The notes beneath the pieces are model-generated. The model was not told the DNA's origin, ran no database searches, and saw only the letters and a list, made by a program, of their open reading frames with translations. From the NCBI GenBank assembly GCA_022845955.1, contig AP025576.1, forward strand, positions 5,022,001 to 5,086,000: DNA of 64,000 bases, written 5' to 3'. The position numbers and the translations under genes were made by a program. Of the stretch, positions 1 to 64,000 are shown one piece after another. The DNA comes from Lachnospiraceae bacterium (GTDB taxonomy: Bacteria; Bacillota; Clostridia; Lachnospirales; Lachnospiraceae). Numbering within the stretch: the first letter of the stretch is position 1; every line of letters begins with the position of its first letter.

Positions 1-287
1 TTCCTCAAACTGGCTCAGGCAGTTCGCACAATTCCCGCAGTAATTCGCCCCGTATTCCCCAAAATACCGGAGAATATAATCCCGCAGGCATTCATTCGTA
101 AAGCAGTAGAAGGTCATCTTACGCAGCCGGTCCCGGTCCCTCTCCGTCACCAGATCCCTGGTGAGCGCATCCATCTCCTGGTTGTCCTGGTTATGGTCGA
201 TAAAGAACTGGTTCGTCACCACGTCCTGCCCGCCGTACAGCAGAATACACTCCGACGGTTCCCCGTCTCTGCCGGCCCTGCCGGCTT
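1..287 (-). pseudogene. recQ partial copy (5' part missing), runs off the left edge
   Basis: This stretch matches positions 5832-6118 of the intact recQ gene in this window with only about three differences by eye, so it is a recent duplicate. It covers RecQ residues of about 313-408, from the GRAGRDG helicase motif into the zinc-binding cysteines. Homology stops abruptly after base 287, and the 5' part of recQ (Walker A, DEAH) is absent. The remainder of the copy would lie left of the window. It cannot make a helicase. The sequence just upstream on the minus strand (288-310) is a second copy of the promoter-region repeat found before the AlbA_2 gene. Confidence 0.9.
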
Positions 288-310
288 GTGTCAAGTCAGT
301 GACAGTAAAT
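288..310. repeat. 23-bp direct repeat, left copy
   Basis: Matches 1908-1930 at 20 of 23 positions in the same orientation. It begins exactly where homology to recQ ends. It contains the dyad TGTCA-N6-TGACA and, on the minus strand, a TTGACA -35-like hexamer. The two copies bracket the AlbA_2 gene, so they may mark the ends of a cargo module. Confidence 0.7.
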
Positions 311-395
311 TATTTTGCAATTGCTAAATTTACCATTCTATTCTTTCTATTAATATCGTGCCAACTACAGTATTATAGCTTCAAGAAAATTCAGT

Positions 396-1838
396 TCATT
401 CATGACTGACTACCCACTTTCCTTTTCGGGAAGATCCTTCTCTTGATAAAAGATTTCTATTTTTCAAATCTGATATAATCCTTTTTACGGTTCTAACTGA
501 TACTTTCGACCGTTCTGCGAGTTCTCGTGTCGTAATTTCAGGCTCTTCATTTAAAATTCTTAAAATAACTTTTTCTAATCTATCAGGGTCACTTTTTTGA
601 TTATCGGTGACATTAGTGCCAACATTGATGCCATTATTAGTGCCACCTGGCATCGTTTGCTCTTGTTCGATAAATTCTAAGCCATAATTCAAATTTTTTA
701 AAATAACAAAAAAAGATGATCTGGTCGAAGTAAAAATGGGTTCCTTCTCAGGAACATAGTTATCCTGATGCTCGTAAGCTCTACAAATCTTACCTAATCC
801 ACTTCCCTGACGCTCCATATATCCTAATCTACCGAAAATGTCTGCAAGCAATGGATTTCTTCGCACGGAACTAACTGTGTTGATATCCAGATCCTGTATG
901 AAACTTCCATCTGGCATTCCACCCGGTGAATAGATTTCTAATCGATCATCAAAGATATCAATATGAACTTCACTGCCATTAACAAGATAATCCCGATGTA
1001 TCAGCGCATTAACTAATGCCTCAAATACACTATCTTCACTGTAATCCGGAAATTCCAGCCTTCCTAATGGCTGCTTTTTCCACATAGTTTTCATATTACG
1101 TTTTACAAAGGCAAATCCTTCATTCAGAAGAGTAATGAGGCTTCCGTTGAATTCCGTATGATCCAATGCATCCAGCAATCCACCACTCTTGTCTAAACCA
1201 TTCCATCTGGTACAAAATATACGTGACCACCAGATCGGAGATTCATCTGCGATAAGAGCGCCTGCATTCGTTAAATGTCCATTACTGTCCTTAATACCAA
1301 AAGACTCATACGCATTATCTGGCAAACTTTTGCCAGTCCAAACCTTATATCTCTCGCGGAGCTTGGTAAAAGAATAGTCATCAAACTGATAGGATGAAAT
1401 TTGGAAATCGTAGCTTGTATTCTTTCCCCTCATCACCAAACGCTTTAGTTCTGTCGGGCCGGCAATCACGCTCTCATTTCCAATTCGAATATATGCCTCT
1501 GTAACACCGTCCGCACTGTAATAATAGGGAGTTTCAGTTCCTTCCGGGACATGCACAAGGAGTAAATTTTTTTCATCCTCCGTCTTATAAAGCTTCATAA
1601 CAACTTCTGGAAACGGATAGATCCTCTCTTTTAGCTTTTGGCTGATAAATTCGGAGTCTGACCTGATATCACTCAGCCCAACTACTTCTTCTTCATTTGA
1701 TATGCCAAAAATCAATGTACCACCAGAAGTATTAGCGAATGCACTAATACTCTTTAACCAGCTTTTGGGCTTCTTTCGTTCAACTGCCTGTTTTTTGTCA
1801 TATTCTGTTGATTCTCCCAACAGTTCTTTCCACTCCAT
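396..1838 (-). CDS. AlbA_2 domain / HATPase (RecG-C-like) regulator-type protein
   Basis: 480 aa. The N-terminal AlbA_2 (Schlafen-like) nucleic-acid-binding domain (about 1-125) has the typical E-x-x-x-x-EYKK-like opening, FANTSGGTLIFGI and a G-rich turn. The middle (about 250-390) is a GHKL-type HATPase_c_4 domain with EALVNALIHRDY, IYSPGGMP and ERQGSGLGKI. The end (about 425-475) is a winged helix. Such proteins are usually annotated as ATP-binding transcriptional regulators, and some relatives occur in defence islands. The start is supported by GGAGG seven bases upstream of ATG. A TTGACA-N17-TATTTT promoter lies at 1886-1914. The gene is AT-richer than recQ and sits between two recQ fragments, so it looks acquired. 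Its actual target is unknown. Confidence 0.85.
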   Translation of the reverse strand: MEWKELLGESTEYDKKQAVERKKPKSWLKSISAFANTSGGTLIFGISNEEEVVGLSDIRSDSEFISQKLKERIYPFPEVVMKLYKTEDEKNLLLVHVPEGTETPYYYSADGVTEAYIRIGNESVIAGPTELKRLVMRGKNTSYDFQISSYQFDDYSFTKLRERYKVWTGKSLPDNAYESFGIKDSNGHLTNAGALIADESPIWWSRIFCTRWNGLDKSGGLLDALDHTEFNGSLITLLNEGFAFVKRNMKTMWKKQPLGRLEFPDYSEDSVFEALVNALIHRDYLVNGSEVHIDIFDDRLEIYSPGGMPDGSFIQDLDINTVSSVRRNPLLADIFGRLGYMERQGSGLGKICRAYEHQDNYVPEKEPIFTSTRSSFFVILKNLNYGLEFIEQEQTMPGGTNNGINVGTNVTDNQKSDPDRLEKVILRILNEEPEITTRELAERSKVSVRTVKRIISDLKNRNLLSREGSSRKGKWVVSHE

Positions 1839-1885
1839 ATACCAACCTCCATATCGCTTTATTTCTGCGGGTTATAAGCCTGAAA

Positions 1886-1938
1886 AAAATACATATATTC
1901 TCCTACTGTGTCAAATCGGTGACCGTAAATATTACGGT
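1886..1938 (-). promoter_or_regulatory. Promoter and operator-like palindrome upstream of the AlbA_2 gene, including the right direct repeat
   Basis: On the minus strand TTGACA (1909-1914) and TATTTT (1886-1891) are 17 bases apart. Directly upstream is a perfect palindrome ACCGTAA-ATA-TTACGGT (1922-1938). The 23-bp direct repeat (1908-1930) overlaps both. The layout suits autoregulation by the winged-helix protein encoded downstream, which is inference. Confidence 0.55.
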
Positions 1939-1998
1939 ACTTCTTCGTAACTAACACAATAAAAAAATTCCGCCTCTCCACGTATTATTCCAATAGTT

Positions 1999-2397
1999 TT
2001 ATCGTCTAATAATTTCTTCTGGCTCAGGTAACATATGTACCAGGGATTTATTCAAAAAAGCAATATAAGGAGGCACCCCTTCCTTTTTCGCCAGCTCCGC
2101 GCGCAGCCCCCGCAAAATTTCAAACAACTTCTCTTCCTCTTCCAGAATAAACTTCGATTTCCCGGTGAACTTCACCACTGCATACTCATCGTTCGTCACC
2201 GACAGATATTCATTCATCACCTGCCGCAGCTTATACGTCGGAGCCTTTGCAATCTCTGTCACCAGATCTCTGGTAAGCGGATACATCGAATAATTATCCT
2301 GGTTGTTGTTGATAAAAAACTGATTTGTAACCACATCCTGCCCGCAGTACAGCAGAATTCATTCCGCCAGTTCCCATCTCTGTCAGCGCGGCCGGGT
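1999..2397 (-). pseudogene. Decayed recQ 3' remnant
   Basis: An open frame of 111 codons (1999-2334) plus upstream matching sequence to about 2397 is homologous to RecQ. It carries VTNQFFI and LTRDLVTE, then jumps over the zinc-binding region to YKLRQVM, VTNDEYA and a shortened HRDC domain (EKLFEILRGLRAELAKKEG). At least three internal deletions relative to the intact gene keep the frame. Homology fades upstream at the same point as in the copy at 1-287. It is clearly older and more diverged. It lacks all ATPase motifs and is not expected to work as a helicase. Confidence 0.85.
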
Positions 2398-2463
2398 TGC
2401 ATCATATCCATGCCAGCAACTTATTACAGTATTTACTGCATTTTTTATCATCCCATTTGCAAT

Positions 2464-3201
2464 TCAAACATTATCCACGATAGCCTCTAACACAGCTTTA
2501 ACAGCATTAGGAATTGCCTCCCCGCTCCACCCTAAGAGCCATTCCTCATCTTCAAATACATCCGATATAATATAAATCGCCGATGCGGCACATTCACGAT
2601 ACTTTGCAATTGTAAATAACCCTACACCTTCCATTTCTACGCATAACGCCGCTTTATTTCTATATGAAAGCACCTGTCCTACGGTTTCATGATACCCAGC
2701 ATCAGTTGTCCATGTTTTTCCGCAAGACACCGCTGTCTGATTCTGTTTCATTATATTTACTAACTTATCCGAAAGTTCAGAAGAAGATTCTATATACTTA
2801 TAATCAAATCCATATAATCGAGCTACAGCAGTATCATTATATGCCCCTTTTGTTATTACAATATCTCCAGGATTCATGTTTTCTTGTAATCCACCTGCAT
2901 ACCCTACATGAATCAACTCTTTTACTCCACAAGCAATCAAATCTTCTGCTTGAGTTGCAATAGCAGGTGAACACATCATTGATTTTATAAATCCAACCAT
3001 TGGATTATCCTTTAATACCCATAACTTTCCTCCGATTGGAAACCCATACTCTCCACAATTAAGGCTAACCATATAATCAAATATATCATCAGCCAAAAGG
3101 TATACTCTGTTAGGTACACATATTTCATTAATATCAATACCTTTATTTTTCAATTCAATTGTCATAAGCTTACGTGGATCTGTTAAAACTTTATCTATCA
3201 T
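2464..3201 (-). CDS. Nucleoside phosphorylase (PNP/UDP family)
   Basis: 245 aa, the usual length for the PNP_UDP_1 family, which splits nucleosides with phosphate to base and ribose-1-phosphate. Visible family marks are the phosphate-loop segment GYAGG (residues 100-104), the nucleoside-binding EMEG (189-192) and SDVF (213-216), which holds the catalytic Asp. The upstream AGGA is a weak ribosome binding site. The gene is AT-rich and lies between a recQ remnant and a truncated DUF1016 gene, so it is probably cargo of the recQ hotspot. A salvage role is the default. Stand-alone PNP-fold proteins also occur as effectors in defence loci, but nothing here proves that. Confidence 0.85.
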   Translation of the reverse strand: MIDKVLTDPRKLMTIELKNKGIDINEICVPNRVYLLADDIFDYMVSLNCGEYGFPIGGKLWVLKDNPMVGFIKSMMCSPAIATQAEDLIACGVKELIHVGYAGGLQENMNPGDIVITKGAYNDTAVARLYGFDYKYIESSSELSDKLVNIMKQNQTAVSCGKTWTTDAGYHETVGQVLSYRNKAALCVEMEGVGLFTIAKYRECAASAIYIISDVFEDEEWLLGWSGEAIPNAVKAVLEAIVDNV

Positions 3202-3272
3202 ATTTTATTTTTCCTATAAATGTCGATTTCTCGCTCAGTTACCTTCTCAGTCAAATACCTGAAGTTGTTAAA

Positions 3273-3740
3273 CTACGTGTCAATGTGTTTTTCATAGGTT
3301 TGTGCTTCGATAAAATTTGTAAGTATCCTTTTGATCCGGCCATATCTTTTTGTCATTTGGATATAAAATTCTCGTTGCAAATCATCTTTACATTTTTCCA
3401 TAATGACGATATTATTACTCCAACTGATTTCTCGCACCAATGGCGCGAGTTTTTCAGAATTTCGATAACTCAGATAAAAATTACGCATTCGCCAAAGGTT
3501 CGCAGATGAATATCCTTTGGCTCCAGGAAATTCCTTCTGTAATTCTTTTGATAAGATATTGACGATGGACTTACCCCAGCTTTTTTCTTTTTGCTGTTTA
3601 AAAATTTCTTCACCAATTTCCCAATATAAGTTTATCGTTTCTGAATTTATTTGTCTTAAAACCTGAAATTGCTTTTGATGTATTAAGTCTTTGATTTCAT
3701 TCAGTAAAGACTCATACTCTAGGTTTGCTAATTCATCCAT
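3273..3740 (-). pseudogene. DUF1016 (YhcG) N-terminal fragment, nuclease domain missing
   Basis: 155 aa matching the N-terminal DUF1016_N domain: LYWEIGEEI, YSSANLWRMRNFY, LAPLVREISWSNN and REFYIQMTKRYG. Full YhcG proteins are about 340 aa, with a C-terminal PD-(D/E)XK nuclease domain. Here the frame ends at HIDT and stops just where that domain should begin, and the next 70 bases do not continue it. An AAAGGAGC ribosome binding site precedes the ATG. A 19-bp palindrome lies immediately upstream of that site, and a near copy lies inside the gene. I treat it as truncated, though the N-terminal domain may still bind DNA. Confidence 0.8.
3431..3449. repeat. Intragenic palindrome, copy 1 (in DUF1016 fragment)
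   Basis: CTCGCACCAATGGCGCGAG has 9-bp arms with one mismatch around a central base. It encodes part of LAPLVRE on the minus strand. The same dyad recurs at 3760-3778. Confidence 0.7.
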
Positions 3741-3759
3741 ATATATTGCTCCTTTAAAA

Positions 3760-3778
3760 CTCGCGCCACTGGTGCAAG
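3760..3778. promoter_or_regulatory. Palindrome upstream of the DUF1016 gene, copy 2
   Basis: CTCGCGCCACTGGTGCAAG is a 9+1+9 dyad with two mismatches. It lies about 20 bp before the start codon and next to the ribosome binding site. It repeats the dyad inside the coding region. It could be an operator or a translational hairpin. Confidence 0.55.
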
Positions 3779-4670
3779 ATATAATGCAGTAATTGTATGA
3801 AAAATGAAATAAGGCAGCATAGTATTAACTATTTACATAGGATGAGATCCAACATTGTGCTGATTTTCCAAAATTCACAAGACATTGTTAACGTAACGTA
3901 TCCTCAATGGGCAGGCAGTAAACCTCCTCCTGAACGTCTATTAGCTGCAAACAGCCATTTCTGTCAGGGAGCCGGCCCTGGTGGTATAATCTTTTTCATT
4001 GATACAAGATACCTATTTCAGTTTTTATGCTACAAAACTTCCATTGAAAAATACTAAATCTTTTTATACATCTAAACCGATATTATACATTATGGAATAT
4101 ATGGCACATTGTCTTCATTAAATAATCCGTTATATATTATCCTATAGTATAGTTTTCCGTATAAGTCACTGCAATATTGTGTACCCTGATATTCATGTGC
4201 TGTATAAAAATATTCATTGTTGTTTTTTCGTGCATATTTAGTAATACTTACAAACAACCCCCTAACGTCGCTTTGAATAAATTCATCTGCTGGAAATACA
4301 AAATAGTTATATGTTCCATCTCCAAGATCACTTTCATACCCGAAATTTTTAGCACTTATAACTGATATTATTTCATTGGTAGCATCTCCTTCAATTTTAA
4401 TAAATAGTCGGTACTTTATCTATAACATTCAACTTTCTGTTTATCAAATTCTATTTTCCAGTTTAACAAGCATAAATTTACTGCCCTGCTTTTATTAGTA
4501 TAGCATATAGAAATAAGCAAAACCATTGTTTTAAAGTTACTAATGCTAATGATTTTTATGTGCTTATGTTATATCATTTTTTTATCCCACATATAATCCG
4601 AACACTATTTGAGCAACAAAAAACAAAACGTTGATATTAGTATAAAATAATAAAATCTAATACAGGTAAA
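3779..4670. other. AT-rich gap between DUF1016 fragment and recQ
   Basis: Apart from the frameshifted gene at 4090-4473 I see no convincing gene here. The short open frames at 3797-4057 and 4177-4365 on the plus strand lack family features and good ribosome binding sites. The base composition is clearly more AT-rich than recQ and the genes to the right. Confidence 0.6.
4090..4473 (-). pseudogene. Small unknown gene broken by two frameshifts
   Basis: From 4419 down to a TAA at 4090 there are 109 open codons without any in-frame start. They have protein-like composition (for example GDGTYNYFVFPADEFIQSD). Upstream, two further short frames can be joined by single-base shifts to an ATG at 4471-4473: MLVKLEN, then EFDKQKVECYR. 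I do not recognise the family. The intact product would be about 125 aa. It is AT-rich like its neighbours. Confidence 0.55.
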
Positions 4671-4705
4671 GCCCTCTCCACTGTCACCAAACCAGTCGAA
4701 AGGGC
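4671..4705 (-). terminator. Hairpin downstream of recQ
   Basis: On the minus strand GCCCTTTCGACTG pairs, with two mismatches, with CAGTGGAGAGGGC across a 9-base loop. A weak T stretch follows. It lies just past the recQ stop codon. Confidence 0.55.
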
Positions 4706-4718
4706 CCACACATCTTCC

Positions 4719-7058
4719 TTATTTACCACCATTCTCCGCCGTCAGCAGCAGCTCCACAATCCCTCTCTGCGCCTCCTGCGTATAATAAAACACCTCATAC
4801 TCATTCCCCTTCGAACTAATCCGTGTTTCCGCTTCTATCCCAAACTCCGTCCCATATTCCGTTATCTTCCGCAGCGGCATCCGGTTGACGAATTTCAATT
4901 CAAACAGCCCTTCCTCCAGCAGCATCTGCTCCACCGCCTTTATTGTCAGACGCTTCGTCGTGCTCTCATCCCGCAAATCATTCATCTGCCCAACCAAATC
5001 ACTCAGAGACATCTTTTCCGCATAATGCAGCTGGGCGGCGATCTCCTCCGTCATCACAAATTCCGTCTTATTCTTCTTCCCTGACGAATTCCTCACAACA
5101 GACTTTTCCCCGCTCTTCTCCGCATCCCCTTCATAATCCTGTACCACATCATAATCCAGACTGGAAAACTCCACCGCTCCCAGACTGTCCGGAGCATCCG
5201 TCTTTCCATGCTCTTTATTAAATTCGATCACCTTCTCCAGGAACGCTTCCCCATATTTCTCATACTTAAATTCCCCCACTCCCGACACCGAAAGCATCTC
5301 ATTCTTATCCACAGGCCGTATCACACACATATGTACCAGCGATTTATCCGAGAACACAATATAAGGAGGCACCCCTTCCTTTTTCGCCAGTTCCGAACGC
5401 AGCCCGCGCAGGACTTCAAACAGCTTCTCATCCTCTTCCTCCAGTTCAAAGGCCGCCGCTCCCCGGCTCTTCTTTCCTTTCTTTTCTCCCGCCACTTTCG
5501 CCGGATGCTCCTGTTCCTTCGCCATCTTCATGGTCACCGTCTCATCCTCTTCCAGAATAAGCTTAGACTTCCCGGTTAGCTTCACAATGGCATATTCATC
5601 ATTGGTAACGGCCAGATATTCCTGCAGCATCAGATAATTCATCACCTGCCGCAGCTTATAAACCGGCGCCCCGGACAGTTCTCCGTAATGAGGATTCTCA
5701 TCCATCCGGTACTGCCTGATTTTCGCCGTATTCGCCCCGTGCACCGTATCGATGATCACATTCGTTCCATACCTCTGCCTGCACGCCAACACACAGCCAA
5801 TCAACGCCCGTGCGATCTCCGTCACATCCACTTCCTCAAACTGGCTCAGGCAGTTCGCACAATTCCCGCAGTAATTCGCCCCGTACTCCCCAAAATACCG
5901 GAGAATATAATCCCGCAGGCATTCATTCGTAAAGCAGTAGAAGGTCATCTTACGCAGCCGGTCCCGGTCCCTCTCCGTCACCAAATCCCTGGTGAGCGCA
6001 TCCATCTCCTGGTTGTCCTGGTTATGGTCGATAAAGAACTGGTTCGTCACCACGTCCTGCCCGCCGTACAGCAGAATACACTCCGACGGTTCCCCGTCTC
6101 TTCCGGCCCTGCCGGCTTCCTGATAGTAGCTTTCCATATTTTTAGGCATATTATAATGAATGACGTACCTGACATTGGATTTATCAATTCCCATTCCAAA
6201 GGCATTGGTAGCCACCATAACGGGATACCTGTCATAAATAAAATCGTCCTGATTCTGTCTCCTCTCGCTGTCACTTAACCCGGCATGGTACCGGGTAACC
6301 GGAAATCCATCCCCGCGCAGCCGGTCGCAGACCTCCTCCACGACTTTTCTGGTCAGGCAGTAAATGATCCCGCTTTCCTCTCTGTGCAAATCCAGATAGT
6401 TCTTCATGGTGGCATATTTATCCCTGGGAGTCTGTACCCCGAAATACAGATTCGGCCTGTCGAAGCCGGTGGTCAGCACTTCCGGGGACTGCAGCATCAG
6501 AATGTCGATTATATCATCCCTTACTTCTTTGGTAGCCGTGGCTGTAAAAGCTCCCACCACAGGCCTTTTGGGAAGCCGGTTAATAAAATCCATTATTTTC
6601 AGATAACTGGGCCGAAAATCCTGTCCCCATTGGGATACACAATGGGCCTCATCCACGGCAACCAGGGATATATCGGCATCCTGGGCAAAATCCAGGAATT
6701 CCTCGGTAACCAGCCGTTCCGGAGCCACGTATATAATGGGATAGCGGCCGGCTTTGGCGTATTCCAGCGCTTTCCTGTACTGTCCCGGTGTAAGGGAACT
6801 GTTGAGATAAGCGGCATGAACGCCCATATTGTTCAGCGCTCCCACCTGATCCTTCATTAAGGAAATCAGAGGGGAGATAACCAGTGTGATGCCTCTTAAC
6901 ATCAGGGCCGGTACCTGGTAACAAATGGATTTTCCCGCACCTGTGGGCATAATTCCCAGTACATCCTGTTCCCGCAGTATGCTGTCAATCAGCAGTTCCT
7001 GCCCGTCGCGGAAATTATCGTATCCAAAATATTGTTTCAGCACCTGAAATTTATCCAT
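4719..7058 (-). CDS. recQ: ATP-dependent DNA helicase RecQ
   Basis: 779 aa, longer than E. coli RecQ (about 610). The order is: SF2 helicase core with MPTGAGKS (Walker A, about 37-44), DEAH in [13 protein letters not shown], and GRAGRDGE (about 315-322). The zinc-binding and RQC domain follows with its Cys set (CLRDYIL...CGNCANC), then an HRDC domain (about 545-620) and a C-terminal helix-turn-helix extension with a charged linker. It unwinds recombination and repair intermediates 3' to 5'. GGAGG stands six bases before the ATG. Two partial copies of this gene's middle and end lie at 1-287 and 1999-2397, and both begin at the GRAGRDG codons. The 3' portion of this copy may therefore have been supplied by an inserted element. 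Confidence 0.97.
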
Positions 7059-7373
7059 TGTATTCCTCCACCTTAAAGCTGCCCTTCCGGCCGCATTCCA
7101 TCCTGTGTACTATTCTTTTTTTCCACACAAATCTCTCAGGGATTCTATGGAGATTTTCCATTTTGAACTCATGAAAAGAACGAAGCATTGAAAGCTTCAA
7201 ACGAATTTACCGATAAAAATATCCTACCACATATCTTCCGCTTTCCGCAACAAGAAGTTGATTAAAAAAAGGAAAACCGCGTCCCCAAAATGAGAATACA
7301 CGGTTTTCCGTAACAGCCCGGATACATCCGAACTGTTACCGCATCCCTTCTTTTCAAACCCCCGCCAGCATAT
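7059..7373. other. Intergenic region recQ / ybaK-like gene
   Basis: The recQ ribosome binding site (GGAGG) is at the left. The right part holds a terminator (7262-7309) and a second stem-loop (7310-7339, GTAACAG paired with CTGTTAC). No gene is seen. Confidence 0.7.
7262..7309 (-). terminator. Rho-independent terminator after the YbaK gene
   Basis: On the minus strand GGAAAACCG pairs with CGGTTTTCC and runs straight into a stretch of seven T. It ends the pentapeptide-YbaK transcript. Confidence 0.85.
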
Positions 7374-7865
7374 TCAACAAGCCTGCGCCGCCGCCATGTC
7401 CCAGCCTTTACAAACATCCACCCATTCCCCGGAACCGGAGTATTGTTCCAACTCCTCCATCGTTACTTCGATAGCGCTGTTGCTGCTGCCGCAGGCGGGA
7501 AATACGGTTTGAAAGCGTTTGAGGGACTCGTCAAGGTAAATTTTAACCCCTTCTTTTACGGCAAACGGACAGACGCCGCCAACCGCATGTCCGATTTTTT
7601 CTTCCACCTCTGCTGCGGGAAGCATTTTAGCCTTTAATCCGAAGCGGGCCTTATATTTTGCATTATCTATTTTGGCATCACCGGCCGTTACGATAAGGAT
7701 ACAGGCATCTCCTGTATCAAAGGACAATGTTTTGGCGATCCTGCGTCCTTCGCAGTTAAGTGCCTGGGCGGCCAGTTCCACCGTCGCGCTGGACACCTGG
7801 AATTCTTTGATTCTGCCGTCCGCGTTCCATTGTTTCAAATATTCTTTCACTTTTTCAATTGCCAT
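7374..7865 (-). CDS. YbaK/EbsC family aminoacyl-tRNA deacylase-like protein
   Basis: 163 aa, full length for the YbaK/ProX family. These proteins remove wrongly attached amino acids from tRNA, for example Cys from Cys-tRNA(Pro). Family marks are the conserved Lys in RRIAKTLSF (Lys45), DAKIDNAKYK and GGVCPF. AAAGGAAG precedes the ATG. It follows the pentapeptide gene by 29 bp and probably shares its transcript. A strong terminator lies downstream. The exact tRNA substrate cannot be read from the sequence. Confidence 0.88.
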   Translation of the reverse strand: MAIEKVKEYLKQWNADGRIKEFQVSSATVELAAQALNCEGRRIAKTLSFDTGDACILIVTAGDAKIDNAKYKARFGLKAKMLPAAEVEEKIGHAVGGVCPFAVKEGVKIYLDESLKRFQTVFPACGSSNSAIEVTMEELEQYSGSGEWVDVCKGWDMAAAQAC

Positions 7866-7894
7866 AATATGTCTTCCTTTCTGCCTTTCGGTAT

Positions 7895-8560
7895 CTATTT
7901 TATAACAAGGCCCATCAGCTTTGCAAGCTCTGCAGCCTGGTAAATATCTATGACGGCCCCGATAAGTTCCTTTTTTTCTTCCGATACGATAATGCCTTCC
8001 ACCTCATTTCCCCGCAGATCCATTCCCTTCAGGGATGTGTGGAAAAAACTGGCCCGCTTCAGGTTCATTGCCTGCCAGTCCACCTTTTTAAAGCGGCAGT
8101 CCGCCAGATAGCTTTCCTGCATATCGCATGCTGACAGGCTTGCGGCTTCCCATCTTGTCCCGCTGAAATTGGCAAAGGACAGGCCGCATTCCTCCCATCT
8201 TGTCTCCTTAAAAAGACTTTCATGGAAATCGGTGCCCACGCCCTTCACACAGAGGAATTCACATCGGTTAAAATAGCAGTCATCCAGAATACTGTTGGAG
8301 AAATCGCAGTTTTTAAACTGCACATCAATAAAACTTGCTTTTTCAAAGTTGCAGTGGAGAAAAGTACAGTTTTCAAGCACCACACCCTCCAGATTGATTT
8401 TATAAAAATCTTCTTCTTCCGCCATCAGACCTTTTATGCGGCATTGTTCCACCAGCATATCCTCCCGACGCGCTTCCTGCAGACAGGCCAGGCCTTCCTC
8501 CACATCCCGCAGCGAGGCGGAAAGCACCGGCGGTGCTGTTTTTATCCGTTTTGCTTCCAT
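7895..8560 (-). CDS. Pentapeptide repeat protein
   Basis: 221 aa. Residues of about 55-190 show A(D/N)LXX-type pentapeptide repeats in the degenerate form common in Firmicutes (ENCTFLHCNFEKASFIDVQF, DFSNSILDDCYFNRCEF and further). They should fold as a right-handed quadrilateral beta helix. The N terminus (1-50) and the C-terminal helix (195-221) are not repeats. No signal peptide or membrane segment is seen, so it is cytoplasmic. Some relatives protect DNA gyrase, but there is no specific reason to assume that here. It is the first gene of a two-gene unit with the YbaK protein. The ribosome binding site is weak (GGGGA). Confidence 0.85.
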   Translation of the reverse strand: MEAKRIKTAPPVLSASLRDVEEGLACLQEARREDMLVEQCRIKGLMAEEEDFYKINLEGVVLENCTFLHCNFEKASFIDVQFKNCDFSNSILDDCYFNRCEFLCVKGVGTDFHESLFKETRWEECGLSFANFSGTRWEAASLSACDMQESYLADCRFKKVDWQAMNLKRASFFHTSLKGMDLRGNEVEGIIVSEEKKELIGAVIDIYQAAELAKLMGLVIK

Positions 8561-8733
8561 ACCGATTCCCCGTTCCTGTTTTCTTGTGTACAGGCACCTT
8601 CCCGCGAACTTGCTCTGCTGTGTTCCCAGCGTGTCAAGTACAAGGCCCCGCTGCCTGCGGCGGGGTCTCTGATTTCTCTAACTGTTAAGTCTATCACAGT
8701 ATGGGGGAAAGTGGAAGTACGCAAATAGAATAA

Positions 8734-8811
8734 GGGTGCAGATAAAAAAGTTTGGCGTCACCCGCACAGGGAAACTGGGGCGGGTGACGCCAAACTTTTT
8801 TATCTGCACCC
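8734..8811. repeat. Perfect 32-bp inverted repeat with 14-base loop
   Basis: 8734-8765 and 8780-8811 are exactly complementary over 32 bases (starting GGGTGCAGATAAAAAAG, ending GTCACCCGC), around a loop at 8766-8779. It is longer and cleaner than a normal terminator and contains an internal A6/T6 tract. It could be a miniature mobile element, a bidirectional terminator or a structured RNA. Confidence 0.9.
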
Positions 8812-8815
8812 AAAA

Positions 8816-8852
8816 GGCGTCCCGTCCAAAGCTGCCGCTTTGCCGGGACGCC
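8816..8852 (-). terminator. Terminator after the Hsp20 pair
   Basis: GGCGTCCCG pairs with CGGGACGCC, with an inner CAAAG/CTTTG stem. On the minus strand TTTT follows. It lies below the stop codon of the second Hsp20 gene. Confidence 0.75.
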
Positions 8853-8918
8853 CTATATCGGAGGACTATGTCTGTACCAGGAAAAGCAGCCGCTCCTCTT
8901 ACCGGCCGCCTTTTTCCG

Positions 8919-9410
8919 TCAGCCGTCAATGGCGATATAATTGTGCTCTTCCACCGTCTTCTTTTCTTCTGCTTTGGGTATCGTAAGCTTCAGGATACCA
9001 TGCCTGAAGCTTGCTTTAATCTGTCCGCGTTCCACGTTTTCCCCTACATAGAAGGTACGGCTGCAGGATCCTTCATAACGTTCTTTGCGGATATATTTTC
9101 CGGTCTTTCCTTCGTCCTTGTCCAGGGTCTTTTCCGCATGGATGGTAAGGCAGCCGGGACAGCCCTGATAACCTTCCTCCAGTTCCACCCGGATTTCCTC
9201 TTTCTTAAAACCGGGCAGATCCACCACCAGCTCATAGGTTGTGTCCGTTTCACGGACATCCGTTTTCATAAGGCGGGACGCATTTTTGCCATAAAGCGGG
9301 TTTTTCCTGCCGAAGAACTCCTTGTTCCTCTTTTTTTCCCATTTATCATCGAACGGGAAATCCATAAAATCATCAAATAAGTTTTCACCAAATATGCTGG
9401 GCATCAACAT
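8919..9410 (-). CDS. Small heat shock protein Hsp20 (paralogue 2)
   Basis: 163 aa with an alpha-crystallin domain (about 50-150): TYELVVDLPGFKKEEIRVELEEG, and GILKLTIP near the end. It is an ATP-independent holdase that binds unfolded proteins. It starts MLMPSIFGEN, as its upstream neighbour does, with GGAGG eight bases before the ATG. A loop insert (QGCPGC) distinguishes it from the shorter paralogue. It lies 52 bp after the other Hsp20 gene and probably shares its heat-responsive promoter. Confidence 0.92.
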   Translation of the reverse strand: MLMPSIFGENLFDDFMDFPFDDKWEKKRNKEFFGRKNPLYGKNASRLMKTDVRETDTTYELVVDLPGFKKEEIRVELEEGYQGCPGCLTIHAEKTLDKDEGKTGKYIRKERYEGSCSRTFYVGENVERGQIKASFRHGILKLTIPKAEEKKTVEEHNYIAIDG

Positions 9411-9462
9411 ATGTCATTCCTCCATTCTTTTCCATATGCAATTCGTCCGCCGTTACCAGATA

Positions 9463-9882
9463 TTATCCCTCAATGGCAATGCATTTATTTTCTTCCGTCT
9501 TCGGCAGCGCTTCTTGCCTGGGTACGGTCAGCTTCAGGATACCATTTTCAAATTTTGCTTTAATATCCTCCTGTTTTACATCACTGCCCACGTAAAAGCT
9601 TCTGCTGCAGGAGCCCATGTAACGCTCTCTCCTGATATATTTTCCGTTTTCATCCTTCTCATCGTTATTTTTCTTCGTAGATGCGCTGATGGTAAGGTAC
9701 CCCTCCTTCAGCTCCGCTTTGATATCTTCTTTTTGAAAGCCGGGCATATCGATATCCATTTCATAGCTCCCGTCGCTTTCTCTGATATCGGTTTTCATCA
9801 GGCTGTTTTCACTGTAGCCTCCAAACGGGAATCTCATCCAGTCATCCAATAAATTTTCTCCAAAAATACTAGGCATCAACAT
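9463..9882 (-). CDS. Small heat shock protein Hsp20 (paralogue 1)
   Basis: 139 aa from the ATG at 9880-9882, preceded by AAGGAG. The frame stays open far upstream, but that extension runs through the promoter and is not protein. The alpha-crystallin domain (about 33-135) shows YEMDIDMPGFQKEDIKAEL and GILKLTVP. The start MLMPSIFGEN matches the neighbour, which points to tandem duplication. A sigma-A promoter with an overlapping CIRCE-like operator lies 250-290 bp upstream, which leaves a leader of about 240 bases. Confidence 0.92.
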   Translation of the reverse strand: MLMPSIFGENLLDDWMRFPFGGYSENSLMKTDIRESDGSYEMDIDMPGFQKEDIKAELKEGYLTISASTKKNNDEKDENGKYIRRERYMGSCSRSFYVGSDVKQEDIKAKFENGILKLTVPRQEALPKTEENKCIAIEG

Positions 9883-10132
9883 AATCAATCGCTCCTTTTC
9901 GTAAGTCGAATATCCCGCAGCAGGCTGCTGGGTATCCGGTTCTCGCGGCAGTCGCCAAATATCCATGAAAGCATGGCTGCCTGGCTCGCTGCCCGCGGAA
10001 ATAATATGGTTTCGTTTACAAGTTCGGAACGCGGGTACTGACTCTGCTTCGGTATAAAAAGGGATTGTCATCTTTCGATGCATCCTGCTTTTTGTATCTT
10101 TGGTTCTATGCCTTTCCCTTTGTTCTATATGT

Positions 10133-10161
10133 AATATAACACGCATTATCAGCAGAGTCAA
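10133..10161 (-). promoter_or_regulatory. Sigma-A promoter of the Hsp20 pair
   Basis: On the minus strand TTGACT (10156-10161) and TATATT (10133-10138) are exactly 17 bases apart. This is close to consensus. Confidence 0.8.
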
Positions 10162-10175
10162 GAGCCGAGTGCTAA
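10149..10175 (-). promoter_or_regulatory. CIRCE-like operator (HrcA type)
   Basis: On the minus strand TTAGCACTC (10167-10175) is a perfect left CIRCE half. Nine bases later CTCTGCTGA matches the right half GAGTGCTAA poorly (TGCT.A kept). It overlaps the -35 box, as CIRCE sites often do. HrcA repression is inferred. Confidence 0.6.
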
Positions 10176-10267
10176 ACAAATTATAAAAAAAGTGTGAAAC
10201 AAAAAGAAAGGGATGCAATCCCATAAAAAAACAGGCCGCTCCCATGTCCGTATTGTTTCTTTGCAGC

Positions 10268-10287
10268 GGTTCAGACTTGTCAGAACC
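10268..10287. repeat. Palindrome GGTTCAGAC-TT-GTCAGAACC
   Basis: Dyad with one mismatch pair. It shares its GTTC-A-GAC-NN-GTC-GAAC layout with the palindromes at 34998-35025 and 46410-46427. Confidence 0.5.
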
Positions 10288-10465
10288 ACTGCATCCGGCC
10301 AATCAAATCACCGCGCAGGCGGCCGGATACGGTTCTTTGTATCTATGATAAAATAAATATGGATATTCCCTTCAGAAAATTATATGATACTGTTATATGC
10401 GATGTACCGTTCCGGCACCTTTTTGTGCCATAACCACAGCAAAACCACTCAAACAGGAGACAGAA

Positions 10466-10972
10466 ATGAATATCAGACAGGAAACCCCAAAAGACTATGA
10501 CGAGGTATATCAGCTTATAAAATCAGCATTTGCCGCCGCAGAACACCGTGACGGCACGGAGCAGGATCTGGTTGCGGCCCTGCGTAAAAGCGCCGCTTTT
10601 GTGCCGGAGCTTTCCCTTGTTGCGGAGTCCGGCGGCAGGCTTGCCGGCCATATCCTTTTCACGGAAGCAAAGGTGGGCCAGGATATCGTATTGGTGCTTG
10701 CCCCTTTATCCGTATCCCCGAAATTCCAGAGACAGGGAGTCGGAACCGCCCTGATTCGGGAAGGGCACCGGATCGCCCGGGAAATGGGCTACCGGTATTC
10801 CCTTGTTCTGGGAAGCGAAACCTATTATCCCCGTTCAGGCTACCTTCCTGCCGCACAATTCGGGATCCAAATTCCTGACGGAATGCCCGAGGCCAACTTC
10901 ATGGCAATCCCTCTTCAGGAACAGGCCGGGCCGATCAGCGGGGCCGTGTCTTATGCAGAAGAATTTCGGTAA
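10466..10972 (+). CDS. GNAT family N-acetyltransferase
   Basis: 168 aa from the ATG at 10466, preceded by CAGGAG. An in-frame upstream extension lacks a ribosome binding site. It resembles the YhbS type: NIRQETPKDYDEVYQLIKSAF at the start, and the acetyl-CoA pyrophosphate loop RQGVGTALI about residues 95-103. GSETYYPRSGY follows, the usual YhbS-like stretch. The substrate is unknown. A stem-loop at 10986-11009 (GGTCTGCG with CGCAGACC) follows the stop codon but has no T run. Confidence 0.88.
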   Translation: MNIRQETPKDYDEVYQLIKSAFAAAEHRDGTEQDLVAALRKSAAFVPELSLVAESGGRLAGHILFTEAKVGQDIVLVLAPLSVSPKFQRQGVGTALIREGHRIAREMGYRYSLVLGSETYYPRSGYLPAAQFGIQIPDGMPEANFMAIPLQEQAGPISGAVSYAEEFR

Positions 10973-11141
10973 CAATGCAGTCAGGTCTGCGCCTTCACTG
11001 CGCAGACCGAGGCCGTAAGGAAGTGATTCAGGAGTGCCAAAAGCCATAGCCGAAGGCAGTTTCGGATGGATTTCGGCAGAAGCCGGGTAGGGACAAAAGC
11101 GTTACGGATATGACATATAAAGGTTGGGACACCGGGCGATA

Positions 11142-11912
11142 CTATCCTTTCCGTTCCAGGTAGTTCTCCATATATTCCCGTATCTTCCTGAACTGATCTG
11201 TCGTTACCGGATTTTGTGACTCGAAAGCCATCAGTCTGGGAAGGTATCCCTGCCGGTTTACGATACGCCGGCTTTCCGGGAATTGCAGCTCATACACAAG
11301 GGAAATGTGGCCCACCAGATGATCCACCGCCGTTTTTTTCAGACTGCGCAGTATGGCATGCTCTTCATAAAAGGCCGCCATCACCGCTTCCGATACCGTA
11401 CAGCTTCTGAGCTCCCGGGAAGACACATTATAAATCTCTTCCGGCGGGAAATCCACATTCACTTTCAGAATATCAATCTTATCCGCATCCCGCAGGATAT
11501 GGCAGAAGCGCTCCGTCCGTTCCTCCGGCATGGCAGGGATCCGGTAGGCGCTGTGATAGCGGACCGCATTCCAAAGCAGTGTATCCTCCGATTCCTCCCG
11601 GGTATACTCCCTGATTTTTCCCTGTCCAAAAAGAATCTGTGCCCCATATTCGGCATGATCAATGGAATCGGCATCGATAAAAGTCCCATAATTTTTCAGC
11701 TGTTCAAAGCGGCCCACATCGTGCAGCAGCCCCGTAAACCAGGCCAGATCCTGTTCTTCCTCTTCCATCCCGAGGGATTCGGCTATCTGCCGGCAAAGTC
11801 CGGCAACCCGGAAGGTATGCTCTATTTTCAGACGCACCTTTTCTTCCCCGGCATTATAATGGCTCACATATTCACGGAAAACGGCTTCCGTTTTCCTTCT
11901 GTCTATTTTCAT
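11142..11912 (-). CDS. HD domain phosphohydrolase
   Basis: 256 aa from the ATG at 11910-11912. A GTG seven codons earlier is possible but has no better ribosome binding site. Metal-binding HD residues are visible: H in IEHTFRVAGL, HD in GLLHDVGRFE, H in DHAEYGAQIL and D in ILRDADKIDIL. That layout marks a metal-dependent phosphohydrolase acting on a nucleotide or similar substrate. It lies 52 bp upstream of the ABC exporter's last stop codon in coordinate order and is on the same strand, so it may be read with that operon. The substrate is not known. Confidence 0.85.
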   Translation of the reverse strand: MKIDRRKTEAVFREYVSHYNAGEEKVRLKIEHTFRVAGLCRQIAESLGMEEEEQDLAWFTGLLHDVGRFEQLKNYGTFIDADSIDHAEYGAQILFGQGKIREYTREESEDTLLWNAVRYHSAYRIPAMPEERTERFCHILRDADKIDILKVNVDFPPEEIYNVSSRELRSCTVSEAVMAAFYEEHAILRSLKKTAVDHLVGHISLVYELQFPESRRIVNRQGYLPRLMAFESQNPVTTDQFRKIREYMENYLERKG

Positions 11913-11964
11913 CCTTTTTCCCTTTATCAGCACTGCTTACGTTTTGCGCAACAATATCCGGTGT

Positions 11965-13734
11965 TTACACCGCAAACTGGCTGTTATAAAGCTGTGCATA
12001 AAATCCTTCGGCCCTCAGCAGCTCTTCATGCCGTCCCTGTTCGATCACTTTCCCTTCCTTCATCACCAGAATCACATCCGCCTCCCGGATTGTGGAAAGC
12101 CGGTGGGCCACAATAAAGCTGGTCCTTCCTTCCATCAGACGGGCAAAGGCTTCCTGGATTTTCATTTCCGTCCTCGTATCGATGGAAGAGGTTGCTTCAT
12201 CCAGGATCAGCATAGGCGGCAGGCAAAGCATAACCCGTGTAATACACAGCAGCTGCTTCTGTCCCTGGGAGAGGCTTCCCCCATCCTCGGAAATCACCGT
12301 ATCATACCCTTCCGAAAGGCGCTTGATAAAGCTGTGGGCATGGGAAGCTTTTGCGGCGGCCACGATTTCCTCCTCCGCGGCATCCGGTTTTCCCATGGCA
12401 ATATTATCCCGGATGGTACCTGCCTTCAGCCAGGTATCCTGAAGCACCATACCGAAGCCGGTGCGAAGGCTGCTTCTTGTCATATCCCGGATATCGGTGC
12501 CGTCGATCCGTATGGCGCCGCTGTCCACATCATAAAAACGCATCAGCAGATTGATCATGGTCGTTTTTCCGCAGCCGGTGGGGCCAACGATTGCCACCCT
12601 CTGGCCCGGCTTCACCGTCAAATTAAAATCCTCAATCAGCTTCTGCTGCGGGGTATAAGAAAAATACACATGGGAGATATCCACATCCCCCCGGAAGGCA
12701 TTGCTTCCCTGAAGAACTGCCGCATCCGCCTTTTCCGGTACCTGCGGCTGCTCTTCGATCAAATCAAAAATCCGTCCGGCACAGGCCAGGGCGTTCTGCA
12801 GCTCGGTCACCACACCGGATATTTCATTAAAAGGCTTGGTGTACTGGTTCGCGTAGCTCAACAGACAGGATAAATCCCCGACGCTGAGCCGTCCCCCCAC
12901 CGCAAGCAGGGCGCCTGTCAGGCCCACTCCCGTATACACCACATTGTTCACGAAACGGGTGGCCGGATTGGTGATAGAGGAATAAAAAATAGCTTTCAGG
13001 GAGCACGTTTCCAGCCGGCTATTGATTTCGTCAAACTGCTCCATCGCTTTCTCTTCATGGCTGAACGCCTGCACGGTGCTCTGGTTTCCGATCATTTCAT
13101 CAATCAGCGCCGTCTGTTCCCCTCTGGTTTCCGACTGCAGCCGGAACATAGTAAAGGTCCGTTTGGCTATAAAGGCCGCCACAAAAAGGGACAGGGGCGT
13201 AATCAGCACCACCACAAACGTGATTCCCACATTGGTAGCCAGCATAAAAAGAATCGTTCCCACGATGGTCATAACTCCGGTAAAAAGCTGGGTAAAGCCC
13301 ATGAGCAGACCATCTGCAAACTGATCCACATCCGCAATTACGCGGCTTACGATTTCGCCATAGGAATGGCTGTCAATATACTTTAACGGAAGGATTTCTA
13401 TTTTCCGGAAAGCCTCGTTCCGGATATCCCTCACAATATGATAGGTCATTTTATTGTTGCAGATATTCATGATCCACTGCGCCAGGCCGGTAAAGGCTAT
13501 CGCTATGGCAATCTGCTTTAAAACAGCAGCTATCGCAGGAAAATCCACCCGGCCCTGTGCGATGATATGATCAATGGCCCGGCCCGTAAGCTTGGGCACA
13601 TACAGGGTCAGAGCCACACTCACTGCGGCCAGCACCAGGGATACTCCCAGATAAAACCAGTAAGGCTTCAGATACCGCAGAACTTTGACGAACGTTTCCT
13701 TCTGCGAGGATATTTTTTCTTTTCCCTTTGCCAT
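11965..13734 (-). CDS. ABC exporter half-transporter, catalytically complete subunit
   Basis: 589 aa: a six-helix membrane domain (about 1-320) fused to an ATPase domain (about 345-589). It has GPTGCGKTT (Walker A), the variant signature LSQGQKQLL and the Walker B/catalytic DEATSSID with its Glu present. The variant signature plus a complete Walker B matches the TM288-like partner of heterodimeric exporters. It starts two bases after the partner gene's stop codon, with GGAGG before the ATG. The pair exports an unknown substrate, possibly a drug or lipid. Confidence 0.92.
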   Translation of the reverse strand: MAKGKEKISSQKETFVKVLRYLKPYWFYLGVSLVLAAVSVALTLYVPKLTGRAIDHIIAQGRVDFPAIAAVLKQIAIAIAFTGLAQWIMNICNNKMTYHIVRDIRNEAFRKIEILPLKYIDSHSYGEIVSRVIADVDQFADGLLMGFTQLFTGVMTIVGTILFMLATNVGITFVVVLITPLSLFVAAFIAKRTFTMFRLQSETRGEQTALIDEMIGNQSTVQAFSHEEKAMEQFDEINSRLETCSLKAIFYSSITNPATRFVNNVVYTGVGLTGALLAVGGRLSVGDLSCLLSYANQYTKPFNEISGVVTELQNALACAGRIFDLIEEQPQVPEKADAAVLQGSNAFRGDVDISHVYFSYTPQQKLIEDFNLTVKPGQRVAIVGPTGCGKTTMINLLMRFYDVDSGAIRIDGTDIRDMTRSSLRTGFGMVLQDTWLKAGTIRDNIAMGKPDAAEEEIVAAAKASHAHSFIKRLSEGYDTVISEDGGSLSQGQKQLLCITRVMLCLPPMLILDEATSSIDTRTEMKIQEAFARLMEGRTSFIVAHRLSTIREADVILVMKEGKVIEQGRHEELLRAEGFYAQLYNSQFAV

Positions 13735-13736
13735 TC

Positions 13737-15515
13737 TTACGCCTCCTTTTCAAACTGGGAATAATAGATTTCCTGATAAGCCGGACAGTCCGAAAGAAGC
13801 TCCTCATGTGTGCCGATACCGGCCATTTCCCCGTCGTCCATAACGATAATCTGATCCGCATAACGGATGGAGGATGCCCTTTGGGAAACAAGAAACACCG
13901 TAGGCCCATCCTTCATCTCCTTAATTGCCTTGCGCAGTCTGGCATCCGTGGCAAAGTCCAGCGCGGATGCGCTGTCATCCAGAATCAGGATTTCCGGCAT
14001 TCTGACCAATGCCCTGGCAATGGTCAGGCGCTGCTTCTGTCCGCCGGAAAGGTTTTTTCCTCCCTGGGACACCGGTGCATCAAGACCGCCTTCTTTGGTA
14101 TCCACGAATTCCCTCGCCTGGGAAATATCCAGCGCACGGTAAATCTCCTCATCCGTCGCATCCTCTTTTCCCCAAAGCAGGTTTTCCCGGATTGTCCCTT
14201 TAAATAATACTGCCTTCTGCAGGACAACTCCCACTTTACGCCGCAGCTCCTCCAGCGGATAATCCTTCACGTTTTTCCCGCACACCAGAACCCGTCCTCT
14301 GGTCGCATCATAAAAACGGGGAATCAGGTTCACCAGGGAGGACTTTCCGGATCCCGTACCCCCGATAACGCCGATGGTCTGTCCCTTATATACCCTGAAA
14401 TCAATATCCGTCAGGGATTCCGCACCTGCATTTTTATAAGTAAGCCCTACCTTATCAAATACAACCACCGGTATCTCTTCTCTCCCGGATCCCACTGTTT
14501 TCTTTCCGTTTCCTCTGGAATCCCCTTTTTCTTTCCGTACCGCTCCCGCTGCCTGCCCCGGATCCGTCATACTGGAATGTATCTCAAAAATACTCTGGAT
14601 CCGGTTTCCGCAGGCAATCGCTTTGGTAATGGTAATAATCAGATTCGCCAGCTTGATAAGCTCCACCAGTATCTGAGACATATAATTTACCAGGGCCACC
14701 ACCGCCCCCTGCGTGATCGCGCCCCCTTCCACACGCCATGCCCCGGTCCAGATCAAAGCGATAATCGCCCCGTTAATAATAATATACGTAATCGGATTCA
14801 TCAGTGCCGAAATTTTTCCCACATGCTTCTGCATCCCGGTCAGCGCGTCATTGCACTCTTCAAACCGGCTGATTTCGCTCTCTTCCTTATTAAATGCCCT
14901 CAGCACACGCACACCGGTCAGGTTTTCCCGCGTGATCCCCAGAACCTTATCCAGCCCTCCCTGCACCTTTTTGTAAAGAGGCATGGTCAGCATCATAATC
15001 CCGAAAACCACCACAGAAAGCGCCGGTATCGTTACCACAAAAATAAGGGCCGCCTTAACATCTATTGTAAAAGCCATAACCATCGCCCCGAACACAATAA
15101 AAGGCGAACGAAGGAACAGACGCAGAACCATATTCACCCCGTTCTGCACCTGGTTCGAATCGCTGGTCATCCGTGTAATCAATGTGGACGTACCGATCGT
15201 ATCCATTTCCGAAAAAGAGAAGCTCTGGATATGCGCAAACAACGCATGCTTCATTTTGGCCGCAAACCCCACCGCCGCTTTCGCAGCAAAAAACTGAGCC
15301 GTTATCGAACACACCAGCCCGATAACTCCCAGCATAATCATCACAAAACACATCTTCCCGATATAGCCCCTGTCCCCATTACCGATACCGGTATCAATAA
15401 TAGCCGCCATAACCAACGGCACCAACAGCTCAAAAGACGCCTCCAACAGCTTAAAAAGCGGCGCCAGGACCGTCTCTTTCTTATAATCCTTCAAATAAAC
15501 CAGTAACTTTTTCAA
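13737..15515 (-). CDS. ABC exporter half-transporter, degenerate-site subunit
   Basis: 592 aa, membrane domain followed by ATPase domain, with GGTGSGKSS and LSGGQKQRL. The Walker B segment reads LILDDSASALD, so the catalytic Glu is replaced by Asp. That is the mark of the TM287-type subunit in asymmetric heterodimers. An insert rich in Gly, Lys and Ser lies before the ATPase domain (about 325-350). Translation starts at TTG (15513-15515), supported by AAGGAG seven bases upstream. The LysR gene at 15761 is divergent and may control this operon. Confidence 0.9.
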   Translation of the reverse strand: MKKLLVYLKDYKKETVLAPLFKLLEASFELLVPLVMAAIIDTGIGNGDRGYIGKMCFVMIMLGVIGLVCSITAQFFAAKAAVGFAAKMKHALFAHIQSFSFSEMDTIGTSTLITRMTSDSNQVQNGVNMVLRLFLRSPFIVFGAMVMAFTIDVKAALIFVVTIPALSVVVFGIMMLTMPLYKKVQGGLDKVLGITRENLTGVRVLRAFNKEESEISRFEECNDALTGMQKHVGKISALMNPITYIIINGAIIALIWTGAWRVEGGAITQGAVVALVNYMSQILVELIKLANLIITITKAIACGNRIQSIFEIHSSMTDPGQAAGAVRKEKGDSRGNGKKTVGSGREEIPVVVFDKVGLTYKNAGAESLTDIDFRVYKGQTIGVIGGTGSGKSSLVNLIPRFYDATRGRVLVCGKNVKDYPLEELRRKVGVVLQKAVLFKGTIRENLLWGKEDATDEEIYRALDISQAREFVDTKEGGLDAPVSQGGKNLSGGQKQRLTIARALVRMPEILILDDSASALDFATDARLRKAIKEMKDGPTVFLVSQRASSIRYADQIIVMDDGEMAGIGTHEELLSDCPAYQEIYYSQFEKEA

Positions 15516-15760
15516 ACCCTCACTCCTTCATCTCCCGCAGCATGCTCCTCTGCAGTCTCTCACACAATCCGGTATTATTCCATTGCCAAATTACTCCGTA
15601 TATCGTATCATAAAAATAAATATATGAAAATTATTATATTTATATATAATCCATACTTTTTTTCATATACCTAATTTCTCTATAACTTGTAACTCCGCTC
15701 CTGCCCCACATACCCCCAGCTTCGTGAGTCCGTGCCAGCCTCCCCCTCAGAAAGGAACAT

Positions 15761-16657
15761 ATGGATTTAAAACAACTCTCCTACTTTACTACCGTTGTAA
15801 AAGAAGGCACCATCTCCGGCGCCGCAAGAAAACTGAACCTGTCCCAACCTCCGCTCAGTACCCAGATGAAGCTTCTGGAAGAAGAATTCGGCTGTGTACT
15901 GTTTCAGCGTGGCTCACGGAAAATCCAGCTTACGGAAGCCGGGCAGCTTCTCTATGAAAGGGCCGTCACCATGCTGGAGCTGTCTGAGGTGACCCGGAAA
16001 GAACTGCTGGATTACCGCAACGGACTGACCGGCGCGCTGCGGCTGGGTGTGGTATCCTCGGTTGGCTGCAGCCTGCTGCCCGAATGGGTTGCCACCTTCC
16101 ATAAAGATTTCCCGGCCATCCGTTTTGAGCTGTTCGAAGCAAATACCTACCAGCTTCTGGAGCAGCTGCGTTCCAATTTGATCGAGCTTGCCATCATCCG
16201 CACGCCTTTTCACGGGGAGGGCTTTTCCTGCACCACGCTCTGTGAGGAACCTATGCTTGCCGTGGGAAACGGAATGTACTTTTCGGATATTCTTTCCGGC
16301 AAAGACACTTCCTCTCCCGATGGCACCATTTCCCTGGAAGCCGTGAGCCGTCTTCCGCTGATTATCTACCGCCGATGGGAAGCCCCTCTCCGGGAGGCCT
16401 TTGCCAGGGAAGGGCTTTCCCTCTCCTGCTTCTGCATAAACGATGACGCAAGAACCTCCGTCAACTGGGCGGACGCCGGCCTAGGCGTGGGAATCGTCCC
16501 CGCGTCTTCCCGTCCCCTCCTGCGCAATCCGCGGACAAAAGTATATGAAATAAGCGACAGCGGGCTTTTTACCAGCATTTCCGTCGTTCATAACAAAAAT
16601 GCATATTTGTCCGCTATCGCCAGAAGATTTGTCACCTGTTTACAGGAATTGTGTTAA
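15761..16657 (+). CDS. LysR family transcriptional regulator
   Basis: 298 aa. The N-terminal winged helix (1-60) contains AARKLNLSQPPLSTQMKLLEEEFG, followed by LF.RGSRKIQLTEAG. The rest is a periplasmic-binding-like effector domain. AAAGGA stands close before the ATG. It is divergent from the ABC exporter operon across an AT-rich 245-bp gap, the usual place for a LysR target. Its last 18 bases overlap the end of the convergent HAD gene. The effector is unknown. Confidence 0.92.
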   Translation: MDLKQLSYFTTVVKEGTISGAARKLNLSQPPLSTQMKLLEEEFGCVLFQRGSRKIQLTEAGQLLYERAVTMLELSEVTRKELLDYRNGLTGALRLGVVSSVGCSLLPEWVATFHKDFPAIRFELFEANTYQLLEQLRSNLIELAIIRTPFHGEGFSCTTLCEEPMLAVGNGMYFSDILSGKDTSSPDGTISLEAVSRLPLIIYRRWEAPLREAFAREGLSLSCFCINDDARTSVNWADAGLGVGIVPASSRPLLRNPRTKVYEISDSGLFTSISVVHNKNAYLSAIARRFVTCLQELC

Positions 16658-17320
16658 CTGTGCAAGACGTTCTATTTCTTTGTCAATCCGCAGCCCCAGG
16701 GGCCGTTCCTTCCCTGCCGGGTTAAACCAGCAGCATGCGATCCCCGCATTGTTGCCCCCCTGGATATCGGAGGTAAGGGAGTCGCCGATTATCATTGCCC
16801 TGTCTTTCTCAAATCCGTCAATATGGGCAAAGCAATACTCGAAAAATTCCATCTGCGGTTTCTGAAAACCAACCGCCTCGGACACAAAAATATCCTTCAT
16901 ATAGCGCTCGATACCGGAAAGCCTTAACCGGCTGCGCTGGGTGGCCTCCACCCCGTTGGTCACCACATAAAGGTCATATTTGGAATAAAGGTATTCCAGA
17001 ACCTCCCGGGCATTTTCCATCAGCTCATGCCCTTCCCCCAGAAGAAGCTGGTATTCCTTTTCAAAGGAAACGCCGTCCCCTTCAATTCCCAAATGCGCAA
17101 ACAGCCTGGAAAACCGGGTAAAAAGCAGGGTCTGCTTATCAATTTCCCCCCGTTCAAAGGCCTCCCACAGGCCATGGTTTATCCGGGAATACAGCTGATA
17201 GGTATCTTCCCCGGCTTCATAGCCGTTCTTTTCCATAGCGCGGTAAAAAGCGGACTTTTCCGCCGCCCCGAAATCCAGAAAGGTTCCGTCCATATCCAAT
17301 AGTAATGTTGTATATTCCAT
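16640..17320 (-). CDS. HAD hydrolase, YjjG-like
   Basis: 226 aa with HAD motifs in order: LLLDMDGTF (motif I), VVTNGV (motif II), KPQ...F (motif III Lys) and IIGDSLTSDIQGG (motif IV). Length and the NGLWEAFE/ATQRSRLRLSG region fit the YjjG family of nucleotidases that clear non-canonical pyrimidine nucleotides. The substrate is inferred from family only. GAGGAG precedes the ATG. It converges on the LysR gene with an 18-bp overlap. Confidence 0.85.
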   Translation of the reverse strand: MEYTTLLLDMDGTFLDFGAAEKSAFYRAMEKNGYEAGEDTYQLYSRINHGLWEAFERGEIDKQTLLFTRFSRLFAHLGIEGDGVSFEKEYQLLLGEGHELMENAREVLEYLYSKYDLYVVTNGVEATQRSRLRLSGIERYMKDIFVSEAVGFQKPQMEFFEYCFAHIDGFEKDRAMIIGDSLTSDIQGGNNAGIACCWFNPAGKERPLGLRIDKEIERLAQLTQFL

Positions 17321-17390
17321 ATATTTCTCCTCATGGGTATTATACTTTTATTCTATCTTATTCCCTGCAATTACGCAACGCAAACGCATA

Positions 17391-17437
17391 GCTCTCCCTA
17401 AGAAAGGCTCTCCCTAAGAAACGATACGCAGCGAAAC
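17391..17437. repeat. Short tandem repeats upstream of the ECF operon
   Basis: Two 16-bp units (GCTCTCCCTAAGAAAG and GCTCTCCCTAAGAAAC) stand in tandem. A 15-bp GATACGCAGCGAAAC and a GATAC restart follow. They lie 160-210 bp before the sigma factor gene. Function unknown. Confidence 0.7.
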
Positions 17438-17541
17438 GATACATAAAAGCCGGGACTGCCCTCCGCCCCGCAAACAGAAAGCGATGAATTCCGTATAACC
17501 TGCAGCAGTAACCGCATGATAAAAATTTTGTTCTCCCAAAA

Positions 17542-17567
17542 TGAACCCGGATGAAAGTCATGACGAA
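17542..17567 (+). promoter_or_regulatory. Candidate ECF-type promoter of the sigma operon
   Basis: TGAACC and CGAA stand 16 bases apart, similar in layout to ECF promoters such as SigW's TGAAAC-N16-CGTA. It lies about 32 bp before the start codon. Autoregulation is inference. Confidence 0.45.
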
Positions 17568-17598
17568 TATAGAGTAAGAGGGTACGGGAGGTGAGGAT

Positions 17599-18132
17599 TT
17601 GGAAGCAAAAGAATTAGAAAAGTGTATTGACGAGTTTGGCACGGAAATCTATCGATTCTGCATTAAGCTATGTATGGATAAGGCAAACGCGGAGGATTTA
17701 TATCAGCAGACCTTTCTGAAAGCATTAGAGAGCGATATAAAGCTCGACTGGGCACAGAATCCGAAAGCGTTATTCTTCTCCGTCGCACATAATCTGTGGA
17801 AAAGCGACCAGCGGAAAAATGCCCGGCGTGCCGCAATTGCCCCCTGTAATCATCTGGATGAGGAAAGCGGGAAGGAATTGTATTCGGATATAAATGTAGA
17901 AGAACAAGTATTCCGGCAGGAACTCATCAGGCAGACGAATGAAATCATTGAGGGAATGCCCGAAAAATTCCGGATACCGCTGATACTCTACTATCTGTTT
18001 GAACTGCCGGTGGAGCAGATAGCCCAAACGGTCAACAAGCCGCCGGGCACCATAAAAAGCCGCTTATTCAAAGGCAGAAGCCTCATAAAAAAAAGATTGG
18101 AGGAATCAGGCTATGGAAAACAAGAATTATGA
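17599..18132 (+). CDS. ECF-type RNA polymerase sigma factor
   Basis: 177 aa with region 2 (about 10-75: EIYRFCIKLCMDKANAEDLYQQTFLKAL) and region 4 (about 115-170: PEKFRIPLILYYLFELPVEQIAQTVNKPPGTIKSRLFKGR). The start is TTG, chosen because GGGAGGTGAGG stands immediately upstream. The next gene overlaps by 20 bp and encodes a small membrane protein, the standard layout of sigma and anti-sigma factor. The signal sensed is unknown. Confidence 0.9.
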   Translation: MEAKELEKCIDEFGTEIYRFCIKLCMDKANAEDLYQQTFLKALESDIKLDWAQNPKALFFSVAHNLWKSDQRKNARRAAIAPCNHLDEESGKELYSDINVEEQVFRQELIRQTNEIIEGMPEKFRIPLILYYLFELPVEQIAQTVNKPPGTIKSRLFKGRSLIKKRLEESGYGKQEL

Positions 18133-18490
18133 CAGTAAATTAAATGAACTGATCCGTACCTCTATGGAACTGGAGGACACTCCGTCCCCGGAATTAAATA
18201 AGCGTCTGAAAGCCAGTCTTTACCAGCGGGAAGCAGCACGGGAGAAAACTGCGGCAATCCGTTCCATCCCGCTTTGGTTTGTTCCGATGCTTCTGAACGT
18301 TGTAACCTTTTCCCTGTTGGCAATATTTTTCTTATTGGTAATCGCCAACCCTTATCTGGCTAAACTGGCTGCCGGAATCTGTGTCTATCTCGGCATTGCC
18401 GGTATCCTCATCACGGCGGTCGGTGTAAAGAGAACGAACATGAAAGAAGCGATAACCATTCATGTTCAGAAAAGAGGTATCATCGCATGA
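18113..18490 (+). CDS. Small membrane protein, probable anti-sigma factor
   Basis: 125 aa. Residues 1-50 are hydrophilic and helical (NELIRTSMELEDTPSPELNKRLKASLY), the kind of stretch that binds a sigma factor. Two membrane helices follow (about 56-79 and 83-103). The gene overlaps the sigma gene by 20 bp and the next gene by an ATGA. No zinc-binding HxxxCxxC motif is present. The role is inferred from position and topology. Confidence 0.7.
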   Translation: MENKNYDSKLNELIRTSMELEDTPSPELNKRLKASLYQREAAREKTAAIRSIPLWFVPMLLNVVTFSLLAIFFLLVIANPYLAKLAAGICVYLGIAGILITAVGVKRTNMKEAITIHVQKRGIIA

Positions 18491-19383
18491 ATGAAAATAA
18501 GAATTGGGGAAAACGGCTTGCTTATATTGGCATTCCCGTCGTACTGGCCGCCGTAATCCTGCGGGTCGTCCTGTACTACTTCAAAAGTGACGGGTTCAGC
18601 GGGATATCCATTATGTTTCCCGTACTTATTATAGGTACATTGTTGTCTGCATTGCTGATGTCCGGTTTCTTCGCCGCATGGGTTTACCAGGACTGTAAAA
18701 AACGGAAGGATGACGGCATCCTCTGGGCCATTATCGTATTTATTACAACGCCGTTTATCGGGCTGCTCGTTTATTTTTTACGGCGTTCCGAGGTAAAAAG
18801 GGTCTGCACCGCCTGCGGGCACCCTGTTTCCTTAAAAGCTAACTATTGTGAAGAATGCGGATCGAAAATTGAAAACAAGGAGGATTTTACAAATATGAAT
18901 AATCAGCGTACACACCACATCCGTTTTATTATTACCGGCGCTGTCTGCATGGTGCTTATGATCACCTGCCTTACGGGATTCATCGTGAAAGCGGCAGCGG
19001 GCAGCGGTATCAATTCCGATGCTGCTTCCAATGAAAAGGTATGGAATATGGGCAGTATCCGCATGAATTATGAGAGCTATGTAAACGGCGTATGGAAACT
19101 GGATTTCAAGAGCGCCAGTGACGGCTTCGTGGCAGAGGAAAAAATGACCATCCAGAATGCCGGAAGCGACTGCCTGTATGCAGATATATCCTGCGGTACT
19201 ATCCCTGAAGATGCAAGCCTTACTTTGTATCTGGTACAGGGGGATAGGGTTAAGACCTTCGATGTAACAAACCTTTCTGAACCGCTCAGCTATCCCCTGG
19301 CAGACTTTGAAAACGGGAAGCTTTATGTAAGGCTGCTGATTGAGGGCGTCGGGGATACTGTCTCTGTAATCGATATCCACTAG
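18487..19383 (+). CDS. Membrane protein with zinc ribbon and extracellular domain
   Basis: 298 aa. Three N-terminal membrane helices (about 10-28, 41-66, 77-98) are followed by a zinc ribbon (CTACGHPVSLKANYCEECG, about 104-122). A fourth helix (about 146-168) and an outer beta-rich domain follow. It belongs to the ECF operon (ATGA overlap) and may be part of the signal-sensing apparatus. I do not recognise the outer domain. Confidence 0.75.
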   Translation: MNENKNWGKRLAYIGIPVVLAAVILRVVLYYFKSDGFSGISIMFPVLIIGTLLSALLMSGFFAAWVYQDCKKRKDDGILWAIIVFITTPFIGLLVYFLRRSEVKRVCTACGHPVSLKANYCEECGSKIENKEDFTNMNNQRTHHIRFIITGAVCMVLMITCLTGFIVKAAAGSGINSDAASNEKVWNMGSIRMNYESYVNGVWKLDFKSASDGFVAEEKMTIQNAGSDCLYADISCGTIPEDASLTLYLVQGDRVKTFDVTNLSEPLSYPLADFENGKLYVRLLIEGVGDTVSVIDIH

Positions 19384-19468
19384 TACTACAGGGAACGGAT
19401 CGGCTTACGGAAAACAGAAGGATAACCGGTCAGTCCCAACGAGTGATCTTGCTTCACAAAACACTAAG

Positions 19469-19506
19469 AGCCGCATGGATACTATGTTCGTGCGGCTTTG
19501 CGCATT
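19469..19506 (+). terminator. Hairpin after the ECF operon
   Basis: AGCCGCA pairs with TGCGGCT, followed by a T-rich but interrupted tail. Confidence 0.55.
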
Positions 19507-19664
19507 TCTTTCCGCAATCTATAGACGCAGGAATGAATAACGTGAATGAAAAGGAGCAGGAATGAAGTGGAAAACACACAGGATATATGGTACAATATTT
19601 TATCTGAAATTTACACGGTACCTGTTAGAAATGAATCATATTAGAAGGGGTTGGGGGATTGGAT

Positions 19665-20447
19665 ATGCCTTTTACAAATGGACTGGAATGGACTTTTAAT
19701 ACGCAGGCAGAAAGATACGAAAAAATGCGTCCGGGTTATGTCCCTGCGCTGTATGATGATATATTCCAATTGGCGGCTATTGACGAAGCCAGCAATGTAA
19801 TGGAAATCGGTATCGGAGGCGGACAGGCAACCCTGCCCTTCCTAAAGACGGGCTGTAGCTTAACTGCTGTGGAATATGGGGAAAACCTGGCAAGCGTTTG
19901 TTGTGAGAAATTTAAAGACTATCCAAATTTTTCAATAGTTGTGGGTAAATTCGAGGATTCCTGTTTTGAAAGCAATTCCTATGACTTACTGTTTTCGGCA
20001 TCCGCTTTTCACTGGATACCGGAAGAAACCGGATACCGGAAAGTTTTCGATTTATTAAAAAGCGGCGGGGTATTTGCCCGTTTTGCCAATCATCCTTACA
20101 AAGATAAAGGCAGAGAAGGTCTGCACGAAGCGCTTCAAAAGATTTACGGTGTATATATGCCCAAGGCGCCTGCCCCCCATGAATATAGTGAGCAGGATGC
20201 ATCCGCCCGTGCGGATCTTGCTGAAAAATACGGATTTACAGACATCTCCTATAAGTTATACCATAGAACAAGGACTTTCACTTCGAAAGAGTATATAGAA
20301 CTGCTGGGCACTTACTCAGACCATATCGCCATTGAAGAAAAAACAAGAAGCAGGTTCTTTTATGAAATAGAATCTGTTATAAATACTTTCGGCGGACGGA
20401 TTACGATTTATGACACCATAGATTTGCAATTGGCAAGGAAACCGTAA
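19665..20447 (+). CDS. Class I SAM-dependent methyltransferase
   Basis: 260 aa. Motif I is VMEIGIGGGQATLPFL (about residues 46-61), followed by an acidic motif II (AVEYGENL) and SFDLLFSASAFHWI-type motif IV (YDLLFSASAFHWIPEE). The N terminus NTQAERYEKMRPGYVPALYDDI is typical of the UbiE/TehB-like group with a methyltransf_11 fold. A TTG two codons earlier is an alternative start. The substrate is unknown. A strong terminator follows. Confidence 0.88.
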   Translation: MPFTNGLEWTFNTQAERYEKMRPGYVPALYDDIFQLAAIDEASNVMEIGIGGGQATLPFLKTGCSLTAVEYGENLASVCCEKFKDYPNFSIVVGKFEDSCFESNSYDLLFSASAFHWIPEETGYRKVFDLLKSGGVFARFANHPYKDKGREGLHEALQKIYGVYMPKAPAPHEYSEQDASARADLAEKYGFTDISYKLYHRTRTFTSKEYIELLGTYSDHIAIEEKTRSRFFYEIESVINTFGGRITIYDTIDLQLARKP

Positions 20448-20465
20448 CTACAGCTTCCTGATAGA

Positions 20466-20500
20466 AAAGGCCGGGCTGTCCGCCCGGCCTTTCCCGTTTT
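20466..20500 (+). terminator. Rho-independent terminator after the methyltransferase
   Basis: GGCCGGGC pairs with GCCCGGCC around a 5-base loop, framed by AAAA and TTT, with TTTTT shortly after. It can act in both directions and may also end the fucosidase operon. Confidence 0.85.
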
Positions 20501-20553
20501 TATAACACGGTTTCCGGGATACTCCCCGGACACCGTCTGCCTCTCTGTATGGA

Positions 20554-22020
20554 TTAATCCAGGGCAATCCGGAACACCACCGGCTTATCGCCCTTCACGC
20601 CTGCAGTCTTCACATGAAGGCCTTTTTCATCTCTGGTACAGCAGCATTCTCCGTCAAAACCCAGCACCTCCACCTTGTTAATGATCCCATGGAAGTTCGG
20701 CTTGCTGGATGCATCCTGTTCTCCCAGCGCCGGGAAGGTATATTCCCCGTTTTCACTGCGTTTCATGACAATGGCATACAGATTGCCGCCGTTCATGGTA
20801 TAACGGATATCGTCGGAGGTAAATTCCTTCTTGATGCCGTCGGAAAACTGGCCTTCCACTACCTGGGTGGGGCCTTCCCCGTATTTTCTCCATACATGGG
20901 AACCATAGATGGCCTCTCCGTTTACCCTGAGCCATTCCCCGATTTCCAGAAGGATCGCTTCATCCTCCGCCGGAATGGTGCCGTCGGCTTTCGGGCCGAT
21001 ATTCAGCAGAAGGTTTCCGTTCTTGCTCACGATATCCACCAGGTCACAGATGATATCACAGGCCGGCCTGTACGTATTGTTTTCCGTATAGCACCAGGAA
21101 TTCAGGGCAACCGCGGTATCCGTCTGCCAGTAGTAGGGCTTTACGTCTGCAAACTGCCCTCTTTCAATGTCCACCACCGCTGTGCCGAACATAAACGCAT
21201 CGTGCTTGTAATTGATGAGGACCTGTTCGCCCCATTCCTCCGCCCGGTTGTAATAATAGGCGGCCAGCTTTTTCAGATAGGGCTTAAAAGAGCTGTGCTG
21301 GATCCACCAGTCAAAATACAGCAGACGGGGTCGGTAGCGATCGATGATCTCACAGGTCCTCACCAGCCAGTCCTGCAGATATTCTTCCGCAGGCTCCGGT
21401 TTGCTGTAGATATCGTGATGATCCGCTTCCGGCATGGAGGGCCAGTAGATATCCCCGCGAACCAGAGGTTCCTTCACATCGCTGTCGAATTCTTTCCCGT
21501 GTCCCAGGAAAAACCAGTGCTCCGCCCGGTGGGAGGAAGCGCCGTTCACTATCCCTCTTTTGGCGAATTCGACGCACAGCTCACCCAGCGTATCCCGCTT
21601 CGGCCCCTGTTCATAGGCGTTCCAGTGGGAGATATCACTCCGGTACATCTGAAAGCCGTCGTGATGTTCGGCTACCGGCACCACATATCTGGCTCCCGCT
21701 TTTTCAAACAGATCCGCCCATATGGCCGCATCAAATTTTTCCGCCCTGAACATAGGGATAAAATCCTTATATCCAAAGTCTTTATGAGGGCCGTAGGTTT
21801 TCACATGGTGCTCAAATTCAGGGGAACCCTGGATATACATATTCCGGGGATACCACTCGCTGCCGAAGGCGGGGACGCTGTAAGGACCCCAATGGATGAA
21901 AATCCCGAATTTCCCATCCCGGAACCAGTCCGGAAGAGGATGGGCGCTGAGGGAATCCCAGTCATCCTTATAGGTTCCGCCGGCAATCACATTTTCTATC
22001 TGCTCCAGATAATTCTTCAT
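20554..22020 (-). CDS. GH29 alpha-L-fucosidase
   Basis: 488 aa. The catalytic barrel starts at WFRDGKFGIFIHWGPYSVPA. The nucleophile Asp lies in LLYFDWW (about Asp237), and VPVAEHHDGF is the conserved active-site strand. KNGNLLLNIGPKADGTI closes the barrel, and a small beta domain follows. No signal peptide is present, so it works in the cytoplasm on imported fucosides. GGAGG precedes the ATG. It is the last gene of the operon alcohol dehydrogenase, aldo-keto reductase, mutarotase, fucosidase. Confidence 0.95.
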   Translation of the reverse strand: MKNYLEQIENVIAGGTYKDDWDSLSAHPLPDWFRDGKFGIFIHWGPYSVPAFGSEWYPRNMYIQGSPEFEHHVKTYGPHKDFGYKDFIPMFRAEKFDAAIWADLFEKAGARYVVPVAEHHDGFQMYRSDISHWNAYEQGPKRDTLGELCVEFAKRGIVNGASSHRAEHWFFLGHGKEFDSDVKEPLVRGDIYWPSMPEADHHDIYSKPEPAEEYLQDWLVRTCEIIDRYRPRLLYFDWWIQHSSFKPYLKKLAAYYYNRAEEWGEQVLINYKHDAFMFGTAVVDIERGQFADVKPYYWQTDTAVALNSWCYTENNTYRPACDIICDLVDIVSKNGNLLLNIGPKADGTIPAEDEAILLEIGEWLRVNGEAIYGSHVWRKYGEGPTQVVEGQFSDGIKKEFTSDDIRYTMNGGNLYAIVMKRSENGEYTFPALGEQDASSKPNFHGIINKVEVLGFDGECCCTRDEKGLHVKTAGVKGDKPVVFRIALD

Positions 22021-22063
22021 TTTCGCTTGTCCTCCATCCTCAGATTGGCGTAAGCCTGCAGCA

Positions 22064-22504
22064 TCAATCCGTTACCACGCCCTTCTGCAGCATCACATTG
22101 GCGTACAGGGCCGTTTCACCGGTGGCAATTATGGCATAGGCTTTCTTAGCTTCTTCATAAAAAGCAAACCGTTCGATATGCCCGATGGCATCCTTTCCCC
22201 GGGCCTCATATTTTTCTTCGATTTCCTGATAGGTGTCCCATATGGGCGTTTCCACATCGTCCCCCGGCATAACCTCCATGAGGCTGAAAGGCTTTTCCAC
22301 ATAGGAATCCAGAGGGAATACCTGCAGGACGGCATCCAGGATTTCCGGTACGCCGTGTCCGTCCATCCGGATTACCACAGCGTCCTTTCCCATAGATTCC
22401 GACGGGAAATTCCCGTCCGCAATCACAATACGGTCACTGTGCCCCATTTCACACAAAACCTTCAGAAGCTGGGGCGATAAAATTTTAGGGATTCCTTTTA
22501 ACAT
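22064..22504 (-). CDS. fucU: RbsD/FucU family sugar mutarotase
   Basis: 146 aa. MLKGIPKILSPQLLKVLCEMGHSDRIVIADGNFP is the hallmark start of FucU, with the catalytic His in MGHSD and the conserved FYEEAKKAYAIIATGE near the end. It interconverts the anomers of fucose or a similar sugar. Its start lies one base from the stop codon of the aldo-keto reductase, so the two are translationally coupled. The fucosidase beside it supports L-fucose as substrate. Confidence 0.9.
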   Translation of the reverse strand: MLKGIPKILSPQLLKVLCEMGHSDRIVIADGNFPSESMGKDAVVIRMDGHGVPEILDAVLQVFPLDSYVEKPFSLMEVMPGDDVETPIWDTYQEIEEKYEARGKDAIGHIERFAFYEEAKKAYAIIATGETALYANVMLQKGVVTD

Positions 22505-22505
22505 A

Positions 22506-23528
22506 TCACTTTCCTCCGCCGGTTATTTCACCGGTTATATCCCACAGGTCTTCCCAGTCCCCGGCTCCCGGCCAGAGGAATACCTGTCCCTTTATCAGCC
22601 TGCAGTTTTTATCCGCTTTGCGGATCGTTTCCATTTCCTCCGCTGTCAGGGGATCCTCCGTAACGCATTTCAAATTGCTGACATATTGAGGCTCCTTAAC
22701 GGAAAACGGGATGGGGATCTGCCCTCTCTGGGCCGCCCATTTCAGGCAGACAAGCGCCGGATGGATGTTGTGTTTTTCCGCAATCGCCACGATTTCCGGC
22801 ATCTGGGTATCCGCCACATCCTCCGCTGTCCTGTCCCTTTCCGGGCGGGAGGGGGAACCGATGGGGCAATAGCCTATCGGCTGGATGTTCTGGGAAACGG
22901 CATAGTCAAACAGTCCGGGCTGCTGGAAACCGGGATGAAGCTCCATTTCCAATGCCGCCGGCCTGATTTTGCACAGAGGCAGCACCGCTTTCAGCTTGGG
23001 TACCGTCATATTGGACATACCGATATATCTGACCTTCCCTTCCTCCACCAGCTGCTCGCACTGTCTCCAGACAGACATGAATTCTTCCGTCGAAAACGGT
23101 TTGGAATCCGGATTGCGGGAATCCCCGTCGCAGCCCGGCGCGTGGTAATTGGGAAAAGGCCAGTGCACAAAGTAAAGGTCAATATAGGTCAGCTGCAGAT
23201 CCTGAAGGCTTTTCCGGCAGGCATCCAGCACCTGCCCTTCTCCGTGCCTGTCATTCCAGACTTTGGAGGTGACAAAAAGCTCCTTGCGCTCCACAATCCC
23301 CTCGTCCAGCACACGCTTAAGCACCTCACCGATGCGATCCTCATTCTGGTATACGGCGGCGCAGTCTATCAGACGATAGCCTGCTTTTATGCTGCCGTAT
23401 ACCGCCTCGGACACCTGTTCCGGGCCATATTTATCGGAACCGAAGGTTCCAAGCCCCACCGCCGGGATCGTCTCTCCGGTATAGAGAGCCCTGCGGGGGA
23501 TTTTATTCTGTTCTATAACTTCCGACAT
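22506..23528 (-). CDS. Aldo-keto reductase
   Basis: 340 aa (beta/alpha)8 barrel oxidoreductase. The AKR catalytic set is visible: Asp in LIDCAAVY, Tyr in the same stretch, Lys in LFVTSKVWN and His in LYFVHWPFPN. The NAD(P)H site lies near IPIPFSVKEP. AGGAGG precedes the ATG. In this operon it probably oxidises or reduces fucose or a downstream product. That role is inference from the neighbours. Confidence 0.9.
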   Translation of the reverse strand: MSEVIEQNKIPRRALYTGETIPAVGLGTFGSDKYGPEQVSEAVYGSIKAGYRLIDCAAVYQNEDRIGEVLKRVLDEGIVERKELFVTSKVWNDRHGEGQVLDACRKSLQDLQLTYIDLYFVHWPFPNYHAPGCDGDSRNPDSKPFSTEEFMSVWRQCEQLVEEGKVRYIGMSNMTVPKLKAVLPLCKIRPAALEMELHPGFQQPGLFDYAVSQNIQPIGYCPIGSPSRPERDRTAEDVADTQMPEIVAIAEKHNIHPALVCLKWAAQRGQIPIPFSVKEPQYVSNLKCVTEDPLTAEEMETIRKADKNCRLIKGQVFLWPGAGDWEDLWDITGEITGGGK

Positions 23529-23598
23529 ACTTCCTCCTGTCGTAACTGCCGTACGGGCGCACAGTTACCTCTTGTTTTCCAAGTTTTCCGGCCTGCTG

Positions 23599-24651
23599 TC
23601 AGTCAAACACCACAGCTACCTTGCCGCAGTTTCCTCCTGCCATCAGTGCATAAGCTTCCCCTGCTTTTTCTATGGGGAATTCGTCGGTAATCAGATCCTC
23701 GGGATGGATTCCCCAGCGCACCAGACGTTCCACCAGTTCTTCCATTCTCCACAGGGAGGTTACCCAGGAGCCGTAAATCGTTTTCTGTCCATGAATGATG
23801 TCCGGGCTGGGCGTAAAGTTACAGGTTCCCCCTTCACCCACGAATGCAATCTTGCCCCATTCCCTTGTGGCACGGATGGCAAGCTGTCTTCCCGGATCGC
23901 TGGCGCTGGCGTCAATGGAGCGTTCCACACCGTTTCCGTTCGTCACCTTCATAATACCTTCCATGGCTTCATCCGGCTTGAATACATAATCCACCAGCCC
24001 CAGCTCTTTGGCAAGGCCGATACGGTAATCGTTCATTTCCACACCGATAAGCATGTTGGCTCCCATGGCTTTGGCAAGCATAAGGGCTGCCAGGCCCACC
24101 GGTCCCAGTCCGGTAACCAGCACGGCGTCATTTCCGCAGATGCCTATTTTTTCAATCGCTTCATAGACCGTACCGAAGCCGCAGGCAACCTGTGCCCCGT
24201 CCTTATAGGTCAGTTCGTCGGGCAGCGCGATCAGATCCTTTTCCTCCGCAAGGATGTAAGGAGCCATTCCGCCGTTCCTCTGCCATCCATAGGCCTGACG
24301 GAAGCGGCTCTTGCAGGATATGTAATAGCCTCTCCGGCAGTCGTTGCAGACACCGCATCCGGAAATATGGTACACAATAACCCTGTCCCCTTTTTTGAAG
24401 CGTTTCAGCCCTTCGCCCTCTTCCACGATCACACCGCACGGCTCATGTCCTGCCACCATGCCGGGGATATAGCCTTCCGGCCCTTTTCCCACATGTTCCC
24501 TGTAAATACAGCGGATATCGCTGCCGCAGATGGTGGTTGCTTTCGTCTGGAGCAGCACCTGGCCGTGGCCGGGTTTGGGAATCTCAAAATCCTTCATTTC
24601 CACCGTACTGTTGCCGGGCAGTGTCGCCCCTCTCATTCTCATTTTTTCCAT
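23599..24651 (-). CDS. Zinc-dependent medium-chain alcohol dehydrogenase
   Basis: 350 aa from the ATG at 24649-24651, supported by AAAGGGG. A longer open frame upstream has no ribosome binding site. Zinc-site elements are CGSDIR, GHEPCG, and the four-Cys structural site CGVCNDCRRGYYISC. The cofactor fold has TGLGPVGLAALMLA. It is the first gene of the fucose operon, so with the aldo-keto reductase it may form an oxidative fucose route. Threonine or sorbitol dehydrogenase-like activity cannot be excluded. Confidence 0.9.
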   Translation of the reverse strand: MEKMRMRGATLPGNSTVEMKDFEIPKPGHGQVLLQTKATTICGSDIRCIYREHVGKGPEGYIPGMVAGHEPCGVIVEEGEGLKRFKKGDRVIVYHISGCGVCNDCRRGYYISCKSRFRQAYGWQRNGGMAPYILAEEKDLIALPDELTYKDGAQVACGFGTVYEAIEKIGICGNDAVLVTGLGPVGLAALMLAKAMGANMLIGVEMNDYRIGLAKELGLVDYVFKPDEAMEGIMKVTNGNGVERSIDASASDPGRQLAIRATREWGKIAFVGEGGTCNFTPSPDIIHGQKTIYGSWVTSLWRMEELVERLVRWGIHPEDLITDEFPIEKAGEAYALMAGGNCGKVAVVFD

Positions 24652-25018
24652 TGTCGTACCCCTTTCTTTAACACAGATAAATACTAACTGTTCCGCAGCA
24701 TCACAGTTACAAAAATAGTTCCTAATCTCCGCCGGGGCAGTCCGTAACCGCACAGGCAGAAATATTTTTAACGGATAACTTCATTATAAAAGCTTCCTGA
24801 AAAAAGTATTAGACAGAGATTTGACAACTTTCCCTTTTTTATGTCGCATCAGCGCAGGTTTTTCATTTCTCTAAAAAACTGTCGTTCCTCTTCCATCCCC
24901 TTGTCCCCTTCCCGTCCGAATCCGGGAAAGCCTTGACTTACGGGAAGGTACGCGCTACAGTAAGGATAAAAGCCCGCGGCTTCCAAAAAGCCCTCCCTCT
25001 CCGGAAAGGATCCGAATT
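24652..25018. promoter_or_regulatory. Divergent control region, fucose operon / AraC regulator
   Basis: No gene is seen. On the minus strand TATAAT (24783-24788) is a good -10 for the operon but has no matching -35, as expected for an activated promoter. On the plus strand TTGACA lies at 24821-24826. The AraC protein encoded at the right probably binds here. Confidence 0.5.
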
Positions 25019-25918
25019 ATGCGCACAAACTTCAGCGATCTGGATATCCGTTTTACCATCGGTGACACCCGGTTCCAGGCCCTCAATATTATTTATGAAA
25101 AATTCCTTCGCACCGTTCCCAGCCACAGCCACGGCAGCGGGAGCTATGAAATCCATTATGTCCCCAAAGGTTATGGCCGCGCCCGAATCAACGGCCGGTT
25201 TTATGATATCCAGCCCGGCACTCTTTATGTCACCGGCCCCCATGTGGAGCATGCCCAAACGCCCCATCTGGAGGATCCCATGTGTGAATTCTGTATTTAT
25301 CTGAAAGCAGAAAAAAAACGCCGTTCCCAGCCCCTGTCCGGCGCGGAGGCGGACAGCGCCGGGCAGATCCTTTCCCTCCTGGAGAGGACCCCGTTCTGGT
25401 TCGGCCAGGATACCCGGAACGTATCCCCTTTGGTGGAGGATTTGTTCGCAGAGCTGGAAAACCGCGATACCGGTTACCAGCTCCAGGTGGAATCCCTTCT
25501 GCGTCAGCTCCTCGTCCGGCTGGTTCGCAATTTTGAAGAGAAAAAAGGATCCGGACGGTGCGCCGGATCCCTGATTACCACCGATAAAACCGCGGTAATT
25601 ATAGAAGATTATTTCCTTTATGAGTACCAGAACCTGTCCCTGGAGGAGCTTGCCGGCAAACTGGGGCTTGGCACCAGGCAGACAGAACGGCTTCTTCAGA
25701 AGCATTACGGAAAAACCTTTCTCCAGAAAAAAACGGAGGCCCGCATGTCCGCCGCCGCCATCCTTCTGACGGACAGCAGCCGGAACATAACCTCTGTGGC
25801 CGAAGCCCTCGGTTATTCTTCCATTGAACACTTTTCTTCGGCTTTTAAAAACTATTACCAGATCAGCCCCAGGCAGTACCGGAAGGAAGGCGCCTATCAC
25901 AGCTTCCCGCTGCCGTAG
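25019..25918 (+). CDS. AraC family transcriptional regulator
   Basis: 299 aa. The N-terminal cupin-like sensor (about 30-110) has HSHGSGSYEIHYVPKGYG and LYVTGPHVEHAQ. Two helix-turn-helix motifs follow at the C terminus (about 205-290: LSLEELAGKLGLGTRQTERLLQKHYG, and ITSVAEALGYSSIEHFSSAFKNYY). It is divergent from the fucosidase operon and is most likely its sugar-responsive activator. Confidence 0.92.
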   Translation: MRTNFSDLDIRFTIGDTRFQALNIIYEKFLRTVPSHSHGSGSYEIHYVPKGYGRARINGRFYDIQPGTLYVTGPHVEHAQTPHLEDPMCEFCIYLKAEKKRRSQPLSGAEADSAGQILSLLERTPFWFGQDTRNVSPLVEDLFAELENRDTGYQLQVESLLRQLLVRLVRNFEEKKGSGRCAGSLITTDKTAVIIEDYFLYEYQNLSLEELAGKLGLGTRQTERLLQKHYGKTFLQKKTEARMSAAAILLTDSSRNITSVAEALGYSSIEHFSSAFKNYYQISPRQYRKEGAYHSFPLP

Positions 25919-26062
25919 GCTGTGTCTGAATGATAGCTATTGCCGGTAAGTACATCCTCCCGTAAGATCTGACCGGCTTTTTCCGGTTCCTCAAAAAGGG
26001 GGCTATGGGCCGAATGTAAAAGGTACAGGCAGCCGCCGCGGGGATCCGATGTCCTGCCACTT

Positions 26063-27055
26063 TCAGGGTATCCGACTCTTAAACAGCGAATCGTCTACCT
26101 TGCATCCTGTAAATAAAATATGATTTTCTATGTTGTGCATCCGTTCTTTTTGCTTCTTATCGGCATCTGCATTGTTGGGGTTTTCACAATCACACCCCAA
26201 ACTGAACAGCGCGATTTTGCAGGCCATCATAAACAGCGGGATTTTGGATAACCAGAAATCGTTCATGGGATTCCCCGACAGGTAGCCCTTGAGAAAGCAC
26301 GCTATAATCTCGTTTGTAAAATCGCTCCCTGCCTCATTGTTCCGTCCCATCCATAACGCGAGATACAAGGCGTTGCCGATATCGAACGCATACCAGGAAT
26401 ACATGCAGTCATCAAAATCGACAAGATGAATGCGCTCCCCGTCGATCAGAAAATTACCAGGGTGCAAATCATTATGTATCAATCCATAGGAGTCTTTGTC
26501 TCTTGGCAGCGCTTCTATTTCGGCAAGTAAATTTTCAGCAATTACATTCACCGAAGGAAAGGATTTTATTTTTTCGCTTATCATACTGCGTATCTGAAAC
26601 CCGGGCCTTTTCTCCATGCCGTCTGCGGGCGCATAGTCTCTTGTAACACGGTGCATGTCGCCCACGGCCTTCCCCCAGTTATAAAATACTTTTTTATTCC
26701 AAAGCCGGGGATTATTCTTGTCCCAGCAGCGGCCATCCATCCTGCGAAAAGCGGAGATTATCCGGGACACCCCCTTCTCATCTACCGAGAAGGCAAGTTC
26801 TCCTTTTTCCGTTTTCAGAGGGGAGGGCACGTTTACGCCTTTTTGGGACAAATACAGAAGCCAATCCATCTCTGCTTTCGTCTGGCCGCTGCTGCCGGCA
26901 GCGTTTTCCACGATCCGCAGAATGTACAGTCTGTGATCTTTCTCAAACGTATACATTTGCTTATTTTTCTCACGTCCATAAGTAAGAAACCGGCACGTAT
27001 CCTTATCAAATCCATAAACGTCAGCGGCCAGCCCCGTTAAATAGTCTGTCATCAT
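26063..27055 (-). CDS. APH-fold phosphotransferase
   Basis: 330 aa with the aminoglycoside phosphotransferase/choline kinase fold. The catalytic loop is IHNDLHPGNFLID (about 192-204) and the metal-binding Asp lies in VDFDDCMY. AAGGAA precedes an ATGATG pair. Such proteins may be antibiotic kinases or kinases of sugars and amino alcohols. Nothing fixes the substrate here, and the company of glycosidases makes a metabolic role plausible. Confidence 0.85.
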   Translation of the reverse strand: MMTDYLTGLAADVYGFDKDTCRFLTYGREKNKQMYTFEKDHRLYILRIVENAAGSSGQTKAEMDWLLYLSQKGVNVPSPLKTEKGELAFSVDEKGVSRIISAFRRMDGRCWDKNNPRLWNKKVFYNWGKAVGDMHRVTRDYAPADGMEKRPGFQIRSMISEKIKSFPSVNVIAENLLAEIEALPRDKDSYGLIHNDLHPGNFLIDGERIHLVDFDDCMYSWYAFDIGNALYLALWMGRNNEAGSDFTNEIIACFLKGYLSGNPMNDFWLSKIPLFMMACKIALFSLGCDCENPNNADADKKQKERMHNIENHILFTGCKVDDSLFKSRIP

Positions 27056-27160
27056 CGCATTTTCCTTATTGTGCCGTCATCTGTCCTATATTTCCTGCGG
27101 CCCGCCTCTTAATCCGCCGTATCCATCCCGTATCCATCTTTCCATAATTGCCGAAAGCCT

Positions 27161-29572
27161 TTACCAAAGCTTCTCTGAAAGCAGAGGAAGCGGTTCCAGG
27201 AAGCGTTCCAGCATACCTTCCTCCGTAATACCTACGTCCAGGCTGCCTATCGTATCGTTCCACAGGCAGTAGACGGCCCCTGCCATTCGGGGCGAATAGG
27301 CCGGCAGCACCTCCGCCCGGGCGCCTGTGCTGAACCGGTTGGGTTCCCACTGCTGCAGCGCCTGTGTATCCAGCCGGTCATAGCCGCCTCCCGGAATGAT
27401 ATAAAGGTTGCTGTTCAGGGAATTGATAATAGAAAAGCCGGCTTCATACATATCCTCCGGATCCGCCCATTCGGTGCTCCAGATCTGCATCTGCACCTTA
27501 TCGGAAACCACCTTTGTTTTTCCGTCCGCACGGCTCAGGCTTCCCCAGAGACGCACCGAACGCCCGCTCTCCTGTACCATGGCAATCATTTCATTGGCAA
27601 ACTTCCGCAAATCCTCTCCGCTTCCGTAATACTCATCCAGTCCGATATGCACTACCCCTTCTTCGGGGAAAACAGGATCCTCCCCTTCCAGATATTCCTT
27701 CCAGATAGTCTGTACCAGTTCCAGCGTTCCCTTTTTACTCAGATCCAGGTGATCCACGTTATCAGGTTCATCCGCCAGCGCATATTCCGGAAATACCCGT
27801 GTAATGGAAAGGCTGTGGGCCGGCGTATCGATTTCCGGAATCACCTGTACTCCTTTTCCCTGTGCCCACCTGGTAAACGCCTTCCATTCTTCCTTAGTCA
27901 GCGCCCCGTCCTGCGAAGTAATCCCTTCCCCCTTTTTATTCCTGGTATCCGATTCCAGCCGGAAGCCGGCATAAGCGGTGAAGGCATTTGCTATCGTGTC
28001 ATTTTTCCCGCTGGTAGCCAGGATTTCATTATCATTCAGATGAATCCCCAGGTTATTCATCTTGTTATCACTCATATACAGCACGATCTGCTTCAGAGTA
28101 TCCATGGATACCATCCTTCTGCCGATATCAATGGCAAAGCCGCGCACCGCATAGCGCGGATAGTCCCGGATCACCCCGCAGGGTATTCCCTGTGCCCCTT
28201 CTTGGGCCTTTAGCAACAGCTGCTTCAGCGTCCCGGTTCCCCATAGCAGCCCCTGTTCTTTTTCCGCCTTCAGCCGAATGCTTTCCCTGCTGATATCACA
28301 CCGGTAGCCTTCCTCCCTAAGCCCCATGGAGTCGTCGGCAAAGCCCAGGTAAATATCCCCTTTTTCCAGGGCATCCTCCGTTCCCGAAACCACCGGTAAT
28401 TCACCGCCTGCCAGAGAGTTCCAAATGTCTTTCCATTCTTCCGCCGCTTCCGTCAGTTCCTCTTCCCTGCCGCTCTGCAGAACCAGGCGGCCGGAATCTT
28501 CTACTGTAAAAAAGCCTTTTTTCCCTTTCCACTCTGTAAGGGCTGGGGTAATCTCCGGCCGGGAATTCACCTCTTTGTCCGCAGGCACGGCTTCCGCTCC
28601 GGCTGAGGCGGCCTGTTCCTCTTCCTCTCCGGCCGGCTCCGTCTGTACTTTTTCCGCGCCCGCCGGATGCGTCTGCTCTTCTTCCTCTCCCGCCAGATGC
28701 GTCTGTTCTTCTTCCTCTCCCGCCAGATGCGTCTGTTCTTCTTCCCGGTCCGCAGCCGGAGGAACCGTCACCGTATATGCCGGAGAATCCTCATACAGCC
28801 CCTCCCGGGATACCCGGTATCCCACTGTCACATTTTTTTCTTCCACAGTCGGATAGACCGTTCCGTCGTCGCCTATAATTTCCTCATAATCCGCTCCCAG
28901 AAGCGCAATCTCATACCCCTCCGGTACCCGGGGAAGCGGAAGGAAACGCCTCCCGTCCTCCATCACTTCTATTTCCGGGATCTCCAGCGAGTAAACCAGG
29001 GGCACTTCTTCATACAGCTCCATTTCCAGCAGCGAAACGTTCTGGTAATAAAGATACTGATTTTCCTCCGTAGTGGAAACAGCGGTCGTCCGAATCCGGA
29101 AAAAACGTCCGCTTACCCCGTTTTCCAGCACAACACTCTGGACATTCGCTTCCGGTACCCCTTCCCACACGCCTGTCTCTATCCAGTTTTCCCCATCCCG
29201 GGAAGCCTCCAGCACAAACCCCTGCACATTCAGCCGTTCCCAGGAAAGCCTGACAAAAGTGACGGTTCTCTCCTCCGGGAACTCCACCATCAGCCAATGC
29301 TCCGGCTGTCCCGGTTCATTGGCACTGGACCAGCGGCTCGCGCCGTCTTCCTTCCCATCCGCCGCCAGGGATGGGGCAAAGCTTTCCTTTTCCACACTGT
29401 CTGCCGTCACCCGGACCCCGGACAGCCGGGCAAGATTTTCCCGGTAAAATCCATGGGTTTCCCCTGTTTCTTCTTCCGCTTTTGTCAGGTCATCCCCCCG
29501 CAGTCCAAAGGCCGCCAGCAGAAAGAGGAATACCAGCAAAACTCCTGTGCCTACCTTAAAAAATCGTTTCAT
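27161..29572 (-). CDS. Secreted GH20 beta-hexosaminidase with F5/8-type domain
   Basis: 803 aa. A signal peptide or anchor lies at about 5-25. A discoidin (F5/8 type C) carbohydrate-binding domain spans about 45-185 (WLMVEFPEERTVTFVRLSWE), followed by an Ig-like or Big-like segment. Then comes a linker of 10-residue repeats EEEEQTHLAG (about 275-330), a GH20b-like domain and the GH20 barrel (about 455-790). The catalytic Asp-Glu pair is in VHIGLDEYYG (about residue 645). It would release N-acetylhexosamines from host or dietary glycans outside the cell. There is no LPXTG motif. AAAGGAATTTGT precedes the ATG. Confidence 0.92.
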   Translation of the reverse strand: MKRFFKVGTGVLLVFLFLLAAFGLRGDDLTKAEEETGETHGFYRENLARLSGVRVTADSVEKESFAPSLAADGKEDGASRWSSANEPGQPEHWLMVEFPEERTVTFVRLSWERLNVQGFVLEASRDGENWIETGVWEGVPEANVQSVVLENGVSGRFFRIRTTAVSTTEENQYLYYQNVSLLEMELYEEVPLVYSLEIPEIEVMEDGRRFLPLPRVPEGYEIALLGADYEEIIGDDGTVYPTVEEKNVTVGYRVSREGLYEDSPAYTVTVPPAADREEEQTHLAGEEEEQTHLAGEEEEQTHPAGAEKVQTEPAGEEEEQAASAGAEAVPADKEVNSRPEITPALTEWKGKKGFFTVEDSGRLVLQSGREEELTEAAEEWKDIWNSLAGGELPVVSGTEDALEKGDIYLGFADDSMGLREEGYRCDISRESIRLKAEKEQGLLWGTGTLKQLLLKAQEGAQGIPCGVIRDYPRYAVRGFAIDIGRRMVSMDTLKQIVLYMSDNKMNNLGIHLNDNEILATSGKNDTIANAFTAYAGFRLESDTRNKKGEGITSQDGALTKEEWKAFTRWAQGKGVQVIPEIDTPAHSLSITRVFPEYALADEPDNVDHLDLSKKGTLELVQTIWKEYLEGEDPVFPEEGVVHIGLDEYYGSGEDLRKFANEMIAMVQESGRSVRLWGSLSRADGKTKVVSDKVQMQIWSTEWADPEDMYEAGFSIINSLNSNLYIIPGGGYDRLDTQALQQWEPNRFSTGARAEVLPAYSPRMAGAVYCLWNDTIGSLDVGITEEGMLERFLEPLPLLSEKLW
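28621..28740. repeat. 30-bp tandem repeat in the GH20 linker
   Basis: Four 30-bp units stand in frame, with 28681-28710 and 28711-28740 identical and two upstream units degenerate. Each encodes a ten-residue acidic unit. Copy number is likely to vary by slippage. Confidence 0.85.
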
Positions 29573-29656
29573 ACAAATTCCTTTTTATCATTCATTTTCT
29601 ATTATTTTTTAATGCCTGAAGCCGAAAAAAGACTTAAATCTTCTCATAGCTTCTTA

Positions 29657-30245
29657 TTAGGAAGCCGGCAAAGCCGCATAAAATAAGCTTTGTGCAGAAA
29701 TCATTTGTATCAGCACAATATAAATAGGTATTGGCACATTTGCTGGTAGTCTATCTAATTCATAATAACCAATTGACTTCATATCACATACATCAAAAAG
29801 ATTTGCTTCAAGGTATTGGTCAAAATACATCCCTGTCACTTTTTCAATTATCATAGCAAGTAATACAAAACCTGAGTTATTCTATTGAAATTATTCGCCC
29901 TTGGGATACCTATTGGCTTGTTAATGAATAACGGCAGCAAATCGCTGTTGTGCCTTATTTTATAATTAGGATAATCTGCCCATAATTCTTCATATTCATT
30001 CAGAACAGATTGATCAAAATAATCAGGAACTCCCGAAGTATGATTCAATAATTGTTCTACTGTTACATCAACATCAATGCTATGTAAATCAATAGCAAGA
30101 AGTTTTCCTAAAGTATCATCAATTTATATTCTTCCTCATTCGCCAAATCCGCAAACCCAGTTGAACTTTCACATAGTACCTTATCATCTTGAACGATATA
30201 TACATTTCCTCTAAAATAAATGTCTATCATCTCTTTGATATTCAT
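29657..30245 (-). pseudogene. Broken serine hydrolase (beta-lactamase family)
   Basis: The ATG at 30243-30245 (AGAGG upstream) begins NIKEMIDIYF...VQDDKVLCESSTGFADLANEEEYKL, then the frame breaks. It resumes with LDDTLGKLLAID and VTVEQLLNHTSGVPDYFD (the conserved NHTSG). After another break near 29860 it continues AMIIEKVTGMYFDQYLEANLF. The stretch that should carry the catalytic Ser in SxxK is deleted. The gene is AT-rich and unlike the GH20 gene beside it. It cannot work as a peptidase or esterase. Confidence 0.85.
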
Positions 30246-30275
30246 ACTTTACCTCTGCAAATTCAAATTTGTTCT

Positions 30276-31100
30276 TTACTTCCATGTAGATGGAGACTCC
30301 AAATGATAGGGTAATTTTGTATTACGATTTCCTTTTGCAGAATTAACTTGTCCTTGCGTCAAAAATACAGCTTCACTTAAATCCGCATCTTTAAAGTTAG
30401 TATCTCTTGTGTCAGCTCCCAAAAAAATTGTTCCATTAAATACGCTCTTTTCAAAATTTGTGGCTATTAAAAGTTTTGTGCTTAAGTCTGCTCCACTCAT
30501 GTCCTGCCCTTTGAAATTGCTTCCAAGAAAATTGGCAGGAATTTTTTTATATTCACTGTGAATACTTTGCTGAAGCAACTTACACACGTGTTTTAAAATA
30601 TAATTCGATCTGAGTCTGTATTGCTCTAAATCTAAAGATAAGATACTGTTAGGGCAACAATGGCACATTTTTATATTTTCCTCAATCAAAGAATGAATGG
30701 ATTTTTCTAATGGTTGTGCTGAAATAAGCGACGTTGCTTCTATCAAATAATATCTAATTTGATAAAGCTGAAATATAATTATAAAAACATCAAAAATTTC
30801 TGTTGATTGGTTTGGTATATCATTCCAAGTCTGACCTTGATAAATAACTTGCGTCACCTGTTGTCCGGCACCGAAGCAGTCATAACCAATGCAACCTTTC
30901 ATTTTCTGCTTTTCAAGTTGCGAATGTATTTTACATCGGTAATCTTTTAATAAATTTGTGCATGGTTGCCCTGATACTTTATCTTTTGGAAACCCATCAA
31001 TTTTTGAAAAAAACAGAGCAGTACAACACAATCCTGAACATTTTGAACAATCCGACTTCATATATTCCCATATTTTATCATTTCTTTCATGTATCATCAT
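30276..31100 (-). CDS. Cysteine-cluster and pentapeptide repeat protein
   Basis: 274 aa. The N terminus has a YkgJ-like Cys cluster (CSKCSGLCC at about 18-26, then C47, CKIH and CIGYDC), likely to bind a metal or Fe-S centre. A helical middle follows (about 95-195), with CHCC at about 146-149. The C-terminal third (about 196-255) carries pentapeptide repeats such as NFKGQDMSGADLSTKLLIATNF. AGGGG lies before ATGATG. A TTGACA-N17-TAGAGT promoter is at 31176-31204. Function unknown. The gene is AT-rich and probably acquired. Confidence 0.8.
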   Translation of the reverse strand: MMIHERNDKIWEYMKSDCSKCSGLCCTALFFSKIDGFPKDKVSGQPCTNLLKDYRCKIHSQLEKQKMKGCIGYDCFGAGQQVTQVIYQGQTWNDIPNQSTEIFDVFIIIFQLYQIRYYLIEATSLISAQPLEKSIHSLIEENIKMCHCCPNSILSLDLEQYRLRSNYILKHVCKLLQQSIHSEYKKIPANFLGSNFKGQDMSGADLSTKLLIATNFEKSVFNGTIFLGADTRDTNFKDADLSEAVFLTQGQVNSAKGNRNTKLPYHLESPSTWK

Positions 31101-31414
31101 CTATTTTTTGCCCCTGCAACTTCCTATTTGTCGAGTACACATTATCCGCTAAATGCGAATATTCTTGTTTGTTATACTCTAATTTTTAATGTCGAATCTG
31201 TCAAGTTGTTTCATCTATTCTTTTATCGTACCTCGAGTTTTTATGAAATCAGGGCGGGATTTGGGTTAGATCATGACCCACAAACATTTCACACTACAAG
31301 CTGAAAAGAGTAGTGAAATGCCCTATTCATCAGACTTTCCAGCTTCGTTGTCTTTACATGAAACCTATCGTACAAACGAAAACCGACACTATTTTTTATA
31401 GCATCCGCGACCGG
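31101..31414. other. Intergenic region between the Cys-cluster gene and cobA
   Basis: Contains the candidate promoter 31176-31204 and a stem-loop at 31286-31320 (CATTTCAC.ACTAC paired with GTAGTGAAATG). No gene is seen. Confidence 0.6.
31176..31204 (-). promoter_or_regulatory. Candidate promoter of the Cys-cluster pentapeptide gene
   Basis: On the minus strand TTGACA (31199-31204) and TAGAGT (31176-31181) are 17 bases apart. Confidence 0.45.
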
Positions 31415-31942
31415 TCAGAACTCCACGCCCTTCCGCGCCGGAATCCCTTTTTCGAACGGATGTCTTATGCACTTCATTTCCGTAATATAATCGGCTGCGT
31501 CCGCAAGAAAATCCGCCGCATCCCGGCCTGTGCAGACAATCTCCAGTCCTTCCGGCTTTTCTTTCAGAAAAGCTTTAAGCTTATCCACATCCAGCAGTTT
31601 CCAATTTACCGGATAAGTGACTTCATCCATAATAAGAAGCTCAACTTCCCCTGCATATGCCAGGCTCACCGCTTCGTCCAGCAGACGGTTATGGATTCCG
31701 GCAAGCGCATCTTTATCCTCCTGTGTCATGGAGGAATAAAAACCATAATCCTTTTCACTGCGCAGAATTCGTATTTCAGGTATGTGGGAAAGGCTGTGCA
31801 GCTCCCCGGTATCCCGTCCCTTCATAAACTGCAGGATTAGCACCTTTTTCCCCGCACCCGCCGCGCGCAGGGCCAGCCCCATGGCGGCTGTGGTTTTTCC
31901 TTTTCCTTCTCCCGTATATAAATGTAGTAAGCCTTTATTCAT
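31415..31942 (-). CDS. cobA: Cob(I)yrinic acid a,c-diamide adenosyltransferase
   Basis: 175 aa from the ATG at 31940-31942, supported by AAAGGCGGG. The P-loop is LYTGEGKGKTTAAMGLALRA (about 8-27). VLILQFMKG and the acidic LLIMDEVTYPVNW follow, all typical of the CobA/BtuR family that adenosylates corrinoids. It overlaps the upstream gene by 8 bp and is the last gene of the arsR-ATPase operon. Its presence beside a corrinoid-activation-like gene suggests use or recycling of vitamin B12. Confidence 0.92.
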   Translation of the reverse strand: MNKGLLHLYTGEGKGKTTAAMGLALRAAGAGKKVLILQFMKGRDTGELHSLSHIPEIRILRSEKDYGFYSSMTQEDKDALAGIHNRLLDEAVSLAYAGEVELLIMDEVTYPVNWKLLDVDKLKAFLKEKPEGLEIVCTGRDAADFLADAADYITEMKCIRHPFEKGIPARKGVEF

Positions 31943-32681
31943 TTTTTTCCCGCCTTTCTTCCTGTGCTGCTGCATTTCTGTGAAAAATCCGCTGATACCC
32001 ATAAGGCAGAGCCATACCCGATATATCCGGCCAAAGCGCATCCCTGCGGCGATACTTTTCTTCCTCCGCCCGTCTGTTGGGACAGTCCGTACGGGGGCAG
32101 GACACACAGATACCGGCACAGGCCTCTCCTTCCTTCCGGGTGAGGACCGCCTGGTAAGCCACGCTCTTTTTCGGAGTCAGCACATAATATCTGTTATAAC
32201 GGACCTCTTCCTGCCCGATGCTCCCAAAGATTTTCTCCATGGCTTCCAGGGGCAGTTCGCCTCCGGGAAAGAGCATTTTCTTTACCCGCCATCCGTATTT
32301 TTCCCGTATTTTGCCGTTCATATCCTCATAGGCCTTCAGCAGCAGCTCCAAACAGATACATTCCGCCATAAAGCTTTCCGTAAGCATCCCCCGGAGGGCG
32401 TACTCCTCCTGAAGGCGATCCGGCCAGCTTCCCAGGCTCACAATCACCGGCAAGCTTCTTTCCTCTCCTTCTTCCGCCGTTACCGATCCTTTTTTTACGG
32501 CATCCTGACACCGCATCCCTCCGGCTGCAGACGCATACATTCCTGCCGGCGCCGCCTGTTCCATAATCTTTTCGTAAACCTGGAAAAACAGCAGAAAGTC
32601 GGCATCCTCATAGTGATACCGACTCAATGCTGTTTTTAATTCTTCCTTTGATAAGCTTATATGCAGCTGTATTTTATTCAT
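31935..32681 (-). CDS. Corrinoid (MetH) activation domain-like protein
   Basis: 248 aa. The core resembles the stand-alone methionine synthase activation domain proteins of Clostridia: MLTESFMAECICLELLLKAYED, then KKMLFPGGELPLEAMEKIFGSIG, then YYVLTPKKSVAYQAVLT. It ends with a Cys cluster CAGICVSCPRTDCPNR. An insert with MYASAAGG is present. Such proteins reactivate B12-dependent enzymes. The cobA gene directly downstream (8-bp overlap) fits. Assignment rests on pattern only. Confidence 0.6.
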   Translation of the reverse strand: MNKIQLHISLSKEELKTALSRYHYEDADFLLFFQVYEKIMEQAAPAGMYASAAGGMRCQDAVKKGSVTAEEGEERSLPVIVSLGSWPDRLQEEYALRGMLTESFMAECICLELLLKAYEDMNGKIREKYGWRVKKMLFPGGELPLEAMEKIFGSIGQEEVRYNRYYVLTPKKSVAYQAVLTRKEGEACAGICVSCPRTDCPNRRAEEEKYRRRDALWPDISGMALPYGYQRIFHRNAAAQEERREKNE

Positions 32682-34600
32682 CTTGCGTCTTTCTCGTTTA
32701 CGCAGTCAATCCCCTTTACCCGCAGGGCACGCATTGCATTCAGGATAGCAAGGACCGCCACTCCCACATCGGCAAATACGGCCAGCCACATATTGGCGAT
32801 TCCGACAGCGGCTAAAATCAATACCAGAATCTTTACTCCCAGGGCAAAGACAATATTCTGTTTCACAATGCCCAGCGTCTTTCTGGATATTTTCATGGCT
32901 GCGGCGATTTTGGAAGGCTCATCGGTCATAATAACCACGTCTGCCGCTTCGATAGCCGCGTCGCTTCCCAGCCCTCCCATGGCGATTCCGATATCCGCCC
33001 TGGCAAGAACGGGCGCATCATTGATGCCGTCTCCCACAAAGACAAGCTTACCCTTAGGTGACTTGGATCCGATGATTTTTTCCACCTCATCCACCTTATC
33101 TCCGGGCAGGAGCTCGGAGTGCACCTCCGTCAGACCGATTTGGGAAGCCACATAATCCGCTGTTTCCCTGCGGTCTCCGGTAAGCATGATAACCCGTTTT
33201 ACACCCTCTGCCTTCAGCCCGCTGATGCATGCGGCGGCGTCTTCCTTGATTTCATCCGCAATCAGTATATATCCCAGATACTGGTTATTTCTGGCTACAT
33301 GCACAATTGTACCAATCTGAGCCGCATTGGTAAAGCTTATTTTCTGCTGCTGCATTAATTTTTCATTTCCTGCATAGATATCGTCCCCGTCAATCACCGC
33401 ATGGACACCGTGGCCGGCCAGTTCTTCGGTACTTTCCAGCCTGCTTTTATCCAGCTCTCTGCCGTATGCCTTCTGTATGGATAGGGAAATGGGATGGTTG
33501 GAATAGCTTTCCGCATAAGCGGTAATTTCCAGCAGTTTATCCCGGGTAATTACTTCCGATAAAACATTCTGCTTGTTTTCCTCCATGGCCGGTTTGACTT
33601 CCTTCACCTTAAAGGTTCCTTTCGTCAGCGTGCCGGTCTTATCCATAACAACAATTTCCGTTTCTGCAAGAGCCTCCAGATAATTGCTTCCTTTTACCAG
33701 CACCCCCGCCTTGCTGGCCCCGCCCAGGCCGCCGAAAAAGCTTAACGGCACGCTGATCACCACAGCGCAGGGACAGGACACCACAAGGAAGGTCAGGCCT
33801 CTGTAAATCCAGTCGGACCAGCCGCCCAGGAACAGGGGCGGAATAACAGCCAGCGCCGCCGCGCAGAGCACGACGATAGGGGTATAGTATCTGGCAAATT
33901 TTGTGATAAAGTTCTCCGCTTCCGCTTTTTTGCTGCTGGCATTTTCCACCAGATCCAGGATTTTGGAAACTGTGGATTCCCCGAAAGGTTTGGTGACCTC
34001 CACTTCCAGGACACCCGTAAGGTTGATACAGCCGCTGATTACCTCTTCCCCGCAGAGTACCTCCCTGGGCACGCTTTCCCCGGTCAGCGCCATGGTATCC
34101 AGACTGGAATTTCCTTTTATAATAACCCCGTCAAGGGGGATTCTCTCTCCCGGCTTCACAACGATGAGTTCTCCCACCGCCACTTCATCCGGATCCACCT
34201 CTTCTTCCGCACCATTCCTGCGCACATTGGCAAAATCAGGCCGGATATCCATCAGCTCCGTGATATTTTTTCGGGAACGGTTTACCGCATAGGTCTGGAA
34301 CAACTCTCCCACCTGGTAAAAAAGCATAACCACCACCGCTTCGGGATAATCCCCCACAAAAAAGGCACCTACCGTGGCAATTGTCATCAGGAAATTTTCA
34401 TCAAATACCTGCCCCTTCCCGATGTTGCCAACCGCCCTCTTTACCACATCTCCGCCGATTATCACATAGGAAACCAGAAATGCGGCAAGCAATACATACC
34501 AGGGCAGCCCCGGCACCAATTTTTCAAGTAATACGGCTGCCGCAAAAAAAGCGGCGCCGATAAGAATTCGCTGCATTCTTTTCTTAATTTTCCTTGTCAT
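32678..34600 (-). CDS. P1B-type heavy-metal ATPase
   Basis: 640 aa. Motifs: TGES (actuator domain, ALTGESVP), CPC in the membrane path (VVSCPCAVVISVP), phosphorylation site DKTGTLTKG, SNHPIS, MLTGDRRETA and VGDGINDAP. CPC with a CadC/SmtB-like regulator suggests efflux of Zn, Cd, Pb or Co. There is no N-terminal metal-binding domain. It overlaps arsR and the next gene by ATGA in each case. Confidence 0.92.
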   Translation of the reverse strand: MTRKIKKRMQRILIGAAFFAAAVLLEKLVPGLPWYVLLAAFLVSYVIIGGDVVKRAVGNIGKGQVFDENFLMTIATVGAFFVGDYPEAVVVMLFYQVGELFQTYAVNRSRKNITELMDIRPDFANVRRNGAEEEVDPDEVAVGELIVVKPGERIPLDGVIIKGNSSLDTMALTGESVPREVLCGEEVISGCINLTGVLEVEVTKPFGESTVSKILDLVENASSKKAEAENFITKFARYYTPIVVLCAAALAVIPPLFLGGWSDWIYRGLTFLVVSCPCAVVISVPLSFFGGLGGASKAGVLVKGSNYLEALAETEIVVMDKTGTLTKGTFKVKEVKPAMEENKQNVLSEVITRDKLLEITAYAESYSNHPISLSIQKAYGRELDKSRLESTEELAGHGVHAVIDGDDIYAGNEKLMQQQKISFTNAAQIGTIVHVARNNQYLGYILIADEIKEDAAACISGLKAEGVKRVIMLTGDRRETADYVASQIGLTEVHSELLPGDKVDEVEKIIGSKSPKGKLVFVGDGINDAPVLARADIGIAMGGLGSDAAIEAADVVIMTDEPSKIAAAMKISRKTLGIVKQNIVFALGVKILVLILAAVGIANMWLAVFADVGVAVLAILNAMRALRVKGIDCVNEKDAR

Positions 34601-34974
34601 TTTGATTCCTCCTCCTGTATATGATCAAGTCCCTGGCTCAGAATGGTAGTAATATGTCCGTCGGCAAGGGAATAAAAAATGGTTTTCCCTTCTCTCCTGC
34701 TCTTCACCAAATCCATCTGTTTCAAAACGCGCAGCTGATGGGAAATTGCCGATTGTGTCATGTTCAGTATCTGCGCCAGATCACAGACGCACATTTCCGA
34801 ACAAAGCAGCACATACAGCATCTTAATCCTTGTAGTATCTCCGAAAATCTTAAAAAAATCGGCCAGATCATCCAGGTCATCCTCTGCCGGCATCCTGGCG
34901 TTTACCTTTTCCACAATATCCTCATGCACGTGAATATATTCACAGCTTTCGGCGTGTTCATGGGTTCTCTTCAT
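34597..34974 (-). CDS. ArsR/SmtB family metal-sensing repressor
   Basis: 125 aa. The winged helix contains EMCVCDLAQILNMTQSAISHQLRVLKQ. The CVC in the first recognition helix is the CadC-type metal-binding site (ELCVCD). His-rich residues at the N terminus (HEHAESCEYIHVHED) may add ligands. It should repress its own operon and release when metal binds. An ATGA overlap couples it to the ATPase. Confidence 0.92.
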   Translation of the reverse strand: MKRTHEHAESCEYIHVHEDIVEKVNARMPAEDDLDDLADFFKIFGDTTRIKMLYVLLCSEMCVCDLAQILNMTQSAISHQLRVLKQMDLVKSRREGKTIFYSLADGHITTILSQGLDHIQEEESK

Positions 34975-34997
34975 AAAATAAAACCTCCATTTTTATA

Positions 34998-35025
34998 TAA
35001 TCGTTCAGGCAAGTCTGAACGATTA
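34998..35025. repeat. Palindrome TAATCGTTCAG-N6-CTGAACGATTA
   Basis: Perfect 11-bp arms with a 6-base spacer, 24 bp before the arsR start. The core is shared with the palindromes at 46410-46427 and 10268-10287. It may be a leader hairpin or protein site. Confidence 0.7.
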
Positions 35026-35097
35026 CGTCTCCTTTCCGCAGACTTGGATAGGCAGTGCCTGCGTCGGCGGGAATTGACCGTTACCTTTATTTACATT

Positions 35098-35127
35098 TAA
35101 ACATATGAACAATCATTCATATGTTTA
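35098..35127. promoter_or_regulatory. SmtB/CadC-type operator of the metal operon
   Basis: TAAACATATGAA-CAATCA-TTCATATGTTTA is a perfect 12-6-12 palindrome and matches the 12-2-12 style operators of ArsR family metal sensors. On the minus strand a weak TTAAAC-N17-TATGTT promoter lies inside it. Confidence 0.85.
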
Positions 35128-35245
35128 ATGCTATTATATGCAGACACACAAAAAAAAGCAAGTACTTTTTCTATTTTTATTAAATTCTGTCTGCACATGG
35201 CGGCAGTCGCCAAACGGATACACTCTGCCTTCCGCTGTCTGCGGC

Positions 35246-35281
35246 AAAAAAAGAATGACCGCCCCAAGCACAAGGGCGGCC
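35246..35281 (-). terminator. Terminator after the XRE gene
   Basis: On the minus strand GGCCGCCC pairs with GGGGCGGTC, followed by ATTCTTTTTTT. Confidence 0.8.
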
Positions 35282-35345
35282 ATCTTTATGAAGGGTATAA
35301 TCAACCAAAAATTGGAAGAAAGCAATAAAAAGATACCGGCAAGGA

Positions 35346-35588
35346 CTACTCCTCACCCACTTCTATCTCCAGAAATTCAGGGGAATCAAAAAAATCTTTC
35401 AGCGAAATACTAAGCCCGCCGCATAATTTGCAGATCGTAAAAATTCCCGGATTCTGTGTGGAACCATCAATAATATGCATCAGTGTCGTCATAGGAACTG
35501 CAGAACGGTAGGATAAAGTATAATAAGATATATCCTTTTTCTTACAAAGGGCCTTAATACGGTTCGCTAACTTTTCCTGCTCTGACAT
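35346..35588 (-). CDS. Small XRE-type helix-turn-helix protein
   Basis: 80 aa from the ATG at 35586-35588, with AGAGGAGG six bases upstream. It is a single Cro/CI-type domain: LANRIKALCKKKDISYYTLSYRSAVPMTTLMHIIDGSTQNPGIFTICKLCGGL. No other domain is present. It is likely a DNA-binding repressor of unknown target. It has its own terminator. Confidence 0.85.
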   Translation of the reverse strand: MSEQEKLANRIKALCKKKDISYYTLSYRSAVPMTTLMHIIDGSTQNPGIFTICKLCGGLSISLKDFFDSPEFLEIEVGEE

Positions 35589-35724
35589 AGCCGGCCTCCT
35601 CTGCTTATAAATACATTTTATCTCATTTTTTTCCAAAATTGCACCCATATATGGTAGTAATTTTGTTAATTTATGTATTTATTCCCGAACAAGGCCGTAA
35701 AGTTACTTTATTTCGTGTACTTTT

Positions 35725-36624
35725 TTATATTGCTTCCCACCCGTACTGCGCCAGTATTTTCCTCGGAAATTCCACACGTACGGTCATTTTGGGATCCACA
35801 ATCTGGCATATGCTCATGTCTGCGGCAAGGGACATGAGCATTCCGGATTTCAGCTCACTGATTCCGGCGGCTTCCCTCACAAACGCCTCCATGCGCAAAA
35901 CGGCTTTTCTGCCTGCTTCATCCGTCGTGGGGGCGGACTGGATGGTCATTACTTTATCTGCCGTCAGCAAAAAGGGAACGGGCAGGCGGCAGTTCTTCAG
36001 GACATGCACCCGGACCGTCACTTCCCCGGCTGTCTCAAGGCCGCAGATAAACACCTCCCCGTCCCCCATCAGCGCATGAAGATCGCCAAGGGACAGAAGT
36101 GCCCCCTGCACCGCTACCGGCAGATAAAGCGCCGTACCTTCCCCTATTTTCCGGCAGTCCATATTGCCGCCGTGGCCGCCGGGTGTTGCCGTGTCGATCC
36201 CTTCTCCGCCTGGAGCGGTGCCAATCACGCCTATCATGGGACAGCAGTCCAGTGTCAGTTTTTCATCAAACCGTATTTGATCGCCGTTGATAGCAAAGAT
36301 TGCTGCTTTCGGCTCCGGGAACCTGCCGGCAAAGGCACCATAGGAAAAGGAGGAGCACATGGCTCCCCAGCTGCGCAGGTTTATTGTAAGAATCTCCACC
36401 TTCAGGATATCCCCCGGAAGGGCGCCGCGGATATACAAAGGTCCGGTCGCCGGATTTTCCAGGGTATCCCTGCGGTCTCCCAGAGGTCTCTCTTCACAGG
36501 TGACGCTGTCATCATAGCAGTCCCTGGTCTGGAAAACCACCGTGTCCCCGCTGTCGCAGACGGCGGCGGGGGCAATTTCCTTATCGAGTCTGTCATGCAC
36601 ATGTTCTCTGCTGATGTACAGCAT
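35725..36624 (-). CDS. Acetamidase/formamidase family protein
   Basis: 299 aa from the ATG at 36622-36624. An upstream open extension has no clear ribosome binding site. Family marks of FmdA_AmdA are GPLYIRGALPGDILKVEI, PMIGVIGTAP, TPGGHGGNMDCR, LPVAVQGALLSLGDLHALMGDGE and MSICQIVDP. These enzymes hydrolyse acetamide or formamide to the acid and ammonia. It lies 8 bp after an unknown small gene on the same strand. Confidence 0.9.
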   Translation of the reverse strand: MLYISREHVHDRLDKEIAPAAVCDSGDTVVFQTRDCYDDSVTCEERPLGDRRDTLENPATGPLYIRGALPGDILKVEILTINLRSWGAMCSSFSYGAFAGRFPEPKAAIFAINGDQIRFDEKLTLDCCPMIGVIGTAPGGEGIDTATPGGHGGNMDCRKIGEGTALYLPVAVQGALLSLGDLHALMGDGEVFICGLETAGEVTVRVHVLKNCRLPVPFLLTADKVMTIQSAPTTDEAGRKAVLRMEAFVREAAGISELKSGMLMSLAADMSICQIVDPKMTVRVEFPRKILAQYGWEAI

Positions 36625-36632
36625 GGCTGTCC

Positions 36633-37022
36633 CTATTCCTTTCCGGCCGGTTCCGTTTTCTCTGCGGTTTCCGCATCTTCCCCTGCAAGCCCGGTCCCTT
36701 TCAGGATTCCCCATATATAAGGTGCGCCGAACATACTCAGCTTTTTGGGTCCGCGGATAGGCTCCCCCGCCTTCTGCGCTTCCCGTATTTTCCTGTATGC
36801 CCGCAGCACCGTAGCCTGGGTAATGGATTTTTCCTTCCTGTCACAAAAAAGCTCCCTGCCCTTTACCCGGTAGGTAAAGGGCAGCTTTTTGCTGGTATAA
36901 AAAGTACTGCCGGCATAAAGCTCCACCACATTCCACAGGGCTGTCCCCAGAGCTTCCTCCGAGCGGCATTCCCTGACCGCTTTGATTGCCGCTTCACGTT
37001 CTGTTGCGTTCATTTCTTCCAT
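36633..37022 (-). CDS. Unknown protein, 129 aa
   Basis: I do not recognise the family. It is soluble and basic, with a compact core: ALWNVVELYAGSTFYTSKKLPFTYRVKGRELF, then SITQATVLRAYRKIREAQ and a conserved-looking GPKKLSMFGAPYIWGIL. The end is rich in Glu, Ala and Thr. The middle reads like a small alpha/beta domain followed by a helix. It lies directly upstream of the amidase gene (8-bp gap) and may be co-transcribed. An internal ATG three codons in (after GGAAGAA) is an alternative start. Confidence 0.7.
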   Translation of the reverse strand: MEEMNATEREAAIKAVRECRSEEALGTALWNVVELYAGSTFYTSKKLPFTYRVKGRELFCDRKEKSITQATVLRAYRKIREAQKAGEPIRGPKKLSMFGAPYIWGILKGTGLAGEDAETAEKTEPAGKE

Positions 37023-37103
37023 ATGTAACCTGTTTTCTTTCCTGCGGGTACCGCATCAGCGGTATTGGTTATGCCAACGGGTAACGGTTCCGGACCTGCC
37101 CGG

Positions 37104-38513
37104 TTACGGCAATGGTTTCTTTTCCTGAAAAAGCATGGGAAGGAAGTCCCTGATACACTGCCGCCAGACATTCCAGTCATGGCCGCCTTCGTATTCCTTC
37201 CGGACACAGGGTATTTTGTTTTCCTCACAGAATACATCATCCTCTGCAAATTGTTCCCAAAATTCATCCTGCCTGCCCATCCCGCGGAAAAACAGACGCT
37301 GCTCTTTCTGAAAACGTTCTTCCTTCATGACAGCCAGAAAACTGTTATCCGGATTATTACCCATAAAATTATGCATGAAACCGCTGAAAAGCCCTTCCCA
37401 GGCAAACAGCTCCGGATGGCTGCAGACAGTTACGCTGGTCTGCATGGATCCCATGGAAAGGCCGGCCATAGCACGAAATTCCCGTCCCGCCTTTACCCGG
37501 TATTTCTTTTCTATAAAAGGAATGATATCCTCCACCAGCTCCTCCGGGAACAGATTATGCCGCAGGATAGATTCTCCTTCCGCCGTTTCATCCATTACCA
37601 TGCCGTTTGCCATGACAATGAGCATAGGAACCGCCTTTTCCCTGGCAAGAAGATTGTCCATAATATGGTTCACCTTTCCCTGCCAAACCCAGCCCCGTTC
37701 ATTTTCCCCGAAGCCGTGCTGCAGATAAAGGACCGGATAAGGATCCCTGTTTTCTTCATAGCCCGGTGGTACATAAACGATGCAGGTTTCCGTCCTTCCC
37801 GTCACGGCGGAGTTATAATATTCATGCCGGATATCTCCGTGGGGCACATCCTTCATCTGGAAAAACTCCGGTACCGGCCCGATTTCAATGTAGTTCACAG
37901 GCCTTGCAAACCCATATCCGACAGGAAGAAAAGGACTGAGGGCCAGACAATTGTCCACATACAGATGCACATAATAAAAACCGGCATCCAGAGGCAGATC
38001 CACTGTCCACACATCCTTTTCCGTTTCCAGGAAAGGATACATGATATCCCCGATCTGCAGCTGTACATTCATGGCATTGGGATAGCGAAGCCGGACATAG
38101 GGCCTTCCTTCCGCCCGGTACATAAGCCCCTCCTGGGAATTGTGAGAGACCGGCTTTTCGTCCGTTTCCACCATCACCGGCCTGCTGTATGCGCAGGACT
38201 GCTCCACCACGGCAGGATTGTCCATCCATTCCTTTCCCGCTTCTATCTGCTCTCTTACCTCAATCGTGAGATTTTCCGTTACAGCCTCCGCATCCCGCAG
38301 CGTTTTCAGCACGCCATCCAGATTACTTCCCAGACGCTTCCGGCTTTTAGCAAGACCCTCCACAATAATATGTATTTTTCCGGAAGCCTCCGACAGCATG
38401 GCATAAATATTATCCAGATTATCTCCTTTTGACTCCGGAAGATTCAGCTTTCCCTGCAGATACCGGTACATTTCCTCCCTGGACCCGATTCCTGCAAAGT
38501 TCAGTTTAATCAT
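37104..38513 (-). CDS. Barstar-like domain fused to an esterase
   Basis: 469 aa from the ATG at 38511-38513 (AAGGAAAAAGGT upstream); an ATG 11 codons earlier is possible. Residues 1-90 closely follow barstar: KLNLPESKGDNLDNIYAMLSE aligns with barstar's [20 protein letters not shown]. The key barnase-binding Asp39 is replaced by Ala38, while Asp35 is kept (Asp34). About 130-215 is an Ig/E-set domain as in CE1 esterases. About 225-465 is an alpha/beta hydrolase with the nucleophile in GLSMGSMQT and a late HDW. It has no signal peptide. The substrate and purpose of the fusion are unknown. Confidence 0.8.
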   Translation of the reverse strand: MIKLNFAGIGSREEMYRYLQGKLNLPESKGDNLDNIYAMLSEASGKIHIIVEGLAKSRKRLGSNLDGVLKTLRDAEAVTENLTIEVREQIEAGKEWMDNPAVVEQSCAYSRPVMVETDEKPVSHNSQEGLMYRAEGRPYVRLRYPNAMNVQLQIGDIMYPFLETEKDVWTVDLPLDAGFYYVHLYVDNCLALSPFLPVGYGFARPVNYIEIGPVPEFFQMKDVPHGDIRHEYYNSAVTGRTETCIVYVPPGYEENRDPYPVLYLQHGFGENERGWVWQGKVNHIMDNLLAREKAVPMLIVMANGMVMDETAEGESILRHNLFPEELVEDIIPFIEKKYRVKAGREFRAMAGLSMGSMQTSVTVCSHPELFAWEGLFSGFMHNFMGNNPDNSFLAVMKEERFQKEQRLFFRGMGRQDEFWEQFAEDDVFCEENKIPCVRKEYEGGHDWNVWRQCIRDFLPMLFQEKKPLP

Positions 38514-38604
38514 ACCTTTTTCCTTTTCCCTCTCATTTTCTTTCATCCGTTGTCCCTTCCTTCCGCACGTTTCCCGCGTAAGAGCGCGTCTGTACAGACA
38601 CGCT

Positions 38605-39231
38605 CTAATCTCCTGCAATCGCTTTACGGAGCTTGCTCTTTATTCTCTGCAGGGCATTATCCGTACTTTTGCCGTCCTTTCCCAGGACTCTGGCGATCTG
38701 GTTGTAGCTCATACCGGTGATATAAAGATCCAGGACCTGTTTTTCAAAGGTACTTAATTCCTTTTCAATGGCCTGCTCCAGCACCTCCACATTTTCCCGG
38801 TCAATAAACAGCTCCTCGGGACTCAACTCCAGGGCCGCAGGTATGGCATTCATCAGGCTGGTTTCTTCATTTCCTTCACTGTCCTGGCCGCCGTTCCCCC
38901 CATACAGAGAGATATAGGTATTCAGGGGCATGTGCTTTTTCCGGGAGGATGCCTGCACCGCCGTATACATCTGACGGGAGACGCACAAATCCGCAAAGGT
39001 GCTGAAGCTGGCATCCCTGCCGCTGTCATAATCCCGGATAGCCTTGAACAGCCCTATCATACCCTCCTGAATCAGATCGTTGCTGTCTCCGCCGAGAAGG
39101 TACATGGATTTGGCTTTTGTCTTTACCATACCTTTATATTTTTCCATAATATAATCGGTGATATCGTTTTCTCCGTCTCTGAGAAGTACGATCAGCTCCT
39201 CATCGCTGTATTCCCCATAAGATTCTTTCAT
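38605..39231 (-). CDS. sigH: RNA polymerase sigma factor SigH (sigma-30)
   Basis: 208 aa, the usual length for SigH/Spo0H, the stationary-phase and sporulation-onset sigma factor. Region 2 shows DLIQEGMIGLFKAIRDYD and region 4 shows ITGMSYNQIARVLGKDGKSTDNALQRIKSKLRKAI. Its position after rlmB, mrnC and cysS matches the Bacillota synteny. It overlaps the SGNH lipoprotein gene by ATGA, so the two are coupled. Confidence 0.93.
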   Translation of the reverse strand: MKESYGEYSDEELIVLLRDGENDITDYIMEKYKGMVKTKAKSMYLLGGDSNDLIQEGMIGLFKAIRDYDSGRDASFSTFADLCVSRQMYTAVQASSRKKHMPLNTYISLYGGNGGQDSEGNEETSLMNAIPAALELSPEELFIDRENVEVLEQAIEKELSTFEKQVLDLYITGMSYNQIARVLGKDGKSTDNALQRIKSKLRKAIAGD

Positions 39232-40793
39232 TGGGAATCCATTCCTTTCTGCTGCCTGTCCTGCTCTCTTGCCTGCAGGATACGGATTAAATCCGCCGCC
39301 ACATGCTCACCCAGAATCTCATAGCCATCCGCATTGGGGTGGACGCCGTCCGGCATAAAATGCAGCACGTTATCTTTGTCATGGCCGTCCAGAATATTGG
39401 AATTATATAAATCAATCACTTCCATCCCATGCTCCCGGGCAAGCTCTTTGGTAACCTCCGCAAATTTATCCTGGGAAATCAGGTACGGATGCTGGGATTT
39501 CAGATAATCCTGGAGACTGTTGGGCAATGGTGTCATAAAAATTACTTCGGCATGCGGATAATCTTCTATAAGGCCATCCATGAGTTCGTCCAGATCTCCC
39601 CAGAAGGTACGTTTTTTCCTCTCTGCAGAGTTCCCGAACTCCACAAGGCTGGCACAAAAGCCGTCATTGGTCCCTCCCATCACCAGGATGATATCACTGT
39701 CCTCAGGGATATCCTGATATCGGTCCACAAAAGCATCGGCCCAGTACCTTCCTATAGAGGATCCGCCTATCCCTAAGTTATATACGTGACTGGCATCCAG
39801 GGCTTCCTGAAGTACATGGGGATATGCCAGTTCCTGATAATTCTCTATACTGTCCAGATTTACCGCCTGGGTAATGCTGTCTCCCAGACAAGTGATTTTG
39901 ATATCGGAGAAATCAATGTTATTTTCTGATATAGTTCTTTTATCCTGTTCGCTCACCAGAAGCGTTTCCGTATGGGAACTGCGCACCTCCTGACGCTGCT
40001 CCAGGGTATACTGCTTCTTTCCGAAGGGATCCGGCAGCCTGGACTCGTTTTTCCCTTTCCGGAGTACGATATCACTGCCGGATACGGTATTGCCGGATGT
40101 AGTGTTACCGGAAATATCATTGCCGGATATGCCGTCACCAGAAAGGCCGTTACCGGATTCATCGTTGGCGGATATGCCATGGCCCGCCTCATTCCCGGAT
40201 ACGTCGCCGTTCCAGTCTTCTCCGTTTGTTTCCTCCCCGGCAGACGCATCATTGCCGGAAATACTGCTGCCGGATACGGTATTGCCCGAAACCGCGTTAC
40301 CGGAAACCGAATTGCCCGACAGGGTATTGCCCGAAACATCGCCGCAGGGCCGAAGCAGCTGCCTGGCGGGAATTTTATTGCCGGATACCGCCGATCTTTC
40401 CTGTTCTCCGGGAATATCATCTTCCGATACCCCGTTTCCGGATACCTCGTTACCGCTCACCGAATAGCCGCTCACCTGGCTGTCCAACAGCTGATTACCG
40501 GATATGTGGCTTTCATCCCCTGTATTTTGGGACACGCCGGAAGCCTCTTCCTCTCCGTCTTGTTCTCCGGAATAAATGAAATTCTCTTCTGTTTCCGCTG
40601 CGGGCGCACCGTCCTGCGTTGTGCCGGACTGCTGCACGGATCCAACATTCTGAACCTCATCGCTGTCCGCCTGGACGGCAGGGACGTCGGAAGGCTCTTG
40701 TTCTTTCCCGGGTGAACAGGCTGCCGCCAGCGATAACAGGAATACAGCCAGCAGACCGCATCCCGTTATTTTTAGAAAGTTATATTTTTTCAT
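39228..40793 (-). CDS. SGNH/GDSL hydrolase lipoprotein with SGN repeats
   Basis: 521 aa. The lipobox is LAAAC (Cys26), so it is anchored outside the membrane. Residues of about 95-245 are a low-complexity stretch of SGNxV/VSGNx pentads. About 300-515 is an SGNH hydrolase: CLGDSIT (Ser), GIGGSS, GGTND (Asn) and DGVHPNADG (Asp/His). It probably removes acyl or acetyl groups from a glycan or cell-wall polymer. It sits between rlmB (1-base overlap) and sigH (ATGA overlap), where Bacillus has yacP. Confidence 0.88.
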   Translation of the reverse strand: MKKYNFLKITGCGLLAVFLLSLAAACSPGKEQEPSDVPAVQADSDEVQNVGSVQQSGTTQDGAPAAETEENFIYSGEQDGEEEASGVSQNTGDESHISGNQLLDSQVSGYSVSGNEVSGNGVSEDDIPGEQERSAVSGNKIPARQLLRPCGDVSGNTLSGNSVSGNAVSGNTVSGSSISGNDASAGEETNGEDWNGDVSGNEAGHGISANDESGNGLSGDGISGNDISGNTTSGNTVSGSDIVLRKGKNESRLPDPFGKKQYTLEQRQEVRSSHTETLLVSEQDKRTISENNIDFSDIKITCLGDSITQAVNLDSIENYQELAYPHVLQEALDASHVYNLGIGGSSIGRYWADAFVDRYQDIPEDSDIILVMGGTNDGFCASLVEFGNSAERKKRTFWGDLDELMDGLIEDYPHAEVIFMTPLPNSLQDYLKSQHPYLISQDKFAEVTKELAREHGMEVIDLYNSNILDGHDKDNVLHFMPDGVHPNADGYEILGEHVAADLIRILQAREQDRQQKGMDSQ

Positions 40794-41533
40794 TATAATT
40801 GACGCTGTCTTACGATTTCATATGCCAGTACTCCTGCTGCCACAGAAGCGTTCAGGGAATCGATATTTCCTTTCATGGGTATCGCTGCGATAAAGTCACA
40901 GTTTTCTTTCACCAGGCGTCCCACGCCCTCTCCTTCATTTCCGATAACCAGGCCTATGGGGCCTGTAAGGTTCAGATCATACATTCTGGTTCCGTCCATG
41001 TCCGCACAGACAAACCACATCCCTTTCTTTTTCAGTTCCTCCATAGTCTTAACCAGATTGGTAACTTTGGCAACAGGTGTATAATTCAATGCGCCTGCGG
41101 AGGTACGGGCCACAGTGGCCGTAAGGCCTGCCGCCCGGTTTTTAGGAATAATCACACCGTGGGCCCCCGCCAGATTGGCAGTCCGGATAATGGCCCCCAG
41201 ATTATGGGGGTCTTCCATGTTATCCAGCAGTATCAGAAACGGAGGTTCCTGCTTTTCCTCCGCCAGCTTCAGGATATCCTCCACCTGCGCATACTCATAA
41301 GCTGCCGCATAGGCAATAACCCCCTGGTGCTTTCCGGTTTCGGACATCTGATCCAGCCGTTCCCTGGACACAAATTTGATGAGGCAGTCCGTCTTTTTAG
41401 CTTCCCTCTTAATGGTCATGATGGGTCCGTCCTGGCAGTTGTCCAGGATGAAAACCCTGTCGATGGTTTTTCCGGAACGGAATGCCTCGATTACCGCATT
41501 GCGCCCTTCTATTGTCAGTTGTTCGTATCTCAT
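40793..41533 (-). CDS. rlmB: 23S rRNA 2'-O-methyltransferase RlmB (SpoU family)
   Basis: 246 aa with the three SpoU knot motifs: NLGAIIRTANLAG (1), LVIGNEGEGVGRL (2) and IPMKGNIDSLNASVAAGV (3). An N-terminal L30e-like substrate domain is present (residues 1-75). It methylates a guanosine in 23S rRNA (Gm2251 in E. coli). It lies 13 bp after mrnC in the conserved operon. Confidence 0.93.
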   Translation of the reverse strand: MRYEQLTIEGRNAVIEAFRSGKTIDRVFILDNCQDGPIMTIKREAKKTDCLIKFVSRERLDQMSETGKHQGVIAYAAAYEYAQVEDILKLAEEKQEPPFLILLDNMEDPHNLGAIIRTANLAGAHGVIIPKNRAAGLTATVARTSAGALNYTPVAKVTNLVKTMEELKKKGMWFVCADMDGTRMYDLNLTGPIGLVIGNEGEGVGRLVKENCDFIAAIPMKGNIDSLNASVAAGVLAYEIVRQRQL

Positions 41534-41546
41534 AGCAGCTCCTTTT

Positions 41547-41987
41547 TTATAGATGGATATCCAGTTCCTGCAGGGACAGCTTCAGCAGCTCCATAAGCCT
41601 GTCCATACGGCCGTCCAGATAAAGATAGCCGTACAGGGCTTCCAGGCCGGTGGCCTTCCTGTAATCTCCTATCGTGGCGTTCTTTGCCGTGGTATAGGAT
41701 TTGGCATTCCTGCCTCTCCGGTATACGGCCTGCTCCTGGGGAGTGAGAAAACCCTGGATCGCTTCTCCCATCAGGGCCTGGGTCTGGGCTTTGGCCAGAC
41801 GGCTTTTTTCCTTATGAAGCCGGTTGGGAGAGGCATTGTGGCGTTCCACCACCACTGTCCGAATGATCAGATCATAAATGCAGTCTCCCACAAAGGCAAG
41901 AGTCAAGGGGGAGTAGGTCCTCAGATCTACTTCCCCCAACCCGAATTCTCTTTTTATCTGCGCCAGCAGGTTCATGCTCTCTTCCAT
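41547..41987 (-). CDS. mrnC: Mini-ribonuclease III MrnC
   Basis: 146 aa: an RNase III catalytic domain without the dsRNA-binding domain. LAFVGDCIYDLIIRTVVV holds metal-site acidic residues, and LEALYGYLYLDGRMDRL the second set. It processes 23S rRNA ends. It overlaps cysS by 16 bp. Confidence 0.93.
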   Translation of the reverse strand: MEESMNLLAQIKREFGLGEVDLRTYSPLTLAFVGDCIYDLIIRTVVVERHNASPNRLHKEKSRLAKAQTQALMGEAIQGFLTPQEQAVYRRGRNAKSYTTAKNATIGDYRKATGLEALYGYLYLDGRMDRLMELLKLSLQELDIHL

Positions 41988-43381
41988 TTCACTCCTTCGC
42001 GGGTGTCCTCCAGGATAATGCCCTTTGCCAGCAGCTCATCCCTGATTTCATCCGCCCTGGCAAAGTTCTTTGCTTTTCTGGCAGCCTGCCGTTCGGCGAT
42101 TAAGGCTTCTATGGCCTCATCCAGCATTTCTTCTTTTTTCTCCACGATCAGCCCGCATACATCGGAAAGCTCCTTGATTTCATCCAGAAGCGCCTTGAGA
42201 TAGGCTGCCGTATTCTCCGCACCGCTATTGGTATTGGCGAATTTGACCAGTTCAAAAATAGCGGCAATGGCATCGGCAGTGTTAAAATCATCCTCCATCG
42301 CTTCGTCAAACTTGGCGGCAAAACCTGCCGCTTCCTCCAGAAGCGCCTTTTCTTCCAAAGTCATCTGACCGGCCTGCGCTTTCTCCAGAAGGAAATTCAG
42401 GTTGTCTGCGGCGGTGCAGATCCTGTCCAGGCCGTTCTTTGCCGCTTCCATCAGCTCATCGCTGAAGTTCAGAGGGCTTCTGTAATGGGCGGAAAGCATG
42501 AAGAAACGGACTACCTGGGGATCGTATTTCGCCACAATATCACGCACGGTAAAAAAGTTTCCGGCCGACTTGCTCATTTTCTTATTATCAATGTTCAGGA
42601 AGGCATTATGCATCCAGTATCTGGCGAAGGGTTTGCCGTTAGCTGCCTCCGACTGGGCAATTTCGTTTTCATGATGGGGGAATACCAGATCCTCCCCGCC
42701 CGCATGGATATCGATTTCTTCCCCCAGATATTTCCTGCTCATAACGGAGCATTCAATATGCCAGCCGGGACGTCCGTTGCACCAGGGGGATTCCCAATAG
42801 GGTTCGCCGTCTTTTTTAGGCTTCCAGAGGACAAAATCCAGCGGGTCTTCCTTCTGATCCTCTCCGGATACCAGAAGGGAGCGCTTGCCGCCTTCCAGAT
42901 CATCCAGGTTTTTGTGGGAAAGCTTTCCGTATTCCTTAAAGCTCCTCACGCGGAAATATACGGTTCCGTCCGCCGCCGCATAAGCATGGCCGTCCTCGAT
43001 CAGCTTCCCTATCATTTCCAGCATACCGCAGATTTCCTGCGTTGCCTGGGGATGGGTGGTTGCAGGCTTCACATGGAGTGCCTCCATATCCTTTTTGCAT
43101 TCCGCAATATAGCGTTCGGAAATAACGGAGGAATCCACACCCTCCTCGATGGCTTTCTTAATGATTTTGTCATCCACATCGGTAAAGTTGCTTACATAAT
43201 TTACTTTTAACCCCTTGTATTCAAAATAGCGGCGCACCGTATCGAATACGATCATCGGGCGGGCATTGCCTATATGGATCAGATTATACACGGTGGGCCC
43301 GCAGACATACATCTTAACCTCGCCGGGCGTAAGGGGCACAAATTCTTCTTTTCTCTTTGTGAGGGTATTATAGATTTTCAT
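41972..43381 (-). CDS. cysS: Cysteinyl-tRNA synthetase
   Basis: 469 aa, full length. The HIGH motif reads LIHIGNAR, and KMSKS is intact ([11 protein letters not shown]). Zinc ligands are visible: CGPTVYN, the Cys in WHIECS and the HHENE segment. It charges tRNA(Cys). It lies 39 bp after cysE, so the Cys T-box controls both. Confidence 0.97.
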
Positions 43382-43420
43382 CTTCTTAAGGTTCTCCTTT
43401 TTCTCTATATTCGTGAAGAC

Positions 43421-44182
43421 TTACCGCTTCTGACAGCACTTTTCGGTTTCATGGCACCGTTCCTTCCGGCTGCATTCCCGGCGGAAGCTGCATTCGCCTT
43501 CTTCACACATTTTTTCTTCTGTTCTTTTAAGGTAACGCACTTGGGCTTCCAGGTCAAGCAGTCTGTTGATTAATTCGCTGTTGGCATGCTGTAAATTGGA
43601 AATATCCTCTTTTACCGGGTCCGGCAGGTTCACCTGATCCATGGTATCCCGGGGTATGGGCTGGTTTCCGCGCTTTACTACCCGTCCGGGGACACCTACT
43701 ACAGTGGAGTTGGGCGGCACCTCGTCAAGTACCACGCTTCCCGCCCCGATTTTGGAATTCTCGCCGATGGTAAAGGAACCCAGGACCTTGGCCCCCGCGC
43801 TTATCATTACGTTATCCCCGACAGTTGGGTGGCGCTTGCCGTGCTCCTTGCCTGTTCCTCCCAGCGTTACCCCCTGATAGAGGGTTACGTTATCCCCTAT
43901 TATGGCTGTTTCTCCGATAATAACTCCATTTCCGTGATCGATAAAAAACCCTTTACCGATTTGCGCGCCGGGGTGGATCTCAATCCCTGTTTTACGCACG
44001 CCTCTCTGGGATATCCATCTAGCCAGGAAAAAGTGGCCTGACCGGTACAGCCTGTGGGCCAGCCGGTAATGGAGCATAGCCTTGAAGCTGGGATACAGAA
44101 ATACCTCCATGGGAGAATGGATGGCAGGATCCCGCTCCCTGATTATCTGTATTTCTTCTTTGCATTTTCTGATTATACCCAT
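43421..44182 (-). CDS. cysE: Serine O-acetyltransferase with Cys-rich tail
   Basis: 253 aa from the ATG at 44180-44182 (GAAGGAAG upstream). Hexapeptide left-handed beta-helix: [46 protein letters not shown], with the catalytic His in IDHG. It makes O-acetylserine for cysteine synthesis. The last 30 residues add an unusual tail with seven Cys ([26 protein letters not shown]), which may be a metal or redox element. It is controlled by the upstream T-box. Confidence 0.94.
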
Positions 44183-44307
44183 TTTTCTTCCTTCTTTCCT
44201 ATGGGATTGACAGATGACACCAATCTGACTGTCCGCCGCTTCTACGGTTCCGATGCCGTGCGCCTTCTGATCCGCAACGAAAAAACGCGCCTTCTTCCAT
44301 ACTCTGC

Positions 44308-44520
44308 TAAGAGACGGTTGAAGCCGCGGTTCCACTCTGCTTCAGGCAATAGCCTGCACTTATATCGCGTAACGTGCGTTCACGTATTCGGTTAAAGGGA
44401 ATCCCTTCCTTTCACCGGATCAGCTCCCGGAGGCACTTTCAGCTGTCCTTGCCGGGAATGCTTGCAGCCGGTGACATTCCCTCTCTGCGGCAGAATACAT
44501 ACCTACTCTTTCCGTTCTTC
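44308..44520 (-). promoter_or_regulatory. T-box leader, specifier UGC (cysteine)
   Basis: The canonical T-box AGAGTGGAACCGCGG lies at 44324-44338 (minus), followed by a stretch ending CGTCTCTTAG that can form the terminator stem with it. Stem I features lie upstream: AGAGAG, then GGGAATG paired with CATTCCC around a loop with GGCTGCAAG, then GAAAGTGCCTCC carrying the specifier UGC. It senses uncharged tRNA(Cys) and controls cysE-cysS and the genes below. Confidence 0.88.
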
Positions 44521-44556
44521 GCCTTTTCCTATCGTTGGATCGATGTCTGTATATAC

Positions 44557-44585
44557 AGGATATGCAAAATTACATTTTTTGTCAA
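44557..44585 (-). promoter_or_regulatory. Promoter of the cysE operon
   Basis: On the minus strand TTGACA (44580-44585) and TATCCT (44557-44562) are 17 bases apart, just upstream of the T-box. Confidence 0.8.
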
Positions 44586-44605
44586 CTTTTTTGTTCATAT
44601 TCCGG

Positions 44606-45820
44606 CTACACGATTTCATTAATGCATATATCCCGGAGCGTCTTAACCTGTTCCAGGCTGCGCAGCAGCCCCATCTTTTCCCAGAGATAACTTCCTTTAA
44701 AAGTAAAGCATTTGTCCGCCGGCGCTCTTCCGAACAGAAATGCGCATAACCGTTCCGGGGAGGTTTCTGCATACAGCTTTCCGCAAACGTCCGCCTCCGG
44801 CAGCTTCTGTACCGTGCTTTCCTCCGGACCTGCTTTCCAGCAATAGAAGCCGTTGTTCATTTCTATCAGAGGATCCGTGTATTGCAGAAGGATTTCCATT
44901 CTCTGCCTGGATTGGATTAGGGAAAGCATTGCGGGAAGATGAACTATCCTGCCCATAATGGCGGGCCTGCATTCCGGGGCCTGTTCCATAAGAAGCTCTT
45001 CGTATTCGGGAAGAACCATGGCCTCCTGGATTTCCGCCTCTTTTTCTCGTCCATAGAAAAAATAGCCCACAATCGTCCCTTCATCCAGTAAGAGGAAGAT
45101 ATCCCCCTGCTGGGCATACATTTCCTTCAGCGCCAGCCGGAAATAGTCCTCCGAACGCTGCGTGTACAGCTGGTACCTGCGTTCAAGCTGGGCGGAGGCA
45201 AAATCTGCCAGGCCGGGTATATCCTCCTCTTCCAGAGGGCGTATTTCCAGCGCCCCGGAGCCTCCCTGCAGTTTTTCCTCCCGTACATCCTCTGCCGCCT
45301 GCAGGATTTTGCGTTCATAACGGACGGCTTCCGCCGCTCTGGCCTCTCCCTCCAAAAGAGAGTAAACCTTCAGCGCCAGATCCGTCTGCAGCCTCCACCG
45401 CGGCTTGTCATAAATATAGGAAAACTGGAACGGCTCATAAATCGCCGGGGAAGCCGGCATCAGATACAGAAACGGACGTTCCCTCCCATACCGTTCCAGG
45501 CAGGCTTCCTTCAAAAGCCTGCCCATATAACCTCTGTGCCGCCATTTCTCCCTTGTAGCCACTCCCACCACATAATCGGATTCCACCAACCGGCAGGAAC
45601 CTCCGGTTTTCATGCACAGCCTGTAGGGGGTCAGATACAGCATCGCCAGATCCTGTCCGTCCTCCTCCAAAACCAGGGCTGTGTTTTTTTCCGCTTTGTT
45701 CTCAAAATAGTAATCATTAAAAAGCCTGGTGTCCTCAAAGAAAACTTCTTCCCACAGAGGACGCAGGCTGCAGCAGGCGCCGCCTTCTATTTTTTTTATC
45801 TGTTGCATATGCACATCCAT
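44606..45820 (-). CDS. Eis-like GNAT acetyltransferase
   Basis: 404 aa. N-terminal GNAT domain (VVGVATREKWRHRGYMGRLLKEACLERYG, about 85-113) with a second GNAT-like domain (about 190-290), then an SCP2-like C-terminal domain (about 300-404). This three-part layout is that of the Eis family of multi-acetylating enzymes. The substrate is unknown. It lies 14 bp after ispF and may share its transcript. A similar gene sits at 48970-50103. Confidence 0.85.
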   Translation of the reverse strand: MDVHMQQIKKIEGGACCSLRPLWEEVFFEDTRLFNDYYFENKAEKNTALVLEEDGQDLAMLYLTPYRLCMKTGGSCRLVESDYVVGVATREKWRHRGYMGRLLKEACLERYGRERPFLYLMPASPAIYEPFQFSYIYDKPRWRLQTDLALKVYSLLEGEARAAEAVRYERKILQAAEDVREEKLQGGSGALEIRPLEEEDIPGLADFASAQLERRYQLYTQRSEDYFRLALKEMYAQQGDIFLLLDEGTIVGYFFYGREKEAEIQEAMVLPEYEELLMEQAPECRPAIMGRIVHLPAMLSLIQSRQRMEILLQYTDPLIEMNNGFYCWKAGPEESTVQKLPEADVCGKLYAETSPERLCAFLFGRAPADKCFTFKGSYLWEKMGLLRSLEQVKTLRDICINEIV

Positions 45821-45834
45821 TTTTTATCCAGCCT

Positions 45835-46380
45835 TTACTGTGTTCCGGCCTTCGGGCAGCCACCGCAGCCTGCACATCCGGCATCGATATCTGAAGAATA
45901 AAGTCCATAGGGTGTATTTAAAAGGCAGACTGCCTGGGATGAAATCCCTTCTCCCGTACCGGTAAAACCCAGCCCTTCCTCTGTAGTCGCCTTTACATTC
46001 ACCTGGGAAACTTCGATCTGAAGAGCCCGGGCGATATTTTCTCTCATGGTATCAATAAAAGGCCGCATTTTCGGGGCCTGGGCGATAATCGTCGCATCGA
46101 TATTTTCAATAAGGAAACTGTGCTCCTCCAGAAGCTGTCCCACCTTCTTTAAAAGCTCCATACTGCTGATCCCCTTATAAGCAGGATCGGAATCCGGAAA
46201 ATGCGTTCCGATATCCCCAAGGGCCGCTGCGCCAAGAAGGGCGTCCATTATGGCGTGGAGAAGTACGTCCGCATCCGAATGGCCAAGAAGCCCTTTTTCA
46301 TAAGGGATGTCCACCCCGCCGATTATCAGCTTTCTTCCTTCGGTCAGACGGTGTACATCATATCCCATTCCTATTCTCAT
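45835..46380 (-). CDS. ispF: 2-C-methyl-D-erythritol 2,4-cyclodiphosphate synthase
   Basis: 181 aa. Zinc and substrate residues are in GYDVHRL (Asp8, His10) and [40 protein letters not shown] is intact. It makes the cyclodiphosphate of the MEP isoprenoid pathway. It is longer than the usual 160 residues because of a Cys/Gly-rich tail ([16 protein letters not shown]). It is the first gene of its local unit; the usual neighbour ispD is not seen. Confidence 0.95.
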
Positions 46381-46409
46381 CTATAACTCTCCTTACATTC
46401 TTTGTAACA

Positions 46410-46427
46410 GCTCAGACAAGTCTGAGC
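46410..46427. repeat. Palindrome GCTCAGAC-AA-GTCTGAGC
   Basis: Perfect 8-bp arms around AA, 30 bp upstream of ispF. It is related to the dyads at 34998-35025 and 10268-10287. Confidence 0.65.
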
Positions 46428-46494
46428 GACGTCTGGTGAAAGTATACCACAATTCCGGAACAAATAACAGGCAGAGCGTTCCCCATTTTTTCTC

Positions 46495-46789
46495 ATGTTG
46501 CTGGTAACGGCCCTTTGCACCTGCCGTCCAGTGGTTTTGCCTGCCCGTTTACCCTCCCGGCTTTACTCCGGGGGTGGCGGTACTGCAAGGATTCCTGGAA
46601 GGGGCGTCTGAAAACGCCAGTCCTTACGCTGTGTCCTTTACAGCGTTAGTACTGCTGCGTTTTTAACCGAGCGAGAGCGCACCCTGGAAGGAACCTTGCA
46701 GCACCGCCACCCCCGGAGTAAAGCCGGGAGGGTAAACGGGCAGGCAAAACCACTGGACAGCAGGTGCAAAGGGCCGTTACCAGCAACAT
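46495..46789. repeat. Large inverted repeat element (2 x 96 bp arms)
   Basis: 46495-46590 and 46694-46789 are reverse complements over 96 bases with only two mismatches. The 103-base centre has its own stems: GGCGT with ACGCC (near 46603-46618) and ACGCTGT with ACAGCGT (near 46626-46646). Each arm also contains a CCCGG/CCGGG hairpin. The outer ends read ATGTTGCTGG and CCAGCAACAT. No gene and no clear target duplication is seen. It could be a miniature transposable element or a very large structured RNA between ispF and the glycosyltransferase. Confidence 0.95.
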
Positions 46790-46799
46790 ACCTGTCTGA

Positions 46800-47969
46800 T
46801 TATCTCCTCAGAACCGCTTCGATTCCGTCCGCCGCTTTTGCCGCGCCGCCGGCCTTCCGGAGAGTCTCCCCAATCCGTCGTGCACAGTCCCGGTAATCCT
46901 CCTTCTCCAGTATCCGCCTTACGGCATCCTTTACCGCTGCCGGATACATGCTTTTCAACAGGATACCTGCTCCCAGTTCCTGTGTCCTGCGGGCCACGGC
47001 CCCTTCTTCGGGCTGCTGGGGAAACAGCACAAGAGGGACGCCGAAGTAAAGGCTTTCACTCACACTGTTCATACCGCAGTGGGTTATAAAGACACGGGCC
47101 TGCTGCAGGGTGCGCAGCTGATCCACCCTGGGTTCTATACGGAAATTAGCGGGAATGCTCCCCAGCGAGGAAATATCGGTATGCATTCCCACCGCCATTA
47201 TGACATCTGCATCCTCTTCCTTTAACGCTTCCATACAGCTGCGGTAAAAGCCCTCCTGCTTATTCAGCACCGTCCCCAGGGAAATATAAATGACCGGCCG
47301 GCCGTTTACAGCCCGGGACGGGGAAGGCGCAGACAGGGACGGCCCCGTAAACCGGTACCTGGAAGAAAACATATCCGCCATCGGCTGGAATTCCCTGGAG
47401 GTATAAACAATCGTATCCGTATCGTTATCATTTTGTATCAGTTCGTAAAATTTATCCACACCATAACCATGCTGCCGTAGCTCCTTCATCCTCTCCTTTA
47501 TCTCCCTCATACCGGTCATCATGCGGAACAAGTCCCCCGGCTTCTGTTTCATCAGCTTTGCGGTATATCTGTTAAAGGCAAACGTGGTCGTGGAACACAC
47601 ATAGGGGATCCCAAGCTTCCCCGCATACAGCTTTCCCCAGATGCAAATGGAATCCGATACAATACAATCCGGCCTCCATTTACGGAAATCCTCCATGACC
47701 CGATCCTCCATAGCCAGCGTTACATGAACCGTCATAGACAGCAGCGAGGCCAGATCCTTCCCCACCTTTTTATCAATATCCGCCGGAACCGGAGGCATAT
47801 ACTCATCACAGCATACACAGTCAGCACCCGCCGCTTCTATCCGGTCCCGGAATTCAGCAAACGAATAATAACGGATCGCATGCCCCCTGCCAGCCAGTTC
47901 ACGAACCACCTCCAACGTAGGGTTCGTATGACCGTAAGCATAAATATTAAAAAAAGCAATCCTTCCCAT
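46800..47969 (-). CDS. GT1 family glycosyltransferase (macrolide-type)
   Basis: 389 aa, GT-B fold. The C-terminal nucleotide-sugar region has VDQLRTLQQARVFITHCGMNSVSESLYFGVPLVLFPQQPEEGAVARR, typical of the MGT/UGT group that attaches sugars to small hydrophobic acceptors. The N terminus MGRIAFFNIYAYGHTNPTLEVVRELAGRGH is the acceptor side. Its stop codon lies 11 bp from the large inverted repeat. The acceptor is unknown; antibiotic or lipid glycosylation is possible. Confidence 0.9.
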   Translation of the reverse strand: MGRIAFFNIYAYGHTNPTLEVVRELAGRGHAIRYYSFAEFRDRIEAAGADCVCCDEYMPPVPADIDKKVGKDLASLLSMTVHVTLAMEDRVMEDFRKWRPDCIVSDSICIWGKLYAGKLGIPYVCSTTTFAFNRYTAKLMKQKPGDLFRMMTGMREIKERMKELRQHGYGVDKFYELIQNDNDTDTIVYTSREFQPMADMFSSRYRFTGPSLSAPSPSRAVNGRPVIYISLGTVLNKQEGFYRSCMEALKEEDADVIMAVGMHTDISSLGSIPANFRIEPRVDQLRTLQQARVFITHCGMNSVSESLYFGVPLVLFPQQPEEGAVARRTQELGAGILLKSMYPAAVKDAVRRILEKEDYRDCARRIGETLRKAGGAAKAADGIEAVLRR

Positions 47970-48123
47970 TTACATCCTCCTTTTTAATACTTTTTATAAT
48001 TTATTTTATATGTATTACTTTTCTTACTTTTATACCCAAATCATACTCCCGGCAATGCGGAATGTCAACATTAAAAAAGCTCCGAACGCGGGAAAGAACC
48101 AGCTGGGTTATCATTCACGGCCC

Positions 48124-48351
48124 CTATTCTTCTTCCGTCTCCTTTCTGTTAAAAACATCTTCAAACAGCTGCACCGTACTGTCAAAAGGCAGGATCCCTA
48201 TCCCCTGCTCTTCGTCCGCGAGCATGAGAAGCATATCCCCGGGTTCAATCCCGAACATATCCCTCACTTCCTTCGGCACAACTATCTGTCCCTTTGGCCC
48301 CACTTTGACCGATGCTACGAATTTTCCCTTGGGTGGCTTAATCTTTGCCAT
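48124..48351 (-). CDS. AbrB/SpoVT-type DNA-binding protein
   Basis: 75 aa swapped-hairpin protein: FVASVKVGPKGQIVVPKEVRDMFGIEPGDMLLMLADEEQGIGI (about 11-53). It is a transition-state regulator or antitoxin-like DNA-binding protein. No toxin gene lies beside it. Downstream residues (FEDVFN) are acidic. The start is supported by AAGGAGG upstream. Confidence 0.85.
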   Translation of the reverse strand: MAKIKPPKGKFVASVKVGPKGQIVVPKEVRDMFGIEPGDMLLMLADEEQGIGILPFDSTVQLFEDVFNRKETEEE

Positions 48352-48430
48352 ATCCGTTTCCTCCTTATATCTGCCTTTGTATCTACAGTTATACTTGTAA
48401 GAAAAATCGTACCATCATTCCGGCAGGCCG

Positions 48431-48613
48431 TCAACTCCTTTGGTTTTGTTGATGCATATCCGCGAGGCCGAACAGCCGGTTTAATATGGGAACCCTGCAA
48501 AAGCACAGGCACAGCAGGATAGCCGCGGCAAGGGAAAACAGGAAAACAAGAAGATAGTTCCACAGCACAGGAAGCGATAATCTGCCGGTCAAAAACCAGG
48601 CGGCATAGACCAT
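48431..48613 (-). pseudogene. C-terminal fragment of a membrane acyltransferase
   Basis: About 60 residues: AAWFLTGRLSLPVLWNYLLVFLFSLAAAILLCLCFCRVPILNRLFG, which reads like the last membrane helices of an acyltransferase-3 family protein. The catalytic N-terminal part is missing. Its upstream end abuts the plus-strand TetR fragment near 48613. Confidence 0.6.
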
Positions 48614-49042
48614 AGGCACCTAATAGAAGAGTTCCGTGAACAAATGCTTCTCACGCAGAAAGAGACGTACCCTTCCATACTCGCTTCCTGCTTCGCTTTC
48701 TGGAAAGGCCACGCCTCTCTTCTTGAACTATTGAATAAGAACAATATCACATATCTGCTGTTCGGCAGATATCTGGAATGTATTTCTTCCCTTCCCTGGC
48801 TGTTTCCTTCCCGGGAAAGCCTACCGGACGACAGGGATTCCTTTGCCTGCAGCCTGTCCTATCATTCGGGCGGGTTCTGGAGCGTGCTGACCTATTGGAT
48901 CATAAACGGCTGCCGGCTGCCGGAAGAAATGCTTGCCGGCATTCTCTGTTCCCAGATGCCGGGAATCTGTCAAAAGGAATCTGCCGTATACCAGAATACC
49001 GGCAGCGGGAACCAGCCTGCCGGAGAAGGAACCTCCATGTAA
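48614..49042 (+). pseudogene. C-terminal fragment of a TetR-type regulator
   Basis: The frame reads LIEEFREQMLLTQKETYPSILASCFAFWKGHASLLELLNKNNITYLLFGRYLE, then SYHSGGFWSVLTYWIINGCRLPEEMLAGIL, matching the ligand domain of TetR_C-type repressors. The DNA-binding N terminus is missing, and there is no proper start. Its last part runs into the end of the convergent Eis-like gene. Confidence 0.6.
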
Positions 49043-50103
49043 CGGCCATAATCGGAAAGCAAGAGCTGCTGGGCCTGCTGTTTTTCCAGTACAACGGCAC
49101 CCGGCAGAGCCTTTCTTTCCACACAGACTCCGGCATCCGTCACCCGTACCGTTACGGGCTGTCCGTCCAGATATGCGGAGAATTCACCGGGCGTAAGGCC
49201 GAGGGTATTCTGTTTCAGGGTCAGATAGGCTTCCAATACATTGGCAAAATCAAATATCTGGTACATGCCGCTGGGTTCTGTGGAATAATATTCCGCAAAA
49301 CGGCCGATGCATTGATTCAGGTTCTTATCAAAGGCAGGGACATATATTTCCGTTTCCTGTACCCCTGCATATGCCAGATAGGCCTTTACCGCCGCTTCCA
49401 GATCCTCCTGCCGCTCCGTCACCAGCTCATAGATCGTTTTCCCGTCTTTACCGGTCAGAAGATAGCCTGCCAGCTGGCCGTCCTTCTTTATGGCGAGAGG
49501 CCTCTCATCTGCAGTTTCCACAATGGTTAAAACCGATTCCGGCTCCCTCGTTACCCAGAACGGACGTTCCTCGTTTTTCCTGCAGACAAAAGCTGCCGCC
49601 CCTTCCGCTTCCCGGAGGGGAACAAAGGAGATCCCCTGTATATCCGTCCGTTTCAGGGCATGGCGGATATTGTCCCCTGTCACCGTATATTTTACCTGGA
49701 CGCCGCCCCTGGTAAAGCCGAAGTATTCATATCTCTGCCTCTGTCCGCCCAGAACAGCCAGATCACAGGTCTTTCGCATTTCCTTCAGCCAGTCCTCCAT
49801 GAGGATTTTCATATGTCCTTCTCCCCGCGCTTTGGGATGTACGGAAACCGTACCCACATACCCTGCCCGCAGAGGATGTCCTCCTGCCATAAGTGTTTCC
49901 GGCAGCACCGCAATCTGGGCGCGCAGCTTTCCCTTCTCATCCACAGCAACCCGATGCATAAAAGCGGACTCCACGCCTTCCCCGTAAACCTTTGGTATCA
50001 ATGTTTCAAAATCATGAGGACAGTGGGCTTTGCTGAAAACATAATTCGCCAGTTCTATGTATGCTTCCCGTTCTTCCGGCTTCGCTATTCTGTATTCACT
50101 CAT
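48970..50103 (-). CDS. Eis-like GNAT acetyltransferase 2
   Basis: 377 aa from the ATG at 50101-50103. GNAT signature VGTVSVHPKARGEGHMKILMEDWL (about 82-105), a second GNAT-like half, then an SCP2-like end (VLEAYLTLKQNTL...). It has the same architecture as the protein at 44606-45820 but is clearly different in sequence. The substrate is unknown. It lies 90 bp upstream of the exported protein's stop codon in coordinate order, on the same strand. Confidence 0.85.
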   Translation of the reverse strand: MSEYRIAKPEEREAYIELANYVFSKAHCPHDFETLIPKVYGEGVESAFMHRVAVDEKGKLRAQIAVLPETLMAGGHPLRAGYVGTVSVHPKARGEGHMKILMEDWLKEMRKTCDLAVLGGQRQRYEYFGFTRGGVQVKYTVTGDNIRHALKRTDIQGISFVPLREAEGAAAFVCRKNEERPFWVTREPESVLTIVETADERPLAIKKDGQLAGYLLTGKDGKTIYELVTERQEDLEAAVKAYLAYAGVQETEIYVPAFDKNLNQCIGRFAEYYSTEPSGMYQIFDFANVLEAYLTLKQNTLGLTPGEFSAYLDGQPVTVRVTDAGVCVERKALPGAVVLEKQQAQQLLLSDYGRYMEVPSPAGWFPLPVFWYTADSF

Positions 50104-50193
50104 TCCTTTTCGTACCTCTTTCCCTGTTTTATCATGTTTTAGCGCCAGTGTACCCCATATCCATCCGGCTGTCAATCCTAAACCGAAGCCATA

Positions 50194-51075
50194 TTACCTT
50201 GCCTGGAGGATCTCTGACGGCTCTCCCTCCCGGGCGTCCTTCCCGGCTGATTCCGCCCAGTTTGCAGCCTCCTGTTCAAAAATTTTGTCTACCATTTCAT
50301 TTATCTCGGTTCCCGCAGGCAGCCCCACTCCTTTCAGGGCCTTATCGTACCGGGAAAAGGTAAGGGATGCTTTCTGTCCGTTGACCCCGATTACATCTAT
50401 GGTTATATCCGGATCATTGCTCCCGTAACCCTGGCAGTTATAAATACATTCCCTGACTTCCCCGTTCACCAGGTTTGCCTTTTCCGCTAAAGCCATTGCC
50501 AGCTTGCTATATTCTGACGGATTCTGTGCCAGAGCCTTATCCGGTCCCAAATCCACCGTTACGCTGAGCGTCCTTCCGTAAGCTGCGCTAAAGCCTTCTC
50601 CGGTAACCGCATCAATGGAAAATGAATAGCCGGTATCTGCCGGCGTCCTGCTCTTGCCGAATCTCACATCACCGTTCCAGGATGCCCTGGGGAAGGTATA
50701 TGTCCCGGTATCATAGCCCATATAGATCGTGGCGCCGTCCAGTTTTACCCCAAACAGCTTCCAAAGCAGCTGCGCCCCTATTTCCGCCGCTTCTTCCTGT
50801 GTCAGATCCTTTTCCGTCGGCTTTTTGTCCTGGTAATATTCCAGCGGATCCGCCACAACAGTATAAGCCGCTTTCTGATACCCTTCCGGTACCGTCCGGT
50901 TTTCTGCGGATGCGGGCAGAGTATACGCAGTGGGAATCGTCTGTATCCCCCCCATATCCACCGCAGCAGCGGCTTCCGCCAGACTGCTGAATAAAGCGGT
51001 ACATCCTATCACCATTCCCAGCGCCGCGCAAACGGCAATTCCTGTTTTCCCTTTGTTTTTTCTTATTTTTCTCAT
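50194..51075 (-). CDS. Exported protein of unknown function under two-component control
   Basis: 293 aa with a signal peptide (about 8-36: TGIAVCAALGMVIGCTALFSSLAEA). The mature part has EEAAEIGAQLLWKLFGVKLDGATIYMGYDTGTY and FSIDAVTGEGFSAAYGRTLSV, reminiscent of PepSY-like sensory modules, but I cannot assign it firmly. It follows the kinase gene by 60 bp. 11-bp direct repeats at 51135-51156 lie upstream of it, so it may have its own regulated promoter. Confidence 0.7.
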   Translation of the reverse strand: MRKIRKNKGKTGIAVCAALGMVIGCTALFSSLAEAAAAVDMGGIQTIPTAYTLPASAENRTVPEGYQKAAYTVVADPLEYYQDKKPTEKDLTQEEAAEIGAQLLWKLFGVKLDGATIYMGYDTGTYTFPRASWNGDVRFGKSRTPADTGYSFSIDAVTGEGFSAAYGRTLSVTVDLGPDKALAQNPSEYSKLAMALAEKANLVNGEVRECIYNCQGYGSNDPDITIDVIGVNGQKASLTFSRYDKALKGVGLPAGTEINEMVDKIFEQEAANWAESAGKDAREGEPSEILQAR

Positions 51076-51134
51076 AATTCTTACCTGCCTTTCTTTTTGA
51101 TAAGGCTACTATAATACGGGAATATCAGAAAGTT

Positions 51135-51156
51135 ATCACCGACTTGTTACCGACTT
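51135..51156. repeat. 11-bp direct repeats upstream of the exported protein gene
   Basis: ATCACCGACTT and GTTACCGACTT stand in tandem, overlapping the end of the kinase gene. An 11-bp period is typical for OmpR-class response regulators. AAAGTTAT beside it also occurs before the regulator gene. Confidence 0.6.
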
Positions 51157-52542
51157 ATTAAAAGGAAAATATATGTGTACCGTTGTACCTTTCTGCGGAG
51201 AAGATTCCATCCGCATAACCGCCTGATGGGCATCGGCAATCTGTTCGCACAGGGAAAGCCCCAGGCCGGCTCCGCCTTCTTTCCGGCTGCGTGCCTTATC
51301 CACCCGGTAAAAAGCTTCCTTCACCCGGGGAAGTTCCTCCGCCGGGATCCCTCTTCCATTATCCGAAACGCAAAGAACCGCTTTTTTGCCTTCCGCAAAA
51401 GCGCTGACCCGGATCCTTCCTCCGCTTTCACAGGCCTTGATGCTGTTGTCAATCAGATTGATCAGCAAGCTTTCCAAAAGTTCCCGGTTCCCGGTAAGCA
51501 CATCCAGCTCCGGCTGAAACGTTATGGTTATCCCCCTTTTTTCAGCCTTGGAGCGCATCGTATATCCCACCGCTTCAAAAAGATGCCTGACCGGGATTTT
51601 TTCCCACACCATTTCCTCTACCCGCAGCGCAGCAATCTCCAGAAGCTGCCGGGACAAATTGGACAGCCGGCGGCATTCCGACATAATATAACCGGCGCAG
51701 GCCGTTTTGTCCTCCTCCGTGACAGCGGCCTTCTGGAGATATTCCCCATAGCCGTATATGGCGGTGAGGGGGGTCCGCAGCTCATGGGCAAAATTATCCA
51801 CAAGGCGCTGCTTCTGTTCGGCGGCTTCCCGGAGGGCGGCTATCTGCTTTTCAATGGTGGATGCCATCTGATTAAAGCTTTTTGCCATAGCCGCCACCTC
51901 ATCCTTTCCTTTGTCCGGCAGCCTGCCCTGCAAATCCCCGGCCGCAATGCTGAGGGAGGTTTCCGCAATCTGCTGCAGCGGGGCGAACAAACGGTTCAGC
52001 AAAGCCAGGAGGCAGAGGGACAGAAGGAGGGAACAGACGCTTCCCCCCAGGAAAAGGGTATTTTTCAGTTTGTTCCAGCTCTCATATTTTGCCTTCATAT
52101 CATACCGGTAAACCAGCGTATAATCCTCCCAGGGATCCGGAAACTTACCTTCTACATAAAGATACAGCCCTTCTGTCCAAAGCCTGCGGAACCCTTCGCC
52201 GGAAGCGCCCCTGCCGGCCATATCCCATTCCGGCATATCCCCGGCATCACTATACCGCAGTTTTTCTCCCTGATACAAAAACAACGCCCTCCGTTTATCC
52301 CTCCTGTATTGGGTATAAGGCTCCATAAGCTTTGCGGTATCATAACCGGTCTCCCCGCTCCTGCTGCTTTCCGCCTGCATATCCCGCATTAGGGATGAAA
52401 GGATGAAATAATGCTCAGAAAGAGCCATTTCCTCCTGTACATCCCTTTTTTCATTCCACAGCATGACGGATAGCAGAAGAATGGCTCCATTGAAAAATAA
52501 AAGGAACATAAACTGCGTGGTAAAAAAAGTCTTTTTTTTCAT
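51136..52542 (-). CDS. Sensor histidine kinase
   Basis: 468 aa. Membrane helix (about 7-28), extracellular sensor (about 30-160), second helix (about 165-190) and HAMP. HisKA follows with the phospho-His in FAHELRTPLTAIYGYGEYL, then HATPase with LLINLIDNSIKACE (N box), SDNGRGIP and KEGGAGLGLSL. It overlaps the response regulator by ATGA. The signal is unknown. Confidence 0.94.
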   Translation of the reverse strand: MKKKTFFTTQFMFLLFFNGAILLLSVMLWNEKRDVQEEMALSEHYFILSSLMRDMQAESSRSGETGYDTAKLMEPYTQYRRDKRRALFLYQGEKLRYSDAGDMPEWDMAGRGASGEGFRRLWTEGLYLYVEGKFPDPWEDYTLVYRYDMKAKYESWNKLKNTLFLGGSVCSLLLSLCLLALLNRLFAPLQQIAETSLSIAAGDLQGRLPDKGKDEVAAMAKSFNQMASTIEKQIAALREAAEQKQRLVDNFAHELRTPLTAIYGYGEYLQKAAVTEEDKTACAGYIMSECRRLSNLSRQLLEIAALRVEEMVWEKIPVRHLFEAVGYTMRSKAEKRGITITFQPELDVLTGNRELLESLLINLIDNSIKACESGGRIRVSAFAEGKKAVLCVSDNGRGIPAEELPRVKEAFYRVDKARSRKEGGAGLGLSLCEQIADAHQAVMRMESSPQKGTTVHIYFPFNKSVTSR

Positions 52543-53192
52543 TTCGGTATCTCCAGCCGGTATCCCAGCTTATAGACGGTTTTAATACATTTCTCCAACC
52601 CCAGCTTTTTGCGCAGCTTCTGGATATGGACATCTACGGTTCTGATATCCCCTTCATAATCATATCCCCATACCAAATCCAAGAGACGTTCCCGGGACAG
52701 AGCGATATTCCGGTTCTTTACCAGGGTTTCCAGCAGTTCATACTCCCGGGGTGTGCACTCGGTTTCCTGTCCGTCCTTCTCGATTGTCCGGCTTATGAAA
52801 TCAATCCGAATCCCGTAAAAGACGAAATCGGTCCCGCTTTTCCTGGTCCGGCGCAGCACGGCCTCCACCCTGGCCAAAAGCTCCAGCATTTCAAAAGGCT
52901 TGATAATATAGTCATCCGCTCCCATGCGCAGGCCCTTCACCCGATCGGAAAGCCCTCCTTTAGCCGTGAGGAAAATCGTGGGCACATGCTCCACGGCCTG
53001 GTACACTTCAAAGCCGTCTGCTCCCGGCAGCATAATATCCAGCAGCATCAGATCAAACTGCTCCTCCTCCAGCCGCCGGATTGCCTCCTCCCCGTCGTAT
53101 GCGGACACACAGCGGTGCCCTACAAGCTCCAGATTTCTCCGGACAAGCTCGTTGATTGCCGTTTCATCTTCTACGATCAATATATCCGCCAT
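52539..53192 (-). CDS. OmpR-family response regulator
   Basis: 217 aa. Receiver domain with Asp in LMLLDIMLPGADG (about residue 52) and Lys in TAKGG. The C-terminal winged helix has VLRRTRKSGTD...TPREYELLETLVKNRNIALSRERLLDLVWGYDYEGDIRTVDVHIQKLRKKL. It is the first gene of the two-component operon. Direct repeats just upstream (53241-53261) suggest autoregulation. Confidence 0.95.
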   Translation of the reverse strand: MADILIVEDETAINELVRRNLELVGHRCVSAYDGEEAIRRLEEEQFDLMLLDIMLPGADGFEVYQAVEHVPTIFLTAKGGLSDRVKGLRMGADDYIIKPFEMLELLARVEAVLRRTRKSGTDFVFYGIRIDFISRTIEKDGQETECTPREYELLETLVKNRNIALSRERLLDLVWGYDYEGDIRTVDVHIQKLRKKLGLEKCIKTVYKLGYRLEIPK

Positions 53193-53240
53193 AATCTTCT
53201 CTTTTCTCCAGGGATTTTCTTCGTATCTATAGTTTAATGC

Positions 53241-53261
53241 AAAGTTATTATAAAGTTATTA
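53241..53261. promoter_or_regulatory. Direct repeats upstream of the response regulator
   Basis: AAAGTTATTAT and AAAGTTATTA stand in tandem with 10-11 bp period. They lie about 50 bp before the start codon and resemble an OmpR-type binding site. Confidence 0.5.
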
Positions 53262-53292
53262 AAGCCGAAGCCTTCTGTGCCGGATTCTGTTT

Positions 53293-53342
53293 AAAAAAGG
53301 CAAAGCATAAGCGGAGGCAGCGTTATGCGCCTCCGCTTTGCA
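53293..53342 (-). terminator. Terminator after the Rpn-type nuclease gene
   Basis: On the minus strand a long stem (GCAAAGC.GGAGGC with GCCTCC.GC...GCTTTGC) is followed by CTTTTTT. Confidence 0.85.
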
Positions 53343-53350
53343 AATAATTT

Positions 53351-54382
53351 TTATTTAAGTTTACTTTCCAGCTCTTTTATGCGCTTAAGAGCCTGTGCAT
53401 ACTTCATTCTTTCTTCTTCAAGCTCTTTCCTTTCTTCTTCCCGTCTTTTCCTTTCTTCCTCCAGAGCTGCCGCTTGGGCATCAATCGTCTCCTGCATCTC
53501 ATCAATCATATACTGCACCGTATTCCGGTCCAGTTCCCGCAATTCCTTCGAAAACATACCCATCACCTTTTCCATATTCCGGCAGATTCCATAAATATCG
53601 TCATACAGTTCCCTGAACATCGGATATTTATCTATCAGCTCAATTATCCGTTCCGGATCTTCGGAACTAAAAAACATAAACCACGCATCCAGTTCCTTAT
53701 CTATCCTTTTATTTTGCATATTTTTTCGAAAAATGTCAAGCGTTATGAAGATAAAATTCTGCAGAAGCCCCACTTCCAAACCTGTATCGAAGCCCCAATA
53801 GGATTTATGCAGATAGTTTTCCCGAACAGCATGAAACTCTTTTGCGCTTTTCTCAAACAGTACAATAATATATACATTTTTGATATCCTTGTAGCTGAAT
53901 TTCTGCTTTGCTCTGTTCTTTTCGTCCCGCACCCTTTTATACTGCCTTAACAGCAAATCTGCAGAATAACAGGCGCTGCGCTCTCCGGGAAAGGAATAGC
54001 CGATTTTCTGGATTTCCACATTTGCCAGGCTGCCGTCTTCGAATTCTACCACGATATCCGTAATCAGCAGTGTATTTTCATCGGCAATCCTGCTGCCGTC
54101 ATTCGGAATCACCTGGCGGATCGTTACCTCCTTCCCTATCAGTAACGACAGAAAACGGTTCAGCCTGGCGGGCGTATATTCCGGGCTCATAACCTCTTTA
54201 AAAAAAGAGTCATAAAGCACCTTTACCCCCTTCATCCCCGTGCAGAAATCCAAAAACTCCTCCTGCTGCGCCGGCTTCCAGCCGGCAAACTCCGCCTGCA
54301 GTCCGCTGTTCGCGCCAATCTCCTCCAACACCTCCTTTCGTTCCCTGATGAACGGGAAATAATTCCTGAGCTTATTTGCCAT
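53351..54382 (-). CDS. Rpn-type PD-(D/E)XK nuclease / transposase-like protein
   Basis: 343 aa. The core matches PF12784-type proteins: VLYDSFFKEVMSPEYTPARLNRFLSLLIGKEV, then TDIVVEFEDGSLANVEIQKIGYSFPGERS (catalytic D and ExQ), YSADLLLRQY. The end (about 290-343) is a charged coiled coil of EEER units. Such proteins are annotated as transposase-like or recombination-promoting nucleases and exist in many copies in Clostridia. A stem-loop lies upstream, and a strong terminator follows. Confidence 0.88.
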   Translation of the reverse strand: MANKLRNYFPFIRERKEVLEEIGANSGLQAEFAGWKPAQQEEFLDFCTGMKGVKVLYDSFFKEVMSPEYTPARLNRFLSLLIGKEVTIRQVIPNDGSRIADENTLLITDIVVEFEDGSLANVEIQKIGYSFPGERSACYSADLLLRQYKRVRDEKNRAKQKFSYKDIKNVYIIVLFEKSAKEFHAVRENYLHKSYWGFDTGLEVGLLQNFIFITLDIFRKNMQNKRIDKELDAWFMFFSSEDPERIIELIDKYPMFRELYDDIYGICRNMEKVMGMFSKELRELDRNTVQYMIDEMQETIDAQAAALEEERKRREEERKELEEERMKYAQALKRIKELESKLK

Positions 54383-54542
54383 AAATGCTCCTCCTGTCTT
54401 TCCTTTTTGTCATTTACGGATTATTGCTTCGAAAAGAAGCGCCGAAATGAAAGACCGGCCTGAACGGCCTGTTATTACAGCAGCGTAGATACTGCTGTGT
54501 GACGAAATTATAATAACATATATTTTTATATATATCAACATT

Positions 54543-54593
54543 AAAAGGCCCGTATCCTTATTCCATTCTTCTGAATAAAAATACGGGCTTTTT
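54543..54593 (-). terminator. Bidirectional terminator after the arabinan locus
   Basis: GGCCCGTAT pairs with ATACGGGC, framed by AAAA and TTTTT. On the minus strand it ends the GH43 transcript. Confidence 0.8.
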
Positions 54594-54630
54594 CTATTTG
54601 CCTGGCACACCGTCATGAATGCCGGCGGTT

Positions 54631-56163
54631 TCAGTTCTCCAGCGAAAAAGCAATAAAATCAATACAGCCTTCTCCGTCATAACGGAAATACAAATCCTGC
54701 ACGCCGTCCGGCATAGTCACCTCACCGGAAAACTCCTGCCAGGAATCCGAATCCACATCCACCCGGATCGTACCGGCTGCGGCTGCGTCCGCTTCGACAG
54801 AAACCGTCACGGTGCCTTTCCCGCTGCCCCTTACCAGCACGGCAGCCTTACTTACTCCATCGAAACAAAAGGACTTGTACCCGATGACCGTCCCGTCTCC
54901 CACATTGGCTATGTACTGGGCGGGAAGCCCTTCCTCCGTATTCACGCCTTCCACATCCGGCTCCCTGTCGGGAACATCCTGTGTCAGATAAGGGAAAGCA
55001 AACTGCATCTCGCTCTGGCCGGAGAATACGGCTCCATCCCTGCCGGTAAGCCTGCAGCAGATATAAGCGGGATACGTCCCTTTTCCTTCCAGAGGGCCGT
55101 CATTCAGGCCGCAGGAGGTTACCGGAACCTGACGGATGCTTCCGTCCTCCGCTATTTCTATTTTTTCCGCGCAGCCTTGTCTGGAAAACTGGGTGCGGTT
55201 CGTCTGTCTGTGATAAAAAACATACCACTGTCCGTTGATATATTCCATGCCGCCGTGGGTATTTCCCAGACAGTTCAGGGCATCCGCGGCCGTTCTGCCG
55301 TCAAGGCCCACATCCCCGATATCGATGAGGGTTCCTCCATAGGTATAATCCCGGTCCGGCCTGCTGCTGACCGCATAGCATAATTCGTGGCTGAGGACGG
55401 AGGAATATACAAAATAATAAGTACTTCCGATTTTACGGATAGAACTGGCTTCAAAGAATTCATGCCCTTCAAAGCCTGTCCCCTGGCTGTCCGCAATCGA
55501 TGGCAGAAGCAGCCTTGGCTCTGTTTTCAGAGTGACCATATCCGGCTCCAGCGTCATTACCTGTGAGCCCTGTTTCCCTCCGATGTGTTCCTTATGCATG
55601 GGCGCATTGCCGGAATACAGATAGATTTCTCCGTCATCATCAATGAAAACGCCGGGATCAAACTGTCCCAGATCCGTTTCTCCTTTTCCGAGAACCGTTC
55701 CGTCCGCATGCTTCACAAAGCCCAAAAATTCATAGCTTCCCGCAGGTGTATCACAGACCGCGACGCCGATCTCCGGAAGGAAATCCAGACAGTAATATAA
55801 ATAATATCTCCCGTCCAGCCCTTTCACCACATCCGGCGCCCATAGCGCATGGATTCCCGGAGGATTCAGACCGTTCCCAAATCTGGACTTCACATGATAA
55901 ATTTTCCGGATCGGCTCTTTTTCCGTCGGGTTCTGGTTTCTCGGATCCTGTCCCTTCCTGAAAATAACGCCCTCATACTTCCACTGCGTCAAGTCCGTCA
56001 CATCCGCCGAATAGCAGATATAATCGTTCAGACAGAACATCTCTCCGTCAAAACGGTCATGGCTGCCATACACATACACACGGCTGCCGAACACATGAGG
56101 TTCCCCATCCGGTACGTATTCATAAGATGGCAGATAGGGGTTGAATACCTGTTTTTTGGTCAT
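54631..56163 (-). CDS. GH43 glycosidase with CBM6-like domain
   Basis: 510 aa. A five-blade propeller has the catalytic base in YVPDGEPHVF (about Asp18), the pKa Asp in ALWAPDVV and the acid Glu in GFEGHEFFEASSIRK. The C terminus (about 380-510) is a beta-sandwich of CBM6 type ending GCIDFIAFSLE. No signal peptide is present, so it acts in the cytoplasm. It removes arabinose or xylose side chains, and the adjoining GH51 enzyme favours arabinose. It is the last gene of the locus. Confidence 0.9.
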   Translation of the reverse strand: MTKKQVFNPYLPSYEYVPDGEPHVFGSRVYVYGSHDRFDGEMFCLNDYICYSADVTDLTQWKYEGVIFRKGQDPRNQNPTEKEPIRKIYHVKSRFGNGLNPPGIHALWAPDVVKGLDGRYYLYYCLDFLPEIGVAVCDTPAGSYEFLGFVKHADGTVLGKGETDLGQFDPGVFIDDDGEIYLYSGNAPMHKEHIGGKQGSQVMTLEPDMVTLKTEPRLLLPSIADSQGTGFEGHEFFEASSIRKIGSTYYFVYSSVLSHELCYAVSSRPDRDYTYGGTLIDIGDVGLDGRTAADALNCLGNTHGGMEYINGQWYVFYHRQTNRTQFSRQGCAEKIEIAEDGSIRQVPVTSCGLNDGPLEGKGTYPAYICCRLTGRDGAVFSGQSEMQFAFPYLTQDVPDREPDVEGVNTEEGLPAQYIANVGDGTVIGYKSFCFDGVSKAAVLVRGSGKGTVTVSVEADAAAAGTIRVDVDSDSWQEFSGEVTMPDGVQDLYFRYDGEGCIDFIAFSLEN

Positions 56164-56250
56164 TATGCTCTTCCCTCCTACTATTTATCGAAAGCAACTG
56201 TTCAGCACCTTCACAGTTACTTTCGGAAACATTATAGCATGCCCGACTGT

Positions 56251-57204
56251 TTATACATAGCCTTTATCCGACCAGTCGTGGTTTTTTATCCTCTCGTATT
56301 CCTCCATGGAAATCGTCAGGATCGTACCGTGCTTAAAGCCGTAAGGGAAGGAAAAAGAAGCGTCCGATCGCACAAACCGCCCGTCCGACAGGCTGTCCGC
56401 CACAAAGGGGACATAGCCCTGTCCGGCGCCCGGCACCCCATAATAATCCAGGAACAGACACCATCTTCCATCCTCCAGCTTCACTGCCGTAGGTGCTTCA
56501 TACAGGCCGCTTTCCACGGCCTCCATGCTTTTGTCGAAGGCTTCCACCCGTTCGTAAGGGCCCGCCGCATGTTCCGCGCGCAGGAGGATGATTTTCTCCG
56601 GATTCCCTTCGCTCTTTACAAACATGTAGTACCAGCCGTCCTCCTCATAAATGGCGGAATCAATCACGCCGCTGTCCTCTTTCCGGTACAGAACCCGGGG
56701 AGAGCCAAATTCTTTGAAATCTTTTGTCCTGCAGAAATAGATCCCTTTTTTTCCATACTCGTTGCAGCGGTGGGAGGAAGACCAGTGAAGCAGATAGTCC
56801 CTGTTTTCCCTGTCATAAATGATATCCGGCGCCCACAGACAGCCGAAATCCGCATCCCCGATCGTTACCAGCCTCTGCTCCGTCCAGTCAACCAGATTGT
56901 CCGATTCCCATACGGAAAAGCATTTGCTGCCGTTTCTCCCGATTTCCTCCCAGGAGCCGTGATACTGGTTTCTCATACCATAGGAAAGGCTCAGATCCGT
57001 GGCAAAAATATAAAACCTGCCATTTCCTTCACATCTGGTAATCGTAAAATCCCTGACCCCTTTCTCCCCATAATACGTCCAGAGCACCGGATTCCCTCCG
57101 TTTACCTCTTCCCAGTGAAATCCGTCCTTACTCAGTCCGAAATACACCTGCTCCCCGTCAGGGGTTGTCTTTTCTTTAAAATGTACAAATAAGTATGCCT
57201 GCAT
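56251..57204 (-). CDS. GH43 family glycosidase
   Basis: 317 aa propeller enzyme without signal peptide. Active-site candidates are Asp in KGVRDFTITR, Asp in CLWAPDIIYD and Glu in SGLYEAPTAVKL. The short form without a binding module fits exo-acting arabinofuranosidases or arabinanases. It starts two bases from the GH51 stop codon. Confidence 0.88.
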   Translation of the reverse strand: MQAYLFVHFKEKTTPDGEQVYFGLSKDGFHWEEVNGGNPVLWTYYGEKGVRDFTITRCEGNGRFYIFATDLSLSYGMRNQYHGSWEEIGRNGSKCFSVWESDNLVDWTEQRLVTIGDADFGCLWAPDIIYDRENRDYLLHWSSSHRCNEYGKKGIYFCRTKDFKEFGSPRVLYRKEDSGVIDSAIYEEDGWYYMFVKSEGNPEKIILLRAEHAAGPYERVEAFDKSMEAVESGLYEAPTAVKLEDGRWCLFLDYYGVPGAGQGYVPFVADSLSDGRFVRSDASFSFPYGFKHGTILTISMEEYERIKNHDWSDKGYV

Positions 57205-57205
57205 T

Positions 57206-59548
57206 TTATTCCTCCTTGAGTCTGAATATCGTCAGTGACAATCCCGGAAACTCGTAGGCAAAGCTCCCGCCCTTGCTGTGAAAAGGACTTTCCTTAGGCG
57301 CTACCCTTTCCGGCTGTTCAAAATCATTTTCCGCCGCCGGATCCGCCTGCATGGTGTAAATGGTTCCCCGCAGGACACTGCCGCACATGTCCTCCAGTTC
57401 CAGCTGTACGGCTATACTCTCTTCCCGGAGATTCGCCACCTTGAGGATAAGCGCCTGATCCGCTTCGTCACGGCTTGCCCCGTAATACAAAGGTTCGATC
57501 ACCACCGGCCTGTCCTCGGTTTTTGCACAGAGTCTGCCGTCCACCCATGCGCACAGCCTGTGTCCTGATACCTGCAGCTTCAGCTCGTATTCCTGCCCTT
57601 CGCTGACACGGATCAGGCTTTGGGTCAGATCCGATACGCATCCATGAATCTTTTTGCTCAGCAGAAGGTCATAATTCTGCCAGCCGCCCACGGTCCAGCA
57701 ATAATGGTTCTCCTCATCCTGCCAGCCGAAAAAGATCTGAAAGCCCTGATAGCCATCCAACTCCACCGCCCTGCAGCTAATGGTATAATCCTCCCACTCC
57801 GTCTCTGCGGGCAGCACGGACACCTCCCCTTTTTTCAGATGGAAATCCCCGAAATCCTTGCGTTCTCCTGTCCTGTTGTTTTCCAGGGTTACGCTGCGGT
57901 AAAGGACCTCCGCGTCATACCCCTGCAGCCGGATGCTTCCCCGCAGAGGCTGTTCCTTTCTCTCCGGCTCACCCAGTCCCTGCGTCCGTACCCCAAGCCT
58001 TCTGCTCCCCTGATGGTTCATAAAAAGCTTCTGGACATAATAGTCAGGAGTTCCGAAAACCTCCCGGTTATTGAACCAGATCATATCCGGCTTCCAGTTC
58101 ACATAATCCGCGTTTGCCAGCATTGGCGCATAACAGGCCAGCCCCACAGCCTTTGCATTACGTTCCAGTCCCAGCATAAAGCTGGCCTCCACAAGAGCAT
58201 TATACCAGGTATTCCCCCAGCTTGCATACTCTCCCAGAAAAACCTTCGGATCCTCTGCACGGAAGGAGTCATATCTGTGATGGTTTGCCAGAAACCATTC
58301 CGGCGTATGGTAGTAATGCTCATCCACCAGATCGCTTCCGCATTCCTTCGCACAGCTCCAGCCTTTTTCATATTCGCTTCCCGCTGCAAACGGCCCCGCC
58401 GTACCTATGATTTTAATTTCCGGGTAGTTTTCCCGGACAGCCTTGTGGAACAAGGGATACCTTTCAAAAAAAGCATCGCCCACCTCCTCATTGCCGATAG
58501 CAAGATACTCCAGCCCAAAGGGAGCCTCATGCCCCATCTGTGCCCTGACCGCCCCCCATCCGGTCTCCGGGGATCCGTTGGCAAATTCTATCAAATCCAG
58601 CGCATCCTGGATCCATGGCTGCATTTCCTGTATGGGGACCACCCGCTGATGATGGGGGTCATAGCCGCCGGGAAGCACCGGAAGAGGCTTGGCGCCGATA
58701 TCCTCGCAAAACTGGAAATACTCAAAAAAGCCCAGACCCAGCGTCTGGTTATATCCCCAGCTGTTTCTCCTGGCCGGCCGCTCCTCCGCCGGCCCGATGG
58801 TATTTTTCCACCGGTACATGGAATTCCTGGCCTCCGGGTCCAGGGAACCGTCATGGACGAGACACCCTCCCGGAAAACGCATGAATTTCGGCTTCATATC
58901 CTTTATTTTCAGGGCGATATCCTTGCGCATCCCGTTTCTGCGCCCCATAAAAGTATCCTCGGGGAACAGGGAAACAAAATCCAGGGCAAGCGTTCCCTTC
59001 TGCGGCAAGGTCAGCACAAGCCTTGCCGCGGCATCCGTTCTGCTGCTGACAAGCCGCCCCTCCTGTTTCCTCCAGCCGGTGTCCTCCGCACACAGAGTCA
59101 GGACAGCATATTCACAGCCGTCCTGCCCCTCCAGAGCAACCCGCAGTTCCACCGGATCCTCGGACATCTTCTTAGTATAGCAGGAAAACAGATACGCCTC
59201 CCCTTCTTTAACGGCAAAACCGCTGTTGTACCCCCGGTTTGCAATCCCGGCGCCTTCCCCCGGTTTAACCGCCTCCAGCACCAGATAATGCGGATTTTTA
59301 TCACAATACGGGTCTGTCGTACAGATGGAAAGAACCACTCCAGCGTCCCCCCGCTCCACCTTTTCCCAGGCATACAGCGGATGGTATTCCTTATTATCCA
59401 CCGTATCGAATTCAAACGAACGGTTCTGCACCATCTCCGCGTAAAGGCCGCCGTCGGCCGCATGATTCAGATCCTCAAAAAAGATACCGTACAGGTCCCC
59501 CAGAGGTTCTTTTTCATCTTTGCCGTTAACAATGATTTTTTTATCCAT
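57206..59548 (-). CDS. GH51 alpha-L-arabinofuranosidase
   Basis: 780 aa, longer than typical (about 500-650), with an extra beta region after the barrel (about 555-690). The barrel has PKFMRFPGGC, the acid/base Glu354 in AIGNEE and the nucleophile Glu440 in FLGEYASWG. It opens with GIFFEDLNHAADGGLYAEM. It has no signal peptide, so it acts on imported arabino-oligosaccharides. It is the first enzyme gene after the transport permeases. Confidence 0.95.
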   Translation of the reverse strand: MDKKIIVNGKDEKEPLGDLYGIFFEDLNHAADGGLYAEMVQNRSFEFDTVDNKEYHPLYAWEKVERGDAGVVLSICTTDPYCDKNPHYLVLEAVKPGEGAGIANRGYNSGFAVKEGEAYLFSCYTKKMSEDPVELRVALEGQDGCEYAVLTLCAEDTGWRKQEGRLVSSRTDAAARLVLTLPQKGTLALDFVSLFPEDTFMGRRNGMRKDIALKIKDMKPKFMRFPGGCLVHDGSLDPEARNSMYRWKNTIGPAEERPARRNSWGYNQTLGLGFFEYFQFCEDIGAKPLPVLPGGYDPHHQRVVPIQEMQPWIQDALDLIEFANGSPETGWGAVRAQMGHEAPFGLEYLAIGNEEVGDAFFERYPLFHKAVRENYPEIKIIGTAGPFAAGSEYEKGWSCAKECGSDLVDEHYYHTPEWFLANHHRYDSFRAEDPKVFLGEYASWGNTWYNALVEASFMLGLERNAKAVGLACYAPMLANADYVNWKPDMIWFNNREVFGTPDYYVQKLFMNHQGSRRLGVRTQGLGEPERKEQPLRGSIRLQGYDAEVLYRSVTLENNRTGERKDFGDFHLKKGEVSVLPAETEWEDYTISCRAVELDGYQGFQIFFGWQDEENHYCWTVGGWQNYDLLLSKKIHGCVSDLTQSLIRVSEGQEYELKLQVSGHRLCAWVDGRLCAKTEDRPVVIEPLYYGASRDEADQALILKVANLREESIAVQLELEDMCGSVLRGTIYTMQADPAAENDFEQPERVAPKESPFHSKGGSFAYEFPGLSLTIFRLKEE

Positions 59549-59567
59549 TTTTATTGCCTTTCTGCAT

Positions 59568-60482
59568 TCAGCCTTTAACGGAGCCTACCATAACACCCTT
59601 TTCAAAAAATTTCTGGGCGAACGGATACATGATAATCAGAGGGATGGCCGACAGCACCATACAGGCCAGCTCAATTGTTTTATAGTTGGATGCGGAGTCC
59701 GCCATCGTGGTGAGTACCGAGGACATGCCGCTGTTCATGGCATTTCCCAGATTGGCCGCCGCTTCGCTGGATTTGGTCAGGGAAAGCGTATAATAAGAAA
59801 GCGTCTGCAGCTGTGTGGATTTGGTATAATAAAGCGTCTGGGTGTAATCATTCCACATGGCTACCGCTGTAAAAATCCCCAGCGCGCTGATAACCGGTTT
59901 GGACAGGGGCAGTACCAGCCGGAAAAAAATCTTATGCTCCGATGCGCCGTCAATCTTGGCCGATTCAAACAGGGACTCTGGAATCGCCTTGAAGTTCGTA
60001 TTGAAAATAATTACATTATAAAAACCGCCGAACAGGCACGGCAGCACATACACCCAGAACGTATTGTAAATATGTATGGCATTAAACAGAATAAAGTAGG
60101 CGATCACCCCGCCGTTCAGGTACATGCTCAAAAACCCTATGACCGTATAAAAATTTTTTCCGGTCAGATTCCCTCTGGAGAATCCGTAGGCGAACATGGC
60201 CGTGATCAGCGTCTGCAGAAAAGTCACGATCACGGTTCTCGCAAAGGTGATGCCGAAGGCTTTCATGATTTCCATATCATTCAGCACCGCTTTCCAGCTT
60301 TCCAGGGTGAAATCACGCATCCACAGCATGGCATACCCGTTTCTCGAAATATCCTGGGCGCTGTTGAGGGAATTTATCAGGGAATACCAGACAGGATATA
60401 CCGTAATCAGCATAATAATTACCATGACTGCCGTCAGGATTATCTGGAATCTTCTCTGCCGTCTTGATTTCAGGCTATTCAT
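59568..60482 (-). CDS. CUT1 ABC transporter permease (LplC/YtcP-like)
   Basis: 304 aa with six membrane helices. The ATPase-contact loop EAxxxDGA reads ESAKIDGASEHKIFFRLVLPLSKP. It imports oligosaccharides with its partner. No ATPase gene lies in the locus, so a shared MsmX-type ATPase elsewhere is expected. It follows the other permease by 13 bp. Confidence 0.92.
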   Translation of the reverse strand: MNSLKSRRQRRFQIILTAVMVIIMLITVYPVWYSLINSLNSAQDISRNGYAMLWMRDFTLESWKAVLNDMEIMKAFGITFARTVIVTFLQTLITAMFAYGFSRGNLTGKNFYTVIGFLSMYLNGGVIAYFILFNAIHIYNTFWVYVLPCLFGGFYNVIIFNTNFKAIPESLFESAKIDGASEHKIFFRLVLPLSKPVISALGIFTAVAMWNDYTQTLYYTKSTQLQTLSYYTLSLTKSSEAAANLGNAMNSGMSSVLTTMADSASNYKTIELACMVLSAIPLIIMYPFAQKFFEKGVMVGSVKG

Positions 60483-60495
60483 TTCTTTCTCCTCC

Positions 60496-61443
60496 TTAAA
60501 ACAATCCGCTGTCCGTCAGTTTGTTGGAAACCCTGTTTGCCGTAAACAGCAGGGTAATAGCAAGTACGGATTTGAAGATATTGATTGCCGCCGCCATACC
60601 GAACTGAAGCTGCTGCAGGCCGACCTTATAAATATAGGTATCTATGACTTCGCTGCGTTCCAGATTAAAGGCGTTCTGGAATACATAAATCTGGTCGAAA
60701 TTGTTGTTCATAATACCTGCCACAGCGAAAATCACCATAATCACAACGGTTCCTTTGATGCTGGGGAGTGTCACATACCACATTTTCTTAAAGCGTCCGG
60801 CTCCGTCCAGCTCCGCCGCCTCATAAAGCGCCTGATCCACACCCGCGATTGCCGCCGTATACAGAATCGTCCCCCAGCCAAGCTCCTTAATCAGATTGGA
60901 CAGGATAGCAACCGCCCAGAAAAAGCCGGGTTCCGCCATAAATACAATAGGCTGGTCCGTCAGTCCCAGCTTCATCAGAATCGTGTTCACCATACCGCCG
61001 TCCGCCCCCAGAAGCGTGATCATAATGCCGCCGAACACCACCCAGGAGATAAAGTGAGGCATATAGGTCACCGTCTGTACAAGGCTCCGTATTTTCTGAT
61101 TGGCAATCTCATTGATAAATAAAGCAAACAAAATAGTAACGGGAATCGTCACCAGCTGTCCTATCAGATTGATTCCCAGCGTATTGACAAGCATCCTCCC
61201 GAAATCATGATTGGCAAAAATGATCTTAAAATTCTGCAGTCCATAAAAGGGGCTGGTAAAAACCCCCTTAATCCCTTCCGTCACCTGATAATTCTTAAAC
61301 GCCAGTATCAGGCCGAAAAGCGGAACGATACTGAACATGAGAATTAGCAGGGTCCCCGGCAGCATCAGCAAATGAAGCTGAAGCTGCGATACCGGATCCT
61401 TTCCCAGCGAATATCCCTTTTTCTTTTTTCCGGCTCCCGCCAT
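60496..61443 (-). CDS. CUT1 ABC transporter permease (LplB-like)
   Basis: 315 aa from the ATG at 61441-61443, with AGGAGG seven bases upstream. Six membrane helices, and the EAA loop YEAAELDGAGRFKKMWYVTLPSIKG. It starts MAGAGKKKKGYSLGKDP, a short cytoplasmic tail. It pairs with the LplC-like permease. Confidence 0.92.
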   Translation of the reverse strand: MAGAGKKKKGYSLGKDPVSQLQLHLLMLPGTLLILMFSIVPLFGLILAFKNYQVTEGIKGVFTSPFYGLQNFKIIFANHDFGRMLVNTLGINLIGQLVTIPVTILFALFINEIANQKIRSLVQTVTYMPHFISWVVFGGIMITLLGADGGMVNTILMKLGLTDQPIVFMAEPGFFWAVAILSNLIKELGWGTILYTAAIAGVDQALYEAAELDGAGRFKKMWYVTLPSIKGTVVIMVIFAVAGIMNNNFDQIYVFQNAFNLERSEVIDTYIYKVGLQQLQFGMAAAINIFKSVLAITLLFTANRVSNKLTDSGLF

Positions 61444-61480
61444 AATTGATTCCTCCTGTCTGCTGCTTGTTTTGCGGAAC

Positions 61481-61526
61481 AAAAGGCGCCTGGGCAGCAA
61501 CCGTTCAGCCGGCCCAAGCGCCTTTT
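61481..61526 (-). promoter_or_regulatory. Intra-operon hairpin between binding protein and permease
   Basis: AAAAGGCGC-TGGGC pairs with GCCCA-GCGCCTTTT. It is a leaky terminator or mRNA-stabilising stem, a common way to keep binding protein above permease. Confidence 0.75.
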
Positions 61527-61559
61527 CCTGGTTATATTACTTTCCGCAGGACATTTGTT

Positions 61560-63278
61560 TTAGTAAAGATCCGCATTCACATTTTCGATTGTTTCCCCGT
61601 AGGCCTCATAGTTCTGCTGCAGCGTCTTATTGTATTCCGCATCAATTTCCGAAATGGAATATCCCTCCAGTGTTTCCAGCATACTTTCGTATTCTTTCTC
61701 AAACTGTTCGTCTGTCGGGGCAGAAACTATCTTCGCCTTCTGGGATTCCAGATAACTCTTTACCTGGGAAACCTTGATTCCCAAATCGCTGGAAGGCTCA
61801 ATCACATTACCATCCTGGAAGGAAAGCAAATCGGAATCATAAATATACGTGTCTTCATATTTGCCGATAGCTGTACTTACCTGATTAAATACAGCGCCGT
61901 CCGTCCCCTCTGCCGGAGGAGCCTGTGTGCTCCACGCAAAATCCGTATTGGCAAAAGGCCACAACGCGATGTTTTTCTTATAATCGGTCTCAAACCTCTG
62001 GTTTCCTTCTTCCGTCCTGGTTGCGATTCCCTTATCATCCAGCGTATAATCCACACCTTCCACACCGTACTCATTCAGGAACATTCCTTCCCGGCTGGTG
62101 GCAAAGCTCAGCATTTTGGCTATCTGCTCCGGATTTTCACAATCCTTGGAAACAAAGGTCTGAATCCAGCCGGAACCCGCCTGCAGTGAAATAGGTACAA
62201 TCGGACGGGCTTTCGTCTCCGCAAGGATCGGTCCGTAGGATACAAAAGGAACCGTTTCCTTCTTACTGCTCTGTGCCGGATTTCCGATCCAGCAGAATAC
62301 TCTTCCGCCTTCCGTATAGGTTTTCAAGGCTGCCTCATCAATTGTAAGGGAATTGATATCCAGATATCCCTTTTGAATCAGATTGTTTACAAATTTCAAT
62401 GCTTTTTTATAGCCGGGATCCAATTCCTTATGCCGGTAATTCCCCTCCGCATCCACCGGTGACACGCCGAACGTTTCTGCTATAATACCATCCAGTGACT
62501 GCCGTATCCATAAGTCCGCATGGAGCATAACAGGGAATACGGATTGCCCGTCCACCGTATAGCCTGAATTCTTAACCAGTTCACAGGCCTGGTAAAATCC
62601 TTCTTCCGTCTGCACATCTTCCTGCGTAATTCCCAGTTCATCCATAATTGTCTGATTGAACATAATTGCGGAATTATGCCCCTTTGTCACATTATCCACA
62701 TAAACCTGGCTGCTGGGAGGATTCACCTTCCTGTTATCATTGGAATTCATATGGCTGGGTACGGAGTACCAGCCTCCAAATTTATAAGTAACCGCTTTCT
62801 TGATATCCTCCGGAAAATCCGTAAGCAAATGGGATTCCGGATCATACGTCTGCAAAAATTCTTCCATGGACCAAACCTTGCCGGACTGAATCAGCTGCTT
62901 AATCGTATCCGCATCTGTAATGGAAATCAAATCCGGAAGATCATTGGAAGCGATCATAAGCCCCAGCTTCGTGTCCGCATCCGTCGGCGGCTGCTCAATC
63001 GTAAAGGTTATCCCGGTCTCCTCCTTTACCGCATCCAGGAACGGAGAAGTGGTCACTCCCTTTTCCCAGCCGTTCGGTCCCCAGCCTGTCACATCGGAAA
63101 ACCAGTATACATCCGCCGCCCCTGCCGAAGCCGCTTCTGCGCCGCTCTCCGTGCCTGCCGCCGTCCCGCTCTCTGCAGACGTATCGACTCCCGATGCCGA
63201 TCCGCACCCGAACAGCCCCGCCAGCATCACACCTGCCATAGCAGCTGCTATAAACTTATTTGTACCATTCCTCTTCAT
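61560..63278 (-). CDS. Extracellular solute-binding lipoprotein (LplA-like)
   Basis: 572 aa. Lipobox GLFGC (Cys25), then a Ser/Ala/Gly-rich linker, then the binding-protein fold (DVYWFSDVTGWGPNGWEKGV..., SNDLPDLISITDADTIKQLIQSGKVW). It delivers arabino-oligosaccharides to the permeases, as inferred from the enzymes beside it. It is the first gene of the operon. Confidence 0.93.
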   Translation of the reverse strand: MKRNGTNKFIAAAMAGVMLAGLFGCGSASGVDTSAESGTAAGTESGAEAASAGAADVYWFSDVTGWGPNGWEKGVTTSPFLDAVKEETGITFTIEQPPTDADTKLGLMIASNDLPDLISITDADTIKQLIQSGKVWSMEEFLQTYDPESHLLTDFPEDIKKAVTYKFGGWYSVPSHMNSNDNRKVNPPSSQVYVDNVTKGHNSAIMFNQTIMDELGITQEDVQTEEGFYQACELVKNSGYTVDGQSVFPVMLHADLWIRQSLDGIIAETFGVSPVDAEGNYRHKELDPGYKKALKFVNNLIQKGYLDINSLTIDEAALKTYTEGGRVFCWIGNPAQSSKKETVPFVSYGPILAETKARPIVPISLQAGSGWIQTFVSKDCENPEQIAKMLSFATSREGMFLNEYGVEGVDYTLDDKGIATRTEEGNQRFETDYKKNIALWPFANTDFAWSTQAPPAEGTDGAVFNQVSTAIGKYEDTYIYDSDLLSFQDGNVIEPSSDLGIKVSQVKSYLESQKAKIVSAPTDEQFEKEYESMLETLEGYSISEIDAEYNKTLQQNYEAYGETIENVNADLY

Positions 63279-63372
63279 AAATCAAAACTCCTTTACCCTC
63301 AATTAATCTGTTACCGGAACCATTTTTCTTCATCACCAATGCATTGTTGAATTCAATTGTCTGACTGTGTTT

Positions 63373-63399
63373 ATTATAAAGACTTCTATTAACGAATAG
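63373..63399 (-). promoter_or_regulatory. Promoter region of the arabinan operon
   Basis: On the minus strand TATAAT (63373-63378) has no good -35. A dyad CTATT-AACG-AATAG (63386-63399) lies just upstream. This suggests activation, perhaps by the YesN-type regulator at the right. Confidence 0.5.
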
Positions 63400-63482
63400 T
63401 ATGAAGATATTTTAATTTTTTAGGTAATTTTTTTACTTCCCCCTATTGTTCACACCCCTTGTGTCCTGTATATTCCGTGCAT

Positions 63483-63509
63483 AAAAAAAGGGCCTCTTCC
63501 GCCCTTTTT
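63483..63509 (-). terminator. Terminator after the YesN-type regulator
   Basis: On the minus strand AAAAAGGGC pairs with GCCCTTTTTTT, with a T tail. Confidence 0.75.
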
Positions 63510-63570
63510 GGTTTTTCCCGGTTCCCGGTTTTTCTTCTTCACTAAAACCTGCCTTCCCTCCCTGCTGTGC

Positions 63571-64000
63571 CTACGAAAGATTTCTTCGGAAAGCGGAAGG
63601 GCTGATTCCTGTTGCCTTTTTAAATACTTTGAGAAAGTAAAAATAATCGCTGTATCCCACCTTTTCCGAGATATCCTCTATGCTATCATTCGTCAGACGC
63701 AGCAGCTCCTGGGCTTTGCAGATTCTGATTTCCAGAAGATGATCACTGTAGGATTTTCCCGTCCGCCGCTTTATCATCTGGCTCACGGAGCTGATACTTA
63801 TCCCGAACTCCTCCGCAAGCTGCTGCTGCGTCACCGTCCTGTAATTGTCCCTGATATACTGCAGGATTTCCTTTAACAGACGGCCTTCCGACCGGTACCC
63901 TTCTTCTTCCGCTTCCTCCTCCGGATCATGTCCATGCATTCCATCAAGTTTTTTCTTTACCTTTTCCAGACAACTGATCAGTTCCTCTTCATCCACCGGC
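63571..64000 (-). CDS. YesN-type response regulator, C-terminal part (cut by window edge)
   Basis: About 143 codons are visible. The frame continues past 64000 with PVDEEELISCLEKVKKKL, the usual end of a YesN-class receiver region (KPVDEEEL). The rest is an AraC helix-turn-helix pair: VTQQQLAEEFGISISSVSQMIKRRTGKSYSDHLLEIRICKAQELL, then IEDISEKVGYSDYFYFLKVFKKATGISPSAFRR. It probably activates the transport and arabinofuranosidase operon together with an off-window YesM-type kinase. Confidence 0.9.
   Translation of the reverse strand, partial: PVDEEELISCLEKVKKKLDGMHGHDPEEEAEEEGYRSEGRLLKEILQYIRDNYRTVTQQQLAEEFGISISSVSQMIKRRTGKSYSDHLLEIRICKAQELLRLTNDSIEDISEKVGYSDYFYFLKVFKKATGISPSAFRRNLS

Follow-up and report, generated by a model that had tools for sequence, protein, structure and literature searches.

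The recQ locus of this Lachnospiraceae genome is probably a site-specific accretion hotspot, at which units composed of a gene 3′ half, cargo and a 19-bp end entered at Ala-Gly codons, likely through an enzyme of the serine-triplet kind. The window, which denotes the whole 64,000-nt stretch analysed (G000:C1:5022001-5086000), comes from a genome of one 7.29-Mb contig. A sequence-only reading had noticed two partial recQ copies beside the intact gene; both were confirmed, the left one as a full 3′ half and the middle one as a decayed copy (Table 1). The cargo it described (an AlbA_2 protein, a PNP-fold enzyme and a DUF1016 piece) was likewise verified by domain searches, and homologues of the PNP_UDP_1 cargo were found on Eisenbergiella tayi (E. 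tayi) contigs C16 and C12 (91–92%). Directly before the recQ copies lies a shared 19-bp end, TGTCAYTRMCTTGAYACAA in gene direction. The window holds three end sequences, and therefore probably three units.

Table 1. Features of the recQ locus in window coordinates.
Feature	Position	Strand	Basis or remark
Working recQ	4719..7058	-	ORF and DEAD, Helicase_C, RQC and HRDC domains
Putatively imported recQ 3′ half, codon ~313 to stop	4719..6118	-	Extent of duplication
Short recurring sequence downstream of recQ	4490..4550	.	Other copy in this genome at -30203
Cargo: truncated DUF1016 N-terminal piece (DUF1016_N), PADLOC candidate PDC-S02	3273..3740	-	Domain and PADLOC search
Cargo: PNP_UDP_1 phosphorylase-fold protein	2464..3201	-	Domain search
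Decayed end sequence, TGGCATGGATATGATGCAA in gene direction	2397..2415	-	Alignment beside five other end copies
Decayed recQ 3′ half of older unit	1999..2396 (copy given as 1999-2397)	-	Alignment
End copy without recQ after it; 3′ half presumably lost	1906..1924	-	Counterpart at E. tayi C16 2248
Cargo: SLFN_AlbA_2 + HATPase_c_4 + winged helix (HTH) protein, 480 aa	396..1838	-	Domain search
End sequence TGTCACTGACTTGACACAA of last unit, joined to displaced recQ 3′ half	286..304	-	Base-level alignment
Displaced recQ 3′ half	1..287, extending left to window -1114	-	Alignment with 4717-6118

The left copy aligned with the working 3′ half at 96.3% identity over 1403 columns (window -1114 to 287 against 4717-6118). 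It comprises the entire 3′ half, starting at codon ~313 and ending 2 bp after the stop; because it lacks the 5′ half and reaches past the recQ stop, a whole-gene tandem duplication was ruled out as its source. The "about three differences" first counted in this copy hold at most for bases 1-287, whereas the whole copy has a 1-bp deletion and 51 substitutions (12, 7 and 32 at codon positions 1, 2 and 3), with synonymous change in 31 codons and non-synonymous change in 13. Since the two halves differ chiefly at third positions (32/51), they appear to have diverged mainly as functional genes. The middle copy aligned in pieces at 75–87% identity, with internal deletions. The breakpoints of the two copies agree within a few bases, and the likeness between them extends 27 bases beyond the recQ boundary into non-recQ DNA (141-314 against 2253-2425); base-level alignment bore out the breakpoint proposed near codon 313 and added a common end sequence. 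Moreover, the same codon follows the same end at seven recQ junctions spread over three species: this genome has two, E. tayi three and Hungatella effluvii (H. effluvii) two. This set leaves out three further E. tayi recQ pieces that stop short of the junction (C12 6521, 16245 and 45977), and in the genus of H. effluvii the pattern search covered two genomes. Alternatively, the recQ 3′ end could have been duplicated locally in tandem, with the copies later decaying and unrelated genes inserting, which would explain why the partial copies adjoin their parent gene in the same orientation; this is nevertheless extremely improbable, as the copies differ mostly at synonymous sites, identity to E. 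tayi is higher in the 3′ than in the 5′ half and, speaking strongly against it, the copies bear a non-recQ end common to other genes.

Relatives were compared at the same locus. In E. tayi, intact recQ is followed by two ABC-transporter-like proteins (named by eye), a recQ remnant and a GH95 island, which is the island lying beyond the left copy here (96.1% over 13.7 kb). The two genomes thus share flanks and differ in their inserts at recQ, which favours insertion. No partial recQ copy was found in seven other same-genus recQ stretches (3.7–15 kb, six genomes, L043-L049), while the recQ loci of three other matching genomes lie outside this comparison; G004 has a 102-bp recQ remnant. In the DNA left of the window, the recQ copy stops at the recQ stop codon, and visual inspection of the ORFs in the following 12 kb revealed no integrase. 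Together with the alignment, these comparisons supported the earlier proposal of a site-specific element that enters recQ and brings its own 3′ half. The proposed order of an older and then a later insertion in this genome fared less well: the least decayed copy sits at the greatest distance from the working gene, which is hard to reconcile with two insertions in succession. A single recent insertion of a composite already holding the decayed remnant appears a better fit, and this composite is also present on E. tayi contig C16. The sequence at 4490..4550 also recurs downstream of recQ or recQ pieces in E. tayi (C12 51554-51620 and 13369-13426; C16 5324-5380).

Along recQ, identity to E. tayi rises from 83.0 to 89.7%, with the best change point at nt 900-908 (2-log-likelihood interval nt 761-980; breakpoint nt 940), and 1 of 300 column shuffles reached this step. 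Split by half, identity was 83.4% in the 5′ part and 90.2% in the 3′ part (codons 315-645), while seven other relatives showed gaps of at most 2.5 points against this genome, in either direction. We read the working recQ as a chimera of a host 5′ half and an imported 3′ half, and recQ 3′ halves appear to jump between species. When E. tayi was compared with four relatives, one showed an opposite gap of 4.7 points (5′ 74.3%, 3′ 69.6%), so uneven constraint could explain part of the step.

In a pattern search allowing 3 mismatches, 6 of the 397 genomes of the family matched, this genome among them, and the reversed pattern used as a control matched none. A scan of GTDB genomes for exact copies of the 19-bp end, a method blind to diverged ends and possibly without the window's own genome, found 94 sites in 89 stretches, most of them from Lachnospiraceae, against about 8 chance matches estimated from base counts alone. 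Titles were available for 80 of the 89 stretches: 53 were Lachnospiraceae by title or by genera that we take to belong there, 23 were other or unnamed Clostridia or bacteria, and the other four were Muribaculaceae, Caulobacteraceae, Streptococcus and Flavobacterium. By tblastn, the gene downstream of the end was spmA-like at 62 sites, a deacetylase at 11 and recQ at 2 (75/94). A further 4 sites were assigned by pattern only; among the remaining 15, six look spmA-like by eye (L079, L085, L097, L101, L108 and L117) and three look like chance (L078, L119 and L141). The name spmA is our presumption, based on a Gate domain below cut-off (E 0.0002-0.002) and on "nucleoside recognition domain" annotations in distant relatives. 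At 70 of the 75 assigned sites the 3′ part of the target gene is in frame with TTG-ACA-CAA. Junctions read CACAA/NCxGG or CACAA/GGxGG (the slash marks the joint), with codons TQ-G-G-L in place of TP-A-G-L. Judged from these matches, recQ is one of several targets and the phenomenon is far wider than recQ. A phage origin was rejected, as the two viral-contig matches were alike and without a target remnant. The hairpin-like end also led us to consider a group II intron or an IS200/IS605 end; this was dropped because no such gene was noticed by eye as a repeated neighbour of the ends, a single IS200-type ORF in H. effluvii (named by eye) standing isolated.

Tandem arrays stand behind one intact target gene at several loci; L167 and L168 each hold an intact spmA and four ends. 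Between L070 and L168, the host 5′ halves of spmA share 82.7% identity, the cassette-linked 3′ halves 99.1% and the cassette ATPase 99.6%, the unit being joined to the working gene in one genome and displaced in the other. This capture in two genomes suggests that the unit, made of gene 3′ half, cargo and end, travels whole and repairs its target on entry. Among 28 cassette pairs, near-identical 3′ halves occurred in one only, and in two the 3′ halves were less alike than the 5′ halves. Across loci, the cargo includes many defence-like genes. Displaced 3′ halves might instead serve as silent stock whose recombination back into the working gene would vary RecQ or SpmA, much as in phase variation, and several are indeed still long and similar to working ones; but others are decayed or truncated, they sit behind unrelated cargo, and we know of no selection for variation of the RecQ or SpmA C-terminus, so that we give this idea almost no credence.

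Full triplets of large serine recombinases were found upstream of the same end at spmA and deacetylase targets. The three genes are adjacent, on the same strand and located on the target-gene side of the element; their distance to the 19-bp end ranges from 5 bp to about 4 kb. A serine recombinase within 1.6 kb upstream on the same strand was present at only 14 of the 66 sites with enough sequence, and small spmA units without recombinase sit beside triplet elements at the same gene. Around the deacetylase element G417, no second deacetylase 3′ part was found within 46 kb of joined sequence; the claim of repair therefore does not extend to the deacetylase target. In Sporofaciens musculi, the region reaching up to 66 kb upstream of the triplet contains a MobA_MobL relaxase along with TraG P-loop, NlpC/P60 and topoisomerase genes. 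The left boundary of this element lies beyond the sequence read and a second serine recombinase lies among these genes, so they may belong to another element. Conjugation genes are absent from the window.

At recQ itself, the window's units have no serine-recombinase triplet. As the sequence-only reading had stated, no integrase was found in the window as far as tested; large serine recombinase domains (PF07508, E <= 1e-8) lie more than 500 kb from recQ in this genome, and none occurs in the recQ arrays of this genome, E. tayi or H. effluvii, or anywhere in the H. effluvii genome. The failure to find any recombinase-bearing element that targets recQ counts against the model. An E. tayi serine triplet (G012:C21) and the serine recombinase clusters of G004 were rejected as recQ movers, showing only end lookalikes (4 or 5 mismatches) and no recQ junction. 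Recombinase-free recQ arrays would be expected if circular or linear DNA with a recQ 3′ half entered by homologous recombination only, through a single crossover anywhere in the 1.4 kb of homology and with no site-specific enzyme. The length of the 3′ halves suffices for RecA-type exchange, and both ends of E. tayi C16 lie inside the same recQ stretch, a loop-like arrangement through homologous DNA that is suggestive only. We consider this explanation unlikely, because Campbell-type exchange yields no single-codon breakpoint behind one 19-bp end in three gene kinds and many species, although homologous exchange could move units already formed. A tyrosine-recombinase-like protein that follows spmA in many cassettes could also be the mover instead of the serine triplet: its 36 matches (25 distinct sequences) form one family at spmA-type loci, and its model, only fair in quality (mean pLDDT 73), has a predicted tyrosine recombinase fold (Foldseek best match Cre, E 1.9e-5). 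This is very unlikely, however, since in the alignment conservation is lacking at the second Arg/His motif and, for one subfamily, at the final Tyr (read by eye at assumed motif positions), no match was found in the recQ arrays scanned, and weaker matches to the phage regulators SroF and MrpR suggest a regulator.

The site-specific mechanism that we favour builds on what can be read from the genomes: unit structure, common end, common breakpoint, in-frame repair, arrays, apparent exchange of 3′ halves between species and triplets upstream of the end. The unit would form a circle of target-gene 3′ half, cargo and 19-bp end, in which this end abuts the 3′ half, and would recombine at a GCN-GGN (Ala-Gly) codon pair in the target gene, which in recQ falls within helicase motif VI, with GG as the probable crossover dinucleotide. 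No junction of such a circle was seen. As both partners are the same gene to the right of the boundary, the exact crossover point cannot be fixed. The host 5′ half would join the unit 3′ half, leaving the target gene whole, while the host's own 3′ half would be shifted downstream behind the 19-bp end; repeated entries would build arrays. Catalysis would likely be provided by the triplet of large serine recombinases from autonomous relatives in spmA and polysaccharide deacetylase genes. Small units lacking recombinases, the recQ units described here among them, would travel as passengers mobilised in trans or else be relics; a recQ-specific triplet might exist.

Integron cassette arrays consist of small cargo units set head to tail at one fixed entry point, every unit having the same end sequence, which contains a short inverted repeat. 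The arrays described here share these features; in contrast to integrons, no integron integrase was noticed by eye near them, and the entry point is a rebuilt housekeeping gene. SCCmec/ECC elements (ccrAB/ccrC) are described in the cited account as using large serine recombinases, a target in a conserved housekeeping gene and a circular intermediate, with several attR copies in some elements and variable cargo including defence genes (PMC6222049). As far as that account goes, recombinase type, kind of target and cargo are alike here, and a circle is presumed. The targets differ (recQ, spmA-like and deacetylase genes here; rlmH in SCC/ECC), as do the recombinases (three versus one or two), and the units here bring a gene-restoring 3′ half of about 0.3–1.4 kb, whereas SCC/ECC share att of ~50 bp. 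Neither an rlmH site with the TATCATAA core nor ccr above cut-off, by which SCC/ECC membership is defined, was found: the att core TATCATAA lies within -30..+60 of 2 of the 94 ends, and SR3 of the L071 triplet, the one protein tested, scored 77.9 and 72.3 bits against the CcrB and CcrC models (cut-offs 900).

Streptococcus ICEs in mutT, traG and hsdM are reported to combine three serine integrases, one orientation relative to the target and site-specific entry into a coding gene, disrupting the target and leaving 2-8 bp repeats (PMC4701971). Measured against that description, the spmA and deacetylase elements carry such a triplet and the window's recQ units do not; the target here is repaired and a whole 3′ half displaced. 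CIMEs of the ICESt1/fda type, according to the cited passages, are recombinase-less, keep att ends and stack with autonomous relatives, and whole composites can move (PMC5704250). The spmA units without recombinase at the site of triplet elements resemble CIMEs so described, while for recQ no integrase-bearing partner element is known; unlike them, the present units include a portion of the target gene, often have only one to three cargo genes and stand several in a row.

What we call new is a variant of serine-recombinase cassette accretion in which the unit rebuilds its target gene. As a tentative extension, which may hold but falls short of being probable, Lachnospiraceae might possess an integron-like capture platform, with a conserved Ala-Gly codon pair of housekeeping genes as its lasting port of entry, gene-rebuilding cassettes, and conjugative serine-triplet elements giving recombinase in trans to small defence cassettes with one end. 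Defence genes cluster in islands, and the stepwise gain of single defence genes is often unclear; at the recQ hotspot the joint is visible, as port and end are both fixed, the host gene is rebuilt and the entries can be counted. The unit model would explain puzzling partial recQ and spmA copies, and the 19-bp end may serve as a search handle with which gut Clostridia could be mined for new cassettes of defence and toxin-antitoxin genes. An element of this kind could target an important gene without breaking it.

The window genome, which is complete in one contig and belongs to the same genus as Eisenbergiella tayi DSM 26961 (G012), carries one working recQ and two displaced recQ 3′ halves. As the sequence-only reading had claimed, both copies share a breakpoint, which falls within helicase motif VI, at codon ~313. 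The partial left copy noted at 1-287 was real, although these bases are only the in-window part of a complete 3′ half; its remainder was found left of the window start (negative coordinates), reaching -1114. Sequence from directly 3′ of recQ reappears 30 kb to the left, at -30203 to -30089, so that the recQ hotspot may span at least 30 kb. The same downstream sequence is also present elsewhere in E. tayi, including G012:C12 13369-13426.

Coordinates of recQ copies in the window and of tyrosine-recombinase-fold family members in the compared DNA stretches (L numbers)
Feature	Location
Working recQ	4719-7058
Extra recQ 3′ half, complete	-1114..287
Decayed recQ 3′ half	1999-2397
Tyrosine-recombinase-fold protein	L070:13530-14612
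Tyrosine-recombinase-fold protein	L167:4303-5283
Tyrosine-recombinase-fold protein	L174:9489-10502
Tyrosine-recombinase-fold protein, others	

The bases preceding the recQ pieces are similar across the copies of the window species and E. tayi. This shared 19-bp end reads, in gene direction, TTTACTGTCACTGACTTGACACA followed by AGCCGG at the recQ junction of the window species and TTACTGTCACTGACTTGACACA followed by ACCCGG in E. tayi, where two more occur; at its core stands the short inverted repeat TGTCA-N6-TGACA. A decayed form was located at window position 2397, a copy without recQ at 1907, and H. effluvii has the end at both of its recQ pieces. A slightly longer pattern matched the window genome only three times, twice without mismatch and once with three mismatches. 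With three mismatches permitted, a pattern search detected the end in 6 of 397 family genomes (own genome counted), and the reversed pattern, used as a control, gave 0 matches in the 397. An exact scan of GTDB genomes then yielded 94 end sites in 89 stretches.

Downstream of the end, tblastn detected 3′ gene parts: of an spmA-like gene at 62 of the 94 sites, of a polysaccharide deacetylase gene at 11 (identity confirmed on two remnants) and of recQ at 2; 4 further sites match an spmA pattern and 15 have no assignment. At 70 of the 75 assigned sites, the match continues the reading frame of the TTG-ACA-CAA in the end, with no stop codon. Comparison of one spmA junction, intact (ACG CCG GCG GGG CTT AAG) vs. 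after the end (ACA CAA GGC GGG CTT AAG), indicates that the frame is preserved and that the common part begins at or near GG. GCN GGN is common to the target sites (GCC GGC in recQ, GCA GGC in the deacetylase gene). At most junctions, the TTG ACA CAA contributed by the end turns the displaced 3′ halves into new open frames beginning M-T-Q, some long enough for annotation as genes. In L069 (position 12972, Parablautia intestinalis), L087, L159 and L150, the end has other genes or non-coding DNA downstream, and these ends possibly mark further target genes; RloA/RloB-like proteins and an Hsp20 gene were named by eye near the L069 end.

Arrays of ends follow spmA. L167 contains one intact spmA and then four ends spaced at 3.1-3.9 kb, with an spmA 3′ half detected at each of the first three; L168 contains intact spmA and four ends, and L169, L170, L171, L172, L173, L174 and L178 have two or three ends each. 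One cassette, which encodes a tyrosine-recombinase-like protein together with an AAA ATPase, served for a comparison of eight loci (28 pairs; unequal lengths of 246-387 nt, gaps excluded). Between L070 and L168, identity was 82.7% for the host 5′ halves, 99.1% for the cassette-linked 3′ halves and 99.6% for the ATPase genes, and the same 3′ half is fused to working spmA in L070 and is a displaced piece in L168. These sequence comparisons indicate that the 3′ half belongs to the mobile unit. Near-identical 3′ halves were found in this pair only (1 of 28), and in two pairs the 3′ halves were less alike than the 5′ halves, as would be expected if cassettes also swap 3′ halves over time.

A related mosaic was observed in recQ, where the 5′ halves of the window species and E. 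tayi are 83.4% identical and their 3′ halves (codons 315-645) 90.2%. The 5′/3′ difference was at most 2.5 points between the window species and seven other relatives, and 1.0 to 4.7 points in the opposite direction (5′ higher) between E. tayi and four relatives. The best single change point, equalled by 1 of 300 shuffles, lies at nt 900-908 of the gene (interval 761-980; breakpoint, nt 940). Identity between the two species was 81-85% for right-flank genes and 92-94% for cargo; for the GH95 island, to the left of the hotspot, it was 96%. DNA leftwards from recQ codon 313 seems to have moved between species, as far as the compared pieces reach.

The earlier proposal that one event left the old remnant and a later one the fresh copy fits badly: entry beside the working gene would make the farthest copy the oldest, but the farthest is the freshest (96.3% identity, one frameshift). 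Therefore, a composite of 3′ half, DUF1016, PNP, old remnant and AlbA_2 probably arrived whole, displacing the native recQ 3′ half. E. tayi contig C16 (G012:C16, L041; 6190 bp) has homologous stretches for PNP, the remnant and AlbA_2, arranged in the same order. Both of its ends stop inside a single recQ stretch with about 137 bp between them, as would be expected of a circle that had been excised and equally of a loop in the assembly. E. tayi C12 reads through intact recQ into different cargo.

Three large serine recombinases in a row on one strand, in some cases with a small gene between, lie upstream of the end in the spmA elements of L071, L093, L121, L127, L169, L170 (the L082 locus), L173 (L096) and L178 (L122). 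Upstream of their deacetylase ends, L175, L176 and L177 carry a triplet that has diverged (31-44% identity). The triplets lie between 5 bp and about 4 kb from the end, and the recombinase domains are Resolvase, Recombinase and Zn_ribbon_recom (one of three proteins examined). No large serine recombinase was found in the recQ arrays. In Sporofaciens musculi, in which the third recombinase is apparently split, a MobA_MobL relaxase, a TraG-type ATPase, an NlpC/P60 protein and a topoisomerase lie within 66 kb upstream of the triplet, with a further serine recombinase among them; the stretch falls short of the left boundary. At G417:C36 206040-211100 (L177, L191), a deacetylase-type triplet lies 5 bp from the end, and no second deacetylase 3′ part was found in the 46 kb joined there. 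The 6.1 Mb genome of G004, of the same genus, gave 35 matches to large serine recombinases, several of them grouped in threes or fours.

The window cargo comprises an AlbA_2 protein, a PNP enzyme and a truncated DUF1016; that of H. effluvii includes a TIR domain and an ADP-ribosyltransferase-type domain, and other arrays contain HipA_C, HEPN, RhuM, SIR2 and NACHT domains, as well as radical-SAM proteins and ABC transporters named by eye. A PADLOC model was reached at 1e-5 by 8 of 10 cargo proteins, which is not a rate, because the ten were selected by eye for a likely role in defence and one of them (L177:2423-3505) lies beyond the deacetylase remnant, outside any proven unit. A tyrosine-recombinase-fold family follows spmA in many cassettes (36 matches, 25 distinct sequences), with poorly conserved catalytic positions and varying neighbouring effectors (AAA ATPase, HipA-like, RhuM). 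The predicted structure of the protein resembles Cre and XerA and, weakly, the phage regulator MrpR; it may be a cassette regulator.

The closest known systems are cassette chromosomes (PMC6222049), CIME accretion (PMC5704250) and the serine-triplet ICEs of streptococci, whose triplets enter genes site-specifically (PMC4701971). In the passages covered, a gut-element survey reports sporulation genes as cargo without naming spmA (PMC6907783). Among the titles and abstract openings of the open-access papers searched, none presents either recQ or spmA as an entry point for units of this kind. We infer the enzymatic step of the mechanism; the hotspot itself is real and well supported, and it is wider than the recQ locus at which it was first noted.
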